From positions 62,001-126,000 of IMG/VR virus record IMGVR_UViG_3300029983_000007: DNA of 64,000 bases; one strand, 5' to 3'. The notes below the pieces were generated by a model that ran no database searches, was not told the DNA's origin, and worked only from the letters and a program-made list of their open reading frames with translations. The translations under genes and the position numbers were made by a program. Each line of letters opens with the position of its first letter. Positions within the stretch are counted from its first letter, which is position 1. The stretch is from a virus. Positions 1 to 64,000 of the stretch are shown one piece after another.

Positions 1-108
1 ATCGAATAACATTTTTTTAACATCTTCAGCGCATTTAGGTTCCATTGGAAAAATAACTACAAAGCTACTTGATGATGAATTACCAACAAATCCCGTTCTA
101 ATTTTCAT
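1..108 (-). CDS. SNSSSSSF-leader protein, partial (cut by window edge)
   Basis: Reading leftward from an ATG at 108, the first 36 codons begin MKIRTGFVGNSSSSSF and stay open to the window edge, so only the N-terminus is present. This is the seventh member of the leader family found through 5059. It carries Gly where the others have the first Ser of SNSSSSSF. After the leader it reads VVIFPMEPKCAEDVKKM, unlike any other member. Function unknown. Confidence 0.8.
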   Translation of the reverse strand, partial: MKIRTGFVGNSSSSSFVVIFPMEPKCAEDVKKMLFD

Positions 109-266
109 ATTTTATCTTTTTTATCATTTAAATCTATTGTAATATCAGATTTTCTAAAAATTGCTTTAATTATTTATGTTATTATACCACCAGTAATAGA
201 AATTAATGAAATACAACCTACAAATATCCAAAATCCTGATGTTACATATTTTAAAAATTATAACAT
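105..266 (-). pseudogene. decayed small membrane-protein gene
   Basis: One frame from the ATG at 266 runs 54 codons to a TGA that overlaps the ATG of the next gene, but TAA stops interrupt it at codons 3 and 28. Between them lies a hydrophobic stretch (FWIFVGCISLISITGGII) that would be a membrane segment, followed by a charged tail. A host-type promoter sits just upstream at 292-321. I read this as a dead gene, because TAA is a genuine stop everywhere else in the window. Confidence 0.35.
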
Positions 267-291
267 ATAATTTTATTATTTTTTTTTTTTG

Positions 292-321
292 CAAATTTAC
301 TAAAATTATTTGATAATACAA
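292..321 (-). promoter_or_regulatory. Bacteroidota-type promoter
   Basis: Leftward TTG (319-321), 19 bases, then TAAATTTG (292-299), matching TTG-N19-TAnnTTTG. It sits 25 bases before the ATG at 266 and could drive the leftward transcript towards the leader gene at 1-108. Confidence 0.6.
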
Positions 322-989
322 AAATTTATTGTCAAATAATTATTATGAATTTTTTTTATCTCACACAATTTATCTTTTCTTTTGTATACAGGATTACACA
401 CTAGGCATATAAGACCGTGTTTTTTTGTATTCCACATCATCTGATAATCACCTTTTTGTTTGCATTTAGGACATGATTCGTTACTTTCTGAACCTATAAC
501 TTGATAATCTAATGAATAATAATCATTATCAAAAGAATAAAATTCAGAGTCTCCATCAAGTAAACTGTTTATGCTATACCATCCATCGTCATTATCGTTA
601 TATTTTTGTAGTATAATTTTAAGTTCTGATTTAGCATCTTCTGATAATTTAGTATTATATTTCCATAAATCCCAATCTTCATTATTACATGTTGAAATTA
701 AATAGCAATCTGCAACTTTTTTTATATAAGTATCATAATTGCAACTTTGAAATGTTATTGCCTGATTCTCATCTAAATTTTGTAAAAAATTTAGATATTT
801 ATCGTGCTCATTTTTTCGATATTCATCCTGTTTTTTATCTCCACCTCCATAATCTCCATAATCTCCATATTCATCATATTTTCTATTAATCATATATGTA
901 GCAAGTTCACGTACACTTTTAAAATTCTTATCTGATATTATAAAACTACTTGATGATGAATTACTAACAAATCCAGTTCTTATTTTCAT
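306..989 (-). CDS. SNSSSSSF-leader protein with C-terminal zinc ribbon
   Basis: 227 residues. It starts MKIRTGFVSNSSSSSFII, followed by a Tyr/Asp/Gly-rich low-complexity stretch (about residues 40-52) and an acidic middle. Near residue 171 a CPKC and about 20 residues later a CLVC form a four-cysteine zinc-ribbon-like knuckle, which the other family members lack. Zinc ribbons often bind nucleic acid or protein, but the role here is unknown. It is the last of several leftward leader-family genes. Confidence 0.85.
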   Translation of the reverse strand: MKIRTGFVSNSSSSSFIISDKNFKSVRELATYMINRKYDEYGDYGDYGGGDKKQDEYRKNEHDKYLNFLQNLDENQAITFQSCNYDTYIKKVADCYLISTCNNEDWDLWKYNTKLSEDAKSELKIILQKYNDNDDGWYSINSLLDGDSEFYSFDNDYYSLDYQVIGSESNESCPKCKQKGDYQMMWNTKKHGLICLVCNPVYKRKDKLCEIKKIHNNYLTINFCIIK

Positions 990-1008
990 TTTCTATTATT
1001 TTCTATTA

Positions 1009-1311
1009 TTAACAATATGTCGTACCAGTTATCAATTCAACTTCACTAATATCAACATTTAATGTGTCTGCTACTAATTTAGATTTTTCTATTATATCTG
1101 ATATCGATGTTGCACTATCACTTAACTCTTCACTTCTTGATATTATATAACCAACAATATATTCGTAATTACTATTTTCAACATTAATTACTTCAATATT
1201 ATTGTCAAATCCTTGTTCAATTTCATCTGTAGTGCAATTTGCTCTTTTGATACCAATTACCACAAAGCTACTTGAACTTGAATTACTCACAAATCCTTTT
1301 CTTATTTTCAT
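1009..1311 (-). CDS. SNSSSSSF-leader protein, 100 aa
   Basis: Starts MKIRKGFVSNSSSSSFVV and continues into an acidic, mostly polar domain of about 80 residues with no recognised motif. It lies 13 bases downstream of the next leader gene in the same leftward run. Outside the first 18 residues it does not resemble its neighbours. Function unknown. Confidence 0.85.
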   Translation of the reverse strand: MKIRKGFVSNSSSSSFVVIGIKRANCTTDEIEQGFDNNIEVINVENSNYEYIVGYIISRSEELSDSATSISDIIEKSKLVADTLNVDISEVELITGTTYC

Positions 1312-1324
1312 ATTTTCTTATTTT

Positions 1325-1786
1325 TTATCCATTTCTACCTGCGCCAAAATAAACTTCTGATTTATTTAAGTCTAACCCTGATTTTTCACTATAAAAAGCA
1401 TTATAAACTTTTTTGTCATTATTCTCAAAGAATGACATATCAATATCATAATCAATATCATCATAATCAGATGTCATAAAATCTGAATCACCTTCATTAT
1501 TGCATATATTAACAACTAAAAATAAATCTTCATCTTTACAATCTTTAGTATCTAACGAAGCATTTGTTTGAAATGACTCTACATAAATTTTATTATTGTT
1601 AAAATGTATATCATAATTACCGCTTTCTTTAATATTAGATAACGTTAATACTTTAACATAATAATCCAATTTAATATTATTATCTTTTGTGTATTGTGTA
1701 AATTCGTTGTAATCATTAATCTTGGCTATACCAACAATAAAACTACTTGATGATGAATTACTTACGAAACCATTTCTTATTTTCAT
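1325..1786 (-). CDS. SNSSSSSF-leader protein, 153 aa
   Basis: The open frame extends to 1837, but I place the start at the ATG at 1786 because it begins the family leader MKIRNGFVSNSSSSSFIV. The longer start would also overlap the end of the IMPDH C-terminal gene. The body is acidic (runs of Asp around residues 115-125) and ends in GAGRNG. No known domain seen. Confidence 0.82.
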   Translation of the reverse strand: MKIRNGFVSNSSSSSFIVGIAKINDYNEFTQYTKDNNIKLDYYVKVLTLSNIKESGNYDIHFNNNKIYVESFQTNASLDTKDCKDEDLFLVVNICNNEGDSDFMTSDYDDIDYDIDMSFFENNDKKVYNAFYSEKSGLDLNKSEVYFGAGRNG

Positions 1787-1799
1787 ATTCTTATTTTTT

Positions 1800-2390
1800 T
1801 TACAATAAATGTGGTCTTGCTTCAGCAATTCCAGCATTTGTTACTTGATACCATTTTGGATTGTATTCAGATAGATTGTTAGCTCCTCCATAAGATAATG
1901 CTGAACGAACTCCATAAATTAATCCTTCTATTACAAATCTTACTCCACCTTTGAATGGTATAGTTGTTGACTCTCCTTCTACATTTCTCTCAGCTTGACC
2001 ATGAACAGTTTTAGTTTCCAATGATGCAGAGCCTCTATAGCGTTTATATAAACCATTAGGACTCTCTATAACCTTACCTGGTGATTCTTCTGTTCCTGCT
2101 AATAGAGAACCTAACATGATTGTTGATGATCCTAATGCAAGAGCTTTAGAAATATCTCCACTTGATCTAATTCCACCATCAGCCATAACTGGTACTGTTG
2201 CTACATTTAAAATTTCTATTAAACTTGTCACATTTGGAACACCAAATCCTGTCTTAATCCTTGTTGTACAAAGAGAATTATGAACAACAATACCATTTAT
2301 ATTATACGAATGTGTTTTTTCTACTGTTAAATCATAAACTTTGCCTGTATAATTCTTTTTCTCAATGCTTTTTATTTCTACTAATTTCAT
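1800..2390 (-). CDS. guaB: IMP dehydrogenase, C-terminal half with split-intein C fragment
   Basis: Residues 1-38 are an intein C-terminal fragment ending in the splice motif VVHN followed by Ser39. The extein then begins SLCTTRIKTGFG, the IMPDH active-site cysteine loop, and continues to the C-terminus (158 residues). It must be trans-spliced to the N-terminal half encoded at 2502-3371 to make an enzyme. The fragment closely matches my memory of the published environmental split intein IMPDH-1. IMPDH oxidises IMP to XMP for guanine nucleotide synthesis. The predicted spliced protein is about 348 residues and lacks the CBS pair of cellular IMPDH. Confidence 0.92.
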   Translation of the reverse strand: MKLVEIKSIEKKNYTGKVYDLTVEKTHSYNINGIVVHNSLCTTRIKTGFGVPNVTSLIEILNVATVPVMADGGIRSSGDISKALALGSSTIMLGSLLAGTEESPGKVIESPNGLYKRYRGSASLETKTVHGQAERNVEGESTTIPFKGGVRFVIEGLIYGVRSALSYGGANNLSEYNPKWYQVTNAGIAEARPHLL

Positions 2391-2512
2391 ATTATATCTT
2401 TTAATTTTTTAATAAAACTTCCATCATTTATCTCATTCTCCCAAATTCTAATTAATTTAAAATTGTGTTCTAATGCAAATTTATTTTTCTTTATATCTTT
2501 TTCAAATTTCAA
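2387..2512 (-). pseudogene. remnant of Vsr-like homing endonuclease between intein halves
   Basis: Between the two IMPDH halves one frame, open from a TTG at 2512 after a TAG, encodes 41 residues. They contain NKFALEHNFKLIRIWENEI and end KKLKDII, with the TGA overlapping the next ATG. The pattern 'K..FA...nf.liRIWE.EI' is the usual C-terminal strand-helix of Vsr-like (EDxHD) endonucleases. A freestanding endonuclease of that family is known to sit inside such fractured intein genes. Only the tail remains here, with no catalytic part. Confidence 0.6.
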
Positions 2513-3371
2513 CTAAAAAATATTTATCAGTTAAATTTCCTGCTGGTATCCATTCAGCATACTCTTCAATATTTGATGAGTTAACTAAACCTTTATATTT
2601 TATATTTACAACATAAAATTCATGATTTTTTGTGCATTCTATGCCATTTATAATAATAATTTCCTCATTTCTATCAAACTCTAATTTATTTAATACTTTA
2701 TTGAGTTCTCCATTATGACTATAAACTTCATCTCCAATTTTTACATCAATTATATCAATATATCCTTCTGAAGTTTTAACTTTCATGCTAGGTGTAAAAC
2801 AGCCTCCACCAATACCACATCTTAGTCCATCAGCTCCCCAATTTTGTAAATCAATAGCTGCTTCTGATGTAGCAATATTACCTGCAATTATATCCACTCC
2901 TAAATCTAATCCTTTAATTGCTTCGATTGCTTTTTTTACATTTATGTGATGACCATGTGCAACATCAATAAGAATAACATTTACTCCTGCTTCAATTAAT
3001 GATTTGGATCTTTCTAAAAAATCTCCGTTTGAACCTACTGCTGCCATTACTGGAATTTTGTGCCTTATTTTATCTTGATTGAAAGGATCATATGAACTAT
3101 TCTCAATACTTGTAATTAATTTTTTAATTTCATTTGCCTGTTCTTCAATAGACATAAATCTATGAATACATCCTACTCCTCCTAATTGAAACATTTTAAA
3201 TGCCATTTCATGTTCACAAACTGTGTCCATGGGTGATGCTACTAATGGTATCATCAACTCAAAATTTGTCGATAATTTTGTTCTTAAACTAATTTTATTT
3301 CTATGTTTAACTTCACTGTAAAATGGTATGAGTTGAATATCATCATACGTTAACGCTATGTTATTTGTCAT
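2502..3371 (-). CDS. guaB: IMP dehydrogenase, N-terminal half with split-intein N fragment
   Basis: Residues 1-190 are an IMPDH TIM-barrel N-terminal half (ALTYDDIQLIP, PLVASPMDTV, GGVGCIHR, DVAHGH, AGNIAT), ending at GIGGG just before the catalytic loop. Residues 191-289 are an intein N fragment: Cys191 starts CFTPSMKVKT, then the GDEVYSHNG block and the TKNHEFYV block carrying the intein B-box-type His. No endonuclease domain or intein C-terminus follows in frame, so this is a naturally split intein whose partner is encoded at 1800-2390. The barrel has no inserted CBS domains. GMP reductase is less likely given the IMPDH-type motifs. Confidence 0.93.
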   Translation of the reverse strand: MTNNIALTYDDIQLIPFYSEVKHRNKISLRTKLSTNFELMIPLVASPMDTVCEHEMAFKMFQLGGVGCIHRFMSIEEQANEIKKLITSIENSSYDPFNQDKIRHKIPVMAAVGSNGDFLERSKSLIEAGVNVILIDVAHGHHINVKKAIEAIKGLDLGVDIIAGNIATSEAAIDLQNWGADGLRCGIGGGCFTPSMKVKTSEGYIDIIDVKIGDEVYSHNGELNKVLNKLEFDRNEEIIIINGIECTKNHEFYVVNIKYKGLVNSSNIEEYAEWIPAGNLTDKYFLVEI

Positions 3372-3390
3372 TCTTTATTTTATTTGTTTT

Positions 3391-3846
3391 TTATTTGTTT
3401 TTTGGTAGTAATAATAACTTTAGATATCTACTATTCAAATCAACACTATTGTTCATGTGTGATAATAATATTGGATGTAATTTATAACTTAAATCTGAAT
3501 CAGATATTACATCAAAGTCACCAATGAATTTTTTAAAGTTTTTCATTACACTTTTACTATCACGTATGTCAGAATTTAATATGAAATTTAGAATATTTAG
3601 AATTTCATATTCATCATTATCAATTTTCCACATTTTACAATATTCTGACCAAAAATCAGCACTATAATCTATTCTTTGTGACCTATATTTATTTTTAACT
3701 TCACTTATAAATTCATTTTTACCCAATTTATTAAAAAAAGATGTAGTCTTTTCTATTAAATAATCAGGTGATGTAGTTATAATTTTATTATCATTTAACA
3801 TAATTCCAAGATAATAAAATACATTATATGCTTGATTTTTAGTCAT
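3391..3846 (-). CDS. hypothetical protein, 151 aa
   Basis: A soluble, mixed-charge, probably all-alpha protein without recognised motifs, lying between the IMPDH N-half and a leader-family gene. It lacks the SNSSSSSF start. Function unknown. Confidence 0.75.
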   Translation of the reverse strand: MTKNQAYNVFYYLGIMLNDNKIITTSPDYLIEKTTSFFNKLGKNEFISEVKNKYRSQRIDYSADFWSEYCKMWKIDNDEYEILNILNFILNSDIRDSKSVMKNFKKFIGDFDVISDSDLSYKLHPILLSHMNNSVDLNSRYLKLLLLPKNK

Positions 3847-3852
3847 AATTTT

Positions 3853-4245
3853 TTAATAGTTATCGTTACTTACCATTTGAATATATGTGTTAATTACTCC
3901 TGTGATACCATATTTTTCAAATTTTTTACGTAATTCTTCTTCTTGTTCTGATGTACGATCTTTAAATTCAATCACTTCTCCGTCATCTAATCTTCCTAAT
4001 GATTCTCCTACTATAAGAGTATTATAGTCTTTTTCTCCAAAATAATTACCATCTACTTCAACACTAAAATCATTGTCAATTTTATTTGAAAAAAATTCAA
4101 ATTTATCATAATCATCTTCAATGTTATCAAATTCTTCGTCTTTAATGTTTAAGAATTTTGCTAACTCATAAATAGTAAGTTTAATTCCTCTTACAACGAA
4201 AGAAGAACTACTTGAATTGCTTACAAATCCACTTCTAATTTTCAT
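3853..4245 (-). CDS. SNSSSSSF-leader protein, 130 aa
   Basis: Starts MKIRSGFVSNSSSSSFVV. The serine run is encoded by AGT and TCT codons that differ from those of the neighbours, so the peptide rather than the DNA is conserved. The body is acidic (DDYDKFEFF) and ends VSNDNY. No known domain. Confidence 0.85.
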   Translation of the reverse strand: MKIRSGFVSNSSSSSFVVRGIKLTIYELAKFLNIKDEEFDNIEDDYDKFEFFSNKIDNDFSVEVDGNYFGEKDYNTLIVGESLGRLDDGEVIEFKDRTSEQEEELRKKFEKYGITGVINTYIQMVSNDNY

Positions 4246-4262
4246 ACTTTTTAATTTATTTT

Positions 4263-4703
4263 TTAATAATTTCCTCCACTTTGTATGTGAATGACATCAT
4301 TGTTTACATTTATTCCTGTTTCACACAAATATCCTTCTAATCCGTCTCCAGAATCATCTGATGCAGAGCCTTCATAATAACGATATTCTTTATTTAATAT
4401 TTTCACTAAATCTTCTCTTGGTATGTGAGGATATCCTTGATCAATTATTTCATCTATCATTTCGTCATCTGATAATTTATTACCTGAATCACAATAATTT
4501 TCAAATATATCTTTAATGCTCATTTCTTTAAGATTTCTAATCATCCAATCTGATAGTCCATTTGCAAAGTCAAATAATATTGAATTTTCATTCAAATCAA
4601 ACAACTTCATAAGAGTATCTTTTGATAATTCTTTTTCATTTTTTACAGTAACAATGAAAGAACTACTACTGCTATTACTAACAAATCCATTTCTTAATTT
4701 CAT
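4263..4703 (-). CDS. SNSSSSSF-leader protein, 146 aa
   Basis: Starts MKLRNGFVSNSSSSSFIV, followed by an acidic helical body and a C-terminal stretch rich in Gly and Ser. Its start overlaps the stop of the next upstream gene in an ATGA-type junction (4700-4703), showing translational coupling within the cluster. Function unknown. Confidence 0.85.
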   Translation of the reverse strand: MKLRNGFVSNSSSSSFIVTVKNEKELSKDTLMKLFDLNENSILFDFANGLSDWMIRNLKEMSIKDIFENYCDSGNKLSDDEMIDEIIDQGYPHIPREDLVKILNKEYRYYEGSASDDSGDGLEGYLCETGINVNNDVIHIQSGGNY

Positions 4704-5059
4704 GATTTTTTATTTAATAGTTCTGTTATTTTTTTACTATCAGCGACAACAATTTGACCGTCATCTGGTCCACCTTCTACAGTTGCTATTACATATGCAC
4801 TAATTACATCATTTAAATTATCAAAAAAATCATATTCATGATTTTTATCATACTTTTTTGAATAATCATATATTTCTTCATTGTAGAAACCCCCGTCATC
4901 AACTAGCCTTTTTAACAATTCTTTAAATCCATCTAATGGAAAATCTTCATATTCATCAGTGATCTTTTTATAGTCAACAATATCAAGAAAATTCTCAGGT
5001 AATAGAATTACAAAAGACGAGCTACTTGAGTTGCTAACAAATCCTTTTCTTATTTTCAT
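4700..5059 (-). CDS. SNSSSSSF-leader protein, 119 aa
   Basis: Starts MKIRKGFVSNSSSSSFVI. The body contains VIATVEGGPDDGQIVVADSKKI near the end and no recognised fold. It is the upstream member of an overlapping pair with the gene at 4263-4703. Confidence 0.85.
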   Translation of the reverse strand: MKIRKGFVSNSSSSSFVILLPENFLDIVDYKKITDEYEDFPLDGFKELLKRLVDDGGFYNEEIYDYSKKYDKNHEYDFFDNLNDVISAYVIATVEGGPDDGQIVVADSKKITELLNKKS

Positions 5060-5098
5060 TTTTCTTATTTTTAATTATTTATATTCAATATTTTATTT

Positions 5099-5740
5099 TT
5101 AGTTTATTAATCTATCTATTCCGATAGCAAATCCAACTCCACCATCATATTCTCCTCCACCACAAATTTGTTTAGATGAACCTAATTTTTCGCAAGTTAT
5201 TTCAAATCCCTTACCATCTTTATAATAATCAAGTCCTCTTCTAACATCGTTATTGACAACATAATCATCAACATTAGTATTGAAATTGTTTGTTAATAAT
5301 TTCATTGCTAAATGTTGCAAGTTTGCTCCATCAGAAAGATAATCATGAGATGGATTTAAAATTTCAACTCCAAGTTGAGTGAATTGCCTATATCTTCCCG
5401 ACTGTGGTTTTTCCCCACGAAAGCATTCACAAACATAGAACAATAATACATCATTTTCATTTTTGTATGTTGTTTTAGATAGTTTTTGCGCTATTGCAGT
5501 ATATTCAGGAGCTAAACACAAATATCTATCTCCTCTATCTTTGAAATTGTACATCATGTTGTTATTTTCTTCTCCTACCTTATCTTTGAATAATTCTTGA
5601 AATTGTATAATAGGAATTTGTATTTCTTCAAAATGATATTCATCAATTAATATTTTAATCATTGAATTTATCAATTCTCTTTTTTCATTACCAACTAAAA
5701 TCCTAGTTCCTTTGTAACAAGTTTCTTTTATTATTTTCAT
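5099..5740 (-). CDS. minimal HisRS-like class II aminoacyl-tRNA synthetase core
   Basis: 213 residues that follow histidyl-tRNA synthetase order: an N-terminal KGTR block, DEYHFEEIQIPI (motif 1 region), motif 2 FRGEKPQSGRYRQFTQLGVE, the histidine-binding loop RRGLDYY, and motif 3 ending GFAIGIDRL. Cellular HisRS is roughly twice as long. Here the insertion domain is almost gone and no anticodon-binding domain follows. The conserved RPEGT block reads APEYTA. It could charge or adenylate histidine, modify another substrate, or act like the regulatory paralogue HisZ. It overlaps the next upstream gene by 4 bases. Confidence 0.85.
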   Translation of the reverse strand: MKIIKETCYKGTRILVGNEKRELINSMIKILIDEYHFEEIQIPIIQFQELFKDKVGEENNNMMYNFKDRGDRYLCLAPEYTAIAQKLSKTTYKNENDVLLFYVCECFRGEKPQSGRYRQFTQLGVEILNPSHDYLSDGANLQHLAMKLLTNNFNTNVDDYVVNNDVRRGLDYYKDGKGFEITCEKLGSSKQICGGGEYDGGVGFAIGIDRLIN

Positions 5741-6624
5741 TTATCAATCTCACTCCATTCTTTAAGTAAATTACCATATTTCCAACATTGTACAAGTATT
5801 GATCTAGCTGCATAATACATTGACCCTGATATTCCTAAAAAATCCATTTCAAATGATGTTTTGCTCGCTACTTCTTTAAGTAAATCTAAATCAATTTCTT
5901 TGTTTTTTGATATTGCTTCTGACTGCATTAATTTAGCCCATCCTTCAGCATATTCAAATATACAATTACCATAAGAGTCAGTATTATTGGACTTCCAATC
6001 TTCCCAAGATTTTTCATCTAATAGTTCAATACTAATTCCTTTTATTTTTTCTTTATATTTTCTTTTTGTTTCAACTTCTTTTTTATGTTCTTCAATTCTT
6101 CTTTTTATTGATTCCTCTTCAGATTTTTTTAATTTTTTCTCATAATCATTTTTAGTTTTATCATCATATTCATCATCACATATCGGACCAATTTTAGTCC
6201 ATTTCATAAAATGAGCATCATTATAATACTTATGTAAATTATTGAGATTTGTGTTTTTGTCAATTAAACAAATGATACCATTAAAATCAAAGCTACAAAT
6301 TAAATTGTTTGCAATAGAAAACTTTTTTGCTTCTTTTGAAGTGTAATCAAAATCATATCCTAGCATAACTTGCATTCTCACTCCTGAAGTAGAATTACTA
6401 AGAATTTCTAAAATTTTTTCTTCTTCACTATTGATGATTAAGTTATTAAGAACTTTTAATTTCAATTTTCTATCAATATCATTATTAACACAGAATGTTA
6501 TATACTCTCCATATTCACATTCATAATAACTTGAAAAATTTATATTATTTGATATAAGATATTTAATTAAAATATAATTTTTATCTTTTTTATCTTTTAT
6601 TGTATATGTGAAATATTTATTCAT
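5737..6624 (-). CDS. hypothetical protein, 295 aa, central coiled coil
   Basis: Starts MNKYFTYTIKDKKDKNYIL. A highly charged Lys/Glu helix at about residues 155-200 is a likely coiled coil, and a mixed helical C-terminal domain follows. The N-terminal third loosely resembles the gene at 6912-7355 (both contain R-K-L-K-L followed by S/K-E-E), suggesting an old duplication. It overlaps both neighbours by 4 bases. Function unknown. Confidence 0.8.
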   Translation of the reverse strand: MNKYFTYTIKDKKDKNYILIKYLISNNINFSSYYECEYGEYITFCVNNDIDRKLKLKVLNNLIINSEEEKILEILSNSTSGVRMQVMLGYDFDYTSKEAKKFSIANNLICSFDFNGIICLIDKNTNLNNLHKYYNDAHFMKWTKIGPICDDEYDDKTKNDYEKKLKKSEEESIKRRIEEHKKEVETKRKYKEKIKGISIELLDEKSWEDWKSNNTDSYGNCIFEYAEGWAKLMQSEAISKNKEIDLDLLKEVASKTSFEMDFLGISGSMYYAARSILVQCWKYGNLLKEWSEIDK

Positions 6625-6908
6625 TTAATTTTTGTTTTTATCATTCCTAATGCAGAATCATCATCATTCCATAATTCGTCTTTTAAATTTCTAATACTAA
6701 TAATAGAATCTTTATTGACAATTATATCTTTAATTAAAATATTAATTACATTATCATAAGCATCAGATTGAGCCTTTTTACAAATATAAACTGCATCACT
6801 TCTATCTAAAAATCTTCTATATTCAAAATCATTTTGTAGTAGATTTTTCCAAAATCTACCAGAACCAATTTGTCTAACAAAAACTTCTTTCCATGTATCT
6901 TCTTTCAT
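6621..6908 (-). CDS. hypothetical protein, 95 aa
   Basis: A small mixed-charge protein starting MKEDTWKEVFVRQIGSGRF. It overlaps the following gene by 4 bases and follows the gene at 6912-7355 with almost no gap, so it belongs to one leftward operon. No recognised motif. Confidence 0.75.
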   Translation of the reverse strand: MKEDTWKEVFVRQIGSGRFWKNLLQNDFEYRRFLDRSDAVYICKKAQSDAYDNVINILIKDIIVNKDSIISIRNLKDELWNDDDSALGMIKTKIK

Positions 6909-6911
6909 AAA

Positions 6912-7355
6912 TCATTTACGATAGATTCTGTTGTTGTTATATTGTTTTGTCTTTTGACTATACATTTTAGATTGCATCTTATTTGTTATAACTTTACAAT
7001 TCATGTCCATTTCTTTTTTGTATAAATTATCATCAATATTTGTATACCAAAAATAAGAGTCAGGATAATGAAAATCTTTAGTGCTATCAACAATTATAGA
7101 TTTTTCAATAAAACTTAAAATTAATTCTTCTTTACTATTGTGTTTTGTGTTATTAGTTACACTTAATAATTTTAACTTCCTGTATAATTTCTTATCAATA
7201 CTAAAATTTACAATATGTTCATATGAGCTTTTTATGTTCAATCCAGTATAATTCATTTTTATAAACTTACAAATTTCAATATTGTAAAATTTAAGAACTG
7301 CACCATGTTTGCTTGACATATCAAATGTGAATAATATTAAATTATTATCTATCAT
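6912..7355 (-). CDS. hypothetical protein, 147 aa
   Basis: A basic protein ending in an Asn/Lys/Arg-rich tail. A middle block (IDKKLYRKLKLL...SKEELILSFIEKS) resembles a block of the protein at 5737-6624, as does a later aromatic block (SYFWYTNI versus HFMKWTKI). It is coupled by a 4-base overlap to the gene at 7352. Function unknown. Confidence 0.75.
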   Translation of the reverse strand: MIDNNLILFTFDMSSKHGAVLKFYNIEICKFIKMNYTGLNIKSSYEHIVNFSIDKKLYRKLKLLSVTNNTKHNSKEELILSFIEKSIIVDSTKDFHYPDSYFWYTNIDDNLYKKEMDMNCKVITNKMQSKMYSQKTKQYNNNRIYRK

Positions 7356-7654
7356 TTTTCTAAATCTTTTTTAGAAATATATTCAATAACGTCTTTTGAT
7401 TTTTTAATTTCAGAAATAACCAATGAATATAATGAATCTTTAATTATTATTTTGTCATCATTTGAAGAACTTTCTAATATTGCTAATAGATTACTCATAG
7501 GACTTAATTTATTTCTAACATTAGCAAGTTCTTCAATTTGATATTTTTCAATCTCTTTAAGAAGGTCTTGCTTATCATTCCAACTTGATGCTGGTTGTTG
7601 CTCGGAATCAAATTTCCAAAAACTATTTACTAAATTTAAAATTTTGCTTTTCAT
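7352..7654 (-). CDS. hypothetical protein, 100 aa
   Basis: A small soluble helical protein starting MKSKILNLVNSFWKF. It overlaps both neighbours by 4 bases in the leftward operon. No recognised motif. Confidence 0.75.
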   Translation of the reverse strand: MKSKILNLVNSFWKFDSEQQPASSWNDKQDLLKEIEKYQIEELANVRNKLSPMSNLLAILESSSNDDKIIIKDSLYSLVISEIKKSKDVIEYISKKDLEK

Positions 7655-7902
7655 AACATTTTCAATTTTTCCAATTTTTCTAATCTTAATATTTTAATTT
7701 TGTAAGTTTTCATTTTATTCAAGAATAAATCTTCATTAGTGAAATCACCTAAGAAAATATCATATCCACCGTAATATAATTTATAATTAGTAAAATATCT
7801 CATTTCTACTTCACGTACCATAAATTTGTGAGTATAACCATACCAAGTACGATCTTCAATATCATATCTAAAATTATTTAATATTAGGGTAGCTTCTGTC
7901 AT
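7651..7902 (-). CDS. hypothetical protein, 83 aa
   Basis: A small protein rich in Tyr and Phe (WYGYTHKFMVREVEMRYFTNYKL), ending in a Leu/Lys-rich amphipathic tail (LRLEKLEKLKML). The tail resembles the C-terminal tail shared by many other small genes of this window. Function unknown. Confidence 0.72.
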   Translation of the reverse strand: MTEATLILNNFRYDIEDRTWYGYTHKFMVREVEMRYFTNYKLYYGGYDIFLGDFTNEDLFLNKMKTYKIKILRLEKLEKLKML

Positions 7903-7939
7903 TTATATAAAGTTACAAAAATGTTTTGTAATTACCAAA

Positions 7940-8149
7940 TTATTTTTGAATTATTTTAATTTCATAGCCGATATTACTCAATTCCTTGATTATATCTTTC
8001 ACCATCTGTTCAGCTTCTTCAACTTGAAGAACAGCATACATACCTTCACCATTTTCTGTGGTTCTGAATATGTATATTGCCTCCAATAGTGCAAATTTTA
8101 TTTTTTCGTTGTCTTCTTTCAAAGATAATTCTTCTAACTTGTTATCCAT
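7940..8149 (-). CDS. hypothetical protein, 69 aa
   Basis: A small acidic helical protein starting MDNKLEELSLKEDNEKI. It lies 2 bases downstream of the acetyltransferase frame. No recognised motif. Confidence 0.7.
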   Translation of the reverse strand: MDNKLEELSLKEDNEKIKFALLEAIYIFRTTENGEGMYAVLQVEEAEQMVKDIIKELSNIGYEIKIIQK

Positions 8150-8151
8150 AT

Positions 8152-8575
8152 TTAATTTAATTCTTTATAGTAACCTTTATATTTTATGTTTGTTGTAGAA
8201 TAGCCAAGTTTTTCCATTTTATCAGGTTTTACTGTTTCAACATAACCATCCAAATAAAGCCAAGTAATACCTATTTCTTTACATTTTTCTTCATAGTGTT
8301 TTAATAATTTAACACCAATTCCAGTATTTTGATATTTAGGTAATACACCAACACTCCATAGCATGGAGCCTTGGCATAATAATTTTTCACCTAATACAAA
8401 TCCAACACATTCTTCATCTAATTCATAGGTGAAAAATAAATCTGTTAGACTTATAAGTTCTAAATACCAATCATAGTAAGATATTCCACCTTCAGTAGAT
8501 GTGTTGCTTAATCCTGGTGCATTTGAAATTTCACAGATTTTTTAATAAATCTTTTTCAATTGTTTTTCTTATCAT
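8152..8575 (-). pseudogene. GNAT-family acetyltransferase with a one-base frameshift
   Basis: From the ATG at 8575 the frame reads MIRKTIEKDLLKNL and then stops at TGA. If one A is removed from the six-A run (six T on the plus strand near 8538-8543), a single 140-residue frame results. It carries GNAT features: WSVGVLPKYQNTGIGVKLL (the acetyl-CoA loop, here QNTGIG) and a C-terminal Tyr-rich strand. Alone, the intact downstream part is only 70 residues from a Met at 8364. Either the gene is broken, the run length is a sequencing error, or slippage restores the frame. Confidence 0.75.
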
Positions 8576-8594
8576 TTTTAGGTTTAATTATTTA

Positions 8595-8624
8595 CAAATA
8601 TACAAAAAATAATTGACATATCAA
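8595..8624 (-). promoter_or_regulatory. Bacteroidota-type promoter
   Basis: Leftward TTG (8622-8624), 19 bases, then TATATTTG (8595-8602). It lies 19 bases upstream of the acetyltransferase ATG at 8575 and partly just beyond the end of the RHH gene at 8628. Confidence 0.6.
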
Positions 8625-8627
8625 AAT

Positions 8628-8798
8628 TTATTTGGTTATGTTTTTATCTAAATATTCTTTCCACATCTGTTCAACAAATTCTGAACGATTTATATTGTTA
8701 TCTTTGAGGTATTTATCTATCTTATCAAAAACATCATTATTTATTGATATGCTTATGTTCTTCTTCTTTTCTTCTGTTTCTTTTTTTGGTCTACCCAT
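8628..8798 (-). CDS. ribbon-helix-helix DNA-binding protein, 56 aa
   Basis: Starts MGRPKKETEEKKKNISISI. A basic N-terminus leads into a beta strand (NISISIN), then DVFDKIDKYLKDNNINRSEFVEQMW, the strand-helix-helix of Arc/CopG-type RHH repressors. It is transcribed divergently from a second RHH gene at 8908, with about 110 bases between them. It probably acts as a dimeric local transcriptional repressor. It is too short for common gene-calling cutoffs. Confidence 0.82.
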   Translation of the reverse strand: MGRPKKETEEKKKNISISINNDVFDKIDKYLKDNNINRSEFVEQMWKEYLDKNITK

Positions 8799-8907
8799 GA
8801 TTTATTTTATATTTTACTATTATATATGAAAAAATATTCTTGGTTTAAAAATAGAAAAATATGACTTATTTTTATTTATATATAGATAAAAATGATACAC
8901 AATTATT

Positions 8908-9069
8908 ATGAAAACAGAAAGAAACACAAAAGTAATGTCAATAACTATAGATAAGGATGTATATGACAAAATATCAGAATTAGTTAATAACAAATCCAAA
9001 TTTACTGAATGGCTATTCATTAACTATTTAGATAACATCGGAATTGATGTAAAAAATATAAAATTTTAA
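8908..9069 (+). CDS. ribbon-helix-helix DNA-binding protein, 53 aa
   Basis: Starts MKTERNTKVMSITIDKDVYD, then a helix-turn-helix pair containing KSKFTEWLFINYL, matching the compact RHH fold. It ends one base before the HNH endonuclease ATG at 9071, so the two are co-transcribed. A similar RHH-then-endonuclease pair occurs at 48312-49431. It is probably an autoregulator of the endonuclease unit. Confidence 0.8.
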   Translation: MKTERNTKVMSITIDKDVYDKISELVNNKSKFTEWLFINYLDNIGIDVKNIKF

Positions 9070-9070
9070 A

Positions 9071-9934
9071 ATGGATTATTTAAAAATATATAAAAAATTG
9101 ATAACAAATGCAATAGAAAGGACAATTTCTGATAATGAAGTATATGAAAAACATCATATAATATCAAAATGTATATTCAATGATAACTATTCTATATCAG
9201 TATTTAATGATTATTATAAATTAGTCAAATCAAAATATAGTCTTAGTAATGTAGTTAAATTAACACTAAGAGAGCATTATATTTCACATTTATTGTTGGT
9301 TAGAATTTTTGAAAAAAATAAAAATTGTCATTTTAAATTATTATGTGCTGCAAATTTTTTGACCAACAGAACAAAAAATAATAGGGAATATGAATGGCAA
9401 AAGAAAGAATACATTGAGAAATTAAAAATATCTATGACTGGAAAGCCAAGTAGAGCAAAAGGAAAAAAATGGTCAGAAGAATCAAAGAAAAATAAATCAG
9501 GCACAAATCATTATATGTATAATAAAAATTATGATGAACTTTATGGATTAGAAAAATCTCAAGAGTTGAAAGAAAATAGAAGAAATTCACAATTAGGTAG
9601 AATAAAATCAACTGAAGAAAAAAATAAATTATCTAACAGAATATTCACAGAAGAATGGAAAAATAATATATCAAAAAATAAAAAAGGTAAAAAACTATCA
9701 GAAACAAATAAAGATAATATTAAGAAGTTTATGTTAAATCCAGATTTGAACCCGAATGTGGATCAGACATTATATAAATTTTACCATATAGATGGCAGGG
9801 AAATTATATCAAGAAAAATTGAAATGAAAAAAAATTATAATTGTACAGACATACACAAAATAATAAGCGGTATTAGAAAAATTTCTAAAGGATGGAGGTA
9901 TAAAGGAGAAATAATAAAAAAAAGTGATGAATAA
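9071..9934 (+). CDS. HNH homing endonuclease
   Basis: 287 residues. The N-terminal block has YEKHHIISKC and, about 45 residues later, LTLREHYISHLLLVRIF, the histidine arrangement of phage HNH nucleases. Lys-rich NUMOD-like DNA-binding segments follow (GKKWSEESKKNKSG, GKKLSETNK), and a C-terminal helix-turn-helix region (NCTDIHKIISGIRKISKGWRY) completes it. It is freestanding, rightward among leftward genes, and ends inside a hairpin shared with the convergent radical SAM gene. This is a mobile element that would cleave an intronless or uninvaded site. Confidence 0.85.
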   Translation: MDYLKIYKKLITNAIERTISDNEVYEKHHIISKCIFNDNYSISVFNDYYKLVKSKYSLSNVVKLTLREHYISHLLLVRIFEKNKNCHFKLLCAANFLTNRTKNNREYEWQKKEYIEKLKISMTGKPSRAKGKKWSEESKKNKSGTNHYMYNKNYDELYGLEKSQELKENRRNSQLGRIKSTEEKNKLSNRIFTEEWKNNISKNKKGKKLSETNKDNIKKFMLNPDLNPNVDQTLYKFYHIDGREIISRKIEMKKNYNCTDIHKIISGIRKISKGWRYKGEIIKKSDE

Positions 9935-9949
9935 TCATCACTTTTTAAT
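9921..9949. terminator. bidirectional terminator hairpin
   Basis: AAAGTGATGA/TCATCACTTT inverted repeat followed by T-rich sequence. It lies between the convergent HNH gene and radical SAM gene and overlaps the HNH stop codon. Confidence 0.75.
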
Positions 9950-9951
9950 TT

Positions 9952-11031
9952 TTAAATTTTATATAGAGGACAATCACGATTACAACGAATAAGGTTATTT
10001 CTAAAATTAATAGTCTTTTCGTTATTCCAAATATCATCAATAAAATTACCACATTTTAAAACATTTAGTCCTTCTTTCCAATTTTCTGTATTTGGAGTAA
10101 ATGAGCAAGGAAAATAATTTCCTTTGACATCAATATAGCTACTATAACAACTTGACTCACATGGCTCTACACATTGCTTCATTTTGTTTCTGTATTCATC
10201 TGATAATGAGTTATCTGATTCCAAATATTTTAGAAATTTGTGACTACTGCAACTATCAAATCCTATACTTATTTTTTCATCTAATGCAAATTTGCAAAGT
10301 TCATTAAACTTATCCTGTGGTAAAGGGTGAAATCTATTTTCTGCTCTACCTTTAGTTTTTAAACTTAGTAAAACTAATGCGTTAAGATTTTTTAATCTTT
10401 CATCATTTTTACAATCTTTAATTACTTGCATTGTATAGTCAAAATTTTCCAAGCAAATCATATCGTGAATGTTTACTTGTGTCATTCCTCTATCAGTTAA
10501 TTCTTTTATTGCGTTGTAACTATTGTCTTTATTATAAGATGTACCAACTGATACAGCAACTGCTCCCATTGTTTTTGATAATCTATCATACAATTCTGAT
10601 GTCATTCGTGATCCATTTATTGTTACATTAGGAACAACATCTTGAGAGCGAGTATAATCAAAAATATCCCACATATCTGGATTTGAATCAATGTCTGTTA
10701 TTCCAAATGCTACCTGAGTTACAGTTAAAGGAAGCTTAGAAAAAATGTTTTTATATGTGTCTAATGACATATATTCACCATCTTTATTGTTGCTCTTGTA
10801 GCAAAATGAACAGTTTTGTTTACACGCTGTGTCAATTTCAATATCAGCAATTTCAGGTAATCCTATTTCTAAATCACCATCATCATCTTCTGTTTTACCC
10901 CATCTGGCAAAAAACCCTGTTTTTTTGTTAAATAAGAAATTGTAGTTTTCTGATTTTAAAATTTTAACATCTTTATTATCTACAATTAGTGCTTCTTCAC
11001 CGTTTGAAAGTTTTAATTTAGTTTGTTTCAT
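9952..11031 (-). CDS. radical SAM protein with SPASM-like C-terminus
   Basis: 359 residues. The cluster motif CKQNCSFC (CX3CX2C) near residue 90 would hold the SAM-binding 4Fe-4S cluster. The C-terminus has many cysteines (CSS, CVEPCESSC, GNYFPCSF, LKCGN, CNRDCPLY) typical of SPASM-type auxiliary clusters used in peptide or protein modification. The substrate is unknown, and no obvious precursor peptide lies beside it. It is coupled by a 4-base overlap to the small gene at 11028-11285. It could instead act in tRNA or metabolite modification. Confidence 0.85.
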   Translation of the reverse strand: MKQTKLKLSNGEEALIVDNKDVKILKSENYNFLFNKKTGFFARWGKTEDDDGDLEIGLPEIADIEIDTACKQNCSFCYKSNNKDGEYMSLDTYKNIFSKLPLTVTQVAFGITDIDSNPDMWDIFDYTRSQDVVPNVTINGSRMTSELYDRLSKTMGAVAVSVGTSYNKDNSYNAIKELTDRGMTQVNIHDMICLENFDYTMQVIKDCKNDERLKNLNALVLLSLKTKGRAENRFHPLPQDKFNELCKFALDEKISIGFDSCSSHKFLKYLESDNSLSDEYRNKMKQCVEPCESSCYSSYIDVKGNYFPCSFTPNTENWKEGLNVLKCGNFIDDIWNNEKTINFRNNLIRCNRDCPLYKI

Positions 11032-11285
11032 ATTTTGTTTAATTTGTTTAATTTGTCTCTTCTTTCAGATTTTAATGATGATTCAAATAATTCAATATAA
11101 TATAATGTATAGGGTTGTTCTGATATTCCTATACGCAAAATGTCTTTGTTAATAGATGAATATTGTAGTCCATCTACAGTGTAATTTTTATCAAAACTCA
11201 AATCTGATGGTATTCCAATTTGCTCAAATATGTTTGTTGGTTTTTTGAGTATAACTTTATCACCAATTTTCAAGTTTGTTATCAT
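11028..11285 (-). CDS. small SH3-like/KLNKL-tail protein, 85 aa
   Basis: Contains LKIGDKVILKKP, the 'GD.V' turn also seen in small proteins at 22761, 26210, 26451, 27005 and 30153, suggesting a small beta-barrel (KOW/SH3-like). It ends RRDKLNKLNKI, the C-terminal tail shared by many small genes here. It overlaps the radical SAM start by 4 bases. Confidence 0.75.
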   Translation of the reverse strand: MITNLKIGDKVILKKPTNIFEQIGIPSDLSFDKNYTVDGLQYSSINKDILRIGISEQPYTLYYIELFESSLKSERRDKLNKLNKI

Positions 11286-11310
11286 GTTTGATTATTTAAA
11301 ACATTTTAAT

Positions 11311-11565
11311 TTAACACTCAGATATTTCTATTTCATTTGTTTCATTTACATCACAAAAATTCTCATTTAGAATATTCAATGCTTTGTTAAAATTGTTTTC
11401 TGTTGTATCTACAACATCTTTATATTCTGATGAACTATCAGCATATAAAATAGTCCAACCATTTTTTCCTGCTTGAATCGTTACAATTAACTGTCCTGCT
11501 CCAACTCTGAAACTTTTTTCTTTTTCTACCTCACTTGAAGGCATCATCCCACAAAATCTATTCAT
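11311..11565 (-). CDS. hypothetical protein, 84 aa
   Basis: A small acidic protein starting MNRFCGMMPSSEVEKEKSF, with a beta-rich middle (GQLIVTIQAGKNGWTILYAD). No recognised motif. Part of the leftward operon feeding the radical SAM gene. Confidence 0.72.
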   Translation of the reverse strand: MNRFCGMMPSSEVEKEKSFRVGAGQLIVTIQAGKNGWTILYADSSSEYKDVVDTTENNFNKALNILNENFCDVNETNEIEISEC

Positions 11566-11591
11566 ATTATTTTACTGTTATTTTTACTAAT

Positions 11592-11731
11592 TTATTCTTC
11601 TATTTGTTTATCAATCTTTCTTTTTGATGCATTATATAATCCTAATCTTTTAATTTTAATTGTTTTGTTTGTTAACCACCATTTAACAAAATAAGATTTT
11701 TTAATTTTCTTTTTTTGTTTTCTGATGACAT
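11592..11731 (-). pseudogene. frameshifted small basic protein gene
   Basis: From the ATG at 11731 the frame reads MSSENKKRKLKNLILLNGG and stops. Adding one A to the six-A run gives a 46-residue basic protein continuing KSYFVKWWLTNKTIKIKRL and ending DKQIEE. Both halves are compositionally coherent, so a one-base loss or run-length error is likely. No function recognised. Confidence 0.45.
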
Positions 11732-11744
11732 AAATTTATTTTTT

Positions 11745-12062
11745 TTAAATAGAATAAACAAAGTCTGCTGACATTCTGTGTTCAACTTGTTCTCCTGAGT
11801 CATTTTGAAAAGTTAAATATAAACTGTGAATATATTCAGTTTTTAGTAATTTGTATGTTTCATCACATACAAATAAGTCATCAACTAGACATGCCTCTTC
11901 TATTAGATGATCAATAACTTCTTTTGACTCTAACTTTTCTTTTATTTCATTATAAGCATCAGAATAAGTGTCTGTATTTTCTACTTTGAAAACAAGTCCA
12001 TTAGATACCCAGTAATCTTCTCTATCCACATTTGAGAATAAAATTGCATTTTTCTTTTTCAT
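11745..12062 (-). CDS. hypothetical protein, 105 aa
   Basis: An acidic small protein starting MKKKNAILFSNVDREDYW, with an alternating beta pattern and an acidic central helix. Function unknown. Confidence 0.74.
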   Translation of the reverse strand: MKKKNAILFSNVDREDYWVSNGLVFKVENTDTYSDAYNEIKEKLESKEVIDHLIEEACLVDDLFVCDETYKLLKTEYIHSLYLTFQNDSGEQVEHRMSADFVYSI

Positions 12063-12074
12063 ATTTTTTATTTT

Positions 12075-12362
12075 TTATTTTTTAAAATCATTCAAAGTTA
12101 TATAGAACACATCAATTAAAAAGTAATAATCTTTATTATATAAATGTTGTTTTGTATAATCGCTATAATTACTTTTCATTGTGCCATACATCATCACACA
12201 AGGATATATTGAAGGCGATTTAAATGTTGATGTTTGGTACTCATATTGTTCTTTTTTTGAACTGTAAATTGCTTTGTTAATATTTTTATTTGGTATAATA
12301 TTATAGATATCATCTAATAATTTATATAAGTATTTTTCAGTTTCTAATAATTGTTTTTTCAT
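12075..12362 (-). CDS. hypothetical protein, 95 aa
   Basis: A Tyr-rich, mixed-charge protein starting MKKQLLETEKYLYKLLDDI. No recognised motif. Two bases separate it from the following reading frame in the operon. Confidence 0.72.
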   Translation of the reverse strand: MKKQLLETEKYLYKLLDDIYNIIPNKNINKAIYSSKKEQYEYQTSTFKSPSIYPCVMMYGTMKSNYSDYTKQHLYNKDYYFLIDVFYITLNDFKK

Positions 12363-12364
12363 TT

Positions 12365-12622
12365 TTAAAATAATTTATCTGGAAATATATCTTTATCTAA
12401 TTTATTGAGTCTTTCATTTAACTCATTATATTTATCTATTTTATTTTTGTGAATAATCTTACATACTTTTTCAATTTCTTCTGTTAGATTATTAATAAAT
12501 CCACATTTGATGACTGTTATCGAATCATCATTCTCAATTATTGCTACTATTGAATTTTTTTTATATTTCAATTCAATATCGACATCATATTTATCTATAA
12601 ATTTCAAAATTATACTTTCCAT
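12365..12622 (-). CDS. hypothetical protein, 85 aa
   Basis: The N-terminal half looks like a small beta sheet (IILKFIDKYDVDIELKYKKNSIVAII), followed by a charged helix ending NKLDKDIFPDKLF. Function unknown. Confidence 0.72.
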   Translation of the reverse strand: MESIILKFIDKYDVDIELKYKKNSIVAIIENDDSITVIKCGFINNLTEEIEKVCKIIHKNKIDKYNELNERLNKLDKDIFPDKLF

Positions 12623-12631
12623 TATTATTTT

Positions 12632-13036
12632 TTATTGTATAAATATTTGTTTAATCATATTCAATCTTTCTTCATCTGTCATTGGCTTATTCATTTCATA
12701 TGAATATTTTTCAGATATCAATCTCAATCTTTCACTTTCAGAATAATCAAATAAATTATCTATATTTGAACAATCAGCTATGATATTATCTTTGTCATCA
12801 TAAATTATATAATTATCTTTATTCTGTTCTAATTCATCATATATACTATCAGATATAAAATCATTTATTATATTAGCTGTAGATACACCATAAATAGAAT
12901 TTAATAAAATAATATTAATCTTATTATAAGTTTCTAAAAAATCAAATAAATCTAATCCATTTTCATGAATACACTTCTCTTTTTTTCCTTCTTCTATAGA
13001 AAGTTCAACAAATTTTGTAAATGTGTATTTTTTCAT
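12632..13036 (-). CDS. hypothetical protein, 134 aa
   Basis: I take the ATG at 13036 (MKKYTFTKFVELSIEEGKK), which directly follows the upstream stop, over the ATG at 13057 inside that gene. It is an acidic protein whose end (TDEERLNMIKQIFIQ) is a charged helix reminiscent of other tails in this window. Function unknown. Confidence 0.74.
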   Translation of the reverse strand: MKKYTFTKFVELSIEEGKKEKCIHENGLDLFDFLETYNKINIILLNSIYGVSTANIINDFISDSIYDELEQNKDNYIIYDDKDNIIADCSNIDNLFDYSESERLRLISEKYSYEMNKPMTDEERLNMIKQIFIQ

Positions 13037-13037
13037 A

Positions 13038-13841
13038 CTATTTTTTATTTTTGTCAATATCAGGAAATATGTATTCCAAGTAATATCTTGTTAATGAATA
13101 TACATCAGCCCATTCAGATTTGCTACCAGAAAAATTTGTATTGATGAATGACAAACCAGTATTATAAAAATATTCTTTATTTATCTCTTTTTTAACATCT
13201 GTTATTATATAGGCATCACCCAATTTATCACCAACTTTAAAATCAGCTATTTTATTAGCCATATCGTTTTCAGCAAACAATTCACAATGTTTACTGAAAA
13301 CTTCATCACAGGCAAATAATAACAAATCTAAACTGTATATGGTTTCACCTATTTGAGCCATTTTAACCTCAGTGAATTTAGGACGAACAAATGAAAGAGT
13401 ATTCCAAATAGCATGAACGTTATCTTTTTCAATAATTTCAATTAGTGAAGGAAGAATTTGTTTCATTGTTAAAAATTTGTCATCAACATGTGCATCAGAG
13501 GTTTCATCATCCATTTTGTCACGGTCATCACTTATTGTGAAAACAGACATTCTATCTCGATATGAAATTTCTTTATCTTTGTTAATAGATATAAATGTGA
13601 AATGACTACTATATTGTCTTACTAATAGTTGAACATTATCCTTAACTAAGAAAAACCAATCATAGTTTTTTCCCTCACTAAATTTTAAATCGTCAAAGGT
13701 AAATTTATCATCAACAGTATTGATAGGTATATATTTTAACAAATATTCAAAACTATATTTTAATTTTTGTATCAGCTTATTTTCATAAACTATGTGTTGT
13801 TTAAAATTGCTTTCTTCAAACTTGAAAATATCTTTTTCCAT
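13038..13841 (-). CDS. hypothetical protein, 267 aa
   Basis: The first gene of a long leftward operon, starting MEKDIFKFEESNFKQHIVY. It is acidic, predicted mixed alpha/beta, without membrane segments or recognised catalytic motifs. A TATCTTTG -7 element lies 23 bases before its ATG. It ends in TAG immediately before the next start. Confidence 0.8.
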   Translation of the reverse strand: MEKDIFKFEESNFKQHIVYENKLIQKLKYSFEYLLKYIPINTVDDKFTFDDLKFSEGKNYDWFFLVKDNVQLLVRQYSSHFTFISINKDKEISYRDRMSVFTISDDRDKMDDETSDAHVDDKFLTMKQILPSLIEIIEKDNVHAIWNTLSFVRPKFTEVKMAQIGETIYSLDLLLFACDEVFSKHCELFAENDMANKIADFKVGDKLGDAYIITDVKKEINKEYFYNTGLSFINTNFSGSKSEWADVYSLTRYYLEYIFPDIDKNKK

Positions 13842-13864
13842 ATTGTTTTTATTTTTTAATTACA

Positions 13865-13872
13865 CAAAGATA
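13865..13872 (-). promoter_or_regulatory. Bacteroidota -7 promoter element
   Basis: Leftward TATCTTTG, a match to TAnnTTTG, 23 bases before the ATG at 13841. The expected TTG at 19 bases is absent (a TTG lies 26 bases upstream), so this is weaker than the others. Confidence 0.5.
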
Positions 13873-14067
13873 CTAATTAATTTGATGATTATATTAATCA
13901 AGAGCTATTTTTTATTTATTTTTAACTATTTAACTAATATCGTGATTATTAGTTAGTTATAAATAAAAATAAACTATTTGTTTATTTAAGTCTATACAAT
14001 AACATACTAAGTTAATTTATGGTAACTATTTATTACTATATAATAATATAACTAATAATTATAAATC

Positions 14068-14086
14068 AAATTAGATAATCTAATTT
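14068..14086. promoter_or_regulatory. inverted repeat in divergent intergenic region
   Basis: AAATTAGAT-A-ATCTAATTT, a perfect inverted repeat with nine-base arms, in the 380-base gap (13842-14221) between the leftward operon and the rightward glucosaminidase gene. It could be an operator. A second, weaker repeat, AATCTGC (14106-14112) with GCAGATT (14144-14150), lies between it and the rightward gene. I see no gene in this gap. Confidence 0.35.
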
Positions 14087-14221
14087 TATAATTAATTGAT
14101 GATTTAATCTGCTGATTTCCTTACTGTGAATCATATCTTATAGGCAGATTTTACTTTTTTACTTTGAATTTATACAATAATTCTACTTTTTAAAATCATC
14201 AATCAAAAACAAATTAAAGAC

Positions 14222-14689
14222 ATGAGAAAAATTATAATAAGCATAATAATTATGCTATTGACTTTTAGTGCTTATACTAATGCACAAAATGAACAAAAAA
14301 AATTCATAAATAAATTTGATGAATTATCTATATCACTAAGTAATGAATTTAAAATACCAGTCAGCGTAATACTTGCTATTTCATTGTGGGAAAGTGGTTC
14401 TGGTACAAGTAGATTAAGTAGAACTAAACATAACTATTTTGGAGTAAAACAAGGAAAAAATTATAAACGTTATGATAATGATTCTGTATCATTTAGACAT
14501 TTTTGTGAATTCATTTCAAAAAGAAAATATTATAAAAAATTAACATCTAACAATGTAACTGATTATCATATATGGGTACTCAATATCAAAAGAGGAGGAT
14601 ATTCAGAAACAAAAACATGGGACAAACATGTTATCTCTATGATTGAAATATATAATTTAACTATGATTGATGATAAATCTGAAGAATAA
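14222..14689 (+). CDS. secreted glucosaminidase-domain peptidoglycan hydrolase
   Basis: 155 residues. It begins with a signal peptide (MRKIIISIIIMLLTFSAYTNA, predicted cleavage after about residue 21). The mature part carries a FlgJ/glucosaminidase-type domain: IPVSVILAISLWESGSGTSRLSRTKHNYFGVK, with the catalytic Glu in WESG and the NYFG(V)K block, then the later YSFRHF-like and GGYSE...W blocks. It would cleave peptidoglycan glycan strands from the periplasmic side. It is the only rightward gene in this area, consistent with separate timing for lysis or DNA entry. Confidence 0.85.
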   Translation: MRKIIISIIIMLLTFSAYTNAQNEQKKFINKFDELSISLSNEFKIPVSVILAISLWESGSGTSRLSRTKHNYFGVKQGKNYKRYDNDSVSFRHFCEFISKRKYYKKLTSNNVTDYHIWVLNIKRGGYSETKTWDKHVISMIEIYNLTMIDDKSEE

Positions 14690-14690
14690 T

Positions 14691-14846
14691 TTATAGATTA
14701 TTTAATCTATTTAACTTTTCAGTTCTATCATTTTTTAATTTCTTTCTTTCTTCTTCTCTATCAAATATCATTTTAAATGTATAGTTATAAAATGCAGGAT
14801 TTGCTACTAAGTCGTAGCTGAAAAGTTTACTTGATTTTATTTCCAA
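14691..14846 (-). CDS. small KLNKL-tail protein, 51 aa, TTG start
   Basis: An open frame from a TTG at 14846 that overlaps the upstream gene end by 20 bases. The product reads MEIKSSKLFSYDLVANPAF and ends RTEKLNRLNNL, the shared C-terminal tail. No ATG is available except an internal Met that would leave only the tail. Its stop lies 1 base from the end of the convergent glucosaminidase gene. Confidence 0.5.
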   Translation of the reverse strand: MEIKSSKLFSYDLVANPAFYNYTFKMIFDREEERKKLKNDRTEKLNRLNNL

Positions 14847-15138
14847 TTTGCTTCAATTTCTTTTTTCTTAGATGCTTAACATATTCATTAGGAAAGTTAT
14901 CATAGTCCAATACAGGCTTGTTTGAAGCTTCCTTTATGACATCTAATTGCCATTGTATTGACTCAACTGGATCATCACATTCACTTTCATAAGATATTAT
15001 AGTAATTGGATTTTCAGTACAAGCTTCAGGTAAGTCCGTTTCATCGTTATAATATACTTCATAAATACTAAAATGAACATCAGAGTATAAATCTGTTGTT
15101 ATTCTTTTTGCTAAAATTCTATAATTCCAATGTGTCAT
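14827..15138 (-). CDS. hypothetical protein, 103 aa
   Basis: Starts MTHWNYRILAKRITTDLYSDVHFSIYEVYY, and the body is acidic. Similar short proteins beginning 'WNYRI' and ending with an acidic 'W.l...a..kPvL' helix are common in bacteria and phages as far as I recall. It ends RKKKLKQIGNKIK, close to the shared tail. Function unknown. Confidence 0.78.
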   Translation of the reverse strand: MTHWNYRILAKRITTDLYSDVHFSIYEVYYNDETDLPEACTENPITIISYESECDDPVESIQWQLDVIKEASNKPVLDYDNFPNEYVKHLRKKKLKQIGNKIK

Positions 15139-15172
15139 AATAATTATATATCTATAAGATAAAATAGTTTAT

Positions 15173-15206
15173 AAAAAAAGTCAGAATAATTATTCTGACT
15201 TTTTTT
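15173..15206. terminator. bidirectional terminator, copy 1 of an identical pair
   Basis: A perfect 22-base palindrome centred on GAATAATTATTC (arms AGTCAGAATAA) flanked by A7 and T7. The same palindrome recurs at 20815-20848. It ends the leftward transcript from 15416. Confidence 0.85.
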
Positions 15207-15215
15207 ATTGTTGTG

Positions 15216-15416
15216 TTATATCATAACATTTAACCAATTTGCTATTGGAATCATTACATAAATAGCCAATAAACATATAATCAATACTATTATTGAAGTT
15301 ATTGGATATAATCTCCAATAAAATTTTATTCCAATAATAACAGATGATAAATGACAAAAAGCACACACAATGAGTGAAATTATTTGTAAAAAAATAAGAA
15401 AATTTATATTTACCAT
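15216..15416 (-). CDS. small membrane protein, 66 aa, two membrane segments
   Basis: Two hydrophobic helices (about residues 4-28 and 35-58) separated by the short polar loop KFYWRLYP. No motif beyond this. A holin-like role is possible by size but not supported by neighbours. A terminator follows it. Confidence 0.7.
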   Translation of the reverse strand: MVNINFLIFLQIISLIVCAFCHLSSVIIGIKFYWRLYPITSIIVLIICLLAIYVMIPIANWLNVMI

Positions 15417-15429
15417 GATAATTTTTAAT

Positions 15430-15723
15430 TTATTGAATTGAATTTAATTTGTTTAATTTATTTTTTCTTGATAAATTTTTGATAGCATTATCAATTAGGT
15501 TATCTGTAATTTCTTTTTTATAATATCTGAAATTATAAGAAGACTTCATTATTTCTAATTGATGTTCATTTGCATTCATTAATTTATTTAAAATACCCTC
15601 TTCTAATTCTTTATAGAATAGCATTTGACCTACCACTTGAATATCCTTATATTTTAATGTGAGTTCTGAAATTAATTCTAAGTTATCACAACTTTTTTTT
15701 AATTGTTCAATTAATTCCTCCAT
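15430..15723 (-). CDS. small KLNKL-tail protein, 97 aa
   Basis: A Leu/Glu-rich helical protein starting MEELIEQLKKSCDNLELI and ending SRKNKLNKLNSIQ, the C-terminal tail shared with many small genes. Function unknown. Confidence 0.75.
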   Translation of the reverse strand: MEELIEQLKKSCDNLELISELTLKYKDIQVVGQMLFYKELEEGILNKLMNANEHQLEIMKSSYNFRYYKKEITDNLIDNAIKNLSRKNKLNKLNSIQ

Positions 15724-15731
15724 TTAATTAT

Positions 15732-16064
15732 TTAGATTAAACTTATTTTATATCCTAATTTTTTTAGACATCTATAAAAATTGTCAATATCTAAAACTCC
15801 ACTATTTTTTAGTAAAATATTAATATTATCTGTTTCCTTTTTTTCTTCAATTTCAAAATCTAATTGTCCTTTTACAAATCTCTCGACATCTGAATCATTA
15901 GGATAAGAATCTACAATTTCTTGTAAATCTTCAGTAGATAAATCATACCTATTCATCATCTCACCTATTTCTGATAAATAATCTGACATTGTGTAACTAC
16001 AATAATCATCATCATTTACGAATTTTTTCATTTCAATGTAGAATTTCTCTAATTTTGTTTTCAT
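15732..16064 (-). CDS. hypothetical protein, 110 aa
   Basis: An acidic helical protein starting MKTKLEKFYIEMKKFVNDDDY. The C-terminal part (GVLDIDNFYRCLKKLGYKI) looks like a small helical hairpin. It lies 1 base from the upstream gene. Function unknown. Confidence 0.75.
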   Translation of the reverse strand: MKTKLEKFYIEMKKFVNDDDYCSYTMSDYLSEIGEMMNRYDLSTEDLQEIVDSYPNDSDVERFVKGQLDFEIEEKKETDNINILLKNSGVLDIDNFYRCLKKLGYKISLI

Positions 16065-16065
16065 G

Positions 16066-16560
16066 TTACATTATTTTTTTAGTTAATTTATTGAATATTG
16101 GAGCACAGTGTTTTAATTTGCACCACTGGACAGATTTTAATGTTTTTGTGTCATATAAGCTTCCTGTCATTTCTCCATTATATGAAATATCATGATAATA
16201 AACTTTACCCCAATGATACACAAGAACCATATTTCTTTTGTTCTCTGAATTGTGATATGGTACTTCTTTACCAAGAATATAATTATCTGATAATTTATAA
16301 TCCTTATATTCAAAGTTATCTAAGCTTTGATATTCTGTACCATCAAACACCCAAGAATCTTTAATACTATTGAAGTAAATATTCATTAATCTACTGAACT
16401 CTTGAGATTTAATTATAGTAGAGTTAAGAAGAAGAAATTCATTGAATGATATTCTTTTATCTACTAACTTTATATCATTCCTTATAGAAAATGTGTCTGT
16501 ATTTTCATTGTATTGCACTAATTTACCACAATCAGTTTTATAATACACTTTCTTATTCAT
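16066..16560 (-). CDS. hypothetical protein, 164 aa
   Basis: A beta-rich soluble protein starting MNKKVYYKTDCGKLVQYNE, with aromatic strands (MVLVYHWGKVYYHDISYNGEM). No recognised motif. Operon member, 3 bases after the upstream gene. Confidence 0.77.
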   Translation of the reverse strand: MNKKVYYKTDCGKLVQYNENTDTFSIRNDIKLVDKRISFNEFLLLNSTIIKSQEFSRLMNIYFNSIKDSWVFDGTEYQSLDNFEYKDYKLSDNYILGKEVPYHNSENKRNMVLVYHWGKVYYHDISYNGEMTGSLYDTKTLKSVQWCKLKHCAPIFNKLTKKIM

Positions 16561-16563
16561 GAT

Positions 16564-16896
16564 TTATTTTTTAAGAGTAAGTAAATAATATTCATCTTTA
16601 TTTATCATAGATTTATATGATAATTCAGATTTACATTGATAATTACCAGACGGTAACATCATCAATATATCTTGTTCTTCAATAGGTAAATCAAGTTGTC
16701 CATAATCGCCATCTAAGAAACATGGAATATCAAATTCTGCTAATTCCTCAGCATCATCGTGTATATAAGCTCCTTTTCCTATTGGAAGATTAATAAGTTT
16801 ACCTAAATTAATATTCTCAGTGGATATTAATAATTCACTTTGTTCAGAAGAAAACATTCCATGCGGATTTGTTGTAGTAAATCTTAATTGCTTCAT
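16564..16896 (-). CDS. hypothetical protein, 110 aa
   Basis: An acidic protein starting MKQLRFTTTNPHGMFSSEQSE, with a Gly/Asp-rich middle (CFLDGDYGQLDLPIEEQD). No recognised domain. Confidence 0.75.
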   Translation of the reverse strand: MKQLRFTTTNPHGMFSSEQSELLISTENINLGKLINLPIGKGAYIHDDAEELAEFDIPCFLDGDYGQLDLPIEEQDILMMLPSGNYQCKSELSYKSMINKDEYYLLTLKK

Positions 16897-16904
16897 AATT
16901 ATTT

Positions 16905-16982
16905 TTAAAATATAAAAAATCTTATAACATTACATAAAGATATCAAAAGACATATTAGTATAAATTTCATTTCTTTTTTCAT
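16905..16982 (-). CDS. possible 25-aa hydrophobic peptide
   Basis: Frame MKKEMKFILICLLISLCNV plus six residues, resembling a bare signal peptide or single membrane segment. Its upstream 33 bases nearly duplicate the junction in front of the gene at 17015-17554. It may therefore be a truncated relic of a duplicated secreted-protein gene. Confidence 0.3.
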   Translation of the reverse strand: MKKEMKFILICLLISLCNVIRFFIF

Positions 16983-17014
16983 ATGATTTTTTATTAGTAT
17001 ACATTTTTCACATA

Positions 17015-17554
17015 TTATTTAATATCTACAAATTGATGTAAGTTTAAACCAACACTGATTCCTTGTTCTCTTATTCCACACGTATATTTAATGTCAATTT
17101 TTTTGAATGATGAACAGATTATAATGCCTGTATTATAATATGAACTAGAACTACCCAATTTAATATGTCCATATTCCATATCACTATATAATTGTGATTT
17201 AGAAACAAGCCCCACAAATGGTATGACATATAACCATTTGTTTGTTGTAATACAATATCCAACTTTGAAACTTTCAAGTAATTCTTTATCTGTTAAATAT
17301 CCTTCACCATATACATTTTCTGGACTCGAACCATAATTACTACCATATGAAAAATAACAATTAAGAAAAGTAATACCAAATGATAATACGATAGGAGAAG
17401 AATAATTTGTGTTTAAATATGACACTCCTAAATCAAACGTGTTAATACCAAATGGATATTTACCAGTGTATGGTTTTTTAAAACTCCAATCTGATTTAGA
17501 TTGTGAAAACACACTCACAGAAACAATCAACATTAACAATGATATTTTTTTCAT
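17015..17554 (-). CDS. secreted, possibly outer-membrane beta-barrel protein, 179 aa
   Basis: It begins with a signal peptide (MKKISLLMLIVSVSVFSQS, cleavage after about residue 18). The mature part has many alternating-hydrophobic strands, rich in Tyr, Gly and Ser (FGINTFDLGVSYLNT, GIREQGISVGLNLHQF), a pattern seen in small outer-membrane barrels. A virus-encoded envelope protein could alter the host surface, for example to block superinfection. That is inference from the fold pattern only. Confidence 0.72.
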   Translation of the reverse strand: MKKISLLMLIVSVSVFSQSKSDWSFKKPYTGKYPFGINTFDLGVSYLNTNYSSPIVLSFGITFLNCYFSYGSNYGSSPENVYGEGYLTDKELLESFKVGYCITTNKWLYVIPFVGLVSKSQLYSDMEYGHIKLGSSSSYYNTGIIICSSFKKIDIKYTCGIREQGISVGLNLHQFVDIK

Positions 17555-17565
17555 ATAATTTTTTA

Positions 17566-17982
17566 TTAGTATACATTTACTTCAGAAAATTTGCAAATAT
17601 TTAGTATTTCTATATCTTTTGATACATCATTACCTATACTTCTATTATATGGTATATCAACAGTGAAAAAATAATCTTTCCTGATGTTCCACATTTTTGA
17701 TTCTCTGTTACCCCAGAATATCACAAAATATGAGCTATCTGATTTCAATTTAATTGTCATGTCAGTATAATAGCTATCTTTGAAGTACATTTTAAATGTT
17801 GTGTCATTAAAACTAGCATACTCACTTAATGACAGATAATCTTTATTCTCGATGATACAATCTTTAAAATTGTCTTTTCTGAAATCTGATTTTTCTGATA
17901 TTTTAATAGCAAATTGATATATTAATGCTGAATATAAACTGAATATCAGTATAAACCATAATGCAACTAATGTTTTTTTCAT
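17566..17982 (-). CDS. membrane-anchored protein, 138 aa, paralogue of 18487-18807
   Basis: One N-terminal membrane helix (LVALWFILIFSLYSALIYQFAI), then a domain with YYTDMTIKL, FWGNRESKMWN and KDYFFTVDI. The same blocks occur in the protein at 18487-18807 (YYTMLTIKL, YWGNRKSWLWY, EDFFFCANI), which lacks the membrane anchor. The two are an anchored/soluble paralogue pair. Function unknown. Confidence 0.78.
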   Translation of the reverse strand: MKKTLVALWFILIFSLYSALIYQFAIKISEKSDFRKDNFKDCIIENKDYLSLSEYASFNDTTFKMYFKDSYYTDMTIKLKSDSSYFVIFWGNRESKMWNIRKDYFFTVDIPYNRSIGNDVSKDIEILNICKFSEVNVY

Positions 17983-17990
17983 ACTTTTTA

Positions 17991-18506
17991 TTATTCTTCT
18001 ATAAAATTACCAATTAAATTATCACTAAATAGACTATCTGATTTGATAAAAATAGTATAACCATTTTCATATTTTTCTATGAAATTTTCATAATTATCAT
18101 CAATTGTTCCTTTGAGTTCTTTAAGTTCAAGACAATCAAAAACTTTAAATGCATTATAATCATACTCTTTTGATTTTTTACTCAGCCAGTCCTTTCTTTC
18201 TTCTTTTGTTTTAAAAGACTCAACGCCATGCCTATGTTCATATGCAATAAAATCATGCTCTACTATTACCACATTTCCGTCGTCAATTATAATGTATGAT
18301 TTCTCAGATAATTTAGATTTTGTTATACTTTTATCATATTCATATAACAATGAATCAACATCACCCTTATTTTCAACAAAACTGGATAACCAATAGTCAT
18401 TGAATTTATTTTTATCATTAGATTTTTTAAATTCTTCAATGAGTTCTTGCCTAATGGACAAATATCTTGAAATTAAATCATTATCTTTATTTACTATTGG
18501 TTTCAT
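17991..18506 (-). CDS. hypothetical protein, 171 aa
   Basis: A highly charged soluble protein starting MKPIVNKDNDLISRYLSI. It lies between the two paralogues and overlaps the upstream one by about 20 bases. It contains VVIVEHDFIAYEHRHG in the middle. No recognised domain. Confidence 0.77.
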   Translation of the reverse strand: MKPIVNKDNDLISRYLSIRQELIEEFKKSNDKNKFNDYWLSSFVENKGDVDSLLYEYDKSITKSKLSEKSYIIIDDGNVVIVEHDFIAYEHRHGVESFKTKEERKDWLSKKSKEYDYNAFKVFDCLELKELKGTIDDNYENFIEKYENGYTIFIKSDSLFSDNLIGNFIEE

Positions 18507-18807
18507 AATAATGAGTTTTTGATTTAAGAATGTTCAAAATATGAGTATCAATATCTGTGTGTTTGGTTTTACTGACAATGTTAGCACAAAAAAAGAAATC
18601 TTCTTTAAAATACCATAACCATGATTTTCTATTACCCCAGTAACACACACAATAAAATCTATCATCATTCCCACATTCAGATAGTTTAATAGTTAACATG
18701 GTATAATAACTATTTTTTATAGGCATAAAAAAATGATGATTAATACTATCATATTCAAACTTATCAAAGTTTTTTAGTATGAAATCTTTACATTTTGATT
18801 TTCTCAT
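18487..18807 (-). CDS. soluble paralogue of 17566-17982, 106 aa
   Basis: Shares the YYT..TIKL, YWGNR.S..W and DFFF blocks with the membrane-anchored protein at 17566-17982 but starts directly with a basic helix (MRKSKCKDFILKNFDKF). It overlaps the next upstream gene by 4 bases. Function unknown. Confidence 0.76.
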   Translation of the reverse strand: MRKSKCKDFILKNFDKFEYDSINHHFFMPIKNSYYTMLTIKLSECGNDDRFYCVCYWGNRKSWLWYFKEDFFFCANIVSKTKHTDIDTHILNILKSKTHYYETNSK

Positions 18808-19178
18808 GATTCAATTTTTAAATCACCAAAAATATCTTTATTGTCATTCACCATCTCTTGTAGCTGTTTTGATCTTGGTGCCATTTTAAATACATTTAAA
18901 TAAAGTTGAGCAACATCATTTAAATCTATTATGATCAAGTGAGTATATAACAAGTCGATTGTCATTTCTTCTATGTTCCAACCTTCTTTTTCCCTAATAC
19001 CATCAGATAATTCTTCAATTAATGCAAAATCTCCACAGATTAACTTAATTAATCTTGAAACTTCAGAATTATACTTTTTTTCTTTGTGACATATTGTAAT
19101 TACTTTATCAGATTTTTTTCTAATTTTTTTCAATATTTCCTCAAAATTACCAAGTGGCTTTATATCTTCTATTTTCAT
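18804..19178 (-). CDS. hypothetical protein, 124 aa
   Basis: A helical, mixed-charge protein starting MKIEDIKPLGNFEEILKKI. It overlaps both neighbours by 4 bases, indicating tight translational coupling. No recognised motif. Confidence 0.76.
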   Translation of the reverse strand: MKIEDIKPLGNFEEILKKIRKKSDKVITICHKEKKYNSEVSRLIKLICGDFALIEELSDGIREKEGWNIEEMTIDLLYTHLIIIDLNDVAQLYLNVFKMAPRSKQLQEMVNDNKDIFGDLKIES

Positions 19179-19411
19179 ATCTTAGATTCTTCTTTTGTCT
19201 TTTTTAATTCTATTTCTTTGAATTTCTTCTTTGTTTCTTCAATGTTTTTATTCATTTTTCTGATAATTGAACGAATTTCATCTTCTCTTTGTTCAGCTAA
19301 ACTATCTTCACTCCATTGTTCGTACCTAAAATGATATTTTGGATGATAAATTTTAGCAATACTATTCAATGCTTCACTTTTATACTGTCGTATGATTTCA
19401 TTTTTTGTCAT
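19175..19411 (-). CDS. hypothetical protein, 78 aa, paralogue of 19450-19656
   Basis: Shares with the adjacent gene the start MT+xxIxxQ followed by EALNSIAKIYHPKYHF and the later EQREDEIRSIIRKM block. The C-terminus is a Lys/Glu helix. A tandem duplication. Function unknown. Confidence 0.75.
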   Translation of the reverse strand: MTKNEIIRQYKSEALNSIAKIYHPKYHFRYEQWSEDSLAEQREDEIRSIIRKMNKNIEETKKKFKEIELKKTKEESKI

Positions 19412-19449
19412 TGCCTTATAATTTAGATTGTTTTATATTTTCTCTTTGT

Positions 19450-19656
19450 TTACTCAATGTCTTTATGCATCTGTTCAATGATAGAACTTATTTTATGCTC
19501 CCTTTGTTCAGAACAACTTACATCATCACCAAAGTCATAGTAATCTCCTATATCATCCCTGTCATAGTAGTCAAACTTATATTTTGGATTATAAATTTTC
19601 GCAATATTATTCAATGCCTCATTTCTAATTTGTTGTAATATTTGATCTCTTGTCAT
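19450..19656 (-). CDS. hypothetical protein, 68 aa, paralogue of 19175-19411
   Basis: Starts MTRDQILQQIRNEALNNIAK and carries NPKYKF and EQREHKISSIIEQMHKDI, the same layout as the downstream copy, with an extra Asp/Tyr-rich insert (RDDIGDYYDFGDD). Function unknown. Confidence 0.75.
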   Translation of the reverse strand: MTRDQILQQIRNEALNNIAKIYNPKYKFDYYDRDDIGDYYDFGDDVSCSEQREHKISSIIEQMHKDIE

Positions 19657-19676
19657 TGAATTATATTTTAGAATGT

Positions 19677-19856
19677 TTATTCATTAAGTCCAGATAGTTC
19701 AATAACAATATCTTCTTTTAATTTACCAGTACAAATTGCAAGAACCTCACTAATTTCAAAAATTGAAATTTGGTTTTCAACGTCTGCTTGATTTTTGTTT
19801 GATCTAACAAATGCTCTTGCATTATTAATCATCATTTGATAATAAGGATTTTCCAT
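19677..19856 (-). CDS. hypothetical protein, 59 aa
   Basis: A complete frame from the ATG at 19856: starts MENPYYQMMINNARAFVRS, contains ISIFEISEVLAICTGK and ends ELSGLNE. It fits between its neighbours with 1 and about 20 bases of spacing, so it is very probably a real gene despite its size. No function recognised. Confidence 0.7.
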   Translation of the reverse strand: MENPYYQMMINNARAFVRSNKNQADVENQISIFEISEVLAICTGKLKEDIVIELSGLNE

Positions 19857-19857
19857 T

Positions 19858-20064
19858 TTATTTAGTTTTTATTGATAATTCATTAACTATAGTATTCATG
19901 TCCTCAACTATTGGAACAATCTTGGCTCTTACTTCTTCTGATAGAATATAGTCCTTTACAAATAACAATTGGCACGAAATAGAGTCAAACTCATTCTTCA
20001 ATTTGTTTAGTTCCTCAGATATTTTTCTGTACTTTTCTTTTTGATCTGGATTAAGCTGTTTCAT
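19858..20064 (-). CDS. hypothetical coiled-coil protein, 68 aa
   Basis: I start it at the ATG at 20064 (MKQLNPDQKEKYRKISEELN). The longer frame to 20100 would begin inside the promoter -7 box at 20090-20097. It is a heptad-like Leu/Glu/Lys helix throughout. Function unknown. Confidence 0.72.
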   Translation of the reverse strand: MKQLNPDQKEKYRKISEELNKLKNEFDSISCQLLFVKDYILSEEVRAKIVPIVEDMNTIVNELSIKTK

Positions 20065-20089
20065 TTTATTTAGTTTTATAATTATGATA

Positions 20090-20118
20090 CAAAGATACAA
20101 CTATTTTTTATGATTCAA
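20090..20118 (-). promoter_or_regulatory. Bacteroidota-type promoter
   Basis: Leftward TTG (20116-20118), 18 bases, TATCTTTG (20090-20097), 25 bases before the ATG at 20064. It fixes the start choice of the downstream gene. Confidence 0.65.
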
Positions 20119-20410
20119 GTAAAATATTATTATTTTTTGTGATTTTTTGTGATTCTTCTATTTGTTTTAATTTTACTTTCCTTTCTTCTTTCTCAGAATA
20201 AAAAAATCTATTAAAATTAGGAAGTTCTTCATAATCTTTTTCTAATGAGAAACAATAATAAGTATATCGATTATTTTCATTAATATTACGCATCTCAACA
20301 AAATATCTAAATAACTCATTCATAACATAATAATTACCTCTAACGAAATCATATATTGATTCTTTACAACAATATTTCCTTTTTGTGTTTTTAATTCTAC
20401 TATCCAACAT
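20108..20410 (-). CDS. hypothetical protein, 100 aa, paralogue of 20400-20648
   Basis: Shares KYCCKESIYDF..G.YY, a Tyr-rich core and FFYSEKEERKVKLKQI with the upstream gene (CKKSIYRFEKGHSYY, YFYSEKEERMLKLESL). It overlaps that gene by 11 bases. The EERxxKLxxI block is a variant of the window-wide C-terminal tail. Function unknown. Confidence 0.76.
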   Translation of the reverse strand: MLDSRIKNTKRKYCCKESIYDFVRGNYYVMNELFRYFVEMRNINENNRYTYYCFSLEKDYEELPNFNRFFYSEKEERKVKLKQIEESQKITKNNNILLES

Positions 20411-20648
20411 TATTGAGGCTTTCTAATTTTAACATTCTTTCTTCTTTTTCACTGTAAAAATAATCATAAAAATAAAAATAGTAAGTTGTATATTTAAATA
20501 TACAGAAAATTTCATCAAACTCTATTCCATCCACTATCAAACGTAATATAACATCACTGTTGCTACACCAAGTTGTGTAATAACTATGCCCTTTTTCAAA
20601 TCTATATATTGACTTCTTACAAAGATACTTTGTACCTATTTTCAACAT
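20400..20648 (-). CDS. hypothetical protein, 82 aa, paralogue of 20108-20410
   Basis: Starts MLKIGTKYLCKKSIYRFEKG and ends EERMLKLESLNNVG, with a Tyr/Phe-rich middle. First gene after a clear promoter (20664-20693). Function unknown. Confidence 0.76.
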   Translation of the reverse strand: MLKIGTKYLCKKSIYRFEKGHSYYTTWCSNSDVILRLIVDGIEFDEIFCIFKYTTYYFYFYDYFYSEKEERMLKLESLNNVG

Positions 20649-20663
20649 TGTTTATATTTTTTA

Positions 20664-20693
20664 CAAAGATAATAAAAATATTTTATATGACAA
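20664..20693 (-). promoter_or_regulatory. Bacteroidota-type promoter
   Basis: Leftward TTG (20691-20693), 19 bases, TATCTTTG (20664-20671), 15 bases before the ATG at 20648. Confidence 0.65.
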
Positions 20694-20726
20694 TTTTTTT
20701 ATATAAGAGAAATAAAAAAATTAAAT

Positions 20727-20816
20727 ATGAAATATGCAAAAATATTTGAATTGTATCATGAGTATGATATAAATTATGTGGGTACTCGTGGTGGCTCTCC
20801 TAATAATAAAAAATAA
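20727..20816 (+). CDS. possible 29-aa peptide gene
   Basis: A rightward frame, MKYAKIFELYHEYDINYVG then TRGGSPNNKK, that ends at the foot of a perfect terminator hairpin. No promoter box or homologue recognised. It may be a small real gene or chance. Confidence 0.3.
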   Translation: MKYAKIFELYHEYDINYVGTRGGSPNNKK

Positions 20817-20848
20817 AAAAAAGTCAGAATAATTATTCTGACTTTTTT
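20815..20848. terminator. bidirectional terminator, copy 2 of an identical pair
   Basis: The same palindrome as at 15173-15206 (arms AGTCAGAATAA) with A-run and T-run flanks. It terminates the leftward dnaK transcript. Confidence 0.85.
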
Positions 20849-20867
20849 ATGTTAATTATGTTAAATA

Positions 20868-22742
20868 TTATTTTATTTCCTCAAAATCCACGTCTGTTAC
20901 ATTTTCAGAATCATCTTTTTTGTCAGATGAATTGCTTTCATTCGTTGACTGATTTTTTGATTCTTCATAAAGTTTACCACTAATGTTTTGCCAAACATCA
21001 TTAAGTTCTTTGGTGTATTTATCAATATTATCAACATTTTGAGTTTTGTGAGCTTCTTTAAGATTATCAAGTTTAGAATTCAATTCAGTTTTGTTTTCTT
21101 CATTCAATTTATCACCAAATTCTTCAATTTGTTTTTCAGTTTGAAAAATCATTGAGTCAGCTTGATTCAACTTATCAACTTTTTCTTTTTCTTTCTTATC
21201 AGCATCAGAATTTTGTTCAGCTTCCATTTTCATTCTTTCAATCTCTTCTTTTGTTAGAGATGAATTACCTTCAATCCTAATGTCATTCTTTTTTCCTGTT
21301 GCTTTATCAACTGCAGTAACTGTCAAAATATTATTTGCATCAATTGAAAACGAAATTTCTATTTGCGGTACTCCTCGTCTGGCTGGCATAATTCCATCTA
21401 AATTAAAAGTTCCCAACATTTTATTATCCTTAAACATACTTCTATTTCCAGTTGAAACATTAATCTGAACACCAGGCTGATTGTCAGTGGCTGTACTGAA
21501 TATTTGTGTCTTAGTTGTAGGAATTGTTGTATTAGCCTCTACCATGACACTGGCTACACCGCCCATACTCTCCAGTGAGAAGTTTAAAGCTGTAACATCG
21601 AGTAATAAGATGTCAGTTGTATCACCAGCAAGAACAGATGCTTGTATAGCTGCACCTGATGCAATTGCAGTATCAGGATTAAGTGACTTATTCGCTTTCT
21701 TACCAAAATATTTTTCAATACTTTCTGACAAATATGGAATTCTAGTGCTACCTCCAACAAGTACAATTTCGTCAATATCTGAAACTTTCTTACCACTTTT
21801 ATTCATTGATGATTGAATCAATGATATTGTTTTATCAACATAGAATTGAATCAATTGTTCAAATTTAGATCTTGTTAATTTTTGAACCAAATGTTTAGGT
21901 TGTCCATCTACAGCAGTGATGTATGGTAAATTTATTTCTGTTTGTGTAGTATTAGACAATTCTATTTTTGCTTTTTCTGATGCTTCTGTAACACGTTGTA
22001 GAGCCATTGGATCTTTACGAATATCAACGCCTGTTTCTTTTAAAAATTCATCAGATATAAAATTCACAAGTGCGTCATCAATTAAATTACCACCTAAATC
22101 TAAATCACCATCAGTTCCAATAACTTCAAATAATCCGTCCTCTATATCTAAAACTGAAAAATCACTTGTACACCCACCACTATCAACTATCATATAAAGT
22201 TTACCAGTTTTATCTTTAATATTTAATGATGCTGCTGTTGGTTCAGATATAATTCTATCAACAGTAAATCCTGCTATTTCACCTGCAACTTTTGTACTGC
22301 TTCTTTCATCTGAATTGAAATATGCTGGAGTTGTTATGACCGCATTGGTTACATTTGTTCCAAGGTAATCTTCTGCTGTTTTTTTCATTTTTTGAAGGAT
22401 CATTGCAGAAATTTCTTCTGGTGAATATATTCTTTCACCAATTTTTACACCAGCCTTACCATTATTATCAACTATATCATAAGGACGTTTAAGATGTTTA
22501 ACTTCCTCATAAGTTCTACCAATAAGTCTTTTGATATTAAAAATTGTGTTTTTTGGATTTAATGCTGCTTGTCTTTTTGCAGATTCACCAACTTTAATTT
22601 CTCCTGTTTTTTCATCAAATGATACAATTGAAGGAGTTGATAGCGATCCTTCTGAATTAGGTATGACAATTGTTTGTCCACCTTCTACTATAGATACGGC
22701 TGAATTGTATGAACCTAAATCTATTCCAATAATTTTTCCCAT
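20868..22742 (-). CDS. dnaK: DnaK (Hsp70) chaperone
   Basis: A full-length 624-residue Hsp70. The ATPase domain starts GKIIGIDLGSYNSAVSIVEG (cellular forms have GIDLGTTNS) and carries YFNSDERSSTK, ISEPTAASLN and VGGSTRIPYL. The linker region reads DILLLDVT. The substrate-binding domain has NTTIPT, GERSMF-like GNRSMF and RRGVPQIEISFSID. The lid is helical, with an acidic C-terminus (DVDFEEI). It would fold or disassemble proteins using ATP. No dnaJ or grpE lies in the window. It is very unusual in a virus and may aid capsid assembly or replicate host-takeover functions. Confidence 0.96.
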   Translation of the reverse strand: MGKIIGIDLGSYNSAVSIVEGGQTIVIPNSEGSLSTPSIVSFDEKTGEIKVGESAKRQAALNPKNTIFNIKRLIGRTYEEVKHLKRPYDIVDNNGKAGVKIGERIYSPEEISAMILQKMKKTAEDYLGTNVTNAVITTPAYFNSDERSSTKVAGEIAGFTVDRIISEPTAASLNIKDKTGKLYMIVDSGGCTSDFSVLDIEDGLFEVIGTDGDLDLGGNLIDDALVNFISDEFLKETGVDIRKDPMALQRVTEASEKAKIELSNTTQTEINLPYITAVDGQPKHLVQKLTRSKFEQLIQFYVDKTISLIQSSMNKSGKKVSDIDEIVLVGGSTRIPYLSESIEKYFGKKANKSLNPDTAIASGAAIQASVLAGDTTDILLLDVTALNFSLESMGGVASVMVEANTTIPTTKTQIFSTATDNQPGVQINVSTGNRSMFKDNKMLGTFNLDGIMPARRGVPQIEISFSIDANNILTVTAVDKATGKKNDIRIEGNSSLTKEEIERMKMEAEQNSDADKKEKEKVDKLNQADSMIFQTEKQIEEFGDKLNEENKTELNSKLDNLKEAHKTQNVDNIDKYTKELNDVWQNISGKLYEESKNQSTNESNSSDKKDDSENVTDVDFEEIK

Positions 22743-22760
22743 AATTTTTTAATTTATTTT

Positions 22761-22994
22761 TTATTTTTTATTAATTTTTATTAATTGTAATTTTCTATAT
22801 TCTTTTAGTGATATGAATCTGTTAGCATCAAATCTACCTTTTATATTAGTTAATCCTACACTATTAACATTATAACTATAACAATACTCATCTATGACAT
22901 ACGTAGAATATTTTTTTAAATTCTTATATGGTTCAAAAGTAGTAGCATCATCACCATCATCAATACAAACAACTATATCTCCTATTTTAAACAT
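22761..22994 (-). CDS. small 'KxGDxVxCID' protein, 77 aa
   Basis: Starts MFKIGDIVVCIDDGDDATTF and ends RFISLKEYRKLQLIKINKK. It belongs to a paralogous family (26210, 26451, 26777, 27005, 30153) with a KOW/SH3-like 'GD.V' turn, a central Tyr-V strand and the basic C-terminal tail. Function unknown. Confidence 0.78.
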   Translation of the reverse strand: MFKIGDIVVCIDDGDDATTFEPYKNLKKYSTYVIDEYCYSYNVNSVGLTNIKGRFDANRFISLKEYRKLQLIKINKK

Positions 22995-23037
22995 ATAATA
23001 TTTAATTACTTATTATTAATCAATAGTCATGCCAAAA

Positions 23038-23090
23038 CAATGATAGTGTCATTGAGTCATAATATATGACAAATTGACACTATCTTTATT
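23038..23090. terminator. long hairpin with T-rich right flank
   Basis: GATAGTGTCA...TGACACTATC with an inner GTCATA/TATGAC stem, downstream of the leftward gene at 23094. The T-run is only on the plus-strand side, so a leftward terminator role is less certain than for the others. Confidence 0.5.
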
Positions 23091-23093
23091 TTT

Positions 23094-23372
23094 TTAACTG
23101 TCAAACACGATCATCATTTTATTTATCCAAGGATGTGCTTCAAAAAAAGCTAATATCCAATAATATGCTTCTGGATCATAATCATCTTTATTTTCTTCAA
23201 TTAATTCTGATTTTCTCCAATGAGATTTACCTTCGACTGATGATATATGATGTTCTCTTATATAATCACAACATTTGTTCCATTCCATATTAGAATTTAT
23301 TGTTATAAATTCTATAATATCACATTCATCCACATAATGTATCTGTTGAGTTTCGTCTAATACTTGTTTCAT
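23094..23372 (-). CDS. hypothetical protein, 92 aa
   Basis: An acidic protein starting MKQVLDETQQIHYVDECDI, with several Trp (MEWNKCCDYI, SHWRKSEL, AYYWILAFFEAHPW). No recognised domain. Confidence 0.75.
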   Translation of the reverse strand: MKQVLDETQQIHYVDECDIIEFITINSNMEWNKCCDYIREHHISSVEGKSHWRKSELIEENKDDYDPEAYYWILAFFEAHPWINKMMIVFDS

Positions 23373-23381
23373 ATTTTATAT

Positions 23382-23564
23382 TTAATAATACCAACAATTT
23401 AAACAAGCTTCAACATTATCATCAATTTGAACTAATGATTCTAAATCTTGACTTCCATGTGGAAAATCCTCATTGCTTGAAATCTTTTCTCTCAAATCAT
23501 CAATATGTTTTAATAGATTTTCTCTAAGAGTTACTTCATATTTTTTTCTATCTTCTTCTGTCAT
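23382..23564 (-). CDS. hypothetical protein, 60 aa
   Basis: A short charged protein starting MTEEDRKKYEVTLRENLLKH and ending NVEACLNCWYY. A promoter lies 14 bases upstream. Function unknown. Confidence 0.68.
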   Translation of the reverse strand: MTEEDRKKYEVTLRENLLKHIDDLREKISSNEDFPHGSQDLESLVQIDDNVEACLNCWYY

Positions 23565-23578
23565 TTTTATATTTTGTG

Positions 23579-23609
23579 CAAAGATAATAAAAATATTTGT
23601 ATCTTACAA
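23579..23609 (-). promoter_or_regulatory. Bacteroidota-type promoter
   Basis: Leftward TTG (23607-23609), 20 bases, TATCTTTG (23579-23586), before the gene at 23382-23564. Confidence 0.62.
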
Positions 23610-23617
23610 ATTTTCGC

Positions 23618-23652
23618 AAAAAAAGGATGAAAATAATTTTTTCATCCTTTTT
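23618..23652. terminator. terminator after rtcB
   Basis: AAAAGGATGAAAA/TTTTTCATCCTTTT inverted repeat ending in a T-run (A-run for the leftward strand), immediately after the rtcB stop at 23656. Confidence 0.75.
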
Positions 23653-23655
23653 TAA

Positions 23656-24528
23656 TTAAAACTTTTTCATTTTTTGGTAAGAAATTTCATTTCTTTCGTT
23701 ACTACGTTGCTTATCTTTCTTTTTTTGTTCTTTCTTGTCCTTCCAAGATGTACCTTCAGATTTATCTTTGATATTTAAGATTGGTTTGATTTTATCAAGA
23801 ATCAAAGCAGTAGGTCCAATTGCTTTTTCAATCATTTCAGAGTTTTTGTAAGCAAATGGTGATTCATCAATTGTACTTTTACATACAGAAGTTGAATATA
23901 TACCTTTCATTACTCTCTGAAAGTCTTTTAAATCAACTGACTCTTTTGCTTTTGATCTTGACATCAAACGACCAGAACCATGTGGAGCTGAGTTATTCCA
24001 ATCTTCATTTGATTTACCTTCACATATAAGTATTCCATCTCTCATATTGAATGGTATAATCATTTTTTCTCCAACATATGAAGATATAGCACCTTTTCTT
24101 ATGATAAAGTCTTTGAAATCCACATAGTTATGTATTGAATGAATTTCTTCATCAAATTTTTTGATATTCAATGCTTTTTTTATCAAAGACAACATAGTTT
24201 TTCTGCTCCATAGAGCATATTGTTGAGCAAAAATCATATCAAATAGATAACCAATAAGATATTCTCCGTCTAAATATTCTTTGCCAATATTAAGACTGTA
24301 TCTTGTTCTCAATTCTTTTATTTTTTTATCAATATCAGATTTTGGATAAGTATTCATAGTAATGTCATCCAATTCCATGTTATATTCTTTGGTTGCAACA
24401 AATACTTTACCATTTGCTACTTTAGTCCAGTGTTCAGCTATTTTCAAACCAAAGTTTCTTGAGCCAGAGTGAACTGTTACCCAATAATCATTAGTCTTAT
24501 CTGACTTACCAAGTTCAATAAAGTGATT
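23656..24528 (-). CDS. rtcB: RtcB RNA ligase, exon 2
   Basis: 291 codons beginning NHFIELG, which directly continue the exon-1 ending GTLGGG to rebuild the RtcB motif GTLGGGNHFIEL. Also visible are TVHSGSRNFG and APHGSGRLMSRSKA, the latter holding the histidine that is guanylylated in RtcB. The apparent start, a TTG at 24531, is artefactual: the codon straddles the intron end. RtcB joins 2',3'-cyclic phosphate or 3'-phosphate ends to 5'-hydroxyl ends, repairing tRNAs cut by host nucleases. The spliced protein is about 464 residues. Confidence 0.92.
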   Translation of the reverse strand, partial: NHFIELGKSDKTNDYWVTVHSGSRNFGLKIAEHWTKVANGKVFVATKEYNMELDDITMNTYPKSDIDKKIKELRTRYSLNIGKEYLDGEYLIGYLFDMIFAQQYALWSRKTMLSLIKKALNIKKFDEEIHSIHNYVDFKDFIIRKGAISSYVGEKMIIPFNMRDGILICEGKSNEDWNNSAPHGSGRLMSRSKAKESVDLKDFQRVMKGIYSTSVCKSTIDESPFAYKNSEMIEKAIGPTALILDKIKPILNIKDKSEGTSWKDKKEQKKKDKQRSNERNEISYQKMKKF

Positions 24529-25622
24529 CAATTTTGTTACTATTATTTTAATTTCAATCTAAATAACCTCATTTTTATAGATTGCTTTGTTCTTTTAAGA
24601 TTTTCTATTGATTCAGATATATCATTATTTATAATATAATTATCTTCATAGTCTGTCCATATTTTACGTTCAAAATCTATTTTTTTGATATTAATTGGTC
24701 TTTCCCAATTTAATATTTTTTGAGCAGAATCATATTTTCTATTTATACTCATACAATCTTTATAATATAATATTTCAATTATTTTTTGAGAATTTTCATT
24801 CATCACCATTATATTATATAAGTTATCTCTTTTATTTTTATTTGTTATTTTTTTATATCCAATAATGTTAGATAAAAAAACAACAAATTGTTCAGCAAGT
24901 TTACTAGAACATGTAACTAAAGATATGAAAGGTAATCCTTTTTTTGTAAATCCTAATGATCCATCGCCATCTATAACTCCTCTCCAGTAATCAATTTCTA
25001 TTATATTATCTGGTTTCTGAATTGTGTGTGATTTTTTACCAACAGGTAAATACTTTTTAAATTCATTTCTTGTTTCTAATTCAAATATTTTTAATGCTGA
25101 TGTATTTGAAATATATTTGTATTCTTTAATATTAATATTTCTTGTTCTTTCAGTTATTGAAACATTACAATTAAGAATAGATTTTATATATTTTAATATA
25201 TTATCATCACTTTTATTTATTTCAAGTGTGATTCTTCCTCTATTTCTAGTTGATTCGTATAAATTACCATCAGTTTGTAATAAACCTATAATGTATGCAT
25301 GTTTCTTATTTAAAATGTCTATTTTCATAATGTGTTTTTATTTGTATATATAATTTCACTTTATTGAAAATTTACATTTCATTGAAATTGTAATAACGAG
25401 ATAGACATTTCTGCTATCTTCAATATCTTCTTATTAAATATTGTTCAGAATGTACCTTTTACCTTTGTGTATTACAGTGAGATAAAACAAGTCCCTCCAT
25501 TCGTTACAGGGTGTTATCTAAAATGACAGAGCACTTCCCTCGGTATTAGCATCACAGCCGTCCACCGATTTGGACGATTTTAACTACTATTAGCTATTAA
25601 CTAATACGGTGGCAATCAATTC
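24529..25622 (-). mobile_element. group I intron in rtcB carrying a LAGLIDADG endonuclease
   Basis: A 1,094-base interruption between the rtcB exons. The exon ends GGUGGU and the intron starts GAAUUGAUUGCCACC. GGUGGU pairs perfectly with GCCACC, giving the P1 helix with the required U-G wobble at the splice site. The last intron base is G, as group I introns need. Nucleotides 25330-25607 are non-coding, relatively GC-rich for this genome and rich in hairpins (for example CGTCC/GGACG), as expected for the ribozyme core. I could not trace P3-P9 by hand. The endonuclease frame fills the 3' part up to 14 bases before the splice site. Confidence 0.85.
24543..25328 (-). CDS. LAGLIDADG homing endonuclease in the rtcB intron
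   Basis: 261 residues with two LAGLIDADG helices: IIGLLQTDGNLY near residue 13 and WRGVIDGDGSLGF near residue 117, each ending in the catalytic Asp. The two-motif form acts as a monomer. It would cut intronless rtcB and so spread the intron. A charged C-terminal helix region (DISESIENLKRTKQSIKMRLFRLKLK) may aid DNA binding. Confidence 0.9.
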   Translation of the reverse strand: MKIDILNKKHAYIIGLLQTDGNLYESTRNRGRITLEINKSDDNILKYIKSILNCNVSITERTRNINIKEYKYISNTSALKIFELETRNEFKKYLPVGKKSHTIQKPDNIIEIDYWRGVIDGDGSLGFTKKGLPFISLVTCSSKLAEQFVVFLSNIIGYKKITNKNKRDNLYNIMVMNENSQKIIEILYYKDCMSINRKYDSAQKILNWERPINIKKIDFERKIWTDYEDNYIINNDISESIENLKRTKQSIKMRLFRLKLK

Positions 25623-26144
25623 ACCACCGCCTAACGTTCCAATTGATTTATAAAATTTACCTTCGTCAATACCTATATCTTTCAATTTTGATGTTAGCCA
25701 TTTTTCATTGTATGTAGGTGATTCATAAGAAGTTCCAAATTTTTCATTAAATTTTACAATGAAATTATCCGCAATTACTTGAACATCGCCAAACGGTATA
25801 TTTTTAAATTTAATATCTTCGTGCATACCAAATCCCATAGGAACATTTTCACGTATAAGATTGTCAATTTTCTCTAAATCTAATGAAGTCTTACCTGAAA
25901 AACTTGCGCTAAGCATCCCGCAGCCCAAATCTACTCCGATCGTCGACGGCTTAATGTATTTACCTAATTCTTGTGTATATCCGATTACGCATCCCGATCC
26001 AACATGTGTATCTGGCATTATTCTGATTTTCAATCCTTTAGATGTCTCAGAATTAATACTATCATATATTTGAGTATATACTCCTTCTTCAACTTCATCG
26101 ATAAATATTTTAGCGTCAGTATATTTACCTTTTAATTCAATCAT
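25623..26144 (-). CDS. rtcB: RtcB RNA ligase, exon 1
   Basis: 174 codons from an ATG preceded by a strong GGAGG. RtcB landmarks are MPDTHVGSGCVIGYT, GVDLGCGM (Asp and Cys metal ligands) and the exon end GTLGGG. Without splicing, translation runs 10 codons into the intron and stops (ELIATVLVNS). See exon 2 for the reaction. Confidence 0.93.
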
Positions 26145-26150
26145 AATTTA

Positions 26151-26157
26151 CCTCCTT
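26151..26157 (-). promoter_or_regulatory. strong Shine-Dalgarno of rtcB
   Basis: AAGGAGG six bases before the rtcB ATG. Almost no other gene in the window has such a site, which suggests the gene was acquired from a lineage that uses it or is meant to be highly translated. Confidence 0.7.
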
Positions 26158-26195
26158 TTTTTAATTGATTTTAATTATTATTTTAATATATTTTG

Positions 26196-26225
26196 CAAAT
26201 GTACTACATTTATTTTGATTGACAA
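26196..26225 (-). promoter_or_regulatory. Bacteroidota-type promoter of rtcB
   Basis: Leftward TTG (26223-26225), 19 bases, TACATTTG (26196-26203), 51 bases upstream of the rtcB ATG. Confidence 0.65.
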
Positions 26226-26467
26226 AATATTTCATTCAATTTATTTATTTTATTTATTTTATTCATTCTTAAAACTCTTTTACTAATGAAAAATGATCCA
26301 TAACTTATATAACATATAACTCCAGCATCTGTCATTATTGATATAGCTCCAAGCATTATTTCTAATACTTTATAATCTTTGCCTACTGAAATAAGGTGAT
26401 CATTTGTGTTATCAATTTTGATGCAAGTAACAATTTCACCAATTTTATATTTATTTATTTTTTTCAT
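26210..26467 (-). CDS. small 'KxGDxVxCI' family protein, 85 aa
   Basis: Contains YKIGEIVTCIKIDN, VGKDYKVLEI and the C-terminal LRMNKINKINKLNEI. Member of the paralogous small-barrel family. Its start overlaps the end of the next upstream paralogue by 17 bases. Confidence 0.78.
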   Translation of the reverse strand: MKKINKYKIGEIVTCIKIDNTNDHLISVGKDYKVLEIMLGAISIMTDAGVICYISYGSFFISKRVLRMNKINKINKLNEIFCQSK

Positions 26468-26789
26468 TTATTTTATTAAGTTTCAATGTTCTATATTCTT
26501 TTACCCCAATGAATCTTTTCATATCAAAAACAGTATGTCCATGTATCTTTTCAACTTCATCTAATATATATGATGTGTTTTCATATGTACTACTGGTATT
26601 ATCAATTTTGTCTCCACAATTTCCATCATCTCCCCAATATGTATGAATTTCTTTAATTGTATAATATTTATACTTTTCTAATGGATTTATTTTATGATAT
26701 TCTAAAATACAAGAAGAATAATCATAAAATATTTCCTTTGAGTAAGGTTTATCATCAATACAAACCATAATATCACCTACTTTGTACAT
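26451..26789 (-). CDS. small 'KxGDxVxCID' family protein, 112 aa
   Basis: Starts MYKVGDIMVCIDDKPYSKEI and ends FIGVKEYRTLKLNKINEKNK. It is larger than its paralogues because of an acidic Tyr/Gly-rich insert. The start codon overlaps the tail of a decayed upstream copy. Confidence 0.78.
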   Translation of the reverse strand: MYKVGDIMVCIDDKPYSKEIFYDYSSCILEYHKINPLEKYKYYTIKEIHTYWGDDGNCGDKIDNTSSTYENTSYILDEVEKIHGHTVFDMKRFIGVKEYRTLKLNKINEKNK

Positions 26790-27017
26790 ATCTTATTAAG
26801 TTTTTCTAATTTCATTTTTCTATAATAAGAAGTTTTAATAAAATATGATGATTTAAACCATAATACAATATTTCTTGTTTCAATACGAATGTAGATTGAA
26901 TAAAAAAGATGATTTGTTGATTTTATTTTATATCTTTCTCATTTTTTTTAGATATTCACGAGAAAGGTAATCTCCATCATCATTAATAAAAGTAACAGAA
27001 TCACCTACTTTGAACAT
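26777..27017 (-). pseudogene. decayed copy of the 'KxGDxVxCI' family
   Basis: Frame 1 from the ATG at 27017 reads MFKVGDSVTFINDDGDYLSR and stops after 29 residues. Another frame resumes with YKIKSTNHLFYSIYIRIE and ends RKMKLEKLNKICTK. Deleting one base near 26929 joins them into a 79-residue protein that aligns with the neighbour at 27005-27274 (same NKIC-S/T-K end). A real frameshift or a sequence error. Confidence 0.65.
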
Positions 27018-27274
27018 ATTTTATTGAGTTTTTCTAATTTCATTTTTCTAATTGATTGATCATCTGTGAAAAATTCTATCGGTATAAATTGGGAAAATCT
27101 TTTTGTGTCAGTTTTTATACAAATTTTATTAAAAAAATGATAATCTAAATCATTGATTTTATATTTTTTGCCTATTGTTAAATGTTGTTCCCAGTAATCA
27201 TCATTGTCATATTTTACGCAAGTAACAACTTGTCCAATTTTAAAATCTTGATAAGTCAATTCTTTATTTTGCAT
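27005..27274 (-). CDS. small 'KxGQxVTC' family protein, 89 aa
   Basis: Contains FKIGQVVTCVKYDNDDY, IGKKYKINDL and ends RKMKLEKLNKICSK. The stop overlaps the start of the next (decayed) copy in the shared string ATATGTTCAAAGTAGGTGAT. That string encodes both the C-terminus of one gene and the N-terminus of the next. Confidence 0.78.
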   Translation of the reverse strand: MQNKELTYQDFKIGQVVTCVKYDNDDYWEQHLTIGKKYKINDLDYHFFNKICIKTDTKRFSQFIPIEFFTDDQSIRKMKLEKLNKICSK

Positions 27275-27543
27275 AATTTATTGAGTTTTATTTTTCTTAA
27301 AATTGAAATCAATTCTCTTTCAGTTATAAAATGATTACTTATTGATTGTCTGCATATATTTCCATTGATATTAGATTTAATAATTATTCCATATTTTGAA
27401 TTATTATTGTTATAACTTATTGAAAGTATATCTACATCATGTGAAATATTTAAATTAAATTTTTTGTTATAATATTGTCTTAATTCTCTTAATAAGAGTA
27501 AATATGATTTAATGTCTAAGTTTGAAACTATATTGTCTGACAT
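27256..27543 (-). CDS. small KLNKL-tail protein, 95 aa
   Basis: Starts MSDNIVSNLDIKSYLLLLRE, with a central beta region, and ends LRKIKLNKLCKIKN. It overlaps both neighbours by 16-19 bases. Function unknown. Confidence 0.76.
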   Translation of the reverse strand: MSDNIVSNLDIKSYLLLLRELRQYYNKKFNLNISHDVDILSISYNNNNSKYGIIIKSNINGNICRQSISNHFITERELISILRKIKLNKLCKIKN

Positions 27544-27866
27544 AATTTTACAAGTTTTTGTTTTCTCAAAAAAATATTATGTTCTTTATCATCAACAAAT
27601 TGATATAGCACATCACCTATAACTTCATGATTAGAATACATAAGTGTATATATTTTGTGTTCAAACCTAATAGAAAAAGATGTTTCGCATGAATAGAAAA
27701 TTTCAAACCTTCTATTGTATCTTTCATTAAGTAATGTTATTGCAGCAGACCTAATTATTTCTTTTCTTTCATCTTTTGTAATAAAATTATCCATTTGATA
27801 ACAATTACGAGGCATACCCCATAATCCATTATCTTGTTTTTTTGATTTTATTGGTATTATATCCAT
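27528..27866 (-). CDS. small KLNKL-tail protein, 112 aa
   Basis: Starts MDIIPIKSKKQDNGLWGMPR and ends IFLRKQKLVKLCQTI. The middle is beta-rich (FEIFYSCETSFSIRFEHKIY). It resembles the gene at 27256-27543 in overall layout. Function unknown. Confidence 0.76.
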   Translation of the reverse strand: MDIIPIKSKKQDNGLWGMPRNCYQMDNFITKDERKEIIRSAAITLLNERYNRRFEIFYSCETSFSIRFEHKIYTLMYSNHEVIGDVLYQFVDDKEHNIFLRKQKLVKLCQTI

Positions 27867-27876
27867 GATAATTTAA

Positions 27877-28383
27877 TTATAATTTGCCTAAACTATTCAG
27901 TTCATTATTCAGTTTAGATCCAAGCAGTTCCAAATTTTTCAGTTGATTTTTTACTTGATTTATACTATCATTAAAATCTTCTTTGATATTATTATTAAAT
28001 TCTTCTATATCATCTTTATTTATTAACTCATCTAATTTTTTATACAATTCTTCACGTTCCATATTGTTTGCATTATAATCAAATTCATCATTTTCAGTAT
28101 CTTTTTCATATTGAGATTCATTTTCAGATATCTTTTTGTTTACAGATAGTATATCATCTTTTGTTTTATTAGATAATTCTTTAAATTTGAAAGTATATTC
28201 TTCAGTTATAAGAGGACACCATTTTGGTTTATATTCATTCTCATCTAACTCGATATAATGTTCATTTAATTTTAAATAATTTGATAATACGCATATATTT
28301 GTGTCTGGATTTACTGTTGCATCATAGTCATATTCTGTGTGACAAAAAGGGCAATTCAAGCAACCATTTACTGTTTTTTTCAT
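27877..28383 (-). CDS. cysteine-rich N-terminus plus coiled-coil protein, 168 aa
   Basis: Residues 1-65 contain NGCLNCPFCHTEYDYD and, later, C and KPKWCPL cysteines, a likely metal-binding module. Residues 70-168 are a charged coiled coil (KKISENESQYEKDTENDE..., then DFNDSINQVKNQLKNLELLG). The start overlaps the stop of the upstream small gene (ATGA). Function unknown. Confidence 0.78.
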   Translation of the reverse strand: MKKTVNGCLNCPFCHTEYDYDATVNPDTNICVLSNYLKLNEHYIELDENEYKPKWCPLITEEYTFKFKELSNKTKDDILSVNKKISENESQYEKDTENDEFDYNANNMEREELYKKLDELINKDDIEEFNNNIKEDFNDSINQVKNQLKNLELLGSKLNNELNSLGKL

Positions 28384-28550
28384 TTTAAGTTATTTATTTT
28401 TTCTATCTTTTTCTTTCTTTCTATTTTTGTTATTTTTCTTTTTAGTTCAGCAGCTAATTTTTCATCTATATCAAAAGATTCTGGATATAAACTTGCATAA
28501 TCAAAATTAGATATACTATATAAATCTTCAAATTTCAGATTCTTCTTCAC
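28380..28550 (-). CDS. small basic-tail protein, 56 aa, GTG start
   Basis: An open frame from a GTG at 28550, overlapping the upstream gene end by 23 bases and the downstream start by 4. It reads MKKNLKFEDLYSISNFDYAS and ends KIERKKKIEKINNLK, a variant of the shared tail. No ATG is available, but the coupling at both ends supports it. Confidence 0.6.
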   Translation of the reverse strand: MKKNLKFEDLYSISNFDYASLYPESFDIDEKLAAELKRKITKIERKKKIEKINNLK

Positions 28551-29187
28551 TACAATTTATTTTATTTAATTTTATTTTTCTATTGAATTTTATCAATAGT
28601 TCAGTATCCTTATATCTTAATATAGACAATTCAAATCCGTTATTATTATAATGATTTTCTAATTTAGATATAAATAATTCAAAATTTTCAGATAGAACTC
28701 CATTTTTTTCAAATATTTTTGGCTTGTTATTTTTATTTTCATATATTCCTCTAATTAGAACCTTATTTATACGTGTTGAAAAATTTATATAATCTTGGTC
28801 ATTGCATAATTTCCAATTTTGATTTAATATTAATTTTTTAATTTTTTTATATTGTTCATCTATGATACCCCAATAGTGATATTCATTTTCACTGTCAGCT
28901 CCTTTGTTATAGCTACTTATAAATATTACATATGGAGTATCTTTATATAAAGTTTTGAATAATTCATATTTAGATTTGCAATCTAAATCAAACACTGGAT
29001 AAATAACATTTTTAAATTTTGACTCAATTAAAACTTCACAATATCTATCAATATTAATCATAGTTCTGAAGTATTTCATTATACTACCAATAGATTTATA
29101 TTTTAGTTTTGATGTTGTATCATAACTTCCATAATGTGTTGTTTGATGTAGATATATTAATTCATTTTTATTTTTAAATAAAATCAT
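28528..29187 (-). CDS. unknown protein, 219 aa, possible primase-like fold
   Basis: Contains VIYPVFDLDCKSKYELF (a hydrophobic strand ending D-L-D), then FISSYNKGADSENEYHYWGII, then DQDYINFSTRINKVLIRG. This order (DxD, S...H, later D and Arg-rich strand) resembles archaeo-eukaryotic primase-type proteins, but the match is weak and unsupported by context. It ends with FNRKIKLNKINCSEEESEI, that is the shared tail plus an acidic end. Confidence 0.72.
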   Translation of the reverse strand: MILFKNKNELIYLHQTTHYGSYDTTSKLKYKSIGSIMKYFRTMINIDRYCEVLIESKFKNVIYPVFDLDCKSKYELFKTLYKDTPYVIFISSYNKGADSENEYHYWGIIDEQYKKIKKLILNQNWKLCNDQDYINFSTRINKVLIRGIYENKNNKPKIFEKNGVLSENFELFISKLENHYNNNGFELSILRYKDTELLIKFNRKIKLNKINCSEEESEI

Positions 29188-29199
29188 ATTATTTTTTAA

Positions 29200-29418
29200 T
29201 TATTTATACTGATGATTTCTGTTATGTTTCCAAGTTTTATACATTCTTATTTGGTACATTAACAATTGTTTCTTTTTATATTTCCTTGTTAATCTTGAGC
29301 ATTCTGGATAAAAGTGTAAACCCTCATCCCAATAAGGATCAGTATTATCGTTAGTTATAATATTGTAGGTTTTGTTGTCAGTTACTACTTCTGATTTCGG
29401 ACATTTTATTCTTTTCAT
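29200..29418 (-). CDS. hypothetical basic protein, 72 aa
   Basis: Starts MKRIKCPKSEVVTDNKTYNI and ends in a basic, aromatic tail (MYKTWKHNRNHQYK). It is the first gene of the leftward operon that runs to 26210. A host-type promoter lies about 190 bases upstream at 29607. Confidence 0.7.
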   Translation of the reverse strand: MKRIKCPKSEVVTDNKTYNIITNDNTDPYWDEGLHFYPECSRLTRKYKKKQLLMYQIRMYKTWKHNRNHQYK

Positions 29419-29606
29419 TTCTATTTGATTATTTTTTAATAATCTAATAGTTATCTAATTTTTTCTTCATTTTGTATATTATGTCATCTTTAAATTTTAT
29501 ATATATGTTTTTTAATTAAATGTTTTTTAAAAATATAAAACTTTTTTTATTTATATGATATAAGTGATATAATTTTAAATTGATTCTATACTCAAATAGA
29601 TTTTTA

Positions 29607-29636
29607 CAAAGATAACAAAAATATTCAATAAAACAA
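29607..29636 (-). promoter_or_regulatory. Bacteroidota-type promoter of the 29.4-26.2 kb operon
   Basis: Leftward TTG (29634-29636), 19 bases, TATCTTTG (29607-29614). It leaves a leader of about 180 bases before the ATG at 29418. I see no gene in the 225-base gap. Confidence 0.6.
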
Positions 29637-29643
29637 TTTTTAT

Positions 29644-29934
29644 ATGGTAAATAATAAAGTTGAAAGACTTTTAGCAGGAGAAACAATTATTAGTAAAGAA
29701 CCTGGTAACTCAATGCTTCCATTAATTAAATCAAAACAACCTGTAACATTAGAACCAGCAACTTGGGAATCAGTTGAAGTAGGTGATATAGTTTATGCTA
29801 AATATCACGGAAAATTATACACTCACATAGTAAAATCAAAAAATTCAGAACAAGGAGTTCAAATTGGAAACAATAAAGGACATATCAATGGATGGACAAA
29901 GAATGTCTATGGAAAAGTCATAAATATATCATAA
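29644..29934 (+). CDS. S24/S26 peptidase-like fold protein, 96 aa
   Basis: Contains EPGNSMLPLIKSKQPVTLEP (the GxSMxP box with the nucleophile-position Ser), VEVGDIVYAKYHGKLYTHIV and QIGNNKGHINGW...YGKVI, the beta fold shared by signal peptidases and LexA/CI autoproteases. There is no DNA-binding or membrane segment, and a clear catalytic Lys is not obvious. It may be a protease or an inactive relative. First gene of a rightward operon. Confidence 0.8.
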   Translation: MVNNKVERLLAGETIISKEPGNSMLPLIKSKQPVTLEPATWESVEVGDIVYAKYHGKLYTHIVKSKNSEQGVQIGNNKGHINGWTKNVYGKVINIS

Positions 29935-29953
29935 AAAATAAATAACAAAATAT

Positions 29954-30142
29954 ATGAGAGCTACATGCAAGCTAGATTACGGACAGTTTGAAAACAACAA
30001 AACCTACAATTATTCATACACTAAAGACAACAAATACCACGTCGATGGACAATATGGAAAAACAGAATTCAATAAAAGACAATTTGGTGCACTATTCACA
30101 TCAGAAAAAATAAAAAACCCAAACAAATCATTTAATTTTTAA
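29954..30142 (+). CDS. hypothetical small beta protein, 62 aa
   Basis: Starts MRATCKLDYGQFENNKTYNY and alternates strands with basic turns, ending NPNKSFNF. It lies between S26-like and 'GDxV' genes in the rightward operon. Function unknown. Confidence 0.72.
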   Translation: MRATCKLDYGQFENNKTYNYSYTKDNKYHVDGQYGKTEFNKRQFGALFTSEKIKNPNKSFNF

Positions 30143-30152
30143 TATCTAAGAA

Positions 30153-30410
30153 ATGAAATATCATGTCGGTGATAACGTTGTGTTCATAAATAATTCCAAA
30201 AATGCTTACGATTGGAACATAACTGAGTATAAAATCTATAAAATTTATGGATATTCAATTCATAAATCTCAAATTGTATATTCTGTCAAATTTGGAACAA
30301 CTATTCAAAGTTGGTACAGTGAATGTGACTTCATGTCATTAAAAGAATATAGAAAATTGAAAATAGAAAAAATAAATAAACTAAAAAATGGGTATATTGG
30401 AGATAGATAG
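30153..30410 (+). CDS. small 'GDxV' family protein, 85 aa
   Basis: Starts MKYHVGDNVVFINNSKNAYD and contains YKIYKIYGYS and FMSLKEYRKLKIEKINKLK. It is the only rightward member of the paralogous small-barrel family also found at 22.8 and 26.2-27.3 kb. The last residues GYIGDR extend beyond the tail. Confidence 0.78.
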   Translation: MKYHVGDNVVFINNSKNAYDWNITEYKIYKIYGYSIHKSQIVYSVKFGTTIQSWYSECDFMSLKEYRKLKIEKINKLKNGYIGDR

Positions 30411-30609
30411 TGAATATATACAGAAAGAAGAATTGACTACATTAGGATTAGTTTGTCACTGAGTAAAGACAGTCAATAATAAATTTTATTATCACATTAT
30501 GAATATTGGTGATAGTAAAAAAATAGACATTTATGTTACACAGCAAGAACTTAATAATATTGAAGAATATATGAAAAATTATTATAAAGAAATTAGATTA
30601 AAAAATTAA
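30388..30609 (+). pseudogene. small gene interrupted by an in-frame TGA
   Basis: The frame from the ATG at 30388 reads MGILEIDSEYIQKEELTTLG, LVCH, then TGA (30460-30462). It continues in the same frame with VKTVNNKFYYHIMNIGDSKK to a TAA at 30609. A TGG-to-TGA change would restore one 73-residue protein. The second part also has its own ATG at 30499 (36 residues, MNIGDSKKIDIYVTQQELNN...). Elsewhere TGA is a normal stop. Confidence 0.5.
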
Positions 30610-30619
30610 AAAAATTAAA

Positions 30620-30937
30620 ATGAAAAAAATTAAAAAAATAATAATTTTTTTAAATAAGTCATTTAATCCATATTATGAATTAAATAAACAGGCAAAAACA
30701 ATTGAAAATATATATGAAAAACTTATATCAAGTCAATTAGATAGTAGACTGAATGAACTTGAAAGACTTAGAAATATGAGTGAAGAAGATATAAAAAATG
30801 AGAAAGAAAAAATCTTAAATATAGAGGCAACTAAAATATTAACTCAGTTAGAATGTAATCCAGAATTATATAGAGTATTTAATAATATATTAAGAATAAA
30901 TAAATTTAAAAAAATAGAAGATAGTAAAAATGAGTAA
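30620..30937 (+). CDS. hypothetical helical protein, 105 aa
   Basis: Starts MKKIKKIIIFLNKSFNPYYE, followed by long charged helices (RLNELERLRNMSEEDIKNEKEKI), and ends RINKFKKIEDSKNE. It overlaps the next gene by 8 bases. Function unknown. Confidence 0.75.
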   Translation: MKKIKKIIIFLNKSFNPYYELNKQAKTIENIYEKLISSQLDSRLNELERLRNMSEEDIKNEKEKILNIEATKILTQLECNPELYRVFNNILRINKFKKIEDSKNE

Positions 30938-31514
30938 TTTAATAGAACATGCAAAAAAAGAATTTATAGCATTAGGATATAAACCAGTTGATGAATGTGA
31001 AGAAGGACCAAATAGATGGGTACAAGAAAATGTATTGGAATTACTTGAGATGTTTTCTAAACAAGGACATTCAGGATTTTCAGCAAAAATTGTTATTGAC
31101 TATTTTAAAAAATTAGCAAATTTTAAACCAATTGCGCCAATTATGTGTACTGATGATGAATGGATCGATGTTTCTATATATAATAATGATGTGACTTATC
31201 AAAATACTCGTTGTTCTGCTGTTTTTAAAAATTCAATAAATGACTCACCATATTATTTGGATGCAATAGTTTTTGTTGAAGATGGAAATTCATCTTATAC
31301 TGGAGGTGCTTTTAATAAGAAGCATGAACGTATCACAAGTAGTCAAGAAATAAAAATTCCGTTTATTCCAAAATCTTTTTATGTCGATGTTGTAGATATT
31401 GATGGAGAACATCACATTAAAGATGAATCTCAATTAAAGGAAATTTGGGAATATTATGAGCATCAAGAAACAAAATCATTTATTAGATTACAAAAATTAA
31501 AAGCATTAAAATGA
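30930..31514 (+). CDS. conserved phage protein of unknown function, 194 aa
   Basis: Contains MSNLIEHAKKEFIALGY, FSKQGHSGFSAKIVIDYF, FKPIAPIMCTDDEW, RCSAVFKNS and SSQEIKIPFIPKSFYVDVVD. From memory this block order is found in many phage proteins of unknown role. The end IRLQKLKALK is a short version of the shared tail. It overlaps the genes on both sides. Confidence 0.82.
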   Translation: MSNLIEHAKKEFIALGYKPVDECEEGPNRWVQENVLELLEMFSKQGHSGFSAKIVIDYFKKLANFKPIAPIMCTDDEWIDVSIYNNDVTYQNTRCSAVFKNSINDSPYYLDAIVFVEDGNSSYTGGAFNKKHERITSSQEIKIPFIPKSFYVDVVDIDGEHHIKDESQLKEIWEYYEHQETKSFIRLQKLKALK

Positions 31515-31729
31515 AAATAACAATAGATGAATCACAATTTGATGTCAAATGGGATTTTGGAGATTTACCAGATAATCCCAGTAAAAGTTTGACTATTGAT
31601 ATGTTAAATAGGTGGCAAGAATTTATAAATTATGACAAAATAAATGAAGCAAGAAAAGAAGCAAGAAAATTAAGAATTGATAAATTAAATGAAATAATTT
31701 CAAAATCAAATGACAATACAGAATTATAA
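31511..31729 (+). CDS. small KLNKL-tail protein, 72 aa
   Basis: Starts MKITIDESQFDVKWDFGDLP. The C-terminal half is ARKEARKLRIDKLNEI followed by SKSNDNTEL. Overlaps its neighbours by 4 and 20 bases. Function unknown. Confidence 0.74.
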   Translation: MKITIDESQFDVKWDFGDLPDNPSKSLTIDMLNRWQEFINYDKINEARKEARKLRIDKLNEIISKSNDNTEL

Positions 31730-32030
31730 GAAGAAATATTTAATATGTAAAGATGACTTTTATAAAAATATATATGCTGGCGATACAGTTGAATTGTATT
31801 GTCCAACGGAAATATCAACTACATGGAATTCAATAGTTTATTGGAATATGTTAGATGGTGCTTTTATTCATTCTCATCAGGTTGGTAAACTGTTGTATGG
31901 AGAAAATAGTATGACTAAATTATCTTCAATGATTAATCAACAAGAATTGAATATTTGTGATGTTGGAAGTGATATTCCAATCAAATATAAGGGATATTGT
32001 AAAAAAATTAAATCTTTTTATCAAGAATAA
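31710..32030 (+). CDS. hypothetical protein, 106 aa
   Basis: A beta-rich protein starting MTIQNYKKKYLICKDDFYKN, with AGDTVELYCP. No recognised domain. It is followed by a short AT-rich repeat and then the methyltransferase gene. Confidence 0.74.
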   Translation: MTIQNYKKKYLICKDDFYKNIYAGDTVELYCPTEISTTWNSIVYWNMLDGAFIHSHQVGKLLYGENSMTKLSSMINQQELNICDVGSDIPIKYKGYCKKIKSFYQE

Positions 32031-32080
32031 CATATAAAATAATATAAAATAATAGAATAATATAAAATAATAGAATAAGA
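32030..32080. repeat. short tandem AT repeat
   Basis: Repeats of AATATAAAATAATAG between the stop at 32030 and the methyltransferase ATG at 32081. No other function seen. Confidence 0.6.
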
Positions 32081-32824
32081 ATGTTAAATATAAATGAAAT
32101 TTATTTAGGAGATTGCCTTGATGTTATGAAAGACATTGATGACAAATCTGTTGATATGATATTAGCGGATTTACCTTATGGTACAACAAAATGTAAATGG
32201 GATTCTCAGATTGATTTAGATAAATTATGGGTTCAATATAATAGAATAATTAAAGATCATGGAGTAATTGTATTGTTTTCTCAAACTCCTTTTGATAAAG
32301 TTCTTGGAAGTAGTAATTTAAAAATGTTAAGATATGAATGGATATGGGAAAAATCTCAATCAACTGGACATCTAAACGCAAAAAAAATGCCAATGAAGTC
32401 TCATGAAAATTTGCTAGTATTTTATAAAAAGTTACCAACATTTAATCCTCAAAAAACATTTAATCATAAAAGAAAAATTTCTACAGCTTTTCACAAAAGA
32501 AATACAAATACAGGAGAAATATATGGTAAATGTGATGTATTTTCTGATTATGATTCAACAGAAAGATATCCTAGAAGTATTCAGTTGTTTCCTAGTGATA
32601 AACAAAAATTAAATCTACATAGCACACAGAAACCTTTGTCCTTATGTGAATATTTGATAAAAACTTACACGAACGAAAATGATTTAGTTCTTGATAATGT
32701 TTGTGGAAGTGGAACCACTGGGGTAGCTTGCTCAAAATTAAATAGAAATTTTATCATGATAGAAAAAGATTTGACTTTTTTTAATACCTCTACAGAAAGA
32801 TTAAAAAAATTTCCTTTGGAATAA
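32081..32824 (+). CDS. DNA N6-adenine/N4-cytosine methyltransferase, beta class
   Basis: 247 residues. Catalytic motif IV is DLPYGTT (variant of DPPY) near residue 31, and the SAM-binding motif DNVCGSGTTGVAC lies near residue 206. The IV-before-I order marks the beta class. SQTPF and WEKSQSTG fit the family. It methylates host or viral DNA at a specific site, perhaps to escape host restriction. No partner nuclease lies beside it, so it is an orphan methyltransferase. Ends at a terminator. Confidence 0.92.
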   Translation: MLNINEIYLGDCLDVMKDIDDKSVDMILADLPYGTTKCKWDSQIDLDKLWVQYNRIIKDHGVIVLFSQTPFDKVLGSSNLKMLRYEWIWEKSQSTGHLNAKKMPMKSHENLLVFYKKLPTFNPQKTFNHKRKISTAFHKRNTNTGEIYGKCDVFSDYDSTERYPRSIQLFPSDKQKLNLHSTQKPLSLCEYLIKTYTNENDLVLDNVCGSGTTGVACSKLNRNFIMIEKDLTFFNTSTERLKKFPLE

Positions 32825-32855
32825 AAAAAGCTTCATTAAAAATGAAGCTTTTTTG
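32824..32855. terminator. bidirectional terminator
   Basis: AAAAAAGCTTCATT/AATGAAGCTTTTTT between the convergent methyltransferase and the leftward membrane-protein gene. Confidence 0.85.
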
Positions 32856-32858
32856 TTT

Positions 32859-33236
32859 TTAATTTATAGTTGGATCAGTAGTACCAGGATCTCCAGTAGA
32901 ATTAGTTTTAGTTGTTATGATGTCTGTTTTATTATCATTGGAATCAATTGCACTAATATTTGTTGTATTTGTTTGAGTTTTCTCTTTTTGAATTTGAAAA
33001 AGAATAAATCCAGCCAGTGTAAATTGTATACCAGCCCAAATTGCGAAATCTCCAGCAGAGATTTTACTAATATTCACAATTAAAAAATAAATCATACCCC
33101 ATTGTCCTATAACAAATGCGAAAAATTCTTCAATTCTTTTTCTAGAAAAAAATGAACTTTTATCTGAGAATGTTTTTAACAATTCAGTAATGAATTTTTT
33201 TATATTTGTCCAGCCAAAAAAATAATTCTTTCTCAT
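32859..33236 (-). CDS. membrane protein with two helices, 125 aa
   Basis: Two membrane segments (FAFVIGQWGMIYFLIVNI and DFAIWAGIQFTLAGFILFQI at about residues 40-90) between a basic N-terminus and a polar Thr/Asn/Asp-rich tail. Size and topology would fit a holin or a small virion membrane protein, but nothing proves it. Confidence 0.78.
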   Translation of the reverse strand: MRKNYFFGWTNIKKFITELLKTFSDKSSFFSRKRIEEFFAFVIGQWGMIYFLIVNISKISAGDFAIWAGIQFTLAGFILFQIQKEKTQTNTTNISAIDSNDNKTDIITTKTNSTGDPGTTDPTIN

Positions 33237-33239
33237 AAT

Positions 33240-33782
33240 TTATTTACCTTGTCTTTTTAAAATAGCTTTTTGTAAGCCTTCTGGTAATTTTTTTTGAGAT
33301 GCGGACAATCCTTTTTTGTCTTCTTCATCATCTTCATCATCATCATCATCATCATCTTTTTTAGATTTGCTCATTGGTTTTTTCTTTTCATCTTTATCTT
33401 TCTTATCATCATCTTTCATCTTTTTTACAACTTTGCCTTTCTTTTCACTCTTTTCATCATCGTCATCATCGTCTTCATCTTTGATGTTTTTGAATTCTTT
33501 AAGAATATCTTTTGCTACATCAGTACGTTTAGTTGGTCCTGATTTTTTAAACAAGTCTTTTTCAGAAAAATCATTAAGACAACAAAGATTGTTTAATTTA
33601 CCATATGAGTTTTCTTCTTTGCTCTTTGATTTTTCTGTGATGTTTTTTCCGCCAGATTCTTCTTTGTTTTCAAAAATATCTTTTGCAACTTCAGTTCTTT
33701 TCGTAACTTTTGCGTTTTTGAATACTTCTTTTTCTGAAAAATTATCCATGCTAAGTAGATTATTTAATTTAGTATCTTTCAT
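33240..33782 (-). CDS. acidic low-complexity protein with duplicated TKRTxVAKDI module
   Basis: 180 residues. A module 'KLNNLLSMDNFSEKEVFKNA...TKRTEVAKDIF' occurs twice (residues about 5-38 and 62-95), followed by alternating poly-Asp and poly-Lys blocks. A third copy of the module lies inside the protein at 44250-44924. The composition resembles scaffold or head-core proteins of T4-like viruses. It is a probable head-internal protein. Confidence 0.78.
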   Translation of the reverse strand: MKDTKLNNLLSMDNFSEKEVFKNAKVTKRTEVAKDIFENKEESGGKNITEKSKSKEENSYGKLNNLCCLNDFSEKDLFKKSGPTKRTDVAKDILKEFKNIKDEDDDDDDEKSEKKGKVVKKMKDDDKKDKDEKKKPMSKSKKDDDDDDDEDDEEDKKGLSASQKKLPEGLQKAILKRQGK

Positions 33783-33815
33783 GTGTTTTTATTTTATTTT
33801 TATATTGTATATATA

Positions 33816-34082
33816 TTATTTTTTATTTACTTTTTCTTCACCGCAAATGTCAATTTTTATTTTATCTAAATCTTTCGTTGCACCTTTTCCTTTAGTCCAA
33901 TATTTGTTTATATTATCAAAAAATTCACTTTTCTTTTCATCTGATAATTTTGCAGGAGATTTAACATCATAGCAATCAAGTATAAATTTAAAATATTCTC
34001 TATACTCTATTTGTAAATCTGATAATTTTTCATTTAAAGATAAACTTTCATTATATTGTTTAAAATCTTTGATTTTATTCAT
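33816..34082 (-). CDS. small protein with CTS-like N-terminus, 88 aa
   Basis: Starts MNKIKDFKQYNESLSLNEKL, resembling the capsid-targeting start of T4 internal proteins (MKTYQEFIAE). The body is helical, with a Lys-rich C-terminus. A TTAATATATA box lies 20 bases upstream. Possible capsid-internal protein. Confidence 0.76.
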   Translation of the reverse strand: MNKIKDFKQYNESLSLNEKLSDLQIEYREYFKFILDCYDVKSPAKLSDEKKSEFFDNINKYWTKGKGATKDLDKIKIDICGEEKVNKK

Positions 34083-34102
34083 GCGTATATTTTCTTTTTT
34101 TG

Positions 34103-34112
34103 TATATATTAA
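34103..34112 (-). promoter_or_regulatory. TTAATATATA box (putative late promoter)
   Basis: Leftward TTAATATATA, 20 bases before the ATG at 34082. Confidence 0.5.
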
Positions 34113-34128
34113 ATAATAAAAATCATTT

Positions 34129-34335
34129 TTATTTTAATGTAAATTGTCTTTTGATTAAATTACCTTTTAACTTAACTATTTTCTTAGATCCATCTTCAAA
34201 ATATATAGTAATCTCAAAATTATCAAATATTAAGCCAAAATCTTGATATTCAATATTATCATATGAATTTGATATAATAATTACATTTTTGTTGTGATAA
34301 AAACCTTTTCTTCCTACATAATATTCTTTAAACAT
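34129..34335 (-). CDS. hypothetical small beta protein, 68 aa
   Basis: Starts MFKEYYVGRKGFYHNKNVII and consists of short strands with Lys/Gly turns. No recognised domain. Confidence 0.7.
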   Translation of the reverse strand: MFKEYYVGRKGFYHNKNVIIISNSYDNIEYQDFGLIFDNFEITIYFEDGSKKIVKLKGNLIKRQFTLK

Positions 34336-34336
34336 T

Positions 34337-34346
34337 TATATATTAA
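34337..34346 (-). promoter_or_regulatory. TTAATATATA box (putative late promoter)
   Basis: Leftward TTAATATATA, only 1 base before the ATG at 34335. If used, it would yield a transcript starting inside that gene, so it may serve a later gene or be chance. Confidence 0.3.
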
Positions 34347-34361
34347 ATTTTTGATATTTTT

Positions 34362-34850
34362 TCATCTTGGATTAATTCTATTTGCAACCTGCATCATTGA
34401 ATTGTATCTTGCCTTTTCAAACATTTCTAAAGATATATAATCAGAATTTGAGAAATCAATATTTTCATTTAATCTTTGACGTTCCTGAGTTTGTTTTATT
34501 TCATTTAATCTTTCGTCACGAAGTTTTTGCATAACTTCATTTAACTTATTTTCTCTTTCTTCTTGTTTAACTTCATTGATAATCTGTCCATTTACTCTTT
34601 TCTCAATGTTAAATTCATTAATGTTAAAATCTTGTGAGTATTCTTGTCTTCTTACTTCATTTATATTTTGAGTTTTAAAATTACTATAATTATCGTTATA
34701 ATTAGTATAGTCAGTAGTTTCTTTTAACATTTGAGTGTTGTATGAGTTGTCGTTACCTCGTAATTGCTCATATGCATAATTTGTTGATTCTGATTTTTGT
34801 GTATTTACTTGTTTAAACAAGTCTAAATACGATTGATCGTAATATTCCAT
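34362..34850 (-). CDS. polar coiled-coil protein, 162 aa
   Basis: Starts MEYYDQSYLDLFKQVNTQ. Rich in Asn, Gln, Glu and Arg, with repeated INEV/LNEV/LNEI blocks (residues 60-130) forming a likely coiled coil. No catalytic motif. Fits a structural or scaffold role. Confidence 0.75.
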   Translation of the reverse strand: MEYYDQSYLDLFKQVNTQKSESTNYAYEQLRGNDNSYNTQMLKETTDYTNYNDNYSNFKTQNINEVRRQEYSQDFNINEFNIEKRVNGQIINEVKQEERENKLNEVMQKLRDERLNEIKQTQERQRLNENIDFSNSDYISLEMFEKARYNSMMQVANRINPR

Positions 34851-34888
34851 TCTATTGTATTGTTTTTGTTATATATTATTATGATGAG

Positions 34889-34898
34889 TATATATTAA
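34889..34898 (-). promoter_or_regulatory. TTAATATATA box (putative late promoter)
   Basis: Leftward TTAATATATA, 38 bases before the ATG at 34850. Confidence 0.45.
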
Positions 34899-34900
34899 TA

Positions 34901-35848
34901 TTACAAGTTAAATTTGGTTATATCTTCATAAAATGGATTTTCCTTTATAAAATCAGCAAATCTCTCATAAAAAAGTTCTCCATTATTCTTTTTTAACATA
35001 TTATAAAATTTAGGATATGCACCCAATCTCAATAATTTTGTTGATATGTCAATACCTCCTAATCCAGATTCATAATATAATCTATTGTATATTAAAATAA
35101 CAAAATCATCATACATATATTTTTTAAGTGGAGTCATAAAATCATCTATTATATTAAAATTTTTCTCAATCATTGGTAACATATTTGAAAATGTTTTCAT
35201 ATCTTGAATTATCACACCATTATCAAATAGAGTTTTAAATATATTTATTACTATATTTTTACTTTTATCACTATAATGTCTTAGTTGATAAGTCAAAGGA
35301 TATAAATAACTTACTTGGTCCTTACCATTTAAATTTACATTGTTTTTTATTAATAATTCTAATATTTTTTTATTTAATATGGATCCTGTGAGAACTGATT
35401 GAGAATTGATATCTATTTTATTTATATCTACTCCATCGTTAATTATTTTTTGATATAACTCAACATTGAACAACTTCTTTATTGCTAATGTAATTAGTGT
35501 TGTTCTATTAATTTTGGTTACTTGATTAATATTAGCTCCTAAATCATACAATTTTTTGAATACTTTAAGACTCTTGCAAAAAAATAACACATTCTCGCCT
35601 GTAGATTTTACTACTTGATTTAAGTCAACTTTAAATTTTAAAATATAATCAATCAAATCTTCATTATTAGATGAAACTACACTCATTAATACGTTTTTAC
35701 CACTTTTATCACTATAATTAACTAATCTATTAATTAATGCTGAGTTTTTGTTGTCTTCTGTTTCTAATGATTTTAATATTTCAATTATATCTTCATTAGA
35801 CATTGATATGTTTTCATTTAATAGAAACATGTTATATTTTTTTATCAT
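34901..35848 (-). CDS. ankyrin-repeat protein with CTS-like N-terminus and KFNL end
   Basis: 315 residues. Starts MIKKYNMFLLNENISMSNED. Ankyrin-like repeats are visible: SGKNVLMSVVSSNNEDLIDYIL, TGENVLFFC..KVFKKLYDLGANIN, NRTTLITLAI, and others. It ends DITKFNL, matching the KFN(I/L) end of several neighbours. Possible head-packaged effector that binds host proteins, by analogy with T4 internal proteins. That role is inference. Confidence 0.78.
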   Translation of the reverse strand: MIKKYNMFLLNENISMSNEDIIEILKSLETEDNKNSALINRLVNYSDKSGKNVLMSVVSSNNEDLIDYILKFKVDLNQVVKSTGENVLFFCKSLKVFKKLYDLGANINQVTKINRTTLITLAIKKLFNVELYQKIINDGVDINKIDINSQSVLTGSILNKKILELLIKNNVNLNGKDQVSYLYPLTYQLRHYSDKSKNIVINIFKTLFDNGVIIQDMKTFSNMLPMIEKNFNIIDDFMTPLKKYMYDDFVILIYNRLYYESGLGGIDISTKLLRLGAYPKFYNMLKKNNGELFYERFADFIKENPFYEDITKFNL

Positions 35849-35849
35849 A

Positions 35850-36236
35850 TTATATATTGAATTTATTTGAGTTTTTATAAAATTCTAAGTTTTCTGGATG
35901 TTCTAAAAAAGAAACATTGTTATATCCTATAATTATTCCATAATCGTCTATTAATAATCCACAATTTTTTGCATATTTCTCAGCCTCAATATCATCTTTA
36001 ATTAAAATTGAGTCATCATCTTTTTGTATTTGCCAATAATCTCCATATTTATTTGTATATGGTACATTATATTCATTTGGAATATTCAATCCTGATGCAT
36101 GTGAAATAAGCCAACCTTCTTTTTTCATTATATCATCATAAAGATTACAAAACCATTCAATGAAGGGCTGAAATAAATCTATTGGATATATTTTCTTATT
36201 ATCTTTAATATTTTCATATTTTTTGATATATTTCAT
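35850..36236 (-). CDS. small protein with CTS-like start and NKFNI end, 128 aa
   Basis: Starts MKYIKKYENIKDNKKIYPID and ends EHPENLEFYKNSNKFNI. The same terminal peptides occur at 37228, 37514 and 37857. The body is acidic with several Trp and Tyr. It lies 1 base after the ankyrin gene stop in the leftward direction. Confidence 0.76.
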   Translation of the reverse strand: MKYIKKYENIKDNKKIYPIDLFQPFIEWFCNLYDDIMKKEGWLISHASGLNIPNEYNVPYTNKYGDYWQIQKDDDSILIKDDIEAEKYAKNCGLLIDDYGIIIGYNNVSFLEHPENLEFYKNSNKFNI

Positions 36237-36256
36237 TTATAACATATATTTATTTA

Positions 36257-36266
36257 TATATATTAA
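36257..36266 (-). promoter_or_regulatory. TTAATATATA box (putative late promoter)
   Basis: Leftward TTAATATATA, 20 bases before the ATG at 36236 (same spacing as at 34103). Confidence 0.5.
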
Positions 36267-36284
36267 AAAATTAAAGTTATTTTT

Positions 36285-36911
36285 ATGAGCAAAAGTGAAA
36301 CACCAACAGAGAAAGATTATAGAGAATCATTTCAATCAAATATAGACAAATTAAAAACTGAAATTGAAGATGCACAAGAAGAATTGGATTTTGATCCATC
36401 AGAATTTTTTCCAGTTAATAATAACATAGATTTAAATTTCAAAATTGAAATGCATGATTATGAAAAAGATTTGGAAGTAATAAGAGAAGAATCTAAAGAA
36501 ACACTTGAATGCATAGCAAATTTATATTTATCAGAAGATATTATGTTAAATAAAAATATAAATAACATAATAAAAAATGATGCACTTGCAATTTCTGATT
36601 TAAAATTTTCAATTTCATGTTCAAAAAGAGGATTAATAAATCTGATGAAGCAAATAGATAATGGCAGTTCAGACGCTGATTTATTTCAGGCTGTTTCTAT
36701 GTTTCAAAGAGAAATGAAAGATTGTATTGAAACTTTATATAAATTACAAAAAAGTATGAAAGAATTTTTTAAAGATTTAAAAGAAGAATTAAAGGAAATA
36801 AACATAGGTGATAGTGAAGTAGAAATACACGATAAGTATAAAGATATGAGAATTTCAGATAGAGATATTAACAAATCAATTGATATTATATTAGCATCTA
36901 AAAAGAAATAA
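36285..36911 (+). CDS. coiled-coil protein, 208 aa
   Basis: Starts MSKSETPTEKDYRESFQSNI. Almost entirely acidic alpha-helical with heptad patterns, for example LYKLQKSMKEFFKDLKEELK. Isolated rightward gene ending at a terminator hairpin. Function unknown. Confidence 0.78.
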   Translation: MSKSETPTEKDYRESFQSNIDKLKTEIEDAQEELDFDPSEFFPVNNNIDLNFKIEMHDYEKDLEVIREESKETLECIANLYLSEDIMLNKNINNIIKNDALAISDLKFSISCSKRGLINLMKQIDNGSSDADLFQAVSMFQREMKDCIETLYKLQKSMKEFFKDLKEELKEINIGDSEVEIHDKYKDMRISDRDINKSIDIILASKKK

Positions 36912-36943
36912 AAAAATCAGTAGATATTCTACTGATTTTTTTT
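36911..36943. terminator. bidirectional terminator
   Basis: AAAAATCAGTAGA/TCTACTGATTTTT between the rightward gene at 36285 and the leftward gene at 36929. Confidence 0.85.
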
Positions 36944-37213
36944 AAATGTTTCTGATTTAATTTTTTCTATTGCTACTATCACTATGCTAACGTACACTTT
37001 CTTTTTTTCATCTAAAAGTTCACACATATGCTTTGTACTATCAGACAATCCTTTTAATTTATCATATTCTTCATCAGTTAAATAAACAGTTTTATTATTA
37101 TTTCTTCTTGTTGAATATTCCTGAGTTTTAGTTAACTCTCCATTTTCACTCAACTCATAAGGATTTCTAAATTTATCCTTATCAACTTCTTCATTAAATT
37201 TTTCTATTTTCAT
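36929..37213 (-). CDS. CTS-like N-terminus protein, 94 aa, paralogue of 37228-37512
   Basis: Starts MKIEKFNEEVDKDKF, then NGELTKTQEY and VYLTDEEYDKLKGLSDSTKH, aligning with the next gene (NGELKLGNT, IFLTDDEYSRIKDLADNIKK). The LTD(E/D)EY helix may be a protein-binding element. Probable capsid-internal pair. Confidence 0.78.
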   Translation of the reverse strand: MKIEKFNEEVDKDKFRNPYELSENGELTKTQEYSTRRNNNKTVYLTDEEYDKLKGLSDSTKHMCELLDEKKKVYVSIVIVAIEKIKSETFKKNQ

Positions 37214-37227
37214 ATTACTTTTTATTT

Positions 37228-37512
37228 TTATAAATTAAATTTATTAGTTGTTCTCATAAATTCAGAGTCATCTTTAACTTTTGATATTGCAGTTCTTAGT
37301 CTTAATATCTGTGTTTCTTTCATTGCATTATAATTCTCACAAGATTTTTTTATATTATCAGCTAAATCTTTTATTCTACTATACTCATCATCAGTTAAGA
37401 AAATATTAGAACTCATGGTGTTGCCAAGTTTCAATTCTCCATTTTTAGGTTCAATAAAATATCCTTTTTCTCTTGAACTTTCGTTTATTTCTTCAAATTT
37501 ATTCACCTTCAT
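37228..37512 (-). CDS. CTS-like N-terminus protein, 94 aa, paralogue of 36929-37213
   Basis: Starts MKVNKFEEINESSREKGY, contains NGELKL and IFLTDDEYSRIKDL, and ends MRTTNKFNL, so it carries both the N- and C-terminal peptides of this cluster. Confidence 0.78.
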   Translation of the reverse strand: MKVNKFEEINESSREKGYFIEPKNGELKLGNTMSSNIFLTDDEYSRIKDLADNIKKSCENYNAMKETQILRLRTAISKVKDDSEFMRTTNKFNL

Positions 37513-37513
37513 A

Positions 37514-37855
37514 TTATATGTTAAATTTTTTTGAATTTTTATACACCTCAGGATTGTCTACAAATTTCATTATATCATCAAATTCACTTTGATTTATAAT
37601 ATCACAATATTTTTTTTTAGAACTAGATTCTATAATAATCATAACAGAATAAAAATATCCGTTATTTTCAAAATCTTTCTCAATAGTCTTTTCTATACTA
37701 ATTGCTTTAACTTTTTTAAGTCCATATCCATAATGATTTATTCTAAATTGATCATTGAAATTATAATAATCACTTATGAGATTCATAATATCTAACCTTA
37801 TTCTTTCACACTCATGGTTTAATTTTAAATATTCATCATATTTATTTACCTTCAT
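37514..37855 (-). CDS. CTS-like N-terminus protein, 113 aa, paralogue of 37857-38186
   Basis: I use the ATG at 37855 (MKVNKYDEYLKLNHECERI), one base from the upstream stop, instead of 37891. It aligns over its whole length with the next gene, including ISDYYNFNDQFRI, LTQSEYD-like NQSEFDDIMKF and VYKNSKKFNI at the end. Tandem duplicate. Function unknown. Confidence 0.78.
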   Translation of the reverse strand: MKVNKYDEYLKLNHECERIRLDIMNLISDYYNFNDQFRINHYGYGLKKVKAISIEKTIEKDFENNGYFYSVMIIIESSSKKKYCDIINQSEFDDIMKFVDNPEVYKNSKKFNI

Positions 37856-37856
37856 A

Positions 37857-38186
37857 TTATATGTTAAATTTTTTTGAGTTTTTATATACATCAGGATTTT
37901 CTATAAATTTAATCATATCATCATATTCACTTTGAGTTAACTTATCATAATTTCTACCTCCTGGTACATAATATTCTATCCAATAAAAATATTCTCCTGA
38001 ATCATAATCTATTTCATCAGACTTACTAACATTTAAGACAATTTTAATATTATTATCTCCAATATGAGTTATTCTGAAATCATCATTCAAATTATAATAA
38101 TCTTGAATTAGACTCATAATATTACTTCTTTCGATATCGTATTTATCTTTCAACTTTAAAAATTGTTCATATCTAGTTACTTTCAT
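37857..38186 (-). CDS. CTS-like N-terminus protein, 109 aa, paralogue of 37514-37855
   Basis: Starts MKVTRYEQFLKLKDKYDIER and ends NPDVYKNSKKFNI. The N-terminus is the closest here to the T4 pattern MK.Y.EF. The body contains YYNLNDDFRITHIG and a Tyr/Trp-rich strand. Confidence 0.78.
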   Translation of the reverse strand: MKVTRYEQFLKLKDKYDIERSNIMSLIQDYYNLNDDFRITHIGDNNIKIVLNVSKSDEIDYDSGEYFYWIEYYVPGGRNYDKLTQSEYDDMIKFIENPDVYKNSKKFNI

Positions 38187-38192
38187 GCCAAT

Positions 38193-38498
38193 TTAATTCA
38201 TTTTGAAATATTTATCATAAACAAACTCAGCGGTATATTCTTTTCTTTTATCTTTAAGATTATTTATTTCTTCTAATATTTCTGGATTGTTATCAAACAT
38301 ATTTTTTAGATAAGATTCCGCTTCATCTAATTGATTAAAAGACTTTTCACTTATATGTTTTTCATTACAATATATGTGTGATATGTGATCAAATACATCA
38401 TCAACATAATTTCTTACTGGAAATTTCCATCCAAATGAATTTATTTCATATTCTGGATTTTTATTGTACATTTCCGTTATTAATTTAACGTGATTCAT
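38193..38498 (-). CDS. hypothetical protein, 101 aa
   Basis: Starts MNHVKLITEMYNKNPEYEIN. Acidic and helical, ending FVYDKYFKMN. First of the leftward set before the DHH gene. No recognised domain. Confidence 0.73.
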   Translation of the reverse strand: MNHVKLITEMYNKNPEYEINSFGWKFPVRNYVDDVFDHISHIYCNEKHISEKSFNQLDEAESYLKNMFDNNPEILEEINNLKDKRKEYTAEFVYDKYFKMN

Positions 38499-38526
38499 TT
38501 AAATATATTTATTTTTCAGTATATAT

Positions 38527-38559
38527 AAAAAAAAATACACTTAAATAAGTGTATTTTTT
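38527..38559. terminator. terminator at the end of the DHH gene
   Basis: AAAAATACACTTA/TAAGTGTATTTTT, with the leftward DHH stop inside its right arm. Confidence 0.75.
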
Positions 38560-40400
38560 AATAATATTTCAAACTTTATATTTGTATCATTTTTAATATA
38601 TACTCTATTCATTATATTGAAAATATATTTAAATATTCTTTTAAGTTCTTTTCTTTGAGTTTTTCTTGCATCTATTAGAGTGCTACTGTAAATATCATTC
38701 AATTCAAATTTTGTATAAATTTTTTCAAATAGTATACTATTTTCAATGTCTTTATTTCTTTTGAAATATATTTTTTCTAAATCATTTGATTTTACTGTTC
38801 TACATTTAATTTCATTAAAGTCTGTATCTAGCCAAATATCATATATTTTTCTGATAGTATCATTTTTGAATTTTGAAATTATATTTTCATCTTTAATACT
38901 ATTTGTAATAATATAATTTAATATTTCTATTTCATCATTTTCAACTTTAATATCATTTTCACTACTAATATTATTAATATCCATTAATTTTTTATTGACT
39001 TCATCAGGTGCAAAAACTTTGCCTTTTTCATCTGATTCATTCCAAGCCATTGTGATACCCCACTTAACTCCTGAAATATCATTAATAATTTTATTTCTTA
39101 ATAAATCTAAAAATTTAATATTTTTATAATTTTCTTTTTTGCATTTTTTGAAAATATTAGATATTGAACCAATACCAGTATGTCCACCTGCAACTGTTCT
39201 ATCATCATCATATTCTAAATGTTGTTTGAAGTTTTTTAATAAACCATCCATATATGAACCTAAATTATCAATTGGTATACCATTCTTATCTTTTGGTAAA
39301 TCATCTGGCGACATATCAGACATTTTAGTTGTCAAATTTGCAATTTGAAGTGTATTACCATATTGTAACAGAACGAAATTTAATTTAGTATTATACTGAA
39401 TAATACCTGATTCAACATCTTGTGAAAAAATAGCCTTAGCTCTTAATGCATTCGCCCAAGTTCCTGACGGTACATACATTAAATTTCCTATTATTTGATA
39501 TACAACAGGCTTAACTTGCCATTTTAATTCATCAGTATTTATTACATTACCTTCATCATCATGATCTATGTATGGAATTTTTTGTGCAAATTTTTTCCAA
39601 AATTCATCTTGTGATGAAAATATTATTTTTTTACCATCTTCTGTGAACCCTTGTGATTCATTTCCAATACCTTTTGTTTTTGATTTCATTTGTTCTAATC
39701 TTAAATATGCATCAGATACAAATTCAGGTTCATCACCATTTTTGAAATTAGGATTATTTTTAGGATAGAATATTTTAAATAATCTGAAAATGTTATATAT
39801 TGATGGTTCTTGAGATGCATTTATAACTTCAATAAATGTTTTATGGTCAGAACGCTTGAGCATTTGATTAAATGATGCTGCAAAATTTAACTTTGCATTA
39901 TCACTATTGATAATATTATTTAAATCAAAATCTAATATACCTTTGATGTCTACATGATACTCATCATATTTTGCAGAATCAATCATGTCTATCCAATCTT
40001 TTGTGTCATTTGAAAATGGTATGCCTAATTGTTGAGCTAAACCTTCAGCTGCAGAACCAGTATTTGTTTTTATACTACCTTTCTTTTGTGCTATTATTTT
40101 CTCTTCTTCAGAAAAAATTCCATGGTGGTCGACATAATAATTAAATGACTCATCATCCGAAGAAAAATCTAATGTTATATTAATCAGTGAGTTATCTAAT
40201 TTGAATGCATCAACACCTTCTTGGTAATCAATCAAACCATATCTAAGAATTTTAAAATCATGATTAATTAAATAATTCTTCATTATTATTGCGGAAACTA
40301 TTCCGTCTAAATCATTGTGTGTAATTAAACATACATTTTTTCCAGATTTGCCTTTTTTTAGCCAATAATTTATATCATTTGGAAGTCTTGGTGCAGCCAT
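38541..40400 (-). CDS. DHH-family phosphoesterase, 619 aa
   Basis: The N-terminal DHH domain has CLITHNDLDGIVSAIIM (metal-binding HNDxDG) near residue 23 and YVDHHGIF (DHH) near residue 88. GHTGIGSISNIF near residue 407 resembles the DHHA1 GGH-type loop (here GGHTG). Such enzymes are Mn-dependent nanoRNases, RecJ-type exonucleases or cyclic dinucleotide phosphodiesterases. The long C-terminal region has no recognised domain. A virus might use it to recycle short RNA or degrade cyclic dinucleotide alarm signals. The substrate cannot be told from the sequence. Confidence 0.85.
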   Translation of the reverse strand: MAAPRLPNDINYWLKKGKSGKNVCLITHNDLDGIVSAIIMKNYLINHDFKILRYGLIDYQEGVDAFKLDNSLINITLDFSSDDESFNYYVDHHGIFSEEEKIIAQKKGSIKTNTGSAAEGLAQQLGIPFSNDTKDWIDMIDSAKYDEYHVDIKGILDFDLNNIINSDNAKLNFAASFNQMLKRSDHKTFIEVINASQEPSIYNIFRLFKIFYPKNNPNFKNGDEPEFVSDAYLRLEQMKSKTKGIGNESQGFTEDGKKIIFSSQDEFWKKFAQKIPYIDHDDEGNVINTDELKWQVKPVVYQIIGNLMYVPSGTWANALRAKAIFSQDVESGIIQYNTKLNFVLLQYGNTLQIANLTTKMSDMSPDDLPKDKNGIPIDNLGSYMDGLLKNFKQHLEYDDDRTVAGGHTGIGSISNIFKKCKKENYKNIKFLDLLRNKIINDISGVKWGITMAWNESDEKGKVFAPDEVNKKLMDINNISSENDIKVENDEIEILNYIITNSIKDENIISKFKNDTIRKIYDIWLDTDFNEIKCRTVKSNDLEKIYFKRNKDIENSILFEKIYTKFELNDIYSSTLIDARKTQRKELKRIFKYIFNIMNRVYIKNDTNIKFEILLKNTLI

Positions 40401-40425
40401 ATTTTTTATTTTTATAATTAGATTA

Positions 40426-40455
40426 CAAAGATAACAAAATATTTCTAATATACAA
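40426..40455 (-). promoter_or_regulatory. Bacteroidota-type promoter of the DHH gene
   Basis: Leftward TTG (40453-40455), 19 bases, TATCTTTG (40426-40433), 25 bases before the ATG at 40400. Confidence 0.65.
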
Positions 40456-40467
40456 CCATTTGACTGT

Positions 40468-40953
40468 TTAATTTTTCTTGGAGAGTAGAGATGTTATATC
40501 ACTAATAAACTTATCAGAATGTTTTGGATTCATATTTTCAACAATTGAAAAATTACCATTCCCTTTTACTTTTATTCCTTCTGTGATTTTTCTAAGTTCT
40601 GGCTTAGTTGAATAGTATTTCAATAAACTATTAACAAATTCATTAATATTCATTTTTAATTTTTCATTGTACTTAACAATGTGTAATTGATTATCTTTCT
40701 TTCTGATAAAATAATCAGTATCAGAATATTTATTTTTAATTGTTTCAAGTATATCAGTTATATTACCGTTATTGAATTTGATAATTCTTTCTTCTAATAT
40801 TTCAATTGTTGAAGTAGAATCATCTTTAGGAGTCAATAAAACTTCTTCTTTTATAGGTTCATCTTCAATATAAGTATTAATTGAAATTTTAGATTCAGTA
40901 GGTATGTTTTGTACATTTAATGTATCAAAATCACTATAGCGTTTTATTGGCAT
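40468..40953 (-). CDS. hypothetical protein, 161 aa, relative of 54902-55306
   Basis: Starts MPIKRYSDFDTLNVQNIPTE (a CTS-like beginning). Its C-terminal half (DYFIRKKDNQLHIVKYNEKL, NINEFVNSLLKYY, VKGNGNFSIVENM) aligns with the protein at 54902-55306 (LWYILIEKDENELQCIKYNN, NLKVFIEELMEYH, IEGNQIFSIIKGI). Probable structural protein. Role unknown. Confidence 0.77.
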   Translation of the reverse strand: MPIKRYSDFDTLNVQNIPTESKISINTYIEDEPIKEEVLLTPKDDSTSTIEILEERIIKFNNGNITDILETIKNKYSDTDYFIRKKDNQLHIVKYNEKLKMNINEFVNSLLKYYSTKPELRKITEGIKVKGNGNFSIVENMNPKHSDKFISDITSLLSKKN

Positions 40954-40984
40954 ATTTTTTTATTAATTTTATATTAATTTATAT

Positions 40985-40994
40985 TATATATTAA
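40985..40994 (-). promoter_or_regulatory. TTAATATATA box (putative late promoter)
   Basis: Leftward TTAATATATA, 31 bases before the ATG at 40953. Confidence 0.5.
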
Positions 40995-41073
40995 TAAATT
41001 AAAGTCATTTTATTTTTATTGACAAATAAATGTTATTTGTAGTTAAATAAATACCTTATTCATTCAAATTGTA

Positions 41074-41103
41074 TTGTATATTTATGATAATGTTGTATCT
41101 TTG
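41074..41103 (+). promoter_or_regulatory. Bacteroidota-type promoter, rightward
   Basis: TTG (41074-41076), exactly 19 bases, TATCTTTG (41096-41103). It is about 110 bases before the ATG at 41214, giving a long leader with no visible gene. Confidence 0.65.
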
Positions 41104-41213
41104 TATTCAAATTAATTGAAATGATGAAAGAATAAATTAAAATAGACTGAATTTGCACTACAATATGACGGAGATTATTCATTTAAAGTATTTAAAATTT
41201 AATAAAAAACATT

Positions 41214-41528
41214 ATGAACTTGGAACAAATCGAATTTAAAACAATTGAAGATTTTGATAGTATTAAAAATTCAAAATTTTATGACATTCTTAAAGATTTT
41301 GATATTCTCAAAATGACATCTGAACAGGAAGAAGAACTTAAGATTTTTATTCTTAGTTTATCTGATGAAGAAATTGACTCTGTTATGATTAAAATTATTG
41401 ATGATGATTATTGTAATTGTTCCACTATTTATGAGCACAAAAAAAATAAAAAGATGAAAGAATTCTTATCAGATTTAAGATTTGAAAAAATTTTAGAAAG
41501 AATATTATATGTACCTAAGAATTATTAA
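41214..41528 (+). CDS. hypothetical acidic protein, 104 aa
   Basis: Starts MNLEQIEFKTIEDFDSIKNS. Acidic and helical throughout with a short basic end (VPKNY). Between its own promoter and a strong terminator, so it is a single-gene unit. Function unknown. Confidence 0.76.
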   Translation: MNLEQIEFKTIEDFDSIKNSKFYDILKDFDILKMTSEQEEELKIFILSLSDEEIDSVMIKIIDDDYCNCSTIYEHKKNKKMKEFLSDLRFEKILERILYVPKNY

Positions 41529-41544
41529 ATATTAATAAATTCGC

Positions 41545-41584
41545 AAAAAAAAAGATTATTACTATTAAGTAATAATCTTTTTTT
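41545..41584. terminator. bidirectional terminator
   Basis: A-rich stretch, GATTATTACT/AGTAATAATC hairpin, T-run, between the convergent genes ending at 41528 and 41598. Confidence 0.85.
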
Positions 41585-41597
41585 GTTTAAAAATTAA

Positions 41598-42110
41598 TTA
41601 GATTTCTTGTGCTGGAACTTGTGCAGCAGCAGATTGAGCACTTGGTTGAATAGTTGCCTGAACTTGTGCCTGAGCACTACCTGCAGGTTGAGCTTGTGCT
41701 GTACCTGGCTGAACTTGTGCTTGTGCCTGTGCTCCTTGTGCTGGCTGAACTTGTGATTCATCACCATACTCATCTTGTGCACCTTGTGCCTGTGGTTGTG
41801 CTTGAACTGGTCCTTTATCAGATCCTGTTACTATTTCAACTGGAAGATTTTCAATATTCAAATAGTTTTCATTAGCCCATTGTACTAATCTTTCAGCTAA
41901 TCTTTTTTCACCCATTTCTGCTCTCAAATCTTTTCCTGTACTTTCTTTAACTTTCTTAATGAATGAGCCAACTAAAGATTTTGGAAGATCGACATCAACA
42001 CTTACACGATAAAAATCGTCAATTGCGTCTACCATTTCATTTACTGCTGATACTTGTGTTGTAGATTTCTTACCTTTGAAATCATTTAAACTTAAAATAT
42101 TTTTTGTCAT
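41598..42110 (-). CDS. putative head-core protein with Gln/Ala/Pro-rich tail
   Basis: 170 residues. N-terminal MTKNILSLNDFKGKKSTTQV is like the LLSMDNF module of the protein at 33240. A folded helical part follows (FYRVSVDVDLPKSLVGSFIK to about residue 105), then a disordered tail of repeated AQ/QAQ/PAQ. Two TTAATATATA boxes lie upstream. The look is that of a scaffold or internal head protein. Confidence 0.76.
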   Translation of the reverse strand: MTKNILSLNDFKGKKSTTQVSAVNEMVDAIDDFYRVSVDVDLPKSLVGSFIKKVKESTGKDLRAEMGEKRLAERLVQWANENYLNIENLPVEIVTGSDKGPVQAQPQAQGAQDEYGDESQVQPAQGAQAQAQVQPGTAQAQPAGSAQAQVQATIQPSAQSAAAQVPAQEI

Positions 42111-42150
42111 TTTTTCAATATTATTTTTTTTGTATATTAATTTTGTATAT

Positions 42151-42160
42151 TATATATTAA
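42151..42160 (-). promoter_or_regulatory. TTAATATATA box (putative late promoter)
   Basis: Leftward TTAATATATA, 40 bases before the ATG at 42110. A second copy lies at 42189-42198. Confidence 0.5.
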
Positions 42161-42188
42161 AATTCATATGTTCATTTTTATTCAATCA

Positions 42189-42198
42189 TATATATTAA
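42189..42198 (-). promoter_or_regulatory. TTAATATATA box, second copy
   Basis: Leftward TTAATATATA, 38 bases behind the copy at 42151. Confidence 0.4.
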
Positions 42199-42291
42199 AT
42201 AAAAAATATGAATTTTTGTATTTTTACTAATTATTATTTATTAAACTTTAAATGAAAATTTTTATAAATAAATTAAATTAAATTAGAAAAC

Positions 42292-42795
42292 ATGAAAATA
42301 AATATAATTGTAGCAGTATCAGAAAATTGGGTAATTGGAAAAGATAATAAATTATTATGGAGATTGAGTAACGATCTTAAAAAATTCAAAGAATTAACAT
42401 TAAATAAGCCTATTATTATGGGTGACAAAACTTTTTATTCTTTACCAAAAGGAGCATTACCAAATAGAACTAACATTATTTTGACATTAGACAAGAGTTT
42501 TAATGAACCTGATACTATTCCAGTATATTCAATAGAAGATGCTTTAAAAACAGCCGAGATGTATGGTGATGATGTGTTTATAACAGGAGGAGGAAGTATA
42601 TATAAACAATTCTTAGATATATCAGATACTGTGTATTTAACTGTAGTTCATACAATTATAGATGGAGATACTATATTTCCAGAACTTGATGATAAATGGA
42701 TTTGTATATCAGAAGAATTTAAATCAAAAGATGAAAAGAATGATTATGACCATACTTATAAAATATATAATAAAAAATATGATAATGTTAAATAA
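42292..42795 (+). CDS. folA: dihydrofolate reductase
   Basis: 167 residues of typical DHFR length. INIIVAVSENWVIGKDNKLLWRLSNDLKKFKELT holds the substrate loop, KPIIMGDKTFYSLP the cofactor strand, and VFITGGGSIYKQFL the GG(x)-binding loop. The usual acidic residue in 'LPW...D' is Asp in RLSNDLKKF. It reduces dihydrofolate with NADPH for viral thymidylate synthesis. The thymidylate synthase is not in this window. Confidence 0.95.
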   Translation: MKINIIVAVSENWVIGKDNKLLWRLSNDLKKFKELTLNKPIIMGDKTFYSLPKGALPNRTNIILTLDKSFNEPDTIPVYSIEDALKTAEMYGDDVFITGGGSIYKQFLDISDTVYLTVVHTIIDGDTIFPELDDKWICISEEFKSKDEKNDYDHTYKIYNKKYDNVK

Positions 42796-42850
42796 TATAT
42801 AAAATAACAAATCATAAAATTAACAATCAAACAAAAAATAATTAAAATAA

Positions 42851-44191
42851 ATGGCTAAAAAAGAAAAAAGTGATAAAATATTTGTACTTGATACAAGTGT
42901 AATACTTTATGATCACAATGCAATTTACAATTTTGAAGAAAATGATGTTGCAATTCCTATTACAGTATTCGAAGAATTAGATGATTTCAAAAAGGGTAAT
43001 GACACAATTAATTATGAGGCAAGAGAATTTATTAGAAAAACAGATAAATTAGCATCTAAATGTAATTTGAGCGATTGGATTCCTATTGGTAAAGGAAAAG
43101 GTAGAGTTAAGGTTGTGATGAATGAAACAACTGGAACAACTGATGCTTGTTTAGTTTTTAAATCTACAAAGCCAGATCATTTAATTTTAAATACTGCGTT
43201 GTCATTGGTAGAAGAATATCCTGACAAAAAGATTATACTTGTATCAAAAGATATAAATTTAAGATTGAAAGCTAAATCTTTAAATGTTAATTCTGAAGAT
43301 TATTTAACAGGTAAAATTAAAGATACTGATAAATTATTTACAGGTAGATCAACAATTGAATTAGATACAGATGATATAATTACTAAACTATATCAAGATA
43401 ATGTTTGTACACCACAAGAACTTGGTATTACAGATTTATTAAATAATAAATATTTAATTATTAAATCATCTATTTCTGCTGCATCAGCTTTAGCATATTA
43501 TAATTCATCAAAACAGCAAGTGGAAAGAATAGATAAAGAAACATGTTATAAAATAACACCAAGAAATTCTGAACAAGTATTTGCGTTACATGCATTATTA
43601 AATCCTGATGTTAAATTAGTATCATTACAAGGAGTTGCAGGAACAGGAAAAACATTGTTAGCTTTGGCTGCTGCACTTAGTCAGAAGAGAAATTTTAAAC
43701 AAATATTTTTGGCGAGACCAATTGTGCCATTAAGTGGAAAAGACATAGGCTATCTTCCTGGCGATGTTGATCAGAAGACATCAGTGTACATGATGCCTCT
43801 GTTCGATAATCTAAAATTTATACAAAGTCAGTTTAAAGATACTGATAAGGAATATAAATTCATTCAAGATTGTATTAAAGACGAAAAAGTAATAATAACT
43901 CCTTTGACATATATTCGTGGACGTAGTATTTCAAATGTTTTTTTTATTGTTGACGAATCTCAGAACCTTACTCCTCATGAAATAAAAACTATTATAACAA
44001 GAGCAGGAGAAGGTACAAAGATTGTGTTCACTGGAGATATAAATCAGATCGACACACCTTATTTAGATGCTCAAAGTAATGGATTATCACATTTAATTGC
44101 TAAAATAAAAGGACAACCTATTTATTCTCATGTGACTCTTGAAAAAGGAGAACGTTCTGAATTAGCAAATATTGCAAATGAATTACTTTAA
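42851..44191 (+). CDS. phoH: PIN-PhoH fusion (YlaK/PhoH2-like) ATPase
   Basis: 446 residues. An N-terminal PIN nuclease domain (KIFVLDTSVILYDHNAIYNF, with acidic residues at VFEELDDFK and TTDACLVF) precedes a C-terminal PhoH ATPase: Walker A VSLQGVAGTGKTLLALAA, Walker B SNVFFIVDESQNL, and IVFTGDINQIDTPYLD. Such PhoH2-type fusions are proposed RNA helicase-nucleases. PhoH genes are frequent in large myoviruses. It follows DHFR in a rightward pair. Confidence 0.93.
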   Translation: MAKKEKSDKIFVLDTSVILYDHNAIYNFEENDVAIPITVFEELDDFKKGNDTINYEAREFIRKTDKLASKCNLSDWIPIGKGKGRVKVVMNETTGTTDACLVFKSTKPDHLILNTALSLVEEYPDKKIILVSKDINLRLKAKSLNVNSEDYLTGKIKDTDKLFTGRSTIELDTDDIITKLYQDNVCTPQELGITDLLNNKYLIIKSSISAASALAYYNSSKQQVERIDKETCYKITPRNSEQVFALHALLNPDVKLVSLQGVAGTGKTLLALAAALSQKRNFKQIFLARPIVPLSGKDIGYLPGDVDQKTSVYMMPLFDNLKFIQSQFKDTDKEYKFIQDCIKDEKVIITPLTYIRGRSISNVFFIVDESQNLTPHEIKTIITRAGEGTKIVFTGDINQIDTPYLDAQSNGLSHLIAKIKGQPIYSHVTLEKGERSELANIANELL

Positions 44192-44218
44192 TCTATCCCT
44201 TTTAAAATTATTATAAAC

Positions 44219-44251
44219 TAAAAAAGCTACTCATTATGAGTAGCTTTTTTT
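44219..44251. terminator. bidirectional terminator
   Basis: AAAAAGCTACTCA/TGAGTAGCTTTTT between the convergent phoH gene and the gene at 44250. Confidence 0.87.
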
Positions 44252-44924
44252 ATTCCTTTTTTTCTTTTTTAAGTTTAACTGCATCTTTTATGCTAAATTT
44301 CTTTATTACCATTGGTTCATCTACTGATTCTACATAAACATCTCTACCATTTATTCTATTGACATATCCTTTAACTATATCATTATCAATAAATACACCA
44401 GCATTTAGTATAGGTCTTTCTTTTGGTGTTTGTGGGTCAATAATATTAAAGTCTGAAATCTTCTTTATTTCTTGTGCTTTAACTGCTCCAATACCAAAAA
44501 GAGGATTTGATTTGTATTCTTTTTCTTGACCTAACATTGTATATTTAGGCATTTCATTAGACTCTTTTACCACATCTTTTGCAACATCTGTTCTTTTAGT
44601 TTTTGTAGATTCTAAATCTTTCCAATTTTCATCAAAATCTTTAAATTTCAAAACATTTTTTATATCTTTCATATTACTATATTTATTTTCTTTTACTGTT
44701 TTATTTACTAATTTAGATTTGAATGCTATAGTTTGTAGTTTACTATCTTTAGCAGCAAATTCTTCCCAACTACTGATATGATTATCAACAGGATTTCCTA
44801 TATATTGAAGATTTGGTATACCTTTATTCAATCTATCATTTGTTGTTAAATCTCCAATGTCTTTTCCTTTTGTTTCTTTTCTTAACTTTTTTAATTGTTT
44901 AATTGTAGTATCTCTGGGTAACAT
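44250..44924 (-). CDS. putative structural protein with TKRTDVAKD module, 224 aa
   Basis: Starts MLPRDTTIKQLKKLRKETKG. The middle contains MKDIKNVLKFKDFDENWKDL followed by KTKRTDVAKDVV, the module present twice in the protein at 33240. The C-terminal part is beta-rich (ILNAGVFIDNDIVKGYVNRI) with a Lys-rich end. It may be a head or prohead protein with an internal targeting or cleavage module. Confidence 0.78.
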   Translation of the reverse strand: MLPRDTTIKQLKKLRKETKGKDIGDLTTNDRLNKGIPNLQYIGNPVDNHISSWEEFAAKDSKLQTIAFKSKLVNKTVKENKYSNMKDIKNVLKFKDFDENWKDLESTKTKRTDVAKDVVKESNEMPKYTMLGQEKEYKSNPLFGIGAVKAQEIKKISDFNIIDPQTPKERPILNAGVFIDNDIVKGYVNRINGRDVYVESVDEPMVIKKFSIKDAVKLKKEKKE

Positions 44925-44945
44925 ATTAATTAGTTATTTTTTATG

Positions 44946-44955
44946 TATATATTAA
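44946..44955 (-). promoter_or_regulatory. TTAATATATA box (putative late promoter)
   Basis: Leftward TTAATATATA, 21 bases before the ATG at 44924. Confidence 0.5.
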
Positions 44956-44980
44956 ATATCATTTTCCGTTTTTTTATATA

Positions 44981-45015
44981 AAAAAATGTTGTGAAAATTA
45001 ATCCACAACATTTTT
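44981..45015. terminator. terminator
   Basis: AAAATGTTGTG/CACAACATTTTT hairpin that overlaps the stop codon of the leftward gene at 44998. Confidence 0.75.
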
Positions 45016-45525
45016 ATTTTCTTTATTCATTTTTTCTAATAATTCAAGAATTTTTGTTTTCTCTGTGAAGGTTTGAATTTTTTCATCTGAAATTTCTAAC
45101 GGTATAAAATGTAAAACTATTTCACCTCCTGCCAATTTATGTAATTTACCTTCAACAGTATGCCAATCTAAAATTCTATGTATTCCTTTTATAGGTGGAA
45201 TAACATTAACATTTTTTGAAATTTTAATAGCATGTTTTTTGAGTCTTTTATAAATTTCAATGCTAGGTGTTCCTTGATTGCTAATAACTCCAATCTCTTT
45301 ACCATTCTCATCAAATAGTTTAGAATAAACAGTAAAATCAATATTACAACGTGTTACTGTATATCCAAGTTCTATACATATATCTTCCATGAATCCAACA
45401 TTAAATATATCGCTTATTACATAGTAAGCTATTATACCATATTTTTCAATTATTGGATTTTTAATGTTGTTGTTTTTTTCTATGAATTCTTCTTTTGTCA
45501 TTTTGATATTTTTACCAACAGTCAT
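44998..45525 (-). CDS. hypothetical protein, 175 aa
   Basis: Starts MTVGKNIKMTKEEFIEKNNN (an internal ATG at 45501 is a possible start). Mixed alpha/beta with GVISNQGTPSIEIYKRLKKH and WHTVEGKLHKLAGGEIVLHF. No recognised domain. Overlaps the upstream small gene by 14 bases. Confidence 0.76.
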   Translation of the reverse strand: MTVGKNIKMTKEEFIEKNNNIKNPIIEKYGIIAYYVISDIFNVGFMEDICIELGYTVTRCNIDFTVYSKLFDENGKEIGVISNQGTPSIEIYKRLKKHAIKISKNVNVIPPIKGIHRILDWHTVEGKLHKLAGGEIVLHFIPLEISDEKIQTFTEKTKILELLEKMNKENKNVVD

Positions 45526-45718
45526 AATCAGTTATATTTTTTTCTTCTTTAAGATAATTATCTATTATAGTTACTGCTGTTGCTATTCCTGTTGGAGTAA
45601 ATCTATAACTAAATCTACCACCTATTCCTGTTTGTGGAGATTTTTTTATTTTTTTTTGTTTTTCCATCCACTCATTTGCGGATTTTTCTTCTTTCTCTGT
45701 TAAATCAAATTTAATCAT
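45512..45718 (-). CDS. hypothetical protein, 68 aa
   Basis: From the ATG at 45718 it reads MIKFDLTEKEEKSANEWMEK. A second ATG at 45730 would overlap the transporter stop. Contains GGRFSYRFTPTGIATAVTII and ends YDCW. It belongs to the transporter operon. Function unknown. Confidence 0.74.
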   Translation of the reverse strand: MIKFDLTEKEEKSANEWMEKQKKIKKSPQTGIGGRFSYRFTPTGIATAVTIIDNYLKEEKNITDYDCW

Positions 45719-45722
45719 ATTT

Positions 45723-46592
45723 TTAATCATTTGGTTCTATGTGAATATAAATTTCACTTCTCTTTATTTTATTTTTTATTTCATTCTCAATTTTATCACA
45801 GACAGAATGAGCTTCTAATAAAGTTAATTCAGAATTTAAATGTAAGTCAAATTTTATAAATGTATCTGCACCTGAGCTTCTAACTTTTAAATCATGAAAT
45901 AGTTTTACATCTTCACAACTATTTAATATATCTACTATAATATCACTCACACCTACTGGTGCTTTATCTAACAGAACATCAATTGCATTTTTAGCTAATC
46001 TATAAGAAACTAATATAATTATAAAGGCAACACCTAATGCAGCAACAGAATCAGCCCAATAAACATTAAAATTTATAAGAATCAAACCAACTAATACAAC
46101 ACATGAACTCCATATATCTGTTTTAAAATGAATAGAATCTGCTTCTAATGCTTGACTGTTATATTTTTTTGCTACTTTTTTTAACATTCTTGAACGATTT
46201 ATATCAATTATAATAGATGATATAATAACCACATAACTCCATATAGTTACTTCAACATCAAAATCGTTAGAAATTAATTTTGATAATGATTCTGAAATTA
46301 TCCAAATGCTTGTAACACCTAATAACATTGCTTCTGCAAATGCTGATAAATTCTCTACTTTACCGTGCCCATAATTATGTTTATAATCTGCAGGTTTATC
46401 TGATACTCTAACAGAAAAATATGTAATAATAGCAGCAACCATATCCAATGTTGAATGTAATGCTTCTGATAATATTCCTAAACTGCCTGTCATCAATCCA
46501 ATTATAAGCTTGAATAATGTCAATGCTCCTGATGCAATAACAGATAAAAAAGCTGCTTTCTTTTTTTCAGTTGTGTCTAATTTTTGTTCCAT
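45723..46592 (-). CDS. cation diffusion facilitator (CDF) metal efflux transporter
   Basis: 289 residues. Six membrane segments in CDF order. HSTLDM (HxxxD, helix II), YGHGKVENLSAF and ADSIHFKTDIWSS (helix V HxxxD) are the metal-site motifs. A C-terminal cytoplasmic domain ends SEIYIHIEPND with conserved His. CDF proteins export Zn, Fe, Co or Mn by proton antiport. This is an unusual auxiliary metabolic gene for a virus. Neighbours are small unknown genes. Confidence 0.93.
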   Translation of the reverse strand: MEQKLDTTEKKKAAFLSVIASGALTLFKLIIGLMTGSLGILSEALHSTLDMVAAIITYFSVRVSDKPADYKHNYGHGKVENLSAFAEAMLLGVTSIWIISESLSKLISNDFDVEVTIWSYVVIISSIIIDINRSRMLKKVAKKYNSQALEADSIHFKTDIWSSCVVLVGLILINFNVYWADSVAALGVAFIIILVSYRLAKNAIDVLLDKAPVGVSDIIVDILNSCEDVKLFHDLKVRSSGADTFIKFDLHLNSELTLLEAHSVCDKIENEIKNKIKRSEIYIHIEPND

Positions 46593-46603
46593 TTTTCTTA
46601 TAA

Positions 46604-46846
46604 TTAATTTACTTCACTAAGAGTTTTGAGTTTTTGTTTACGAATCATTTTTTTTACAAATAAATGATAATCATATAGTTTTATTGATATTTTAATATTT
46701 CTATATTTTGCCAATTCCATATCAAAATACTTTACTGTGTAGCAAGCTACTTCATCAGAGTAAGAGTGTATTTTTATATCTTCTATTGTATTTTCCCCTA
46801 ATGCATTTATAGATAATAAATAACTCTTTACTGTTGGATTTTTCAT
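46604..46846 (-). CDS. hypothetical protein, 80 aa
   Basis: Starts MKNPTVKSYLLSINALGENT and ends MIRKQKLKTLSEVN, close to the shared tail. Beta-rich body. It overlaps the upstream gene by 4 bases. Confidence 0.74.
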   Translation of the reverse strand: MKNPTVKSYLLSINALGENTIEDIKIHSYSDEVACYTVKYFDMELAKYRNIKISIKLYDYHLFVKKMIRKQKLKTLSEVN

Positions 46847-47259
46847 GGTTTTAGTTTACCTATTGTTTCAATTTTTATATTAATTAATGATACTAATCTA
46901 TTTATTTCTTGTGAATGTATACCTCCCTGTGACATAGTCCACATTTTTTTTATTTCTACATCAAACAAATCTTTCAATTCTTTAACTGTATCAGTATCAT
47001 TTATCAAAGATTCAACTTTATCACGATAATCAAAAAATACATCACTTTTTCTACTTATATTAAATGAAAATGTTATTAAAATTGAAAACATAAATGACAA
47101 ACCAACAGAGAATTTCAACATAACATTATGAATCCTAATATCATCATTAGGAATAACATAATAGAATAATAGATAACAAAAACTAACAAAAAATACAAAT
47201 GATAACACAAAAACAATCCATAAAGAACATGTATCAAAATACTTACTTAATGTTTTCAT
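46843..47259 (-). CDS. membrane protein with two helices, 138 aa
   Basis: I use the ATG at 47259 (MKTLSKYFDTCSLWIVF) instead of the non-ATG extension to 47301. Two membrane segments (about residues 10-32 and 46-66) precede a charged cytoplasmic part with coiled-coil character (DKVESLINDTDTVKELKDLF). Function unknown. Confidence 0.76.
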   Translation of the reverse strand: MKTLSKYFDTCSLWIVFVLSFVFFVSFCYLLFYYVIPNDDIRIHNVMLKFSVGLSFMFSILITFSFNISRKSDVFFDYRDKVESLINDTDTVKELKDLFDVEIKKMWTMSQGGIHSQEINRLVSLINIKIETIGKLKP

Positions 47260-47317
47260 AATTTTTATTTTTATAAGTGTAAATAATAAAGAATTGACCA
47301 CAATAAAATTGATATTT

Positions 47318-47650
47318 TCATAATCCTATGCTTATAAATAACATTATACAATTACTTTTAAAAATGCTAGAAAAAATACAATATGCATTTAAAAATTCAG
47401 CAAATTCAGATGTGATTTCCCTATATTTTATGTCAGCATCTTTTTGAGATATTTTTTTATCAAGTAATTTATTTTTTATATCAATCATTCTGATAGCAAG
47501 GCTAAATACTTTTTTAACCAATTTATCTGAAAAAACTCCAACAAATTCAAAAGTTTCCATTAATTTATTGAATGCTTTATAATTATCAATATTATTCTCG
47601 TTTATCCAAGAATTTTCTAAGTCATATCCATATTCTGATTTCATGCTCAT
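47318..47650 (-). CDS. hypothetical protein, 110 aa
   Basis: The open frame reaches a TTG at 47680, but that lies inside the promoter -7 box (47678-47685), so I start at ATG 47650 (MSMKSEYGYDLENSWI). Helical, with a hydrophobic C-terminal stretch (AYCIFSSIFKSNCIMLFISIGL) that could be a membrane segment. Confidence 0.73.
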   Translation of the reverse strand: MSMKSEYGYDLENSWINENNIDNYKAFNKLMETFEFVGVFSDKLVKKVFSLAIRMIDIKNKLLDKKISQKDADIKYREITSEFAEFLNAYCIFSSIFKSNCIMLFISIGL

Positions 47651-47677
47651 TTTATTTAGTTTTTTATAATTATTGTA

Positions 47678-47685
47678 CAAAGATA
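47678..47685 (-). promoter_or_regulatory. Bacteroidota -7 promoter element
   Basis: Leftward TATCTTTG, 27 bases before the ATG at 47650. No TTG at the usual distance. Confidence 0.5.
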
Positions 47686-47688
47686 ATA

Positions 47689-47722
47689 AAAAAATGAGCT
47701 ATAATAATCTATAGCTCATTTT
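47689..47722. terminator. terminator
   Basis: AAAATGAGCTATA/TATAGCTCATTTT hairpin after the stop of the leftward gene at 47735. Confidence 0.8.
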
Positions 47723-47734
47723 ATTTTTAATGAT

Positions 47735-48025
47735 TTAATGTTTTTTGTGTTTATAATATAATTTTTTACTATATTTTTCTTCTTGTTTTTTTCTTTCTTC
47801 TAATTTTTTATTAATTTCATTATAAGTGTTATTGGATAATTTTTCCAAGTATTTCAACTTTTTCTTTCTATCTTCTTTTTTCCTTACTTGTGATTCGTAT
47901 TTTTCTATTATTTTAGCAGTAATAGAATCAATAATTACATAATTACCAGATCCGTTCAAATTTTTCTGGTGAATAATATTCGCAGCATTTAGTATTTTTT
48001 GATATAGTTCACTGTTTTTTGACAT
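47735..48025 (-). CDS. charged helical protein, 96 aa
   Basis: Starts MSKNSELYQKILNAANIIHQ. The C-terminal half is an unbroken Lys/Glu/Arg helix (KKEDRKKKLKYLEKLSNNTY...), ending KLYYKHKKH. Function unknown. Confidence 0.73.
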   Translation of the reverse strand: MSKNSELYQKILNAANIIHQKNLNGSGNYVIIDSITAKIIEKYESQVRKKEDRKKKLKYLEKLSNNTYNEINKKLEERKKQEEKYSKKLYYKHKKH

Positions 48026-48039
48026 GTTACATTTTTAAT

Positions 48040-48067
48040 AAAAAAAGTCTCATAAAGAGACTTTTTA
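48040..48067. terminator. terminator after the tRNA
   Basis: AAAAAAGTCTC/GAGACTTTTT, immediately downstream of the leftward tRNA. Confidence 0.8.
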
Positions 48068-48071
48068 TTTG

Positions 48072-48140
48072 AGCAAGAGGTCTGATTTGAACAGAATCTT
48101 TTTACTGGAAGTAAAAAGCATTAACATATGCTACCTCTGC
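48072..48140 (-). tRNA. probable tRNA-Gly (anticodon UCC)
   Basis: Leftward cloverleaf: GCAGAGG acceptor strand, D-stem GCAT/ATGC, anticodon stem TTTTA/TAAAA with loop CTTCCAG (anticodon TCC), T-loop TTCAAAT matching TTCRANY, and 3' strand ending CTCTTGC with discriminator T as in tRNA-Gly. No CCA is encoded. The acceptor has a mismatch and two wobbles, or one bulged T if re-aligned, and the D-loop is short. It is therefore divergent or slightly decayed. It would read GGA, the glycine codon repeated through the collagen-like fibre gene. Confidence 0.6.
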
Positions 48141-48311
48141 ATTTTAATAATATAGTAATAAAAAAAATTATAGTTTATAAATTATATATAAATTTTAAAT
48201 TACCAGAATCAAAAATTCTATATATTTTTCTATCTAACATAATTTGTCAATTAATTGGTATCAAAAAATTAATAAATACCACCTTTTTATTTTTATATAT
48301 AAAAATAAAAA

Positions 48312-48464
48312 ATGAAAAACAAATCAAAAATTTCGATATCATTAAAAAATGAATTGATAGATTATTTAAATGACTTGAGTTTAAATAAATCTAAATTTAT
48401 AGAAAAATTAATAGAAGAGTATAAAATAATAAAAATAAATAATGATAATAACAAAAAAAGTTAA
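48312..48464 (+). CDS. ribbon-helix-helix DNA-binding protein, 50 aa
   Basis: Starts MKNKSKISISLKNELIDYLN and contains LNKSKFIEKLIEEYK, the strand-helix-helix of RHH repressors. It overlaps the endonuclease gene by 23 bases. It is the second RHH-endonuclease pair of the window, so it probably regulates the mobile unit. Confidence 0.75.
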   Translation: MKNKSKISISLKNELIDYLNDLSLNKSKFIEKLIEEYKIIKINNDNNKKS

Positions 48465-49431
48465 AATTCATATTAAAGGAATATCAATAAAAAGATATAA
48501 AAAATTAGGTTATAATGTTGATACTAAAGGATTAAATACTATTAATGTTGAAGATCTTCCTAAATGTAGTAATATTAAAGTCATGGTGAAATGTGATAAT
48601 TGTGATTATGAAAAAGAATTAAAGATTCAAGATTATTATTTATCTTTTAAAAATAATAAATATTGTTGTAATAAATGCTCATATGAAAATTATAAAAAAA
48701 CAATGTTAGAAAGATATGGAGTTGAAAATGGATTTCAATATAAAGACATAAAAGAAAAATCTAATAGCACTAAAATAAAATTATATGGAGATGAAAATTA
48801 CAATAATAGAGAAAAAGCGATAGAAACATGTTTAGATAAATATGGTGTTGAAAATCCTAATCAAAATTATAAAATAAAAAAAAAATCTAATAATACTTGC
48901 TTAGAAAAATATGGATTTGAAACAGCATCTAAAAATGAAAAAGTAAAGGAAAAAATAAAAAAAACAAATTTGAAAAGATGGAACAGTACATGTACATTAC
49001 ATTCAGAAAAACAAATTGATAAAATTAAACAAATATTTATTGATAAATATGGAGTTGATAATCCTATGAAGAATTTAGAAATATTTTTAAAAGCCCAAAA
49101 AACAGCTCTAAATCGTAAAAAATTTAAAGAAACTGAATTATTATATCAAGGTACATATGAATTAGATTTTTTAAATAATTATTATGAAAAAATTAATATT
49201 GAAAATGGTAAATCAATAAAAATAATTTATAATAATAATAAAACTGTGTATCATTCTGATTTTTTTTTATCTGAAAAAAATTTAATTATAGAAATAAAAT
49301 CATCATATTGGTATAATAGATATTATGATAAAAATATAATTAAACAAAAAGAATGTGAAAAATTAGGATATAATTATATCATAATAATAGATAAAAATTA
49401 TAATGATTTTAATAAATTAATAATGATTTAA
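48442..49431 (+). CDS. PD-(D/E)XK (Vsr-like) homing endonuclease with zinc finger
   Basis: 329 residues. A zinc-knuckle N-terminus (CDNCDYEK...CCNKC) is followed by repeated 'ERYGVENxxQ' DNA-binding helices (four or five copies, residues 90-215) and a C-terminal nuclease core YHSDFFLSEKNLIIEIKSSYW, with D...EIK as the likely metal site, ending ECEKLGYNYIIIIDKN. It is related in type to the remnant at 2387-2512. It lies convergent with the truncated polymerase gene. Probably the mobile agent acting on the polymerase locus. Confidence 0.85.
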   Translation: MIITKKVKIHIKGISIKRYKKLGYNVDTKGLNTINVEDLPKCSNIKVMVKCDNCDYEKELKIQDYYLSFKNNKYCCNKCSYENYKKTMLERYGVENGFQYKDIKEKSNSTKIKLYGDENYNNREKAIETCLDKYGVENPNQNYKIKKKSNNTCLEKYGFETASKNEKVKEKIKKTNLKRWNSTCTLHSEKQIDKIKQIFIDKYGVDNPMKNLEIFLKAQKTALNRKKFKETELLYQGTYELDFLNNYYEKINIENGKSIKIIYNNNKTVYHSDFFLSEKNLIIEIKSSYWYNRYYDKNIIKQKECEKLGYNYIIIIDKNYNDFNKLIMI

Positions 49432-49435
49432 AATA

Positions 49436-49467
49436 AAACAACTTAGATTTTAATCTAAGTTGTTTTA
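49436..49467. terminator. bidirectional terminator
   Basis: AAAACAACTTAGATT/AATCTAAGTTGTTTT between the endonuclease and the polymerase fragment gene. Confidence 0.87.
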
Positions 49468-49470
49468 TTT

Positions 49471-50952
49471 TTATATATTTGTTTCTTCTAATTTTTTTAA
49501 TTCATCTTTTAACTTTTCAAGTTCTTCGTGTTTTTGATTCATTACTTTCTTCCATTTTTTTCTATCAGAATAAACTTCTCCCATTACTTGAGTAACAACA
49601 CCATCTTCATTCTTAAATACTGATCCATTGAGAGTTACAATATCATCAGGTTCAATTGTTAATTGATGTCCATTAAATAATGAGTAATCTTTACCTTTTA
49701 CTTTTTGTCCTTTATATGAGTCTGCTGATATGTTAAATTCTCTCATTGTGGTAGGATACAGGGATGCGAAGTCAAAACAACAAGTCCATGTTGCCATTCC
49801 TCTCACTGGATCTTTAACCCATCCACCTTTAATAGATTCAGATTCAGAATCACTATATTCACTATCTTCATTTCTTACAAGTACAATATTCTTTTGATCT
49901 CTTAATTTTTCTCTTAAAATTCCTTCTGTCAGTGCAAGTGTTGAAATTGCATCTTTAATTTTAATTTTACCTAATACAGCCATACCATAAAGAATATCTA
50001 CATATTTCATTTTAACGTGAATTCTTTGTACCAGACAACTATCTACAGCATTATAAAAAACGAATTTCTTAAAATCTTCTCTATGTAATCTTTTTAAATC
50101 TCCATCATAGTTAATTTTCTTGACTTCTTTACCAAGAATTTTTTCTGATGCAAAATCAAGAGATAAACTTTCTTTAACTTTAACAGATTGATCCCATTTC
50201 TTAAATAATTCCATATAATCCACTATAACTCTATGAGCTGGTAATTCAGCATAATCTAAATGTATTGCATTAGGAGGATTGAATGGTTTGTTAAGTTTCT
50301 TTGTGAAAGATGCTACTTCAGGTTCTAGTCCTAATTTTCTTGCCCTTGCAACTAAGAATGTCCAGTCATATGCAATAAAATTCCAGCCAGTCATTACTGG
50401 CATTTTTGGAACTAATTTATTGAAAAATGCATGAAGCATATCAAATTCAGTTTTATAATGAACATATTTAAATTTATAATCAGTATCAAATTTTTTGAAG
50501 TGAGTATTTAAATCTGATTCAATGTTTTCAATTTGTTTTGAATCCAGTGATTCTGTTCCAATTACTAACACTTTATTCTTATTTACAATTGATATTGTTT
50601 GAATCGCACTTTCTGCTAAATGAGGTTCAGGTTTTTTATCTAATATTTCATTTTCAATATCGACAAAGAATATATCTGGTTCATTATAACTATATATTTC
50701 ATTTTTTTCATCTTCATCAAAACTATCAATAAAATCATAAATAGAATATCTATTAGGATATTTTGTGAATATTTCTTTTACAGCACTACCATCCCATGTA
50801 ACATATCTACCAGATTTTTCTGAATCATCATCAGTAGTTTTTATGAATTTTGTACATCTTGCCCAAGGTTTATATTTTAATTTTATTTGACCTGATTTAT
50901 CTATGTAACTTATTATAAGGTTATTATTTCTGTATTCTGTGTCTATAAGCAT
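49471..50952 (-). CDS. family B DNA polymerase, N-terminal part (gp43A-like)
   Basis: 493 residues. The exonuclease motifs are present: FFVDIENEI (Exo I), GWNFIAYDW (Exo II), and FYNAVDSCL (Exo III). Polymerase motif A follows, CCFDFASLYPTTMREFNIS near residue 400. The protein ends in a charged helix (KKVMNQKHEELEKLKDELKK) at the point where the fingers domain would start. Motif B (KxxxNSxYG) and motif C (DTDS) are missing and not found elsewhere in the window. T4 gp43 is 898 residues. Split gp43A/gp43B polymerases are known in some T4-like phages, so the second half is probably encoded elsewhere. Confidence 0.92.
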   Translation of the reverse strand: MLIDTEYRNNNLIISYIDKSGQIKLKYKPWARCTKFIKTTDDDSEKSGRYVTWDGSAVKEIFTKYPNRYSIYDFIDSFDEDEKNEIYSYNEPDIFFVDIENEILDKKPEPHLAESAIQTISIVNKNKVLVIGTESLDSKQIENIESDLNTHFKKFDTDYKFKYVHYKTEFDMLHAFFNKLVPKMPVMTGWNFIAYDWTFLVARARKLGLEPEVASFTKKLNKPFNPPNAIHLDYAELPAHRVIVDYMELFKKWDQSVKVKESLSLDFASEKILGKEVKKINYDGDLKRLHREDFKKFVFYNAVDSCLVQRIHVKMKYVDILYGMAVLGKIKIKDAISTLALTEGILREKLRDQKNIVLVRNEDSEYSDSESESIKGGWVKDPVRGMATWTCCFDFASLYPTTMREFNISADSYKGQKVKGKDYSLFNGHQLTIEPDDIVTLNGSVFKNEDGVVTQVMGEVYSDRKKWKKVMNQKHEELEKLKDELKKLEETNI

Positions 50953-51060
50953 ATATTATATATTTTTATTTTATTATCTAATAAAGTTTCAATGAACTTT
51001 TACTTATTTAGTCCAATTCATATTAAAGGTTTAATAAAAATATCATAAAAAATATCATAA

Positions 51061-51090
51061 AAAATGTGCATCGTTTAACGATGCACATTT
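51061..51090. terminator. terminator after the collagen-like fibre gene
   Basis: AAATGTGCATCGTT/AACGATGCACATTT hairpin, 22 bases beyond the fibre stop at 51112. Confidence 0.85.
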
Positions 51091-51111
51091 ATATTTTAAT
51101 TGTCAATTTAT

Positions 51112-54687
<3,576 letters not shown>

Positions 54688-54740
54688 TGTTATTTAATTG
54701 TTTTTTTGATATTATATAGAATTATCATTTTTATTTATGA

Positions 54741-54750
54741 TATATATTAA
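54741..54750 (-). promoter_or_regulatory. TTAATATATA box (putative late promoter)
   Basis: Leftward TTAATATATA, 53 bases before the fibre ATG at 54687. Confidence 0.45.
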
Positions 54751-54867
54751 AATAAAAATGTATTTAAGACTAATCAGAAGCATTTTTTGATAAAATGTCA
54801 AGTTTTAACTTTTTTTAACTTCAAAATAAAAATAAATATATTTTAATCAAAAATGAACCATTTAATG

Positions 54868-54877
54868 TTAATATATA
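54868..54877 (+). promoter_or_regulatory. TTAATATATA box, rightward
   Basis: TTAATATATA in rightward orientation, 24 bases before the ATG at 54902. Finding it on the other strand but again in front of a gene supports a functional, oriented signal. Confidence 0.5.
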
Positions 54878-54901
54878 GATGTATAAAAATAAATATATTT
54901 A

Positions 54902-55306
54902 ATGATAAATAATCAAGAGAATGATAACGATAAAATTGTTCAATTTACTGGAAAAGTAGCTAAAATGCCAAGAAACACTAAAGCTAAAAGTGCATATACT
55001 TTTTTGGAAAATATAAAAGTGAGTAAAAGCAAGTTGTGGTATATTCTCATTGAAAAGGATGAGAATGAACTTCAGTGCATTAAATATAATAATAAGATGG
55101 GTGTAAATTTGAAAGTTTTTATTGAAGAATTGATGGAATATCATAAGAAAGACGATAAGCTATCTGAATATATGAAAAAACTCACGATTGAAGGTAATCA
55201 GATTTTTTCAATAATAAAGGGTATATCCGATGTAGAAGTTAAAGATGGTAAGAAAATGATTACATTTTTAACAGAAGAACTTATACAACTACTAAAAGAT
55301 AAATAA
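54902..55306 (+). CDS. hypothetical protein, 134 aa, relative of 40468-40953
   Basis: Starts MINNQENDNDKIVQFTGKVA. LWYILIEKDENELQCIKYNN and KVFIEELMEYHKKDDKLSEY align with the C-terminal half of the protein at 40468. Both also have the TTAATATATA box. Probably a structural or assembly protein. Role unknown. Confidence 0.77.
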   Translation: MINNQENDNDKIVQFTGKVAKMPRNTKAKSAYTFLENIKVSKSKLWYILIEKDENELQCIKYNNKMGVNLKVFIEELMEYHKKDDKLSEYMKKLTIEGNQIFSIIKGISDVEVKDGKKMITFLTEELIQLLKDK

Positions 55307-55310
55307 TATT

Positions 55311-56009
55311 ATGAGAATAAATAAAGTAGATAATAACAAATATGCAAAAGAATATAGAAATAAAAATTCTGAAAAAATAAAAGAGTATAGAAATAAAAAT
55401 TCTGAAAAAAATAAAGAATATCAAAAAAAATATTTCAATGATAACAAAGAAATAATTAAAGAGAAACAAAATAAATATAATATTGAGAATAAAGAAAAAA
55501 TAAAAGATACCAAAAAATTATATTCAGAAAGCAACAGAGAAACAATATTAGAAAAAAAGAAAGAATATTATAATAACAATAAAGAAAAAATCAAAGAATA
55601 TAATAAAGAATATTTTAAAAATAATAAACCTGAACTAAATAAAAAAAGAAATATTTATTTGAAAAATAAAATATCAACTGATGATTTATTCAAATTGAAA
55701 ATAAAGATAAGAACAATAATTTATAAATCTTTAAAAAAAAAGAAATATATTAAAAAAGAAAGTACTGAAGAAATACTTGGTTGTTCGTTTGAAATTTTTA
55801 AAAATTATATTGAATATCAATTCGAATCTTGGATGAATTGGGCTAATTATGTGAAATATAATGGAAATTATAAATATGGTTGGGATATTGACCATATAAT
55901 AGAACTAAAAATAGCAGAAACAGATAGTGATATATTAAAATTAAATTATTATACAAATCTAAGAACATTAGATTCTAAAATAAATAGGGTGGATAGAAAT
56001 TTTCTGTAA
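55311..56009 (+). CDS. HNH endonuclease with Lys-rich repeat N-terminus
   Basis: 232 residues. Residues 10-115 are repeats of 'KEYRNKNSEKI' type (long basic helix for DNA contact). The C-terminal HNH core is YGWDIDHIIELKIAETDSDI followed by LNYYTNLRTLDSKINRVDRNF, with the D-H and N residues of the fold. It follows the upstream gene by 4 bases. Freestanding homing endonuclease. Confidence 0.85.
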   Translation: MRINKVDNNKYAKEYRNKNSEKIKEYRNKNSEKNKEYQKKYFNDNKEIIKEKQNKYNIENKEKIKDTKKLYSESNRETILEKKKEYYNNNKEKIKEYNKEYFKNNKPELNKKRNIYLKNKISTDDLFKLKIKIRTIIYKSLKKKKYIKKESTEEILGCSFEIFKNYIEYQFESWMNWANYVKYNGNYKYGWDIDHIIELKIAETDSDILKLNYYTNLRTLDSKINRVDRNFL

Positions 56010-56056
56010 TAAAAAATATACCTGATGTAGAAATAACTCCAGGTAAATCTAATTAA

Positions 56057-56084
56057 GTTCATATTTTTAAATATGAACATTTTT
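56057..56084. terminator. bidirectional terminator
   Basis: GTTCATATTT/AAATATGAAC with a T-rich flank, between the convergent HNH gene and the GT25-like gene. Confidence 0.8.
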
Positions 56085-56087
56085 AAT

Positions 56088-56705
56088 TTATTTTAAAACC
56101 TCTATAATTTTATCTATCCATAAAAATTTAGTAACATCAGATGTGTAATCATTTTGAAAAAAATATGGACCATCCTTAGGAGTTAAAAAAATATTTTCGT
56201 TAGAAGATAATGCTAAATATATATCACTAAACTCAGATTTTTCTATTGATTTTTTCATTATAGTTATATATAATTTTGCATTTTTTAGATTAGTAATTAG
56301 AATTGAGTGAGATGATAGCATATTATAAACTCTATAATAATTTTCATTATAATTTTCAATATACATATCATATTTTATGCCTCCACAATTATATAAGCTA
56401 CCTCCTAAATATATAAGATCAGATTCATCTGGAATATCAAAAAATTCTGGAAAATCATTTATTAAAGTTGCATCATCTTCAAATATAATAAATGGAAAAT
56501 TATTATCACTTATAGCATTTTCAACCGCTGCTATGTGAGCATTGGCTATTGTTTCAGTTCTAATTGTAGATATATCATCAAATGTAATACGAGTAAATGA
56601 TGATAAATTAAGACTTTTTAATGTATTTGTGATATCATTTAACCTATGAGAAAATTTTTCAGGATTAATAAAATATCCATGAATGTCGGTATTTTTAAAT
56701 TTCAT
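56088..56705 (-). CDS. glycosyltransferase, GT25-like
   Basis: 205 residues. The layout follows GT25 (LPS/collagen galactosyltransferase type): an N-terminal 'GYFINPEKFSHRL' start, TIANAHIAAVENAI, and FPFIIFEDDATLI (the E-D-D metal site near residue 95), then IYLGGS. GT25 enzymes transfer sugars to LPS, or to hydroxylysine in eukaryotic collagen. Here the target may be the collagen-like fibre or host glycan. Part of a leftward glycosyltransferase operon. Confidence 0.83.
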   Translation of the reverse strand: MKFKNTDIHGYFINPEKFSHRLNDITNTLKSLNLSSFTRITFDDISTIRTETIANAHIAAVENAISDNNFPFIIFEDDATLINDFPEFFDIPDESDLIYLGGSLYNCGGIKYDMYIENYNENYYRVYNMLSSHSILITNLKNAKLYITIMKKSIEKSEFSDIYLALSSNENIFLTPKDGPYFFQNDYTSDVTKFLWIDKIIEVLK

Positions 56706-56719
56706 ATTTTTTTATTTTT

Positions 56720-57451
56720 TTAATAATATTTTAATCTAGATTTATTTAAACTTATATTTCTCACTAAAGTAGAATAAGTTAAATTTAAATCTTTTGAGGC
56801 TTGTCCTATGGTATCATAAATTTTAGAAGTTAATGTATCAATAACTTTTTTTAATTTTTTGTGATTTTTACCAGATCTTTTTTCAATTTGATCAAAAGAT
56901 TGAGTTATTCCAAAAAAATGAGAAGTTGTTCCTGTTTTTCCATACCAATAATTATTTTCTCCACTAGTTTTTAATTTCCTTTCTATGCTTTGTTTTTTTC
57001 CAAAATTAGGATTTTTTTCTCCTTTATTGCCAAAATTTGCATTGCCTTCACCTTTAATTTTTTCACAAAATTCTTTAGATCTTTTTTTACCATAAGAAGG
57101 ATGCAATGTTCCTTTTATTTTTCTTAATTTTTCTTTAGTTTCTTCACTATGTTTACCTTTACTACCACCTGATGCTAAATTCATCATTTCAAATCCATTT
57201 TTTTTATACTCATTTATATAAAAAATTTCTTTTTGATCTAATATATCTTGTGTAACATCATCACAATTAAATTCGCATATTATTTCTATTGTGTGATTGT
57301 CAAAACCATATTTTACTAAAGAATTAAATATTTTTGGTTGACGTTCACATTTTAAATTTTTATATTTTCTAAAACGTTTTTTTAAATCCCAACTTTGTCC
57401 TATATAAATTTTATCAGATGGACTTGTTATTTTATATATTCCAATATTCAT
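56720..57451 (-). CDS. GIY-YIG homing endonuclease
   Basis: 243 residues. N-terminal GIYKITSPSDKIYIGQSWDLKKR carries the GIY...YIG core and catalytic Arg, with the catalytic Glu at DQKEIFYI. Several NUMOD3-type repeats follow (KHSEETKEKLRKI, GEGNANFGNKGEKNPNFGKK). A C-terminal helix-turn-helix (TIGQASKDLNLTYSTLVRNI) would read DNA. The start overlaps the end of the GT6 gene by 20 bases, consistent with insertion at that site. Confidence 0.9.
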   Translation of the reverse strand: MNIGIYKITSPSDKIYIGQSWDLKKRFRKYKNLKCERQPKIFNSLVKYGFDNHTIEIICEFNCDDVTQDILDQKEIFYINEYKKNGFEMMNLASGGSKGKHSEETKEKLRKIKGTLHPSYGKKRSKEFCEKIKGEGNANFGNKGEKNPNFGKKQSIERKLKTSGENNYWYGKTGTTSHFFGITQSFDQIEKRSGKNHKKLKKVIDTLTSKIYDTIGQASKDLNLTYSTLVRNISLNKSRLKYY

Positions 57452-58202
57452 AAGTTAATTTGTTGTTTTGTATATTTATTGAATTGTTTTTATGTATTAA
57501 CAATTCATTTTTTATATCATTAACATCTAAATCAGTGTATCTAGTTTCGCCTATACCACCTTTATCACTAATCGCAAATGCAAAATCTTTACATGAAACT
57601 ACTTTTGTAGGTGGATTGAAATGAAAATAACCATTAATATAACTTTCGTCATTTACGCCGGGCTCATATGGTATTTTTTTATCTTCAAGTTGATAAAATA
57701 ACATAATATTACAAAATTTTATCATGTTTTCAGAATTACCTCCAAAAAATGCACCGTAGTAATACATTTGAGGTAATTTAGTATCAAGTGGTACATATGC
57801 TTTTGATAATGGATTTCTATCGAATCCTTTTTCATTTTTCATCCAATCTTGATCTGCATAATGTTGTCCTCCAACCAAATCACCAACAAACCATTCTTCT
57901 GTAAAATCAGTATTTACATTAGTATCAGCATCAAAATAAAACAAGTAATCACTTTTTAATTTATTTTTTATTGATAATATTGATGTAAATTTCAAATTAG
58001 TACCATCAACCCAATTGCTATTAGATGCATAAAAATATTCTACATCTATATCATCAGGAATATAATCTTTTGGATTATTATCAGAGAAAAAATAAAATGT
58101 TATATTTTTATCTCCTTTATAAAAATTCATAAATCTTTTAATAAATCTCACACCCAATACAAAATATGCATTTGTTGCTAATACTACTATTCCTATATTC
58201 AT
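57432..58202 (-). CDS. GT6 (ABO blood-group-like) glycosyltransferase
   Basis: 256 residues, the size of the catalytic domain alone. Signature blocks are YLFYFDADTNVNTDF (DxD metal site), RNPLSKAYVPLD, MYYYGAFFGGNSENMI, VNDESYINGYF and PPTKVV, all in the order of vertebrate alpha-1,3-Gal/GalNAc transferases. Bacterial GT6 proteins usually have NxN instead of DxD, so this form is closer to animal or cyanophage enzymes, as I recall. It would add alpha-linked Gal or GalNAc to an acceptor glycan. No membrane anchor. Confidence 0.9.
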   Translation of the reverse strand: MNIGIVVLATNAYFVLGVRFIKRFMNFYKGDKNITFYFFSDNNPKDYIPDDIDVEYFYASNSNWVDGTNLKFTSILSIKNKLKSDYLFYFDADTNVNTDFTEEWFVGDLVGGQHYADQDWMKNEKGFDRNPLSKAYVPLDTKLPQMYYYGAFFGGNSENMIKFCNIMLFYQLEDKKIPYEPGVNDESYINGYFHFNPPTKVVSCKDFAFAISDKGGIGETRYTDLDVNDIKNELLIHKNNSINIQNNKLTYEYWNI

Positions 58203-58220
58203 TTAATTATATTTAATTTT

Positions 58221-59132
58221 TTACCAGATGATATCTTTGAAATTCTCTTCTGTTTCTTTTATTTCTTGTACATAATTATATGTACAATTATCAGTATCAA
58301 CTTTTATATCTTTATTAAATGGTGAAACTTGATATTCAATTTTACTAAAGTGAGTATCACTTTTACCTACTATTCCTGCATTATGAAAAATATAAGTTTC
58401 ATCCCATCTGTTTATATTATCAGTAGCCCAACTAAATTCTAACTCTTTGTTAATCTCAACTTCATGATTAAAATAAACTGCATTCCATAGAACTGCCCAC
58501 ATATCAGACGTCCATGATTGAATAGGATGCTCAGGATTATATATACTTTCTGTGCTTTTCATATGAGAATATAATTTTTCACAATCATTATACACTTTTT
58601 TCCAATATTCAGAATTTATTCCTTTCATTAGATATTGTGCTCCTCCTGCATTTTCATCAATTGCTACTATATCTTCTGGTTTTACTTTAGATATTTCACA
58701 CATCTCATTAAATAATTTTTCACTTTTACTTTTTATATACACTGTATCAATATAAGATCTAGTGTCACTCAAATGCCATTTATTGTCGTTTTCCATTTCA
58801 GTGAAATCTATTTTTTTAGTAAAAATCATATCTGGATCACAATAAAAAAATGTTTCATTATTATACTCAGGATGTTCTAAAAACATTTTTTCTAATATGT
58901 GAGGTCTTAATGAAGATGGATATTTTGGATTTATTCTTTCATCTTTATAGATGAAAAATTTAGATTTAATTTTATCATTATTCATTATTGATTTTAGAAC
59001 TGGACTAGGACTTGAAGTTGATATTACATATATTGTATCATCGTCATATCCGTATTTCATAAAATTGTTAATTTGTACAAGAACTTGCCACAAATAATAA
59101 TTATGATCAAAAGTTGCTACTAATATTTTCAT
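58221..59132 (-). CDS. glycosyltransferase-like protein (DxD), 303 aa
   Basis: Starts MKILVATFDHNYYLWQVLVQ. A GT-A-type core is suggested by TIYVISTSSPSP, the long helix after it, and TFFYCDPDMIFTKKI (D-x-D near residue 98). Later blocks (VAIDENAGGAQYLMKGI, PEHPIQSWTSDMWAVLW, DETYIFHNAG) are shared, from memory, with uncharacterised virus and bacterial transferases. Donor and acceptor unknown. Confidence 0.78.
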   Translation of the reverse strand: MKILVATFDHNYYLWQVLVQINNFMKYGYDDDTIYVISTSSPSPVLKSIMNNDKIKSKFFIYKDERINPKYPSSLRPHILEKMFLEHPEYNNETFFYCDPDMIFTKKIDFTEMENDNKWHLSDTRSYIDTVYIKSKSEKLFNEMCEISKVKPEDIVAIDENAGGAQYLMKGINSEYWKKVYNDCEKLYSHMKSTESIYNPEHPIQSWTSDMWAVLWNAVYFNHEVEINKELEFSWATDNINRWDETYIFHNAGIVGKSDTHFSKIEYQVSPFNKDIKVDTDNCTYNYVQEIKETEENFKDIIW

Positions 59133-59196
59133 TTTTATATTTTTTATTTGATTATTGTATATAAAAAATATCTAAATGTTTATAATTTATAAAAAA

Positions 59197-59228
59197 ATAA
59201 CTGATTACATTGATAATCAGTTATTTTT
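59197..59228. terminator. terminator after the TIG fibre gene
   Basis: AATAACTGATTA/ATAATCAGTTATT hairpin with a T-run, at the end of the leftward gene at 59247. Confidence 0.83.
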
Positions 59229-59246
59229 AATCATATACTTAATGAA

Positions 59247-61277
59247 TTATGGATAAACATATAAATTCGGTTCTTGATCAATTCCAGCAGATGTTACAAC
59301 TTTAATACTAGAAGGACCAGTATATCCAAGAGTATTAGGAATGATTCCTTTTATTTCTGACTCAGATACATATTCTTGTGAATCTAAATATATATATTCT
59401 ACATTACCTGTATTTCCAGATGGTATTACACTAATGTAAGCATCTGTATAATATTTAACAAAATTTTGTCCTGATATAGTAATTAAAGATCCTTCTGAAT
59501 AAGTAGAACCTGTTACATAAGTTATAGGATATGATAGTAATGATGGTGGCAAAGATGCTTGAATATAAGATTCAAATGGAGAATGTGATATGGTTCCATT
59601 TAATGTAGTAGCATAAATATTCATAATTTCATTCGTACCAGAATGTGTTATTCCAGATGGTACAATCACTCTCAAATGATTGTTATTTATAGTCGTTGTT
59701 GTGCCATAAGTACCTGGATAAGATACACCAAAACTAATTGTACCTCCAGATAGAAGACTACCATATATGTTAATAACATCGCCATATTTTCCAAATATAG
59801 GACTTATTTTTGATATTATAGGTTCATTTACAGAATCAACAGTAAATCCGCTCATAGTATAATTACCATTTGTACTTTCTACTCTAATATCAACATCACC
59901 TGTAGGTATGATATCAGTTGTTGATGCTGCATTTAATATTTGTACAGTTAATCCTGATGCGCTGTTATATGAAAATCTAGACAACACATTTCCGACATAT
60001 ACACTCATTGAAGGATTGGTTATAAATCCAGTACCATATAAACCTATTGAATGTAGTCCTCTTTGTGAATGAGTAGTACTAAAACTTGTTATAGATAATG
60101 GTTTGTTAGATAGTACGTCGTAAGAATAAGATAATGATGAGCCATATTTATTTATTACTATTACAGTATTTTTACCTGGTATTACATCATTTCCTATATG
60201 AATATCGCAAGTTGTTGAACTAATTATAGTATAATCACATATTACTCCACTAAATGTAATTGTTAAAGGTATATTAAAATTTGTACCTATCATTGTTACT
60301 GTGTTTCCTGGATAAACTGACGGACTTATACTTGATATTGTTGGAATTATACTATTAGTAACTCCGCAAACTGTGAATCCAGATAATGATGTATCATCTA
60401 CTTTTATTGATGTGTCTCCTATTGGTGTTTCATTTGAAATAACTGCTGTCATATAACCAGAATTGTGTACAGTTACATTTGTTGATTGAGTTGGACCAAA
60501 ACGTATTAATGTTGTGCCAGTATTAAAATTTGCACCAAATATATCAATTGTGTCTCCTATATTGGCATATGTAGGATTAAAACTATCAAATAATGGAATT
60601 AAGCCATTATCAATAGTTATATTTTTGAATAAACTTTGACCAATATTTGTTTGTATATATAATTGAGTAGGTCCAAGTGCCAATAAAGGTACCTTTGCAG
60701 TCAATTTAGTTGAGCTAATTACAGTTGTAACAACCTCAATTGATGGTACAAAATATAATTTTGTTTTTCCAGCTATGAAATATAATCCTTCTATAGTTAT
60801 TGTAGAATTAATACTTGCAATAGAAGGACATATTGTTATTATTGGTTTATTAATTTGATTATAAACTCTATATTTTACTGCTGGCCCAAATCCAAATGGT
60901 GATGTTAATATGACATCAACTTCATTGTCATAATTTGATAGTTCAGGTATTATAACTGTTAATTGATTTGGTGAAAATATTGTTGTTACTCCTGTTACTC
61001 CACTAAATGATGCTACAGTATCATTAACAAAATTTATTCCATATATTGTTATAGAATCTCCATTATATGCACTAGTTGGATTGAAGTTTAATATGGTTGG
61101 TACATTTGAATATCCTGCTAATAAATATGTAGAATCACTACCATTATCATCTTTTATCCAAAATCCTTTAGTATCTCCACTACTTACAGTAGAATCATCA
61201 TAACCAAAATAAACATAACCTTTTTCAGGCGTTTCAACCTCTTCTTTAAGTATTTTTTTAATTTTAATATAACTCAT
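59247..61277 (-). CDS. TIG/IPT-repeat fibre or adhesin protein, 676 aa
   Basis: After a 60-residue N-terminal part, seven IPT/TIG-type immunoglobulin-like repeats follow, each starting like 'PTILNFNPTSAYNGDSITIYG' and about 85-90 residues long. Such stalks carry phage receptor-binding or baseplate-decorating proteins. No signal peptide, so it is a virion rather than a secreted protein. Rich in Ser/Thr. Flanked by glycosyltransferases. Confidence 0.87.
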   Translation of the reverse strand: MSYIKIKKILKEEVETPEKGYVYFGYDDSTVSSGDTKGFWIKDDNGSDSTYLLAGYSNVPTILNFNPTSAYNGDSITIYGINFVNDTVASFSGVTGVTTIFSPNQLTVIIPELSNYDNEVDVILTSPFGFGPAVKYRVYNQINKPIITICPSIASINSTITIEGLYFIAGKTKLYFVPSIEVVTTVISSTKLTAKVPLLALGPTQLYIQTNIGQSLFKNITIDNGLIPLFDSFNPTYANIGDTIDIFGANFNTGTTLIRFGPTQSTNVTVHNSGYMTAVISNETPIGDTSIKVDDTSLSGFTVCGVTNSIIPTISSISPSVYPGNTVTMIGTNFNIPLTITFSGVICDYTIISSTTCDIHIGNDVIPGKNTVIVINKYGSSLSYSYDVLSNKPLSITSFSTTHSQRGLHSIGLYGTGFITNPSMSVYVGNVLSRFSYNSASGLTVQILNAASTTDIIPTGDVDIRVESTNGNYTMSGFTVDSVNEPIISKISPIFGKYGDVINIYGSLLSGGTISFGVSYPGTYGTTTTINNNHLRVIVPSGITHSGTNEIMNIYATTLNGTISHSPFESYIQASLPPSLLSYPITYVTGSTYSEGSLITISGQNFVKYYTDAYISVIPSGNTGNVEYIYLDSQEYVSESEIKGIIPNTLGYTGPSSIKVVTSAGIDQEPNLYVYP

Positions 61278-61312
61278 ATATAACGATTTTTCTTTTCGTT
61301 ATATATAAATAT

Positions 61313-63775
61313 TTAAATTTCATATTGTATTTCCAATATTTTATTTCTTTCATAAAATACTATTAGCAATTTGTTTGTATCTTCAAATAATTTTATTTTC
61401 GGAATACACCAACTTACACTATTTTTATTTAAAGATATTTCAGATATTGTGTAATATGTTTTATTAGTATTTAAATCTTTAATGTCAATATTTAATGACT
61501 GCAAATCATCACCATTATAATATATCATCAATTTATTTTCATTTCTATCATAACTTATTTTTATGTTATTTTTATCTAAATTGTAATCAATTATATATTT
61601 TTTAAAATCAAATAATTTAGGATTTTCTACCAATTTTGATTCAATTATTCTATCAGTTATCATTTCAGGAGTTATGTTAATAGAACATTCAAATTGTTTA
61701 TCTGTATCTTTATGCATAGGACACCAATTCCAATCACCTGGATCAAATTTATGAGTATTAAAACATCCATTACAAACATTAAAATTGTGTATATTTATGT
61801 TATTAGTTTTAAACTCACAAAAAGGATTAGAAAAACCTGACATCATTACTACTTTTTTACCTACAGCCCATGCCAACCAACTCAATCCTGAACCAATTCC
61901 AATATAGAATTCACACCATTTTAATTGATTTATTCTGTGCTCAATAGGAAAATCACCAGTGTTATCTATAATATTTTTTAGATTTGTTGATTGCTTACTT
62001 ATTGTCATAACTTTATACCCTTGCGTATTAAGCCAATCAACTAAAATTTGCCATCCTTTATTACTATCTTTACAAGGATAATGCCAATGTTTAGAGTTCG
62101 CAGTTGAGAATTGCCCAATACAAATATATTTTTCTTTAATTGGTCTAACGCCTTCAGGAATTTCAATCTTTGGTATTATTTCTTCATATTCTAATCCAAG
62201 AATATCACTTGCTGTTTTTTGTAATGGTATGGTTTTATAATCAATCGGATTTTTATTACTATCAAATGGTGAATACCATCCAATTTTATATTTAGCATAT
62301 AAATTTTCTGTGTTTGCTTTTCCTGGATCAACAAATGTTATTTCTGGGTATTGTTTTATAAACCAACTATTCCAAAATGTTGAGCACTGAATATTACAAT
62401 TATGTTTTTTTCTAAATTCTTCTACATATGGAAACCATGCTAATGTATCTCCAATTGATTTACTTTCTATTGTTATTAAAACATTTCTATTTGTTAAATC
62501 AAAATCATGTGTAATTAATTCGTTATTATGAAATATATTAATTTTATACTCCTTATAACATTCATTATTTGTACGACACCAATTATTGTTATTTAATGTT
62601 TTTTTGTATATAATTTCTTTTGTATTTTTATCTATTATTTCAACATCAAACTCAGATTTTACATCTCCAAGAATTTCTACATTTGCACCGTTAATAAAAC
62701 TAATATTATAATCATATTGTGGTTCTATTAATTTTTGAATTGTTTTATTAAGATTAAGTGTGTCATTATATTCTGTTGTTAATCTTGATTCAAATGTTAC
62801 ATTATTATCTATTCTTTTAATATTAAAATTATCCAAAATTCTTTTAGAATCTTTATCAACATTCATTGTTAAATATTTAATATTTTTGCATGAATCATAA
62901 GTATCTAAATATGTATTAAGATTATTTAAATAAATAGGCATATTATATGATGTTGCTTCTTTAACAGCTAACGGGTTCAACTCTAATATAGAAGAATGAA
63001 TTAACAAATCAGATGCTTGGTAAAATGTATCAACGTCACTTCTTTCTCCATGTATTATACAATTAATTGGTTTATTATTTAACAAAGGTTTCCAATAATC
63101 TTCAAAATTTTCTGCTTGATTACCAACAAAGTGAAATTGTATTTTATAGTCTTTTAATTTTTCAGCTATTTCAAATACATATCCTTGATTTTTTCCTTTT
63201 GTGAATAACCCAACATTTAAAACATGAAAATACTCAGAATCAAATTTTAATTCGTCAATAGCTAATCCTTTATTTGCTATTAATTTTTCAGATGGATATT
63301 CAATAATAGAAGATGGAATATTGAATTTGTTATATTGTAGTTGTGAATATTTTGATACAAATAAAAATTTATCTGGGAAATATTTTTTTTTGCTAATATC
63401 AAAAGTTGAAGTATGAGTAGTTTCTATTATTTTATATGGTCTGTCATTTCTATATAACCAATTTATATGCTCATTTCTCATTCCAAAAATAAATATTTCT
63501 GGTATTTCTTCCATATGAATAATATCAGGATTGATATTATTAATTATATCTTCAAACAAATCACGCTTTGTTTCATTTTCATTATCTCCAAGCGAAATGA
63601 ATTTATCTCCTAATAACTCAATAAGTCTATTCCTCTGCACAACAAAACTCCAAGAAATTTGTCTATATTCAATAAGATATACATCATTTGTTTTTATTAA
63701 ATATTCTACTCTTTTAAGAGCTACCATCGGAAGTCCTCCTGTAGATCCGTGAGGAATTATTATAAGTATTTTCAT
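61313..63775 (-). CDS. two-domain glycosyltransferase: GT4-like plus TibC-type heptosyltransferase
   Basis: 820 residues. Residues 1-350 form a GT-B (GT4-like) enzyme: HGSTGGLPMVALKRVEY, ETTHTS, FVSKYSQ, LFTKGKNQGYVFEIAEKL and SSILELNPLAVKEA. After a linker, residues about 425-740 match bacterial autotransporter heptosyltransferases (TibC type): RNVLITIESKSIGDTLAWFP, PLQKTASDILGLE, GQFSTANSKHW, GSGLSWLAWAVGKKV, and cysteines CNGC...C...C for an iron site. TibC adds heptose to serines of secreted adhesins. Here the likely target is the virus's own fibre. The fusion is unusual. Confidence 0.85.
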   Translation of the reverse strand: MKILIIIPHGSTGGLPMVALKRVEYLIKTNDVYLIEYRQISWSFVVQRNRLIELLGDKFISLGDNENETKRDLFEDIINNINPDIIHMEEIPEIFIFGMRNEHINWLYRNDRPYKIIETTHTSTFDISKKKYFPDKFLFVSKYSQLQYNKFNIPSSIIEYPSEKLIANKGLAIDELKFDSEYFHVLNVGLFTKGKNQGYVFEIAEKLKDYKIQFHFVGNQAENFEDYWKPLLNNKPINCIIHGERSDVDTFYQASDLLIHSSILELNPLAVKEATSYNMPIYLNNLNTYLDTYDSCKNIKYLTMNVDKDSKRILDNFNIKRIDNNVTFESRLTTEYNDTLNLNKTIQKLIEPQYDYNISFINGANVEILGDVKSEFDVEIIDKNTKEIIYKKTLNNNNWCRTNNECYKEYKINIFHNNELITHDFDLTNRNVLITIESKSIGDTLAWFPYVEEFRKKHNCNIQCSTFWNSWFIKQYPEITFVDPGKANTENLYAKYKIGWYSPFDSNKNPIDYKTIPLQKTASDILGLEYEEIIPKIEIPEGVRPIKEKYICIGQFSTANSKHWHYPCKDSNKGWQILVDWLNTQGYKVMTISKQSTNLKNIIDNTGDFPIEHRINQLKWCEFYIGIGSGLSWLAWAVGKKVVMMSGFSNPFCEFKTNNINIHNFNVCNGCFNTHKFDPGDWNWCPMHKDTDKQFECSINITPEMITDRIIESKLVENPKLFDFKKYIIDYNLDKNNIKISYDRNENKLMIYYNGDDLQSLNIDIKDLNTNKTYYTISEISLNKNSVSWCIPKIKLFEDTNKLLIVFYERNKILEIQYEI

Positions 63776-63833
63776 TGTACATTATTTATTTTTAATTTTT
63801 ATTCTAACTTTTATGATAAGTTTATAATTTTAA

Positions 63834-63872
63834 TAAAAAAAGCATCATTGACAAATCAATGATGCTTTTTTT
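63834..63872. terminator. terminator
   Basis: AAAAAGCATCATTGA/TCAATGATGCTTTTT, after the stop of the leftward gene at 63887. Confidence 0.85.
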
Positions 63873-63886
63873 AAAAATTTAATATA

Positions 63887-64000
63887 TTAATCAATTGAAA
63901 CGTTATTAACAGGCTTGTATTTGTTAATTAATGTTTCTCTATTACTAAATCCTCTGCTTCTTGGACTCATGATAACAATAGGAGAACTTTGAGCAGCTTT
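63887..64000 (-). CDS. hypothetical protein, C-terminal 37 aa (cut by window edge)
   Basis: Leftward frame open to the right window edge, ending KAAQSSPIVIMSPRSRGFSN and then RETLINKYKPVNNVSID. It ends 15 bases before a terminator. Too little is present to identify it. Confidence 0.7.
   Translation of the reverse strand, partial: KAAQSSPIVIMSPRSRGFSNRETLINKYKPVNNVSID

Follow-up and report, generated by a model that had tools for sequence, protein, structure and literature searches.

What described systems most resemble a phage locus in which a radical-SAM enzyme accompanies proteins that share little but their first 16 residues? The radical-SAM/SPASM maturases are likewise encoded with short substrates that share an N-terminus, and SuiB and similar maturases work on leader-guided substrates. 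Anaerobic sulfatase-maturating enzymes (anSME) act on a serine or cysteine of a whole protein, and the maturation pattern in the sulfatase substrate is [CS]x[PA]xR. In phage T4, the capsid-targeting sequence is a single N-terminal sequence present on several unrelated small internal proteins, and a prohead protease site, [LIF]xE, lies behind the signal. The window analyzed here is the 64,000 nt stretch from positions 62,001 to 126,000 of the 330,208-base viral record IMGVR_UViG_3300029983_000007. In its first 5059 nucleotides, seven minus-strand genes start with M-K-x-R-x-G-F-V-S-N-S-S-S-S-S-F (Table 1), and a reading of the sequence alone had already located all seven starts correctly. A 20-residue motif query of the entire record found seven places, every one of them inside this cluster. 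The tag and the predicted radical-SAM/SPASM enzyme encoded nearby probably form a previously unrecognized viral protein-modification system.

Table 1. Tagged genes and the candidate modifying enzyme in the window
Feature	Position	Strand	Length (aa)	Family	Remarks
Motif gene	1..108	(-)		body family 2	first 36 codons, cut by window edge; FVGN in place of FVSN; MKIRTGFVGNSSSSSFVV; whole gene in L039
Motif gene	306..989	(-)	227	body family 6	CxxC pairs
Motif gene	1009..1311	(-)	100	body family 16	
Motif gene	1325..1786	(-)	153	body family 7	length counted from motif Met
Motif gene	3853..4245	(-)	130	body family 11	
Motif gene	4263..4703	(-)	146	body family 4	starts MKLR; AlphaFold2 model made
Motif gene	4700..5059	(-)	119	body family 8	
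Predicted radical-SAM/SPASM enzyme	9952..11031	(-)	359	phrog_7293	proposed maturase of the motif proteins

The motif is common across phages, from which 546 distinct genes were collected (501 in a strict subset), and is almost missing from cellular genomes. All 546 score above 12 on a motif matrix, higher than any of 47,628 shuffled N-termini (maximum 10.8), a comparison that checks rarity and is not an independent discovery, the matrix having been derived from the strict motif genes. Conservation peaks at S11 (546/546), N10 (545/546) and S12 (544/546), position 7 tolerates L or M, and position 9 tolerates A or G. In one body family of 29 members, all 12 invariant columns lie within the tag. 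The sequence-only reading had proposed that selection acts on the peptide, the serine run being written with different synonymous codons; this holds across the 501 strict genes, in which both AGY and TCN codons are used at each of the six serine positions. Recent gene conversion alone, the alternative it had raised, is insufficient, because any two of the seven window genes differ at 7-20 of their first 54 bases and at 1-4 of 18 residues. The position of the tag is equally strict. In 494 of the 501 strict genes the start codon precedes GF by exactly five codons (-5), and the other seven have one added residue, ATG-[Ala/Gly/Thr], which, judging by the residue gained, should permit Met removal. 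The window gene at 1325 agrees with this fixed-start rule, since its longest frame runs from 1837 and its motif Met lies at 1786. When 143 motif representatives were compared with PHROGs, phrog_7397, listed as of unknown function, matched 135, and all other matches were single; neither Pfam nor PADLOC contained a family matching more than one representative (best E 0.0014 and 1e-4, respectively). A short-peptide tblastn search with the motif in phages and plasmids gave no matches, probably because low-complexity filtering masks the serine run.

Behind the tag, no relationship among the window proteins is detectable. The seven window genes represent seven different body families, between any two of which the best profile-profile probability is 4.2%, and 403 bodies from the collection fall into 114 clusters with no common residue pattern found across them. 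Cysteine is absent from 16% of the bodies. They are also acidic: of 541 motif bodies, 97% carry a net negative charge, compared with 49% of 1,436 other open frames at the same loci, although these frames may include non-genes. The unrelated and the acidic character of the bodies had both been noticed in the window by the sequence-only reading. Among proteins of at least 60 aa, motif proteins are 64-390 aa long with a median of 134, and RiPP precursors are usually shorter. By eye, many tails have similar G-rich C-terminal patterns. Could the motif simply be the conserved start of a single fast-evolving fold, with the bodies as diverged paralogues, a possibility close to the "first strand of one common fold" that the sequence-only reading had named as fatal to its own view? 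In the AlphaFold2 model of the one family examined (family 4), residues 13-21 do form the first strand, three of 136 family pairs exceed 10% profile probability (94.8%, 45.5% and 43.1%), and the similar G-rich ends would fit common descent. The same model, however, predicts residues 1-5 and 7-10 to be disordered (pLDDT <50), so that the refuting case named by the sequence-only reading is borne out by half in this family. The remaining family pairs give no signal above 10%, and seven related records, as well as L100 and L240, contain homologues of the bodies that lack the tag. We regard a single fold as very unlikely. A fold search with the modeled protein found no chain with Z of 5 or more among 990 aligned of the top 1000 from Foldseek, and a BFVD search found no match at E 1e-3 or better.

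The enzyme encoded at 9952..11031 is, by its predicted structure, of the radical-SAM/SPASM kind and most like the peptide maturases. Like SuiB, SkfB, the 5why sactipeptide maturase and PqqE, it has a CxxxCxxC cluster motif and, in the model, the same overall fold, and its C-terminus appears SPASM-like. Across the 72 members aligned, C74 and C77 of the cluster motif (C70/C74/C77) are invariant and C70 is conserved in at least 90%. The window protein scores 31.1 bits against PF04055 (cut-off 29.5), a family exceeding its curated cut-off in three of five enzyme members, the other two having no listed match. With the SPASM family PF13186 it reaches 20.0 against a curated cut-off of 21.5, which two of the five members exceed, and the alignment of the model with SPASM maturases extends to residue 358. 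The AlphaFold2 model (pLDDT 95.7) has as its nearest PDB folds precursor-bound SuiB (Z 24.7) and SkfB (Z 23.4), and it matches the anSMEcpe peptide complex with Z 20.0. As a point against a peptide substrate, it also matches viperin-like enzymes (Z 19-20) and MoaA (Z 17), whose substrates to our knowledge are not peptides. A PDB search with the enzyme sequence profile retrieved repeat proteins and a weak BtrN match. Unlike the described maturases, the enzyme is phage-encoded and its sequence falls far below every NCBIfam equivalog cut-off among the matches listed (best 32.5 bits against 380); its family, phrog_7293, is also listed by PHROGs as of unknown function. A further difference is that phage genomes hold several folded, unrelated motif proteins in place of the one short precursor of the maturases.

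What ties this enzyme to the tag is genomic association. Among 80 viral loci retrieved with the enzyme alone, some of them near-identical to each other, strict motif genes occur in the flanks of 69, near-strict ones in three, and motif genes elsewhere in the record in four, so that 76 of 80 have the tag; the remaining four are fragments of 14.7-38.5 kb. Tag proteins resemble RiPP precursors in that a candidate tailoring enzyme accompanies them. At these loci the 301 strict motif genes all lie on the strand of the enzyme, a weak indication by itself because same-strand neighbors are common in phages, and at the locus L109 the enzyme and the motif gene closest to it have opposite strands. Unbiased clustering of the neighbors of motif genes ranked the enzyme first, at 66 loci, with the next family at 14. 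That count took in two intein-bearing dUTPase-like genes, merged through an intein in one enzyme, and an HMM recount gave 64 of 184 motif loci. In the forward direction, the enzyme is found in 48 of 63 large motif records, one of which (that of L146) counts as positive with the enzyme gene in two separate pieces only, one having an internal stop. Of the 15 records without a phrog_7293 enzyme, seven belong to one lineage, in which the absence looks genuine. Across 50,697 phage records, the two motif proteins of RB16 are found in 174 and 175 and the enzyme in 173, with nearly equal genus tallies (compared as tallies), although the 170-odd isolates come mostly from one related phage group. The co-occurrence holds although about 20 kb separate the motif genes from the enzyme in RB16, as they do in RB43 and KP15 (phages of E. 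coli and Klebsiella). As a point against the link, Kpn35c1 has its enzyme split into two frames and nevertheless retains one motif gene.

The large records with tag and no enzyme would be expected if the tag were a docking, targeting or encapsidation signal for another phage protein and the enzyme a fellow traveler in an accessory module. The T4 capsid-targeting sequence offers a precedent, since it too heads several small phage proteins that are otherwise unrelated. However, the tag differs from it in sequence and in having a radical-SAM companion, only 3 of 546 motif proteins have the T4-type [LIF]xE within residues 1-18 (114 of 546 within residues 1-30), and the 76/80 co-occurrence would be left unexplained. 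We therefore think such a signal improbable.

We consider it fairly likely that the phrog_7293 enzyme recognizes and modifies the first ~16 residues of the unrelated phage proteins that have the phrog_7397 tag. The phage-encoded enzyme would recognize x-K-x-R-x-G-F-V-S-N-S-S-S-S-S-F at the N-terminus, and the modification would fall in the flexible tail ahead of the folded body, most likely at the N10-S11-S12 core or adjacent to it, so that many different proteins would bear the same chemical group. The tag might instead be a recognition leader only, at which the enzyme docks before modifying residues in each differing body, as in leader/core RiPPs. This would account for the genomic link equally well and would suit the leader-guided substrates of SuiB and the other best fold matches. 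Against it, the bodies of the 114 clusters lack a common residue pattern, 16% have no cysteine, and the complete conservation of the N-S-S core appears to go beyond the needs of docking; we judge it unlikely. The modular leader of the sequence-only reading is upheld in both its modularity and its selection at the peptide level, and of the roles it had suggested, a modification site gains support from the accompanying enzyme, which it had not noticed, while no support was found for encapsulation or protease cleavage; as a whole, that interpretation is partly supported.

Several known chemistries and signals fit the tag poorly. A three-residue cyclophane at F7-V8-S9 is disfavored because positions 7 (L, M) and 9 (A, G) vary. 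The tag is serine-rich and the enzyme shares its radical-SAM/SPASM fold with anSME, but, unlike anSME substrates, none of the 546 motif proteins has [CS]x[PA]xR within residues 1-30, which disfavors formylglycine formation. The glycine loop of glycyl-radical proteins, R[VIT][CSA]G[YF], is likewise found in 0 of 546 over the same residues. A lipobox pattern occurs in 3 of 546 and a twin-arginine export pattern in none.

More tentatively, the system could be a protein-modification regulon, in which one radical-SAM enzyme places the same new chemical group on as many as about a dozen proteins of unrelated structure in each genome, always equally far from the mature N-terminus. Newcomers would join by gaining the tag, and the reaction at N-S-S would be new radical-SAM chemistry on folded proteins. 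If so, phages would be marking an entire set of their proteins by radical chemistry, any genome could be screened for such proteins by 16 residues alone, and a tag both short and portable, with a dedicated enzyme, would become available. In the open-access literature, we found no paper for the motif strings, for the names phrog_7397 and phrog_7293 or for two RB43 locus tags, and no record or paper pairing the two families; virion proteomics of Jiaodavirus phages (PMC13119998), in the part of the article available, has no bearing on the tag. Two viral protein families, present in the laboratory phages RB16 and RB43 and in more than 100 Klebsiella phages, turn into a testable enzyme-substrate pair that is amenable to study in ordinary E. 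coli phages. As a minor observation, one of the single PHROGs matches among the 143 motif representatives was to a "head-tail adaptor" (8e-10).

Seven neighbouring genes of the window, which all lie on the minus strand, open with M-K-[IL]-R-x-G-F-V-[SG]-N-S-S-S-S-S-F, a shared start that the sequence-only reading had described. The window spans bases 62,001-126,000 of its virus record, and a motif query over the whole 330,208-base record found seven places, every one inside this cluster. The start of the protein was matched by phrog_7397, which has no assigned function in PHROGs, in all six window genes tested, and Pfam and NCBIfam gave the window motif genes no match above cut-off. The same reading had proposed that selection acts on the peptide, and this is borne out by the use of both serine codon classes at all six serine positions of the tag and by the differences between pairs of window motif genes, which amount to 7-20 of 54 bases versus 1-4 of 18 residues. 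In one family of bodies, the body being what follows the tag, 12 of 12 invariant columns fall within the tag (n = 29 proteins). When each possible start in the window and the collected loci was scored, 546 different motif genes emerged, along which conservation is uneven: S11 is present in 546, N10 in 545 and S12 in 544, position 8 is V or I in all, and G6 and F7 are replaced in 21 and 14, respectively.

A DNA pattern containing the start codon matched at least 119 stretches of viral contigs, and in 2.9 million viral contigs a second pattern, without start codon and with AGY-AAY-TCN coding fixed, matched 109. The start-free pattern matched five stretches in an 84,980-species genome collection, all five in metagenome-assembled bins, and two of these loci (L127 and L130) carry the radical-SAM enzyme discussed below too. 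The motif is essentially viral, as far as AGY-AAY-TCN coding samples it. Of 133 distinct places matched by the start-free pattern and not truncated at an edge, 130 have a start codon exactly five codons ahead of GF; the same spacing is found in 494 of 501 strict motif genes. The seven exceptions, from five loci, all have ATG followed by Ala, Gly or Thr and then Lys or Arg. Methionine aminopeptidase can remove the initiator methionine before Ala, Gly or Thr, but not before Lys or Arg at position 2, so the predicted mature N-terminus would keep its distance in these seven proteins, and the distance of the tag from that terminus would be constant, exceptions included.

Behind the tag, the proteins are diverse. 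BLAST clustering of 403 complete bodies gave 114 clusters, 83 of them singletons; among the 17 larger body families, profile probability exceeded 10% in three of 136 pairs, and no Pfam family was matched by more than one of 143 motif representatives. Bodies also occur tagless: seven related records have, adjoining the tagged gene, a frame of 158 aa that begins with MKIEPSSFVVSK in place of the tagged copy's MKIRNGFVSNSSSSSFVVIK; further tagless homologues lie in loci L100 and L240. The AlphaFold2 model of the protein encoded at 4263-4703 (29 sequences, mean pLDDT 82) has pLDDT below 50 at residues 1-5 and 7-10, and residues 13-21 form the first strand, which suggests that in this family the conserved tag starts out as a tail and enters the fold with its second half.

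When other open frames of at least 90 aa were clustered, one family was the dominant neighbour, at 66 motif loci versus 14 for the runner-up. An HMM search of 184 motif loci, of which many are short, found it in 64, with the nearest motif gene on its strand in 63 of these. The cluster cysteines C70, C74 and C77, together with matches over cut-off to PF04055 in three and to the SPASM domain in two of five members tested (the window protein being slightly below for SPASM), identify it as a radical-SAM enzyme whose C-terminus is SPASM-like. Each of the 72 members in the alignment matches phrog_7293 (function not assigned in PHROGs), and matches to NCBIfam equivalogs are weak, the window enzyme lying far under their cut-offs. 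The structure closest to the enzyme model (pLDDT 95.7, pTM 0.93) is SuiB with bound precursor (Z 24.7, 311 residues, 3.6 Å), followed by SkfB (Z 23.4), the sactipeptide maturase 5why (Z 20.6) and peptide-bound anSME (Z 20.0); viperin-like enzymes rank after the maturases (Z 19-20). The enzyme is a member of the radical-SAM superfamily with a predicted maturase fold, and of none of the named equivalogs tested.

Features of the window around the motif genes
Feature	Position	Strand	Remarks
Seven motif genes	1-5059	minus	
IMP dehydrogenase, two frames	2502-3371 and 1800-2390	minus	within motif cluster; both frames together span 1800-3371; intein-like stretch at frame junction (PF14890, 33.3 bits, cut-off 35.8)
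Protein without tag, 151 aa	3391-3846	minus	within motif cluster; no match in Pfam
Histidyl-tRNA-synthetase-like gene	5099-5740	minus	short, 213 aa
Tad4-type gene	5737-6624	minus	adjoins motif cluster; C-terminal part (residues 201-292) matches Tad4, a Thoeris defence inhibitor (PF25186, 2.7e-21)
Radical-SAM enzyme	9952-11031	minus	strand as motif genes; 4.9 kb from motif cluster
Hsp70 gene	20868-22742	minus	complete, 624 aa

Does the enzyme lead back to the tag? In a search by enzyme alone, with the best 80 of 145 relatives used, strict motif genes were found in the enzyme flanks at 69 loci, a near-strict one at three more, and motif genes elsewhere in the same record at four further loci, giving 76 of 80, some of which are near-identical (e.g. 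L230-L232 and L197-L200). The background for this figure is rarity (109 motif and 145 enzyme stretches in 2.9 million contigs) rather than matched control contigs. All 301 strict motif genes of this test share the enzyme's strand, and among the 72 rows of the enzyme alignment, identity between pairs is 46% at the median and 37% at the lowest. The loci without a motif gene are L203, L209, L236 and L265, on records of 14.7, 37.8, 24.6 and 38.5 kb; L265 starts, at the contig end, within a body of motif family 3.

For the opposite direction, 63 motif records with lengths from about 92 kb upward were chosen by eye (those of L173 and L181 were among the records left out). Sixteen were already known to carry the enzyme, and the other 47 were searched with three more; 34 of these 50, or 32 of the 47, contained it, giving 48 of 63. 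One positive, the L146 record, has the enzyme gene as two separate pieces only, one with an internal stop. Median motif genes per viral record, counted by hand, were 5 with the enzyme (33 records) versus 1.5 without it (16 records). Five of the 16 enzyme-negative records contain other radical-SAM proteins, which do not resemble the enzyme family except for one weak match of 24 bits. Absence from one single record is no proof, as completeness values were not given. The 15 large enzyme-less records include seven of one lineage (L017, L077, L167, L169, L177, L182 and L187), all of which have just one motif gene, adjoining a tagless copy, and in this lineage the absence looks real.

The E. coli phages RB16 and RB43 each have two motif genes, which lie at 67-73 kb, whereas the enzyme gene lies at 90-94 kb; the RB43 enzyme is a two-piece match in the IMG/VR record and a one-piece match in HE981739. 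Among 50,697 phage records, the first motif protein was found in 174, the second in 175 and the enzyme in 173, with equal genus tallies except in Klebsiella (114, 115 and 110), a comparison of totals and genus tallies rather than of individual records. Enzyme matches outside the RB16-type group are few and include one Vibrio phage; the match in Salmonella phage Arash is weak (22% identity over 55%). Kpn35c1 is a mixed natural case: its enzyme is split into two frames and the region carrying the first motif gene in its relative Rpl1 is missing, yet the second motif gene is retained (PMC9960720).

What might the enzyme do to the tagged proteins? It resembles maturases in which a peptide enters the radical-SAM barrel, and such a peptide-binding enzyme would need a tail of this kind, flexible and basic, with its N-terminal end fixed and its N-S-S core invariant. 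Recognition is probably via K2, R4 and the free N-terminus, with hydrogen abstraction at or near N10-S11-S12, leaving a tail that may be oxidised, crosslinked or altered in another way. Because the bodies are so diverse, the purpose of the proposed modification should be general, for instance to anchor, stabilise or activate accessory proteins. Like known maturase-substrate systems, this one would join an enzyme and its substrate; unlike them, it has many unrelated proteins, all tagged, for a single phage enzyme, a new form of the theme. No publication linking the enzyme to tagged proteins was found in the open-access literature searched.

The Tad4-type neighbour, a single case, hints at an accessory, perhaps counter-defence region. 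IMPDH/GMP reductase-like genes, named by eye, rank second among the neighbours, at 14 loci, and a protein similar to the 151-aa product, matched by eye, neighbours motif genes in nine. A von Willebrand A domain protein lies near motif genes in RB43 (L192:6720-8939, by domain search), and similar proteins were seen by eye at L026:2737-4966 and L088:8229-9078. At L132:3664-4662, L140:8723-9266 and L171:6129-6672, inteins were seen by eye, at the cluster motif of one enzyme copy and in dUTPase-like genes. Outside the window, its own record has a second radical-SAM-like frame (G000:C1:306064-306594, plus strand; 26.7 bits, below the Pfam cut-off). In the 547,943-base L052 record, the enzyme frame (G024:C1:87437-88465) contains one in-frame TAG; in this phage TAG may code for an amino acid, or the enzyme gene may be broken.
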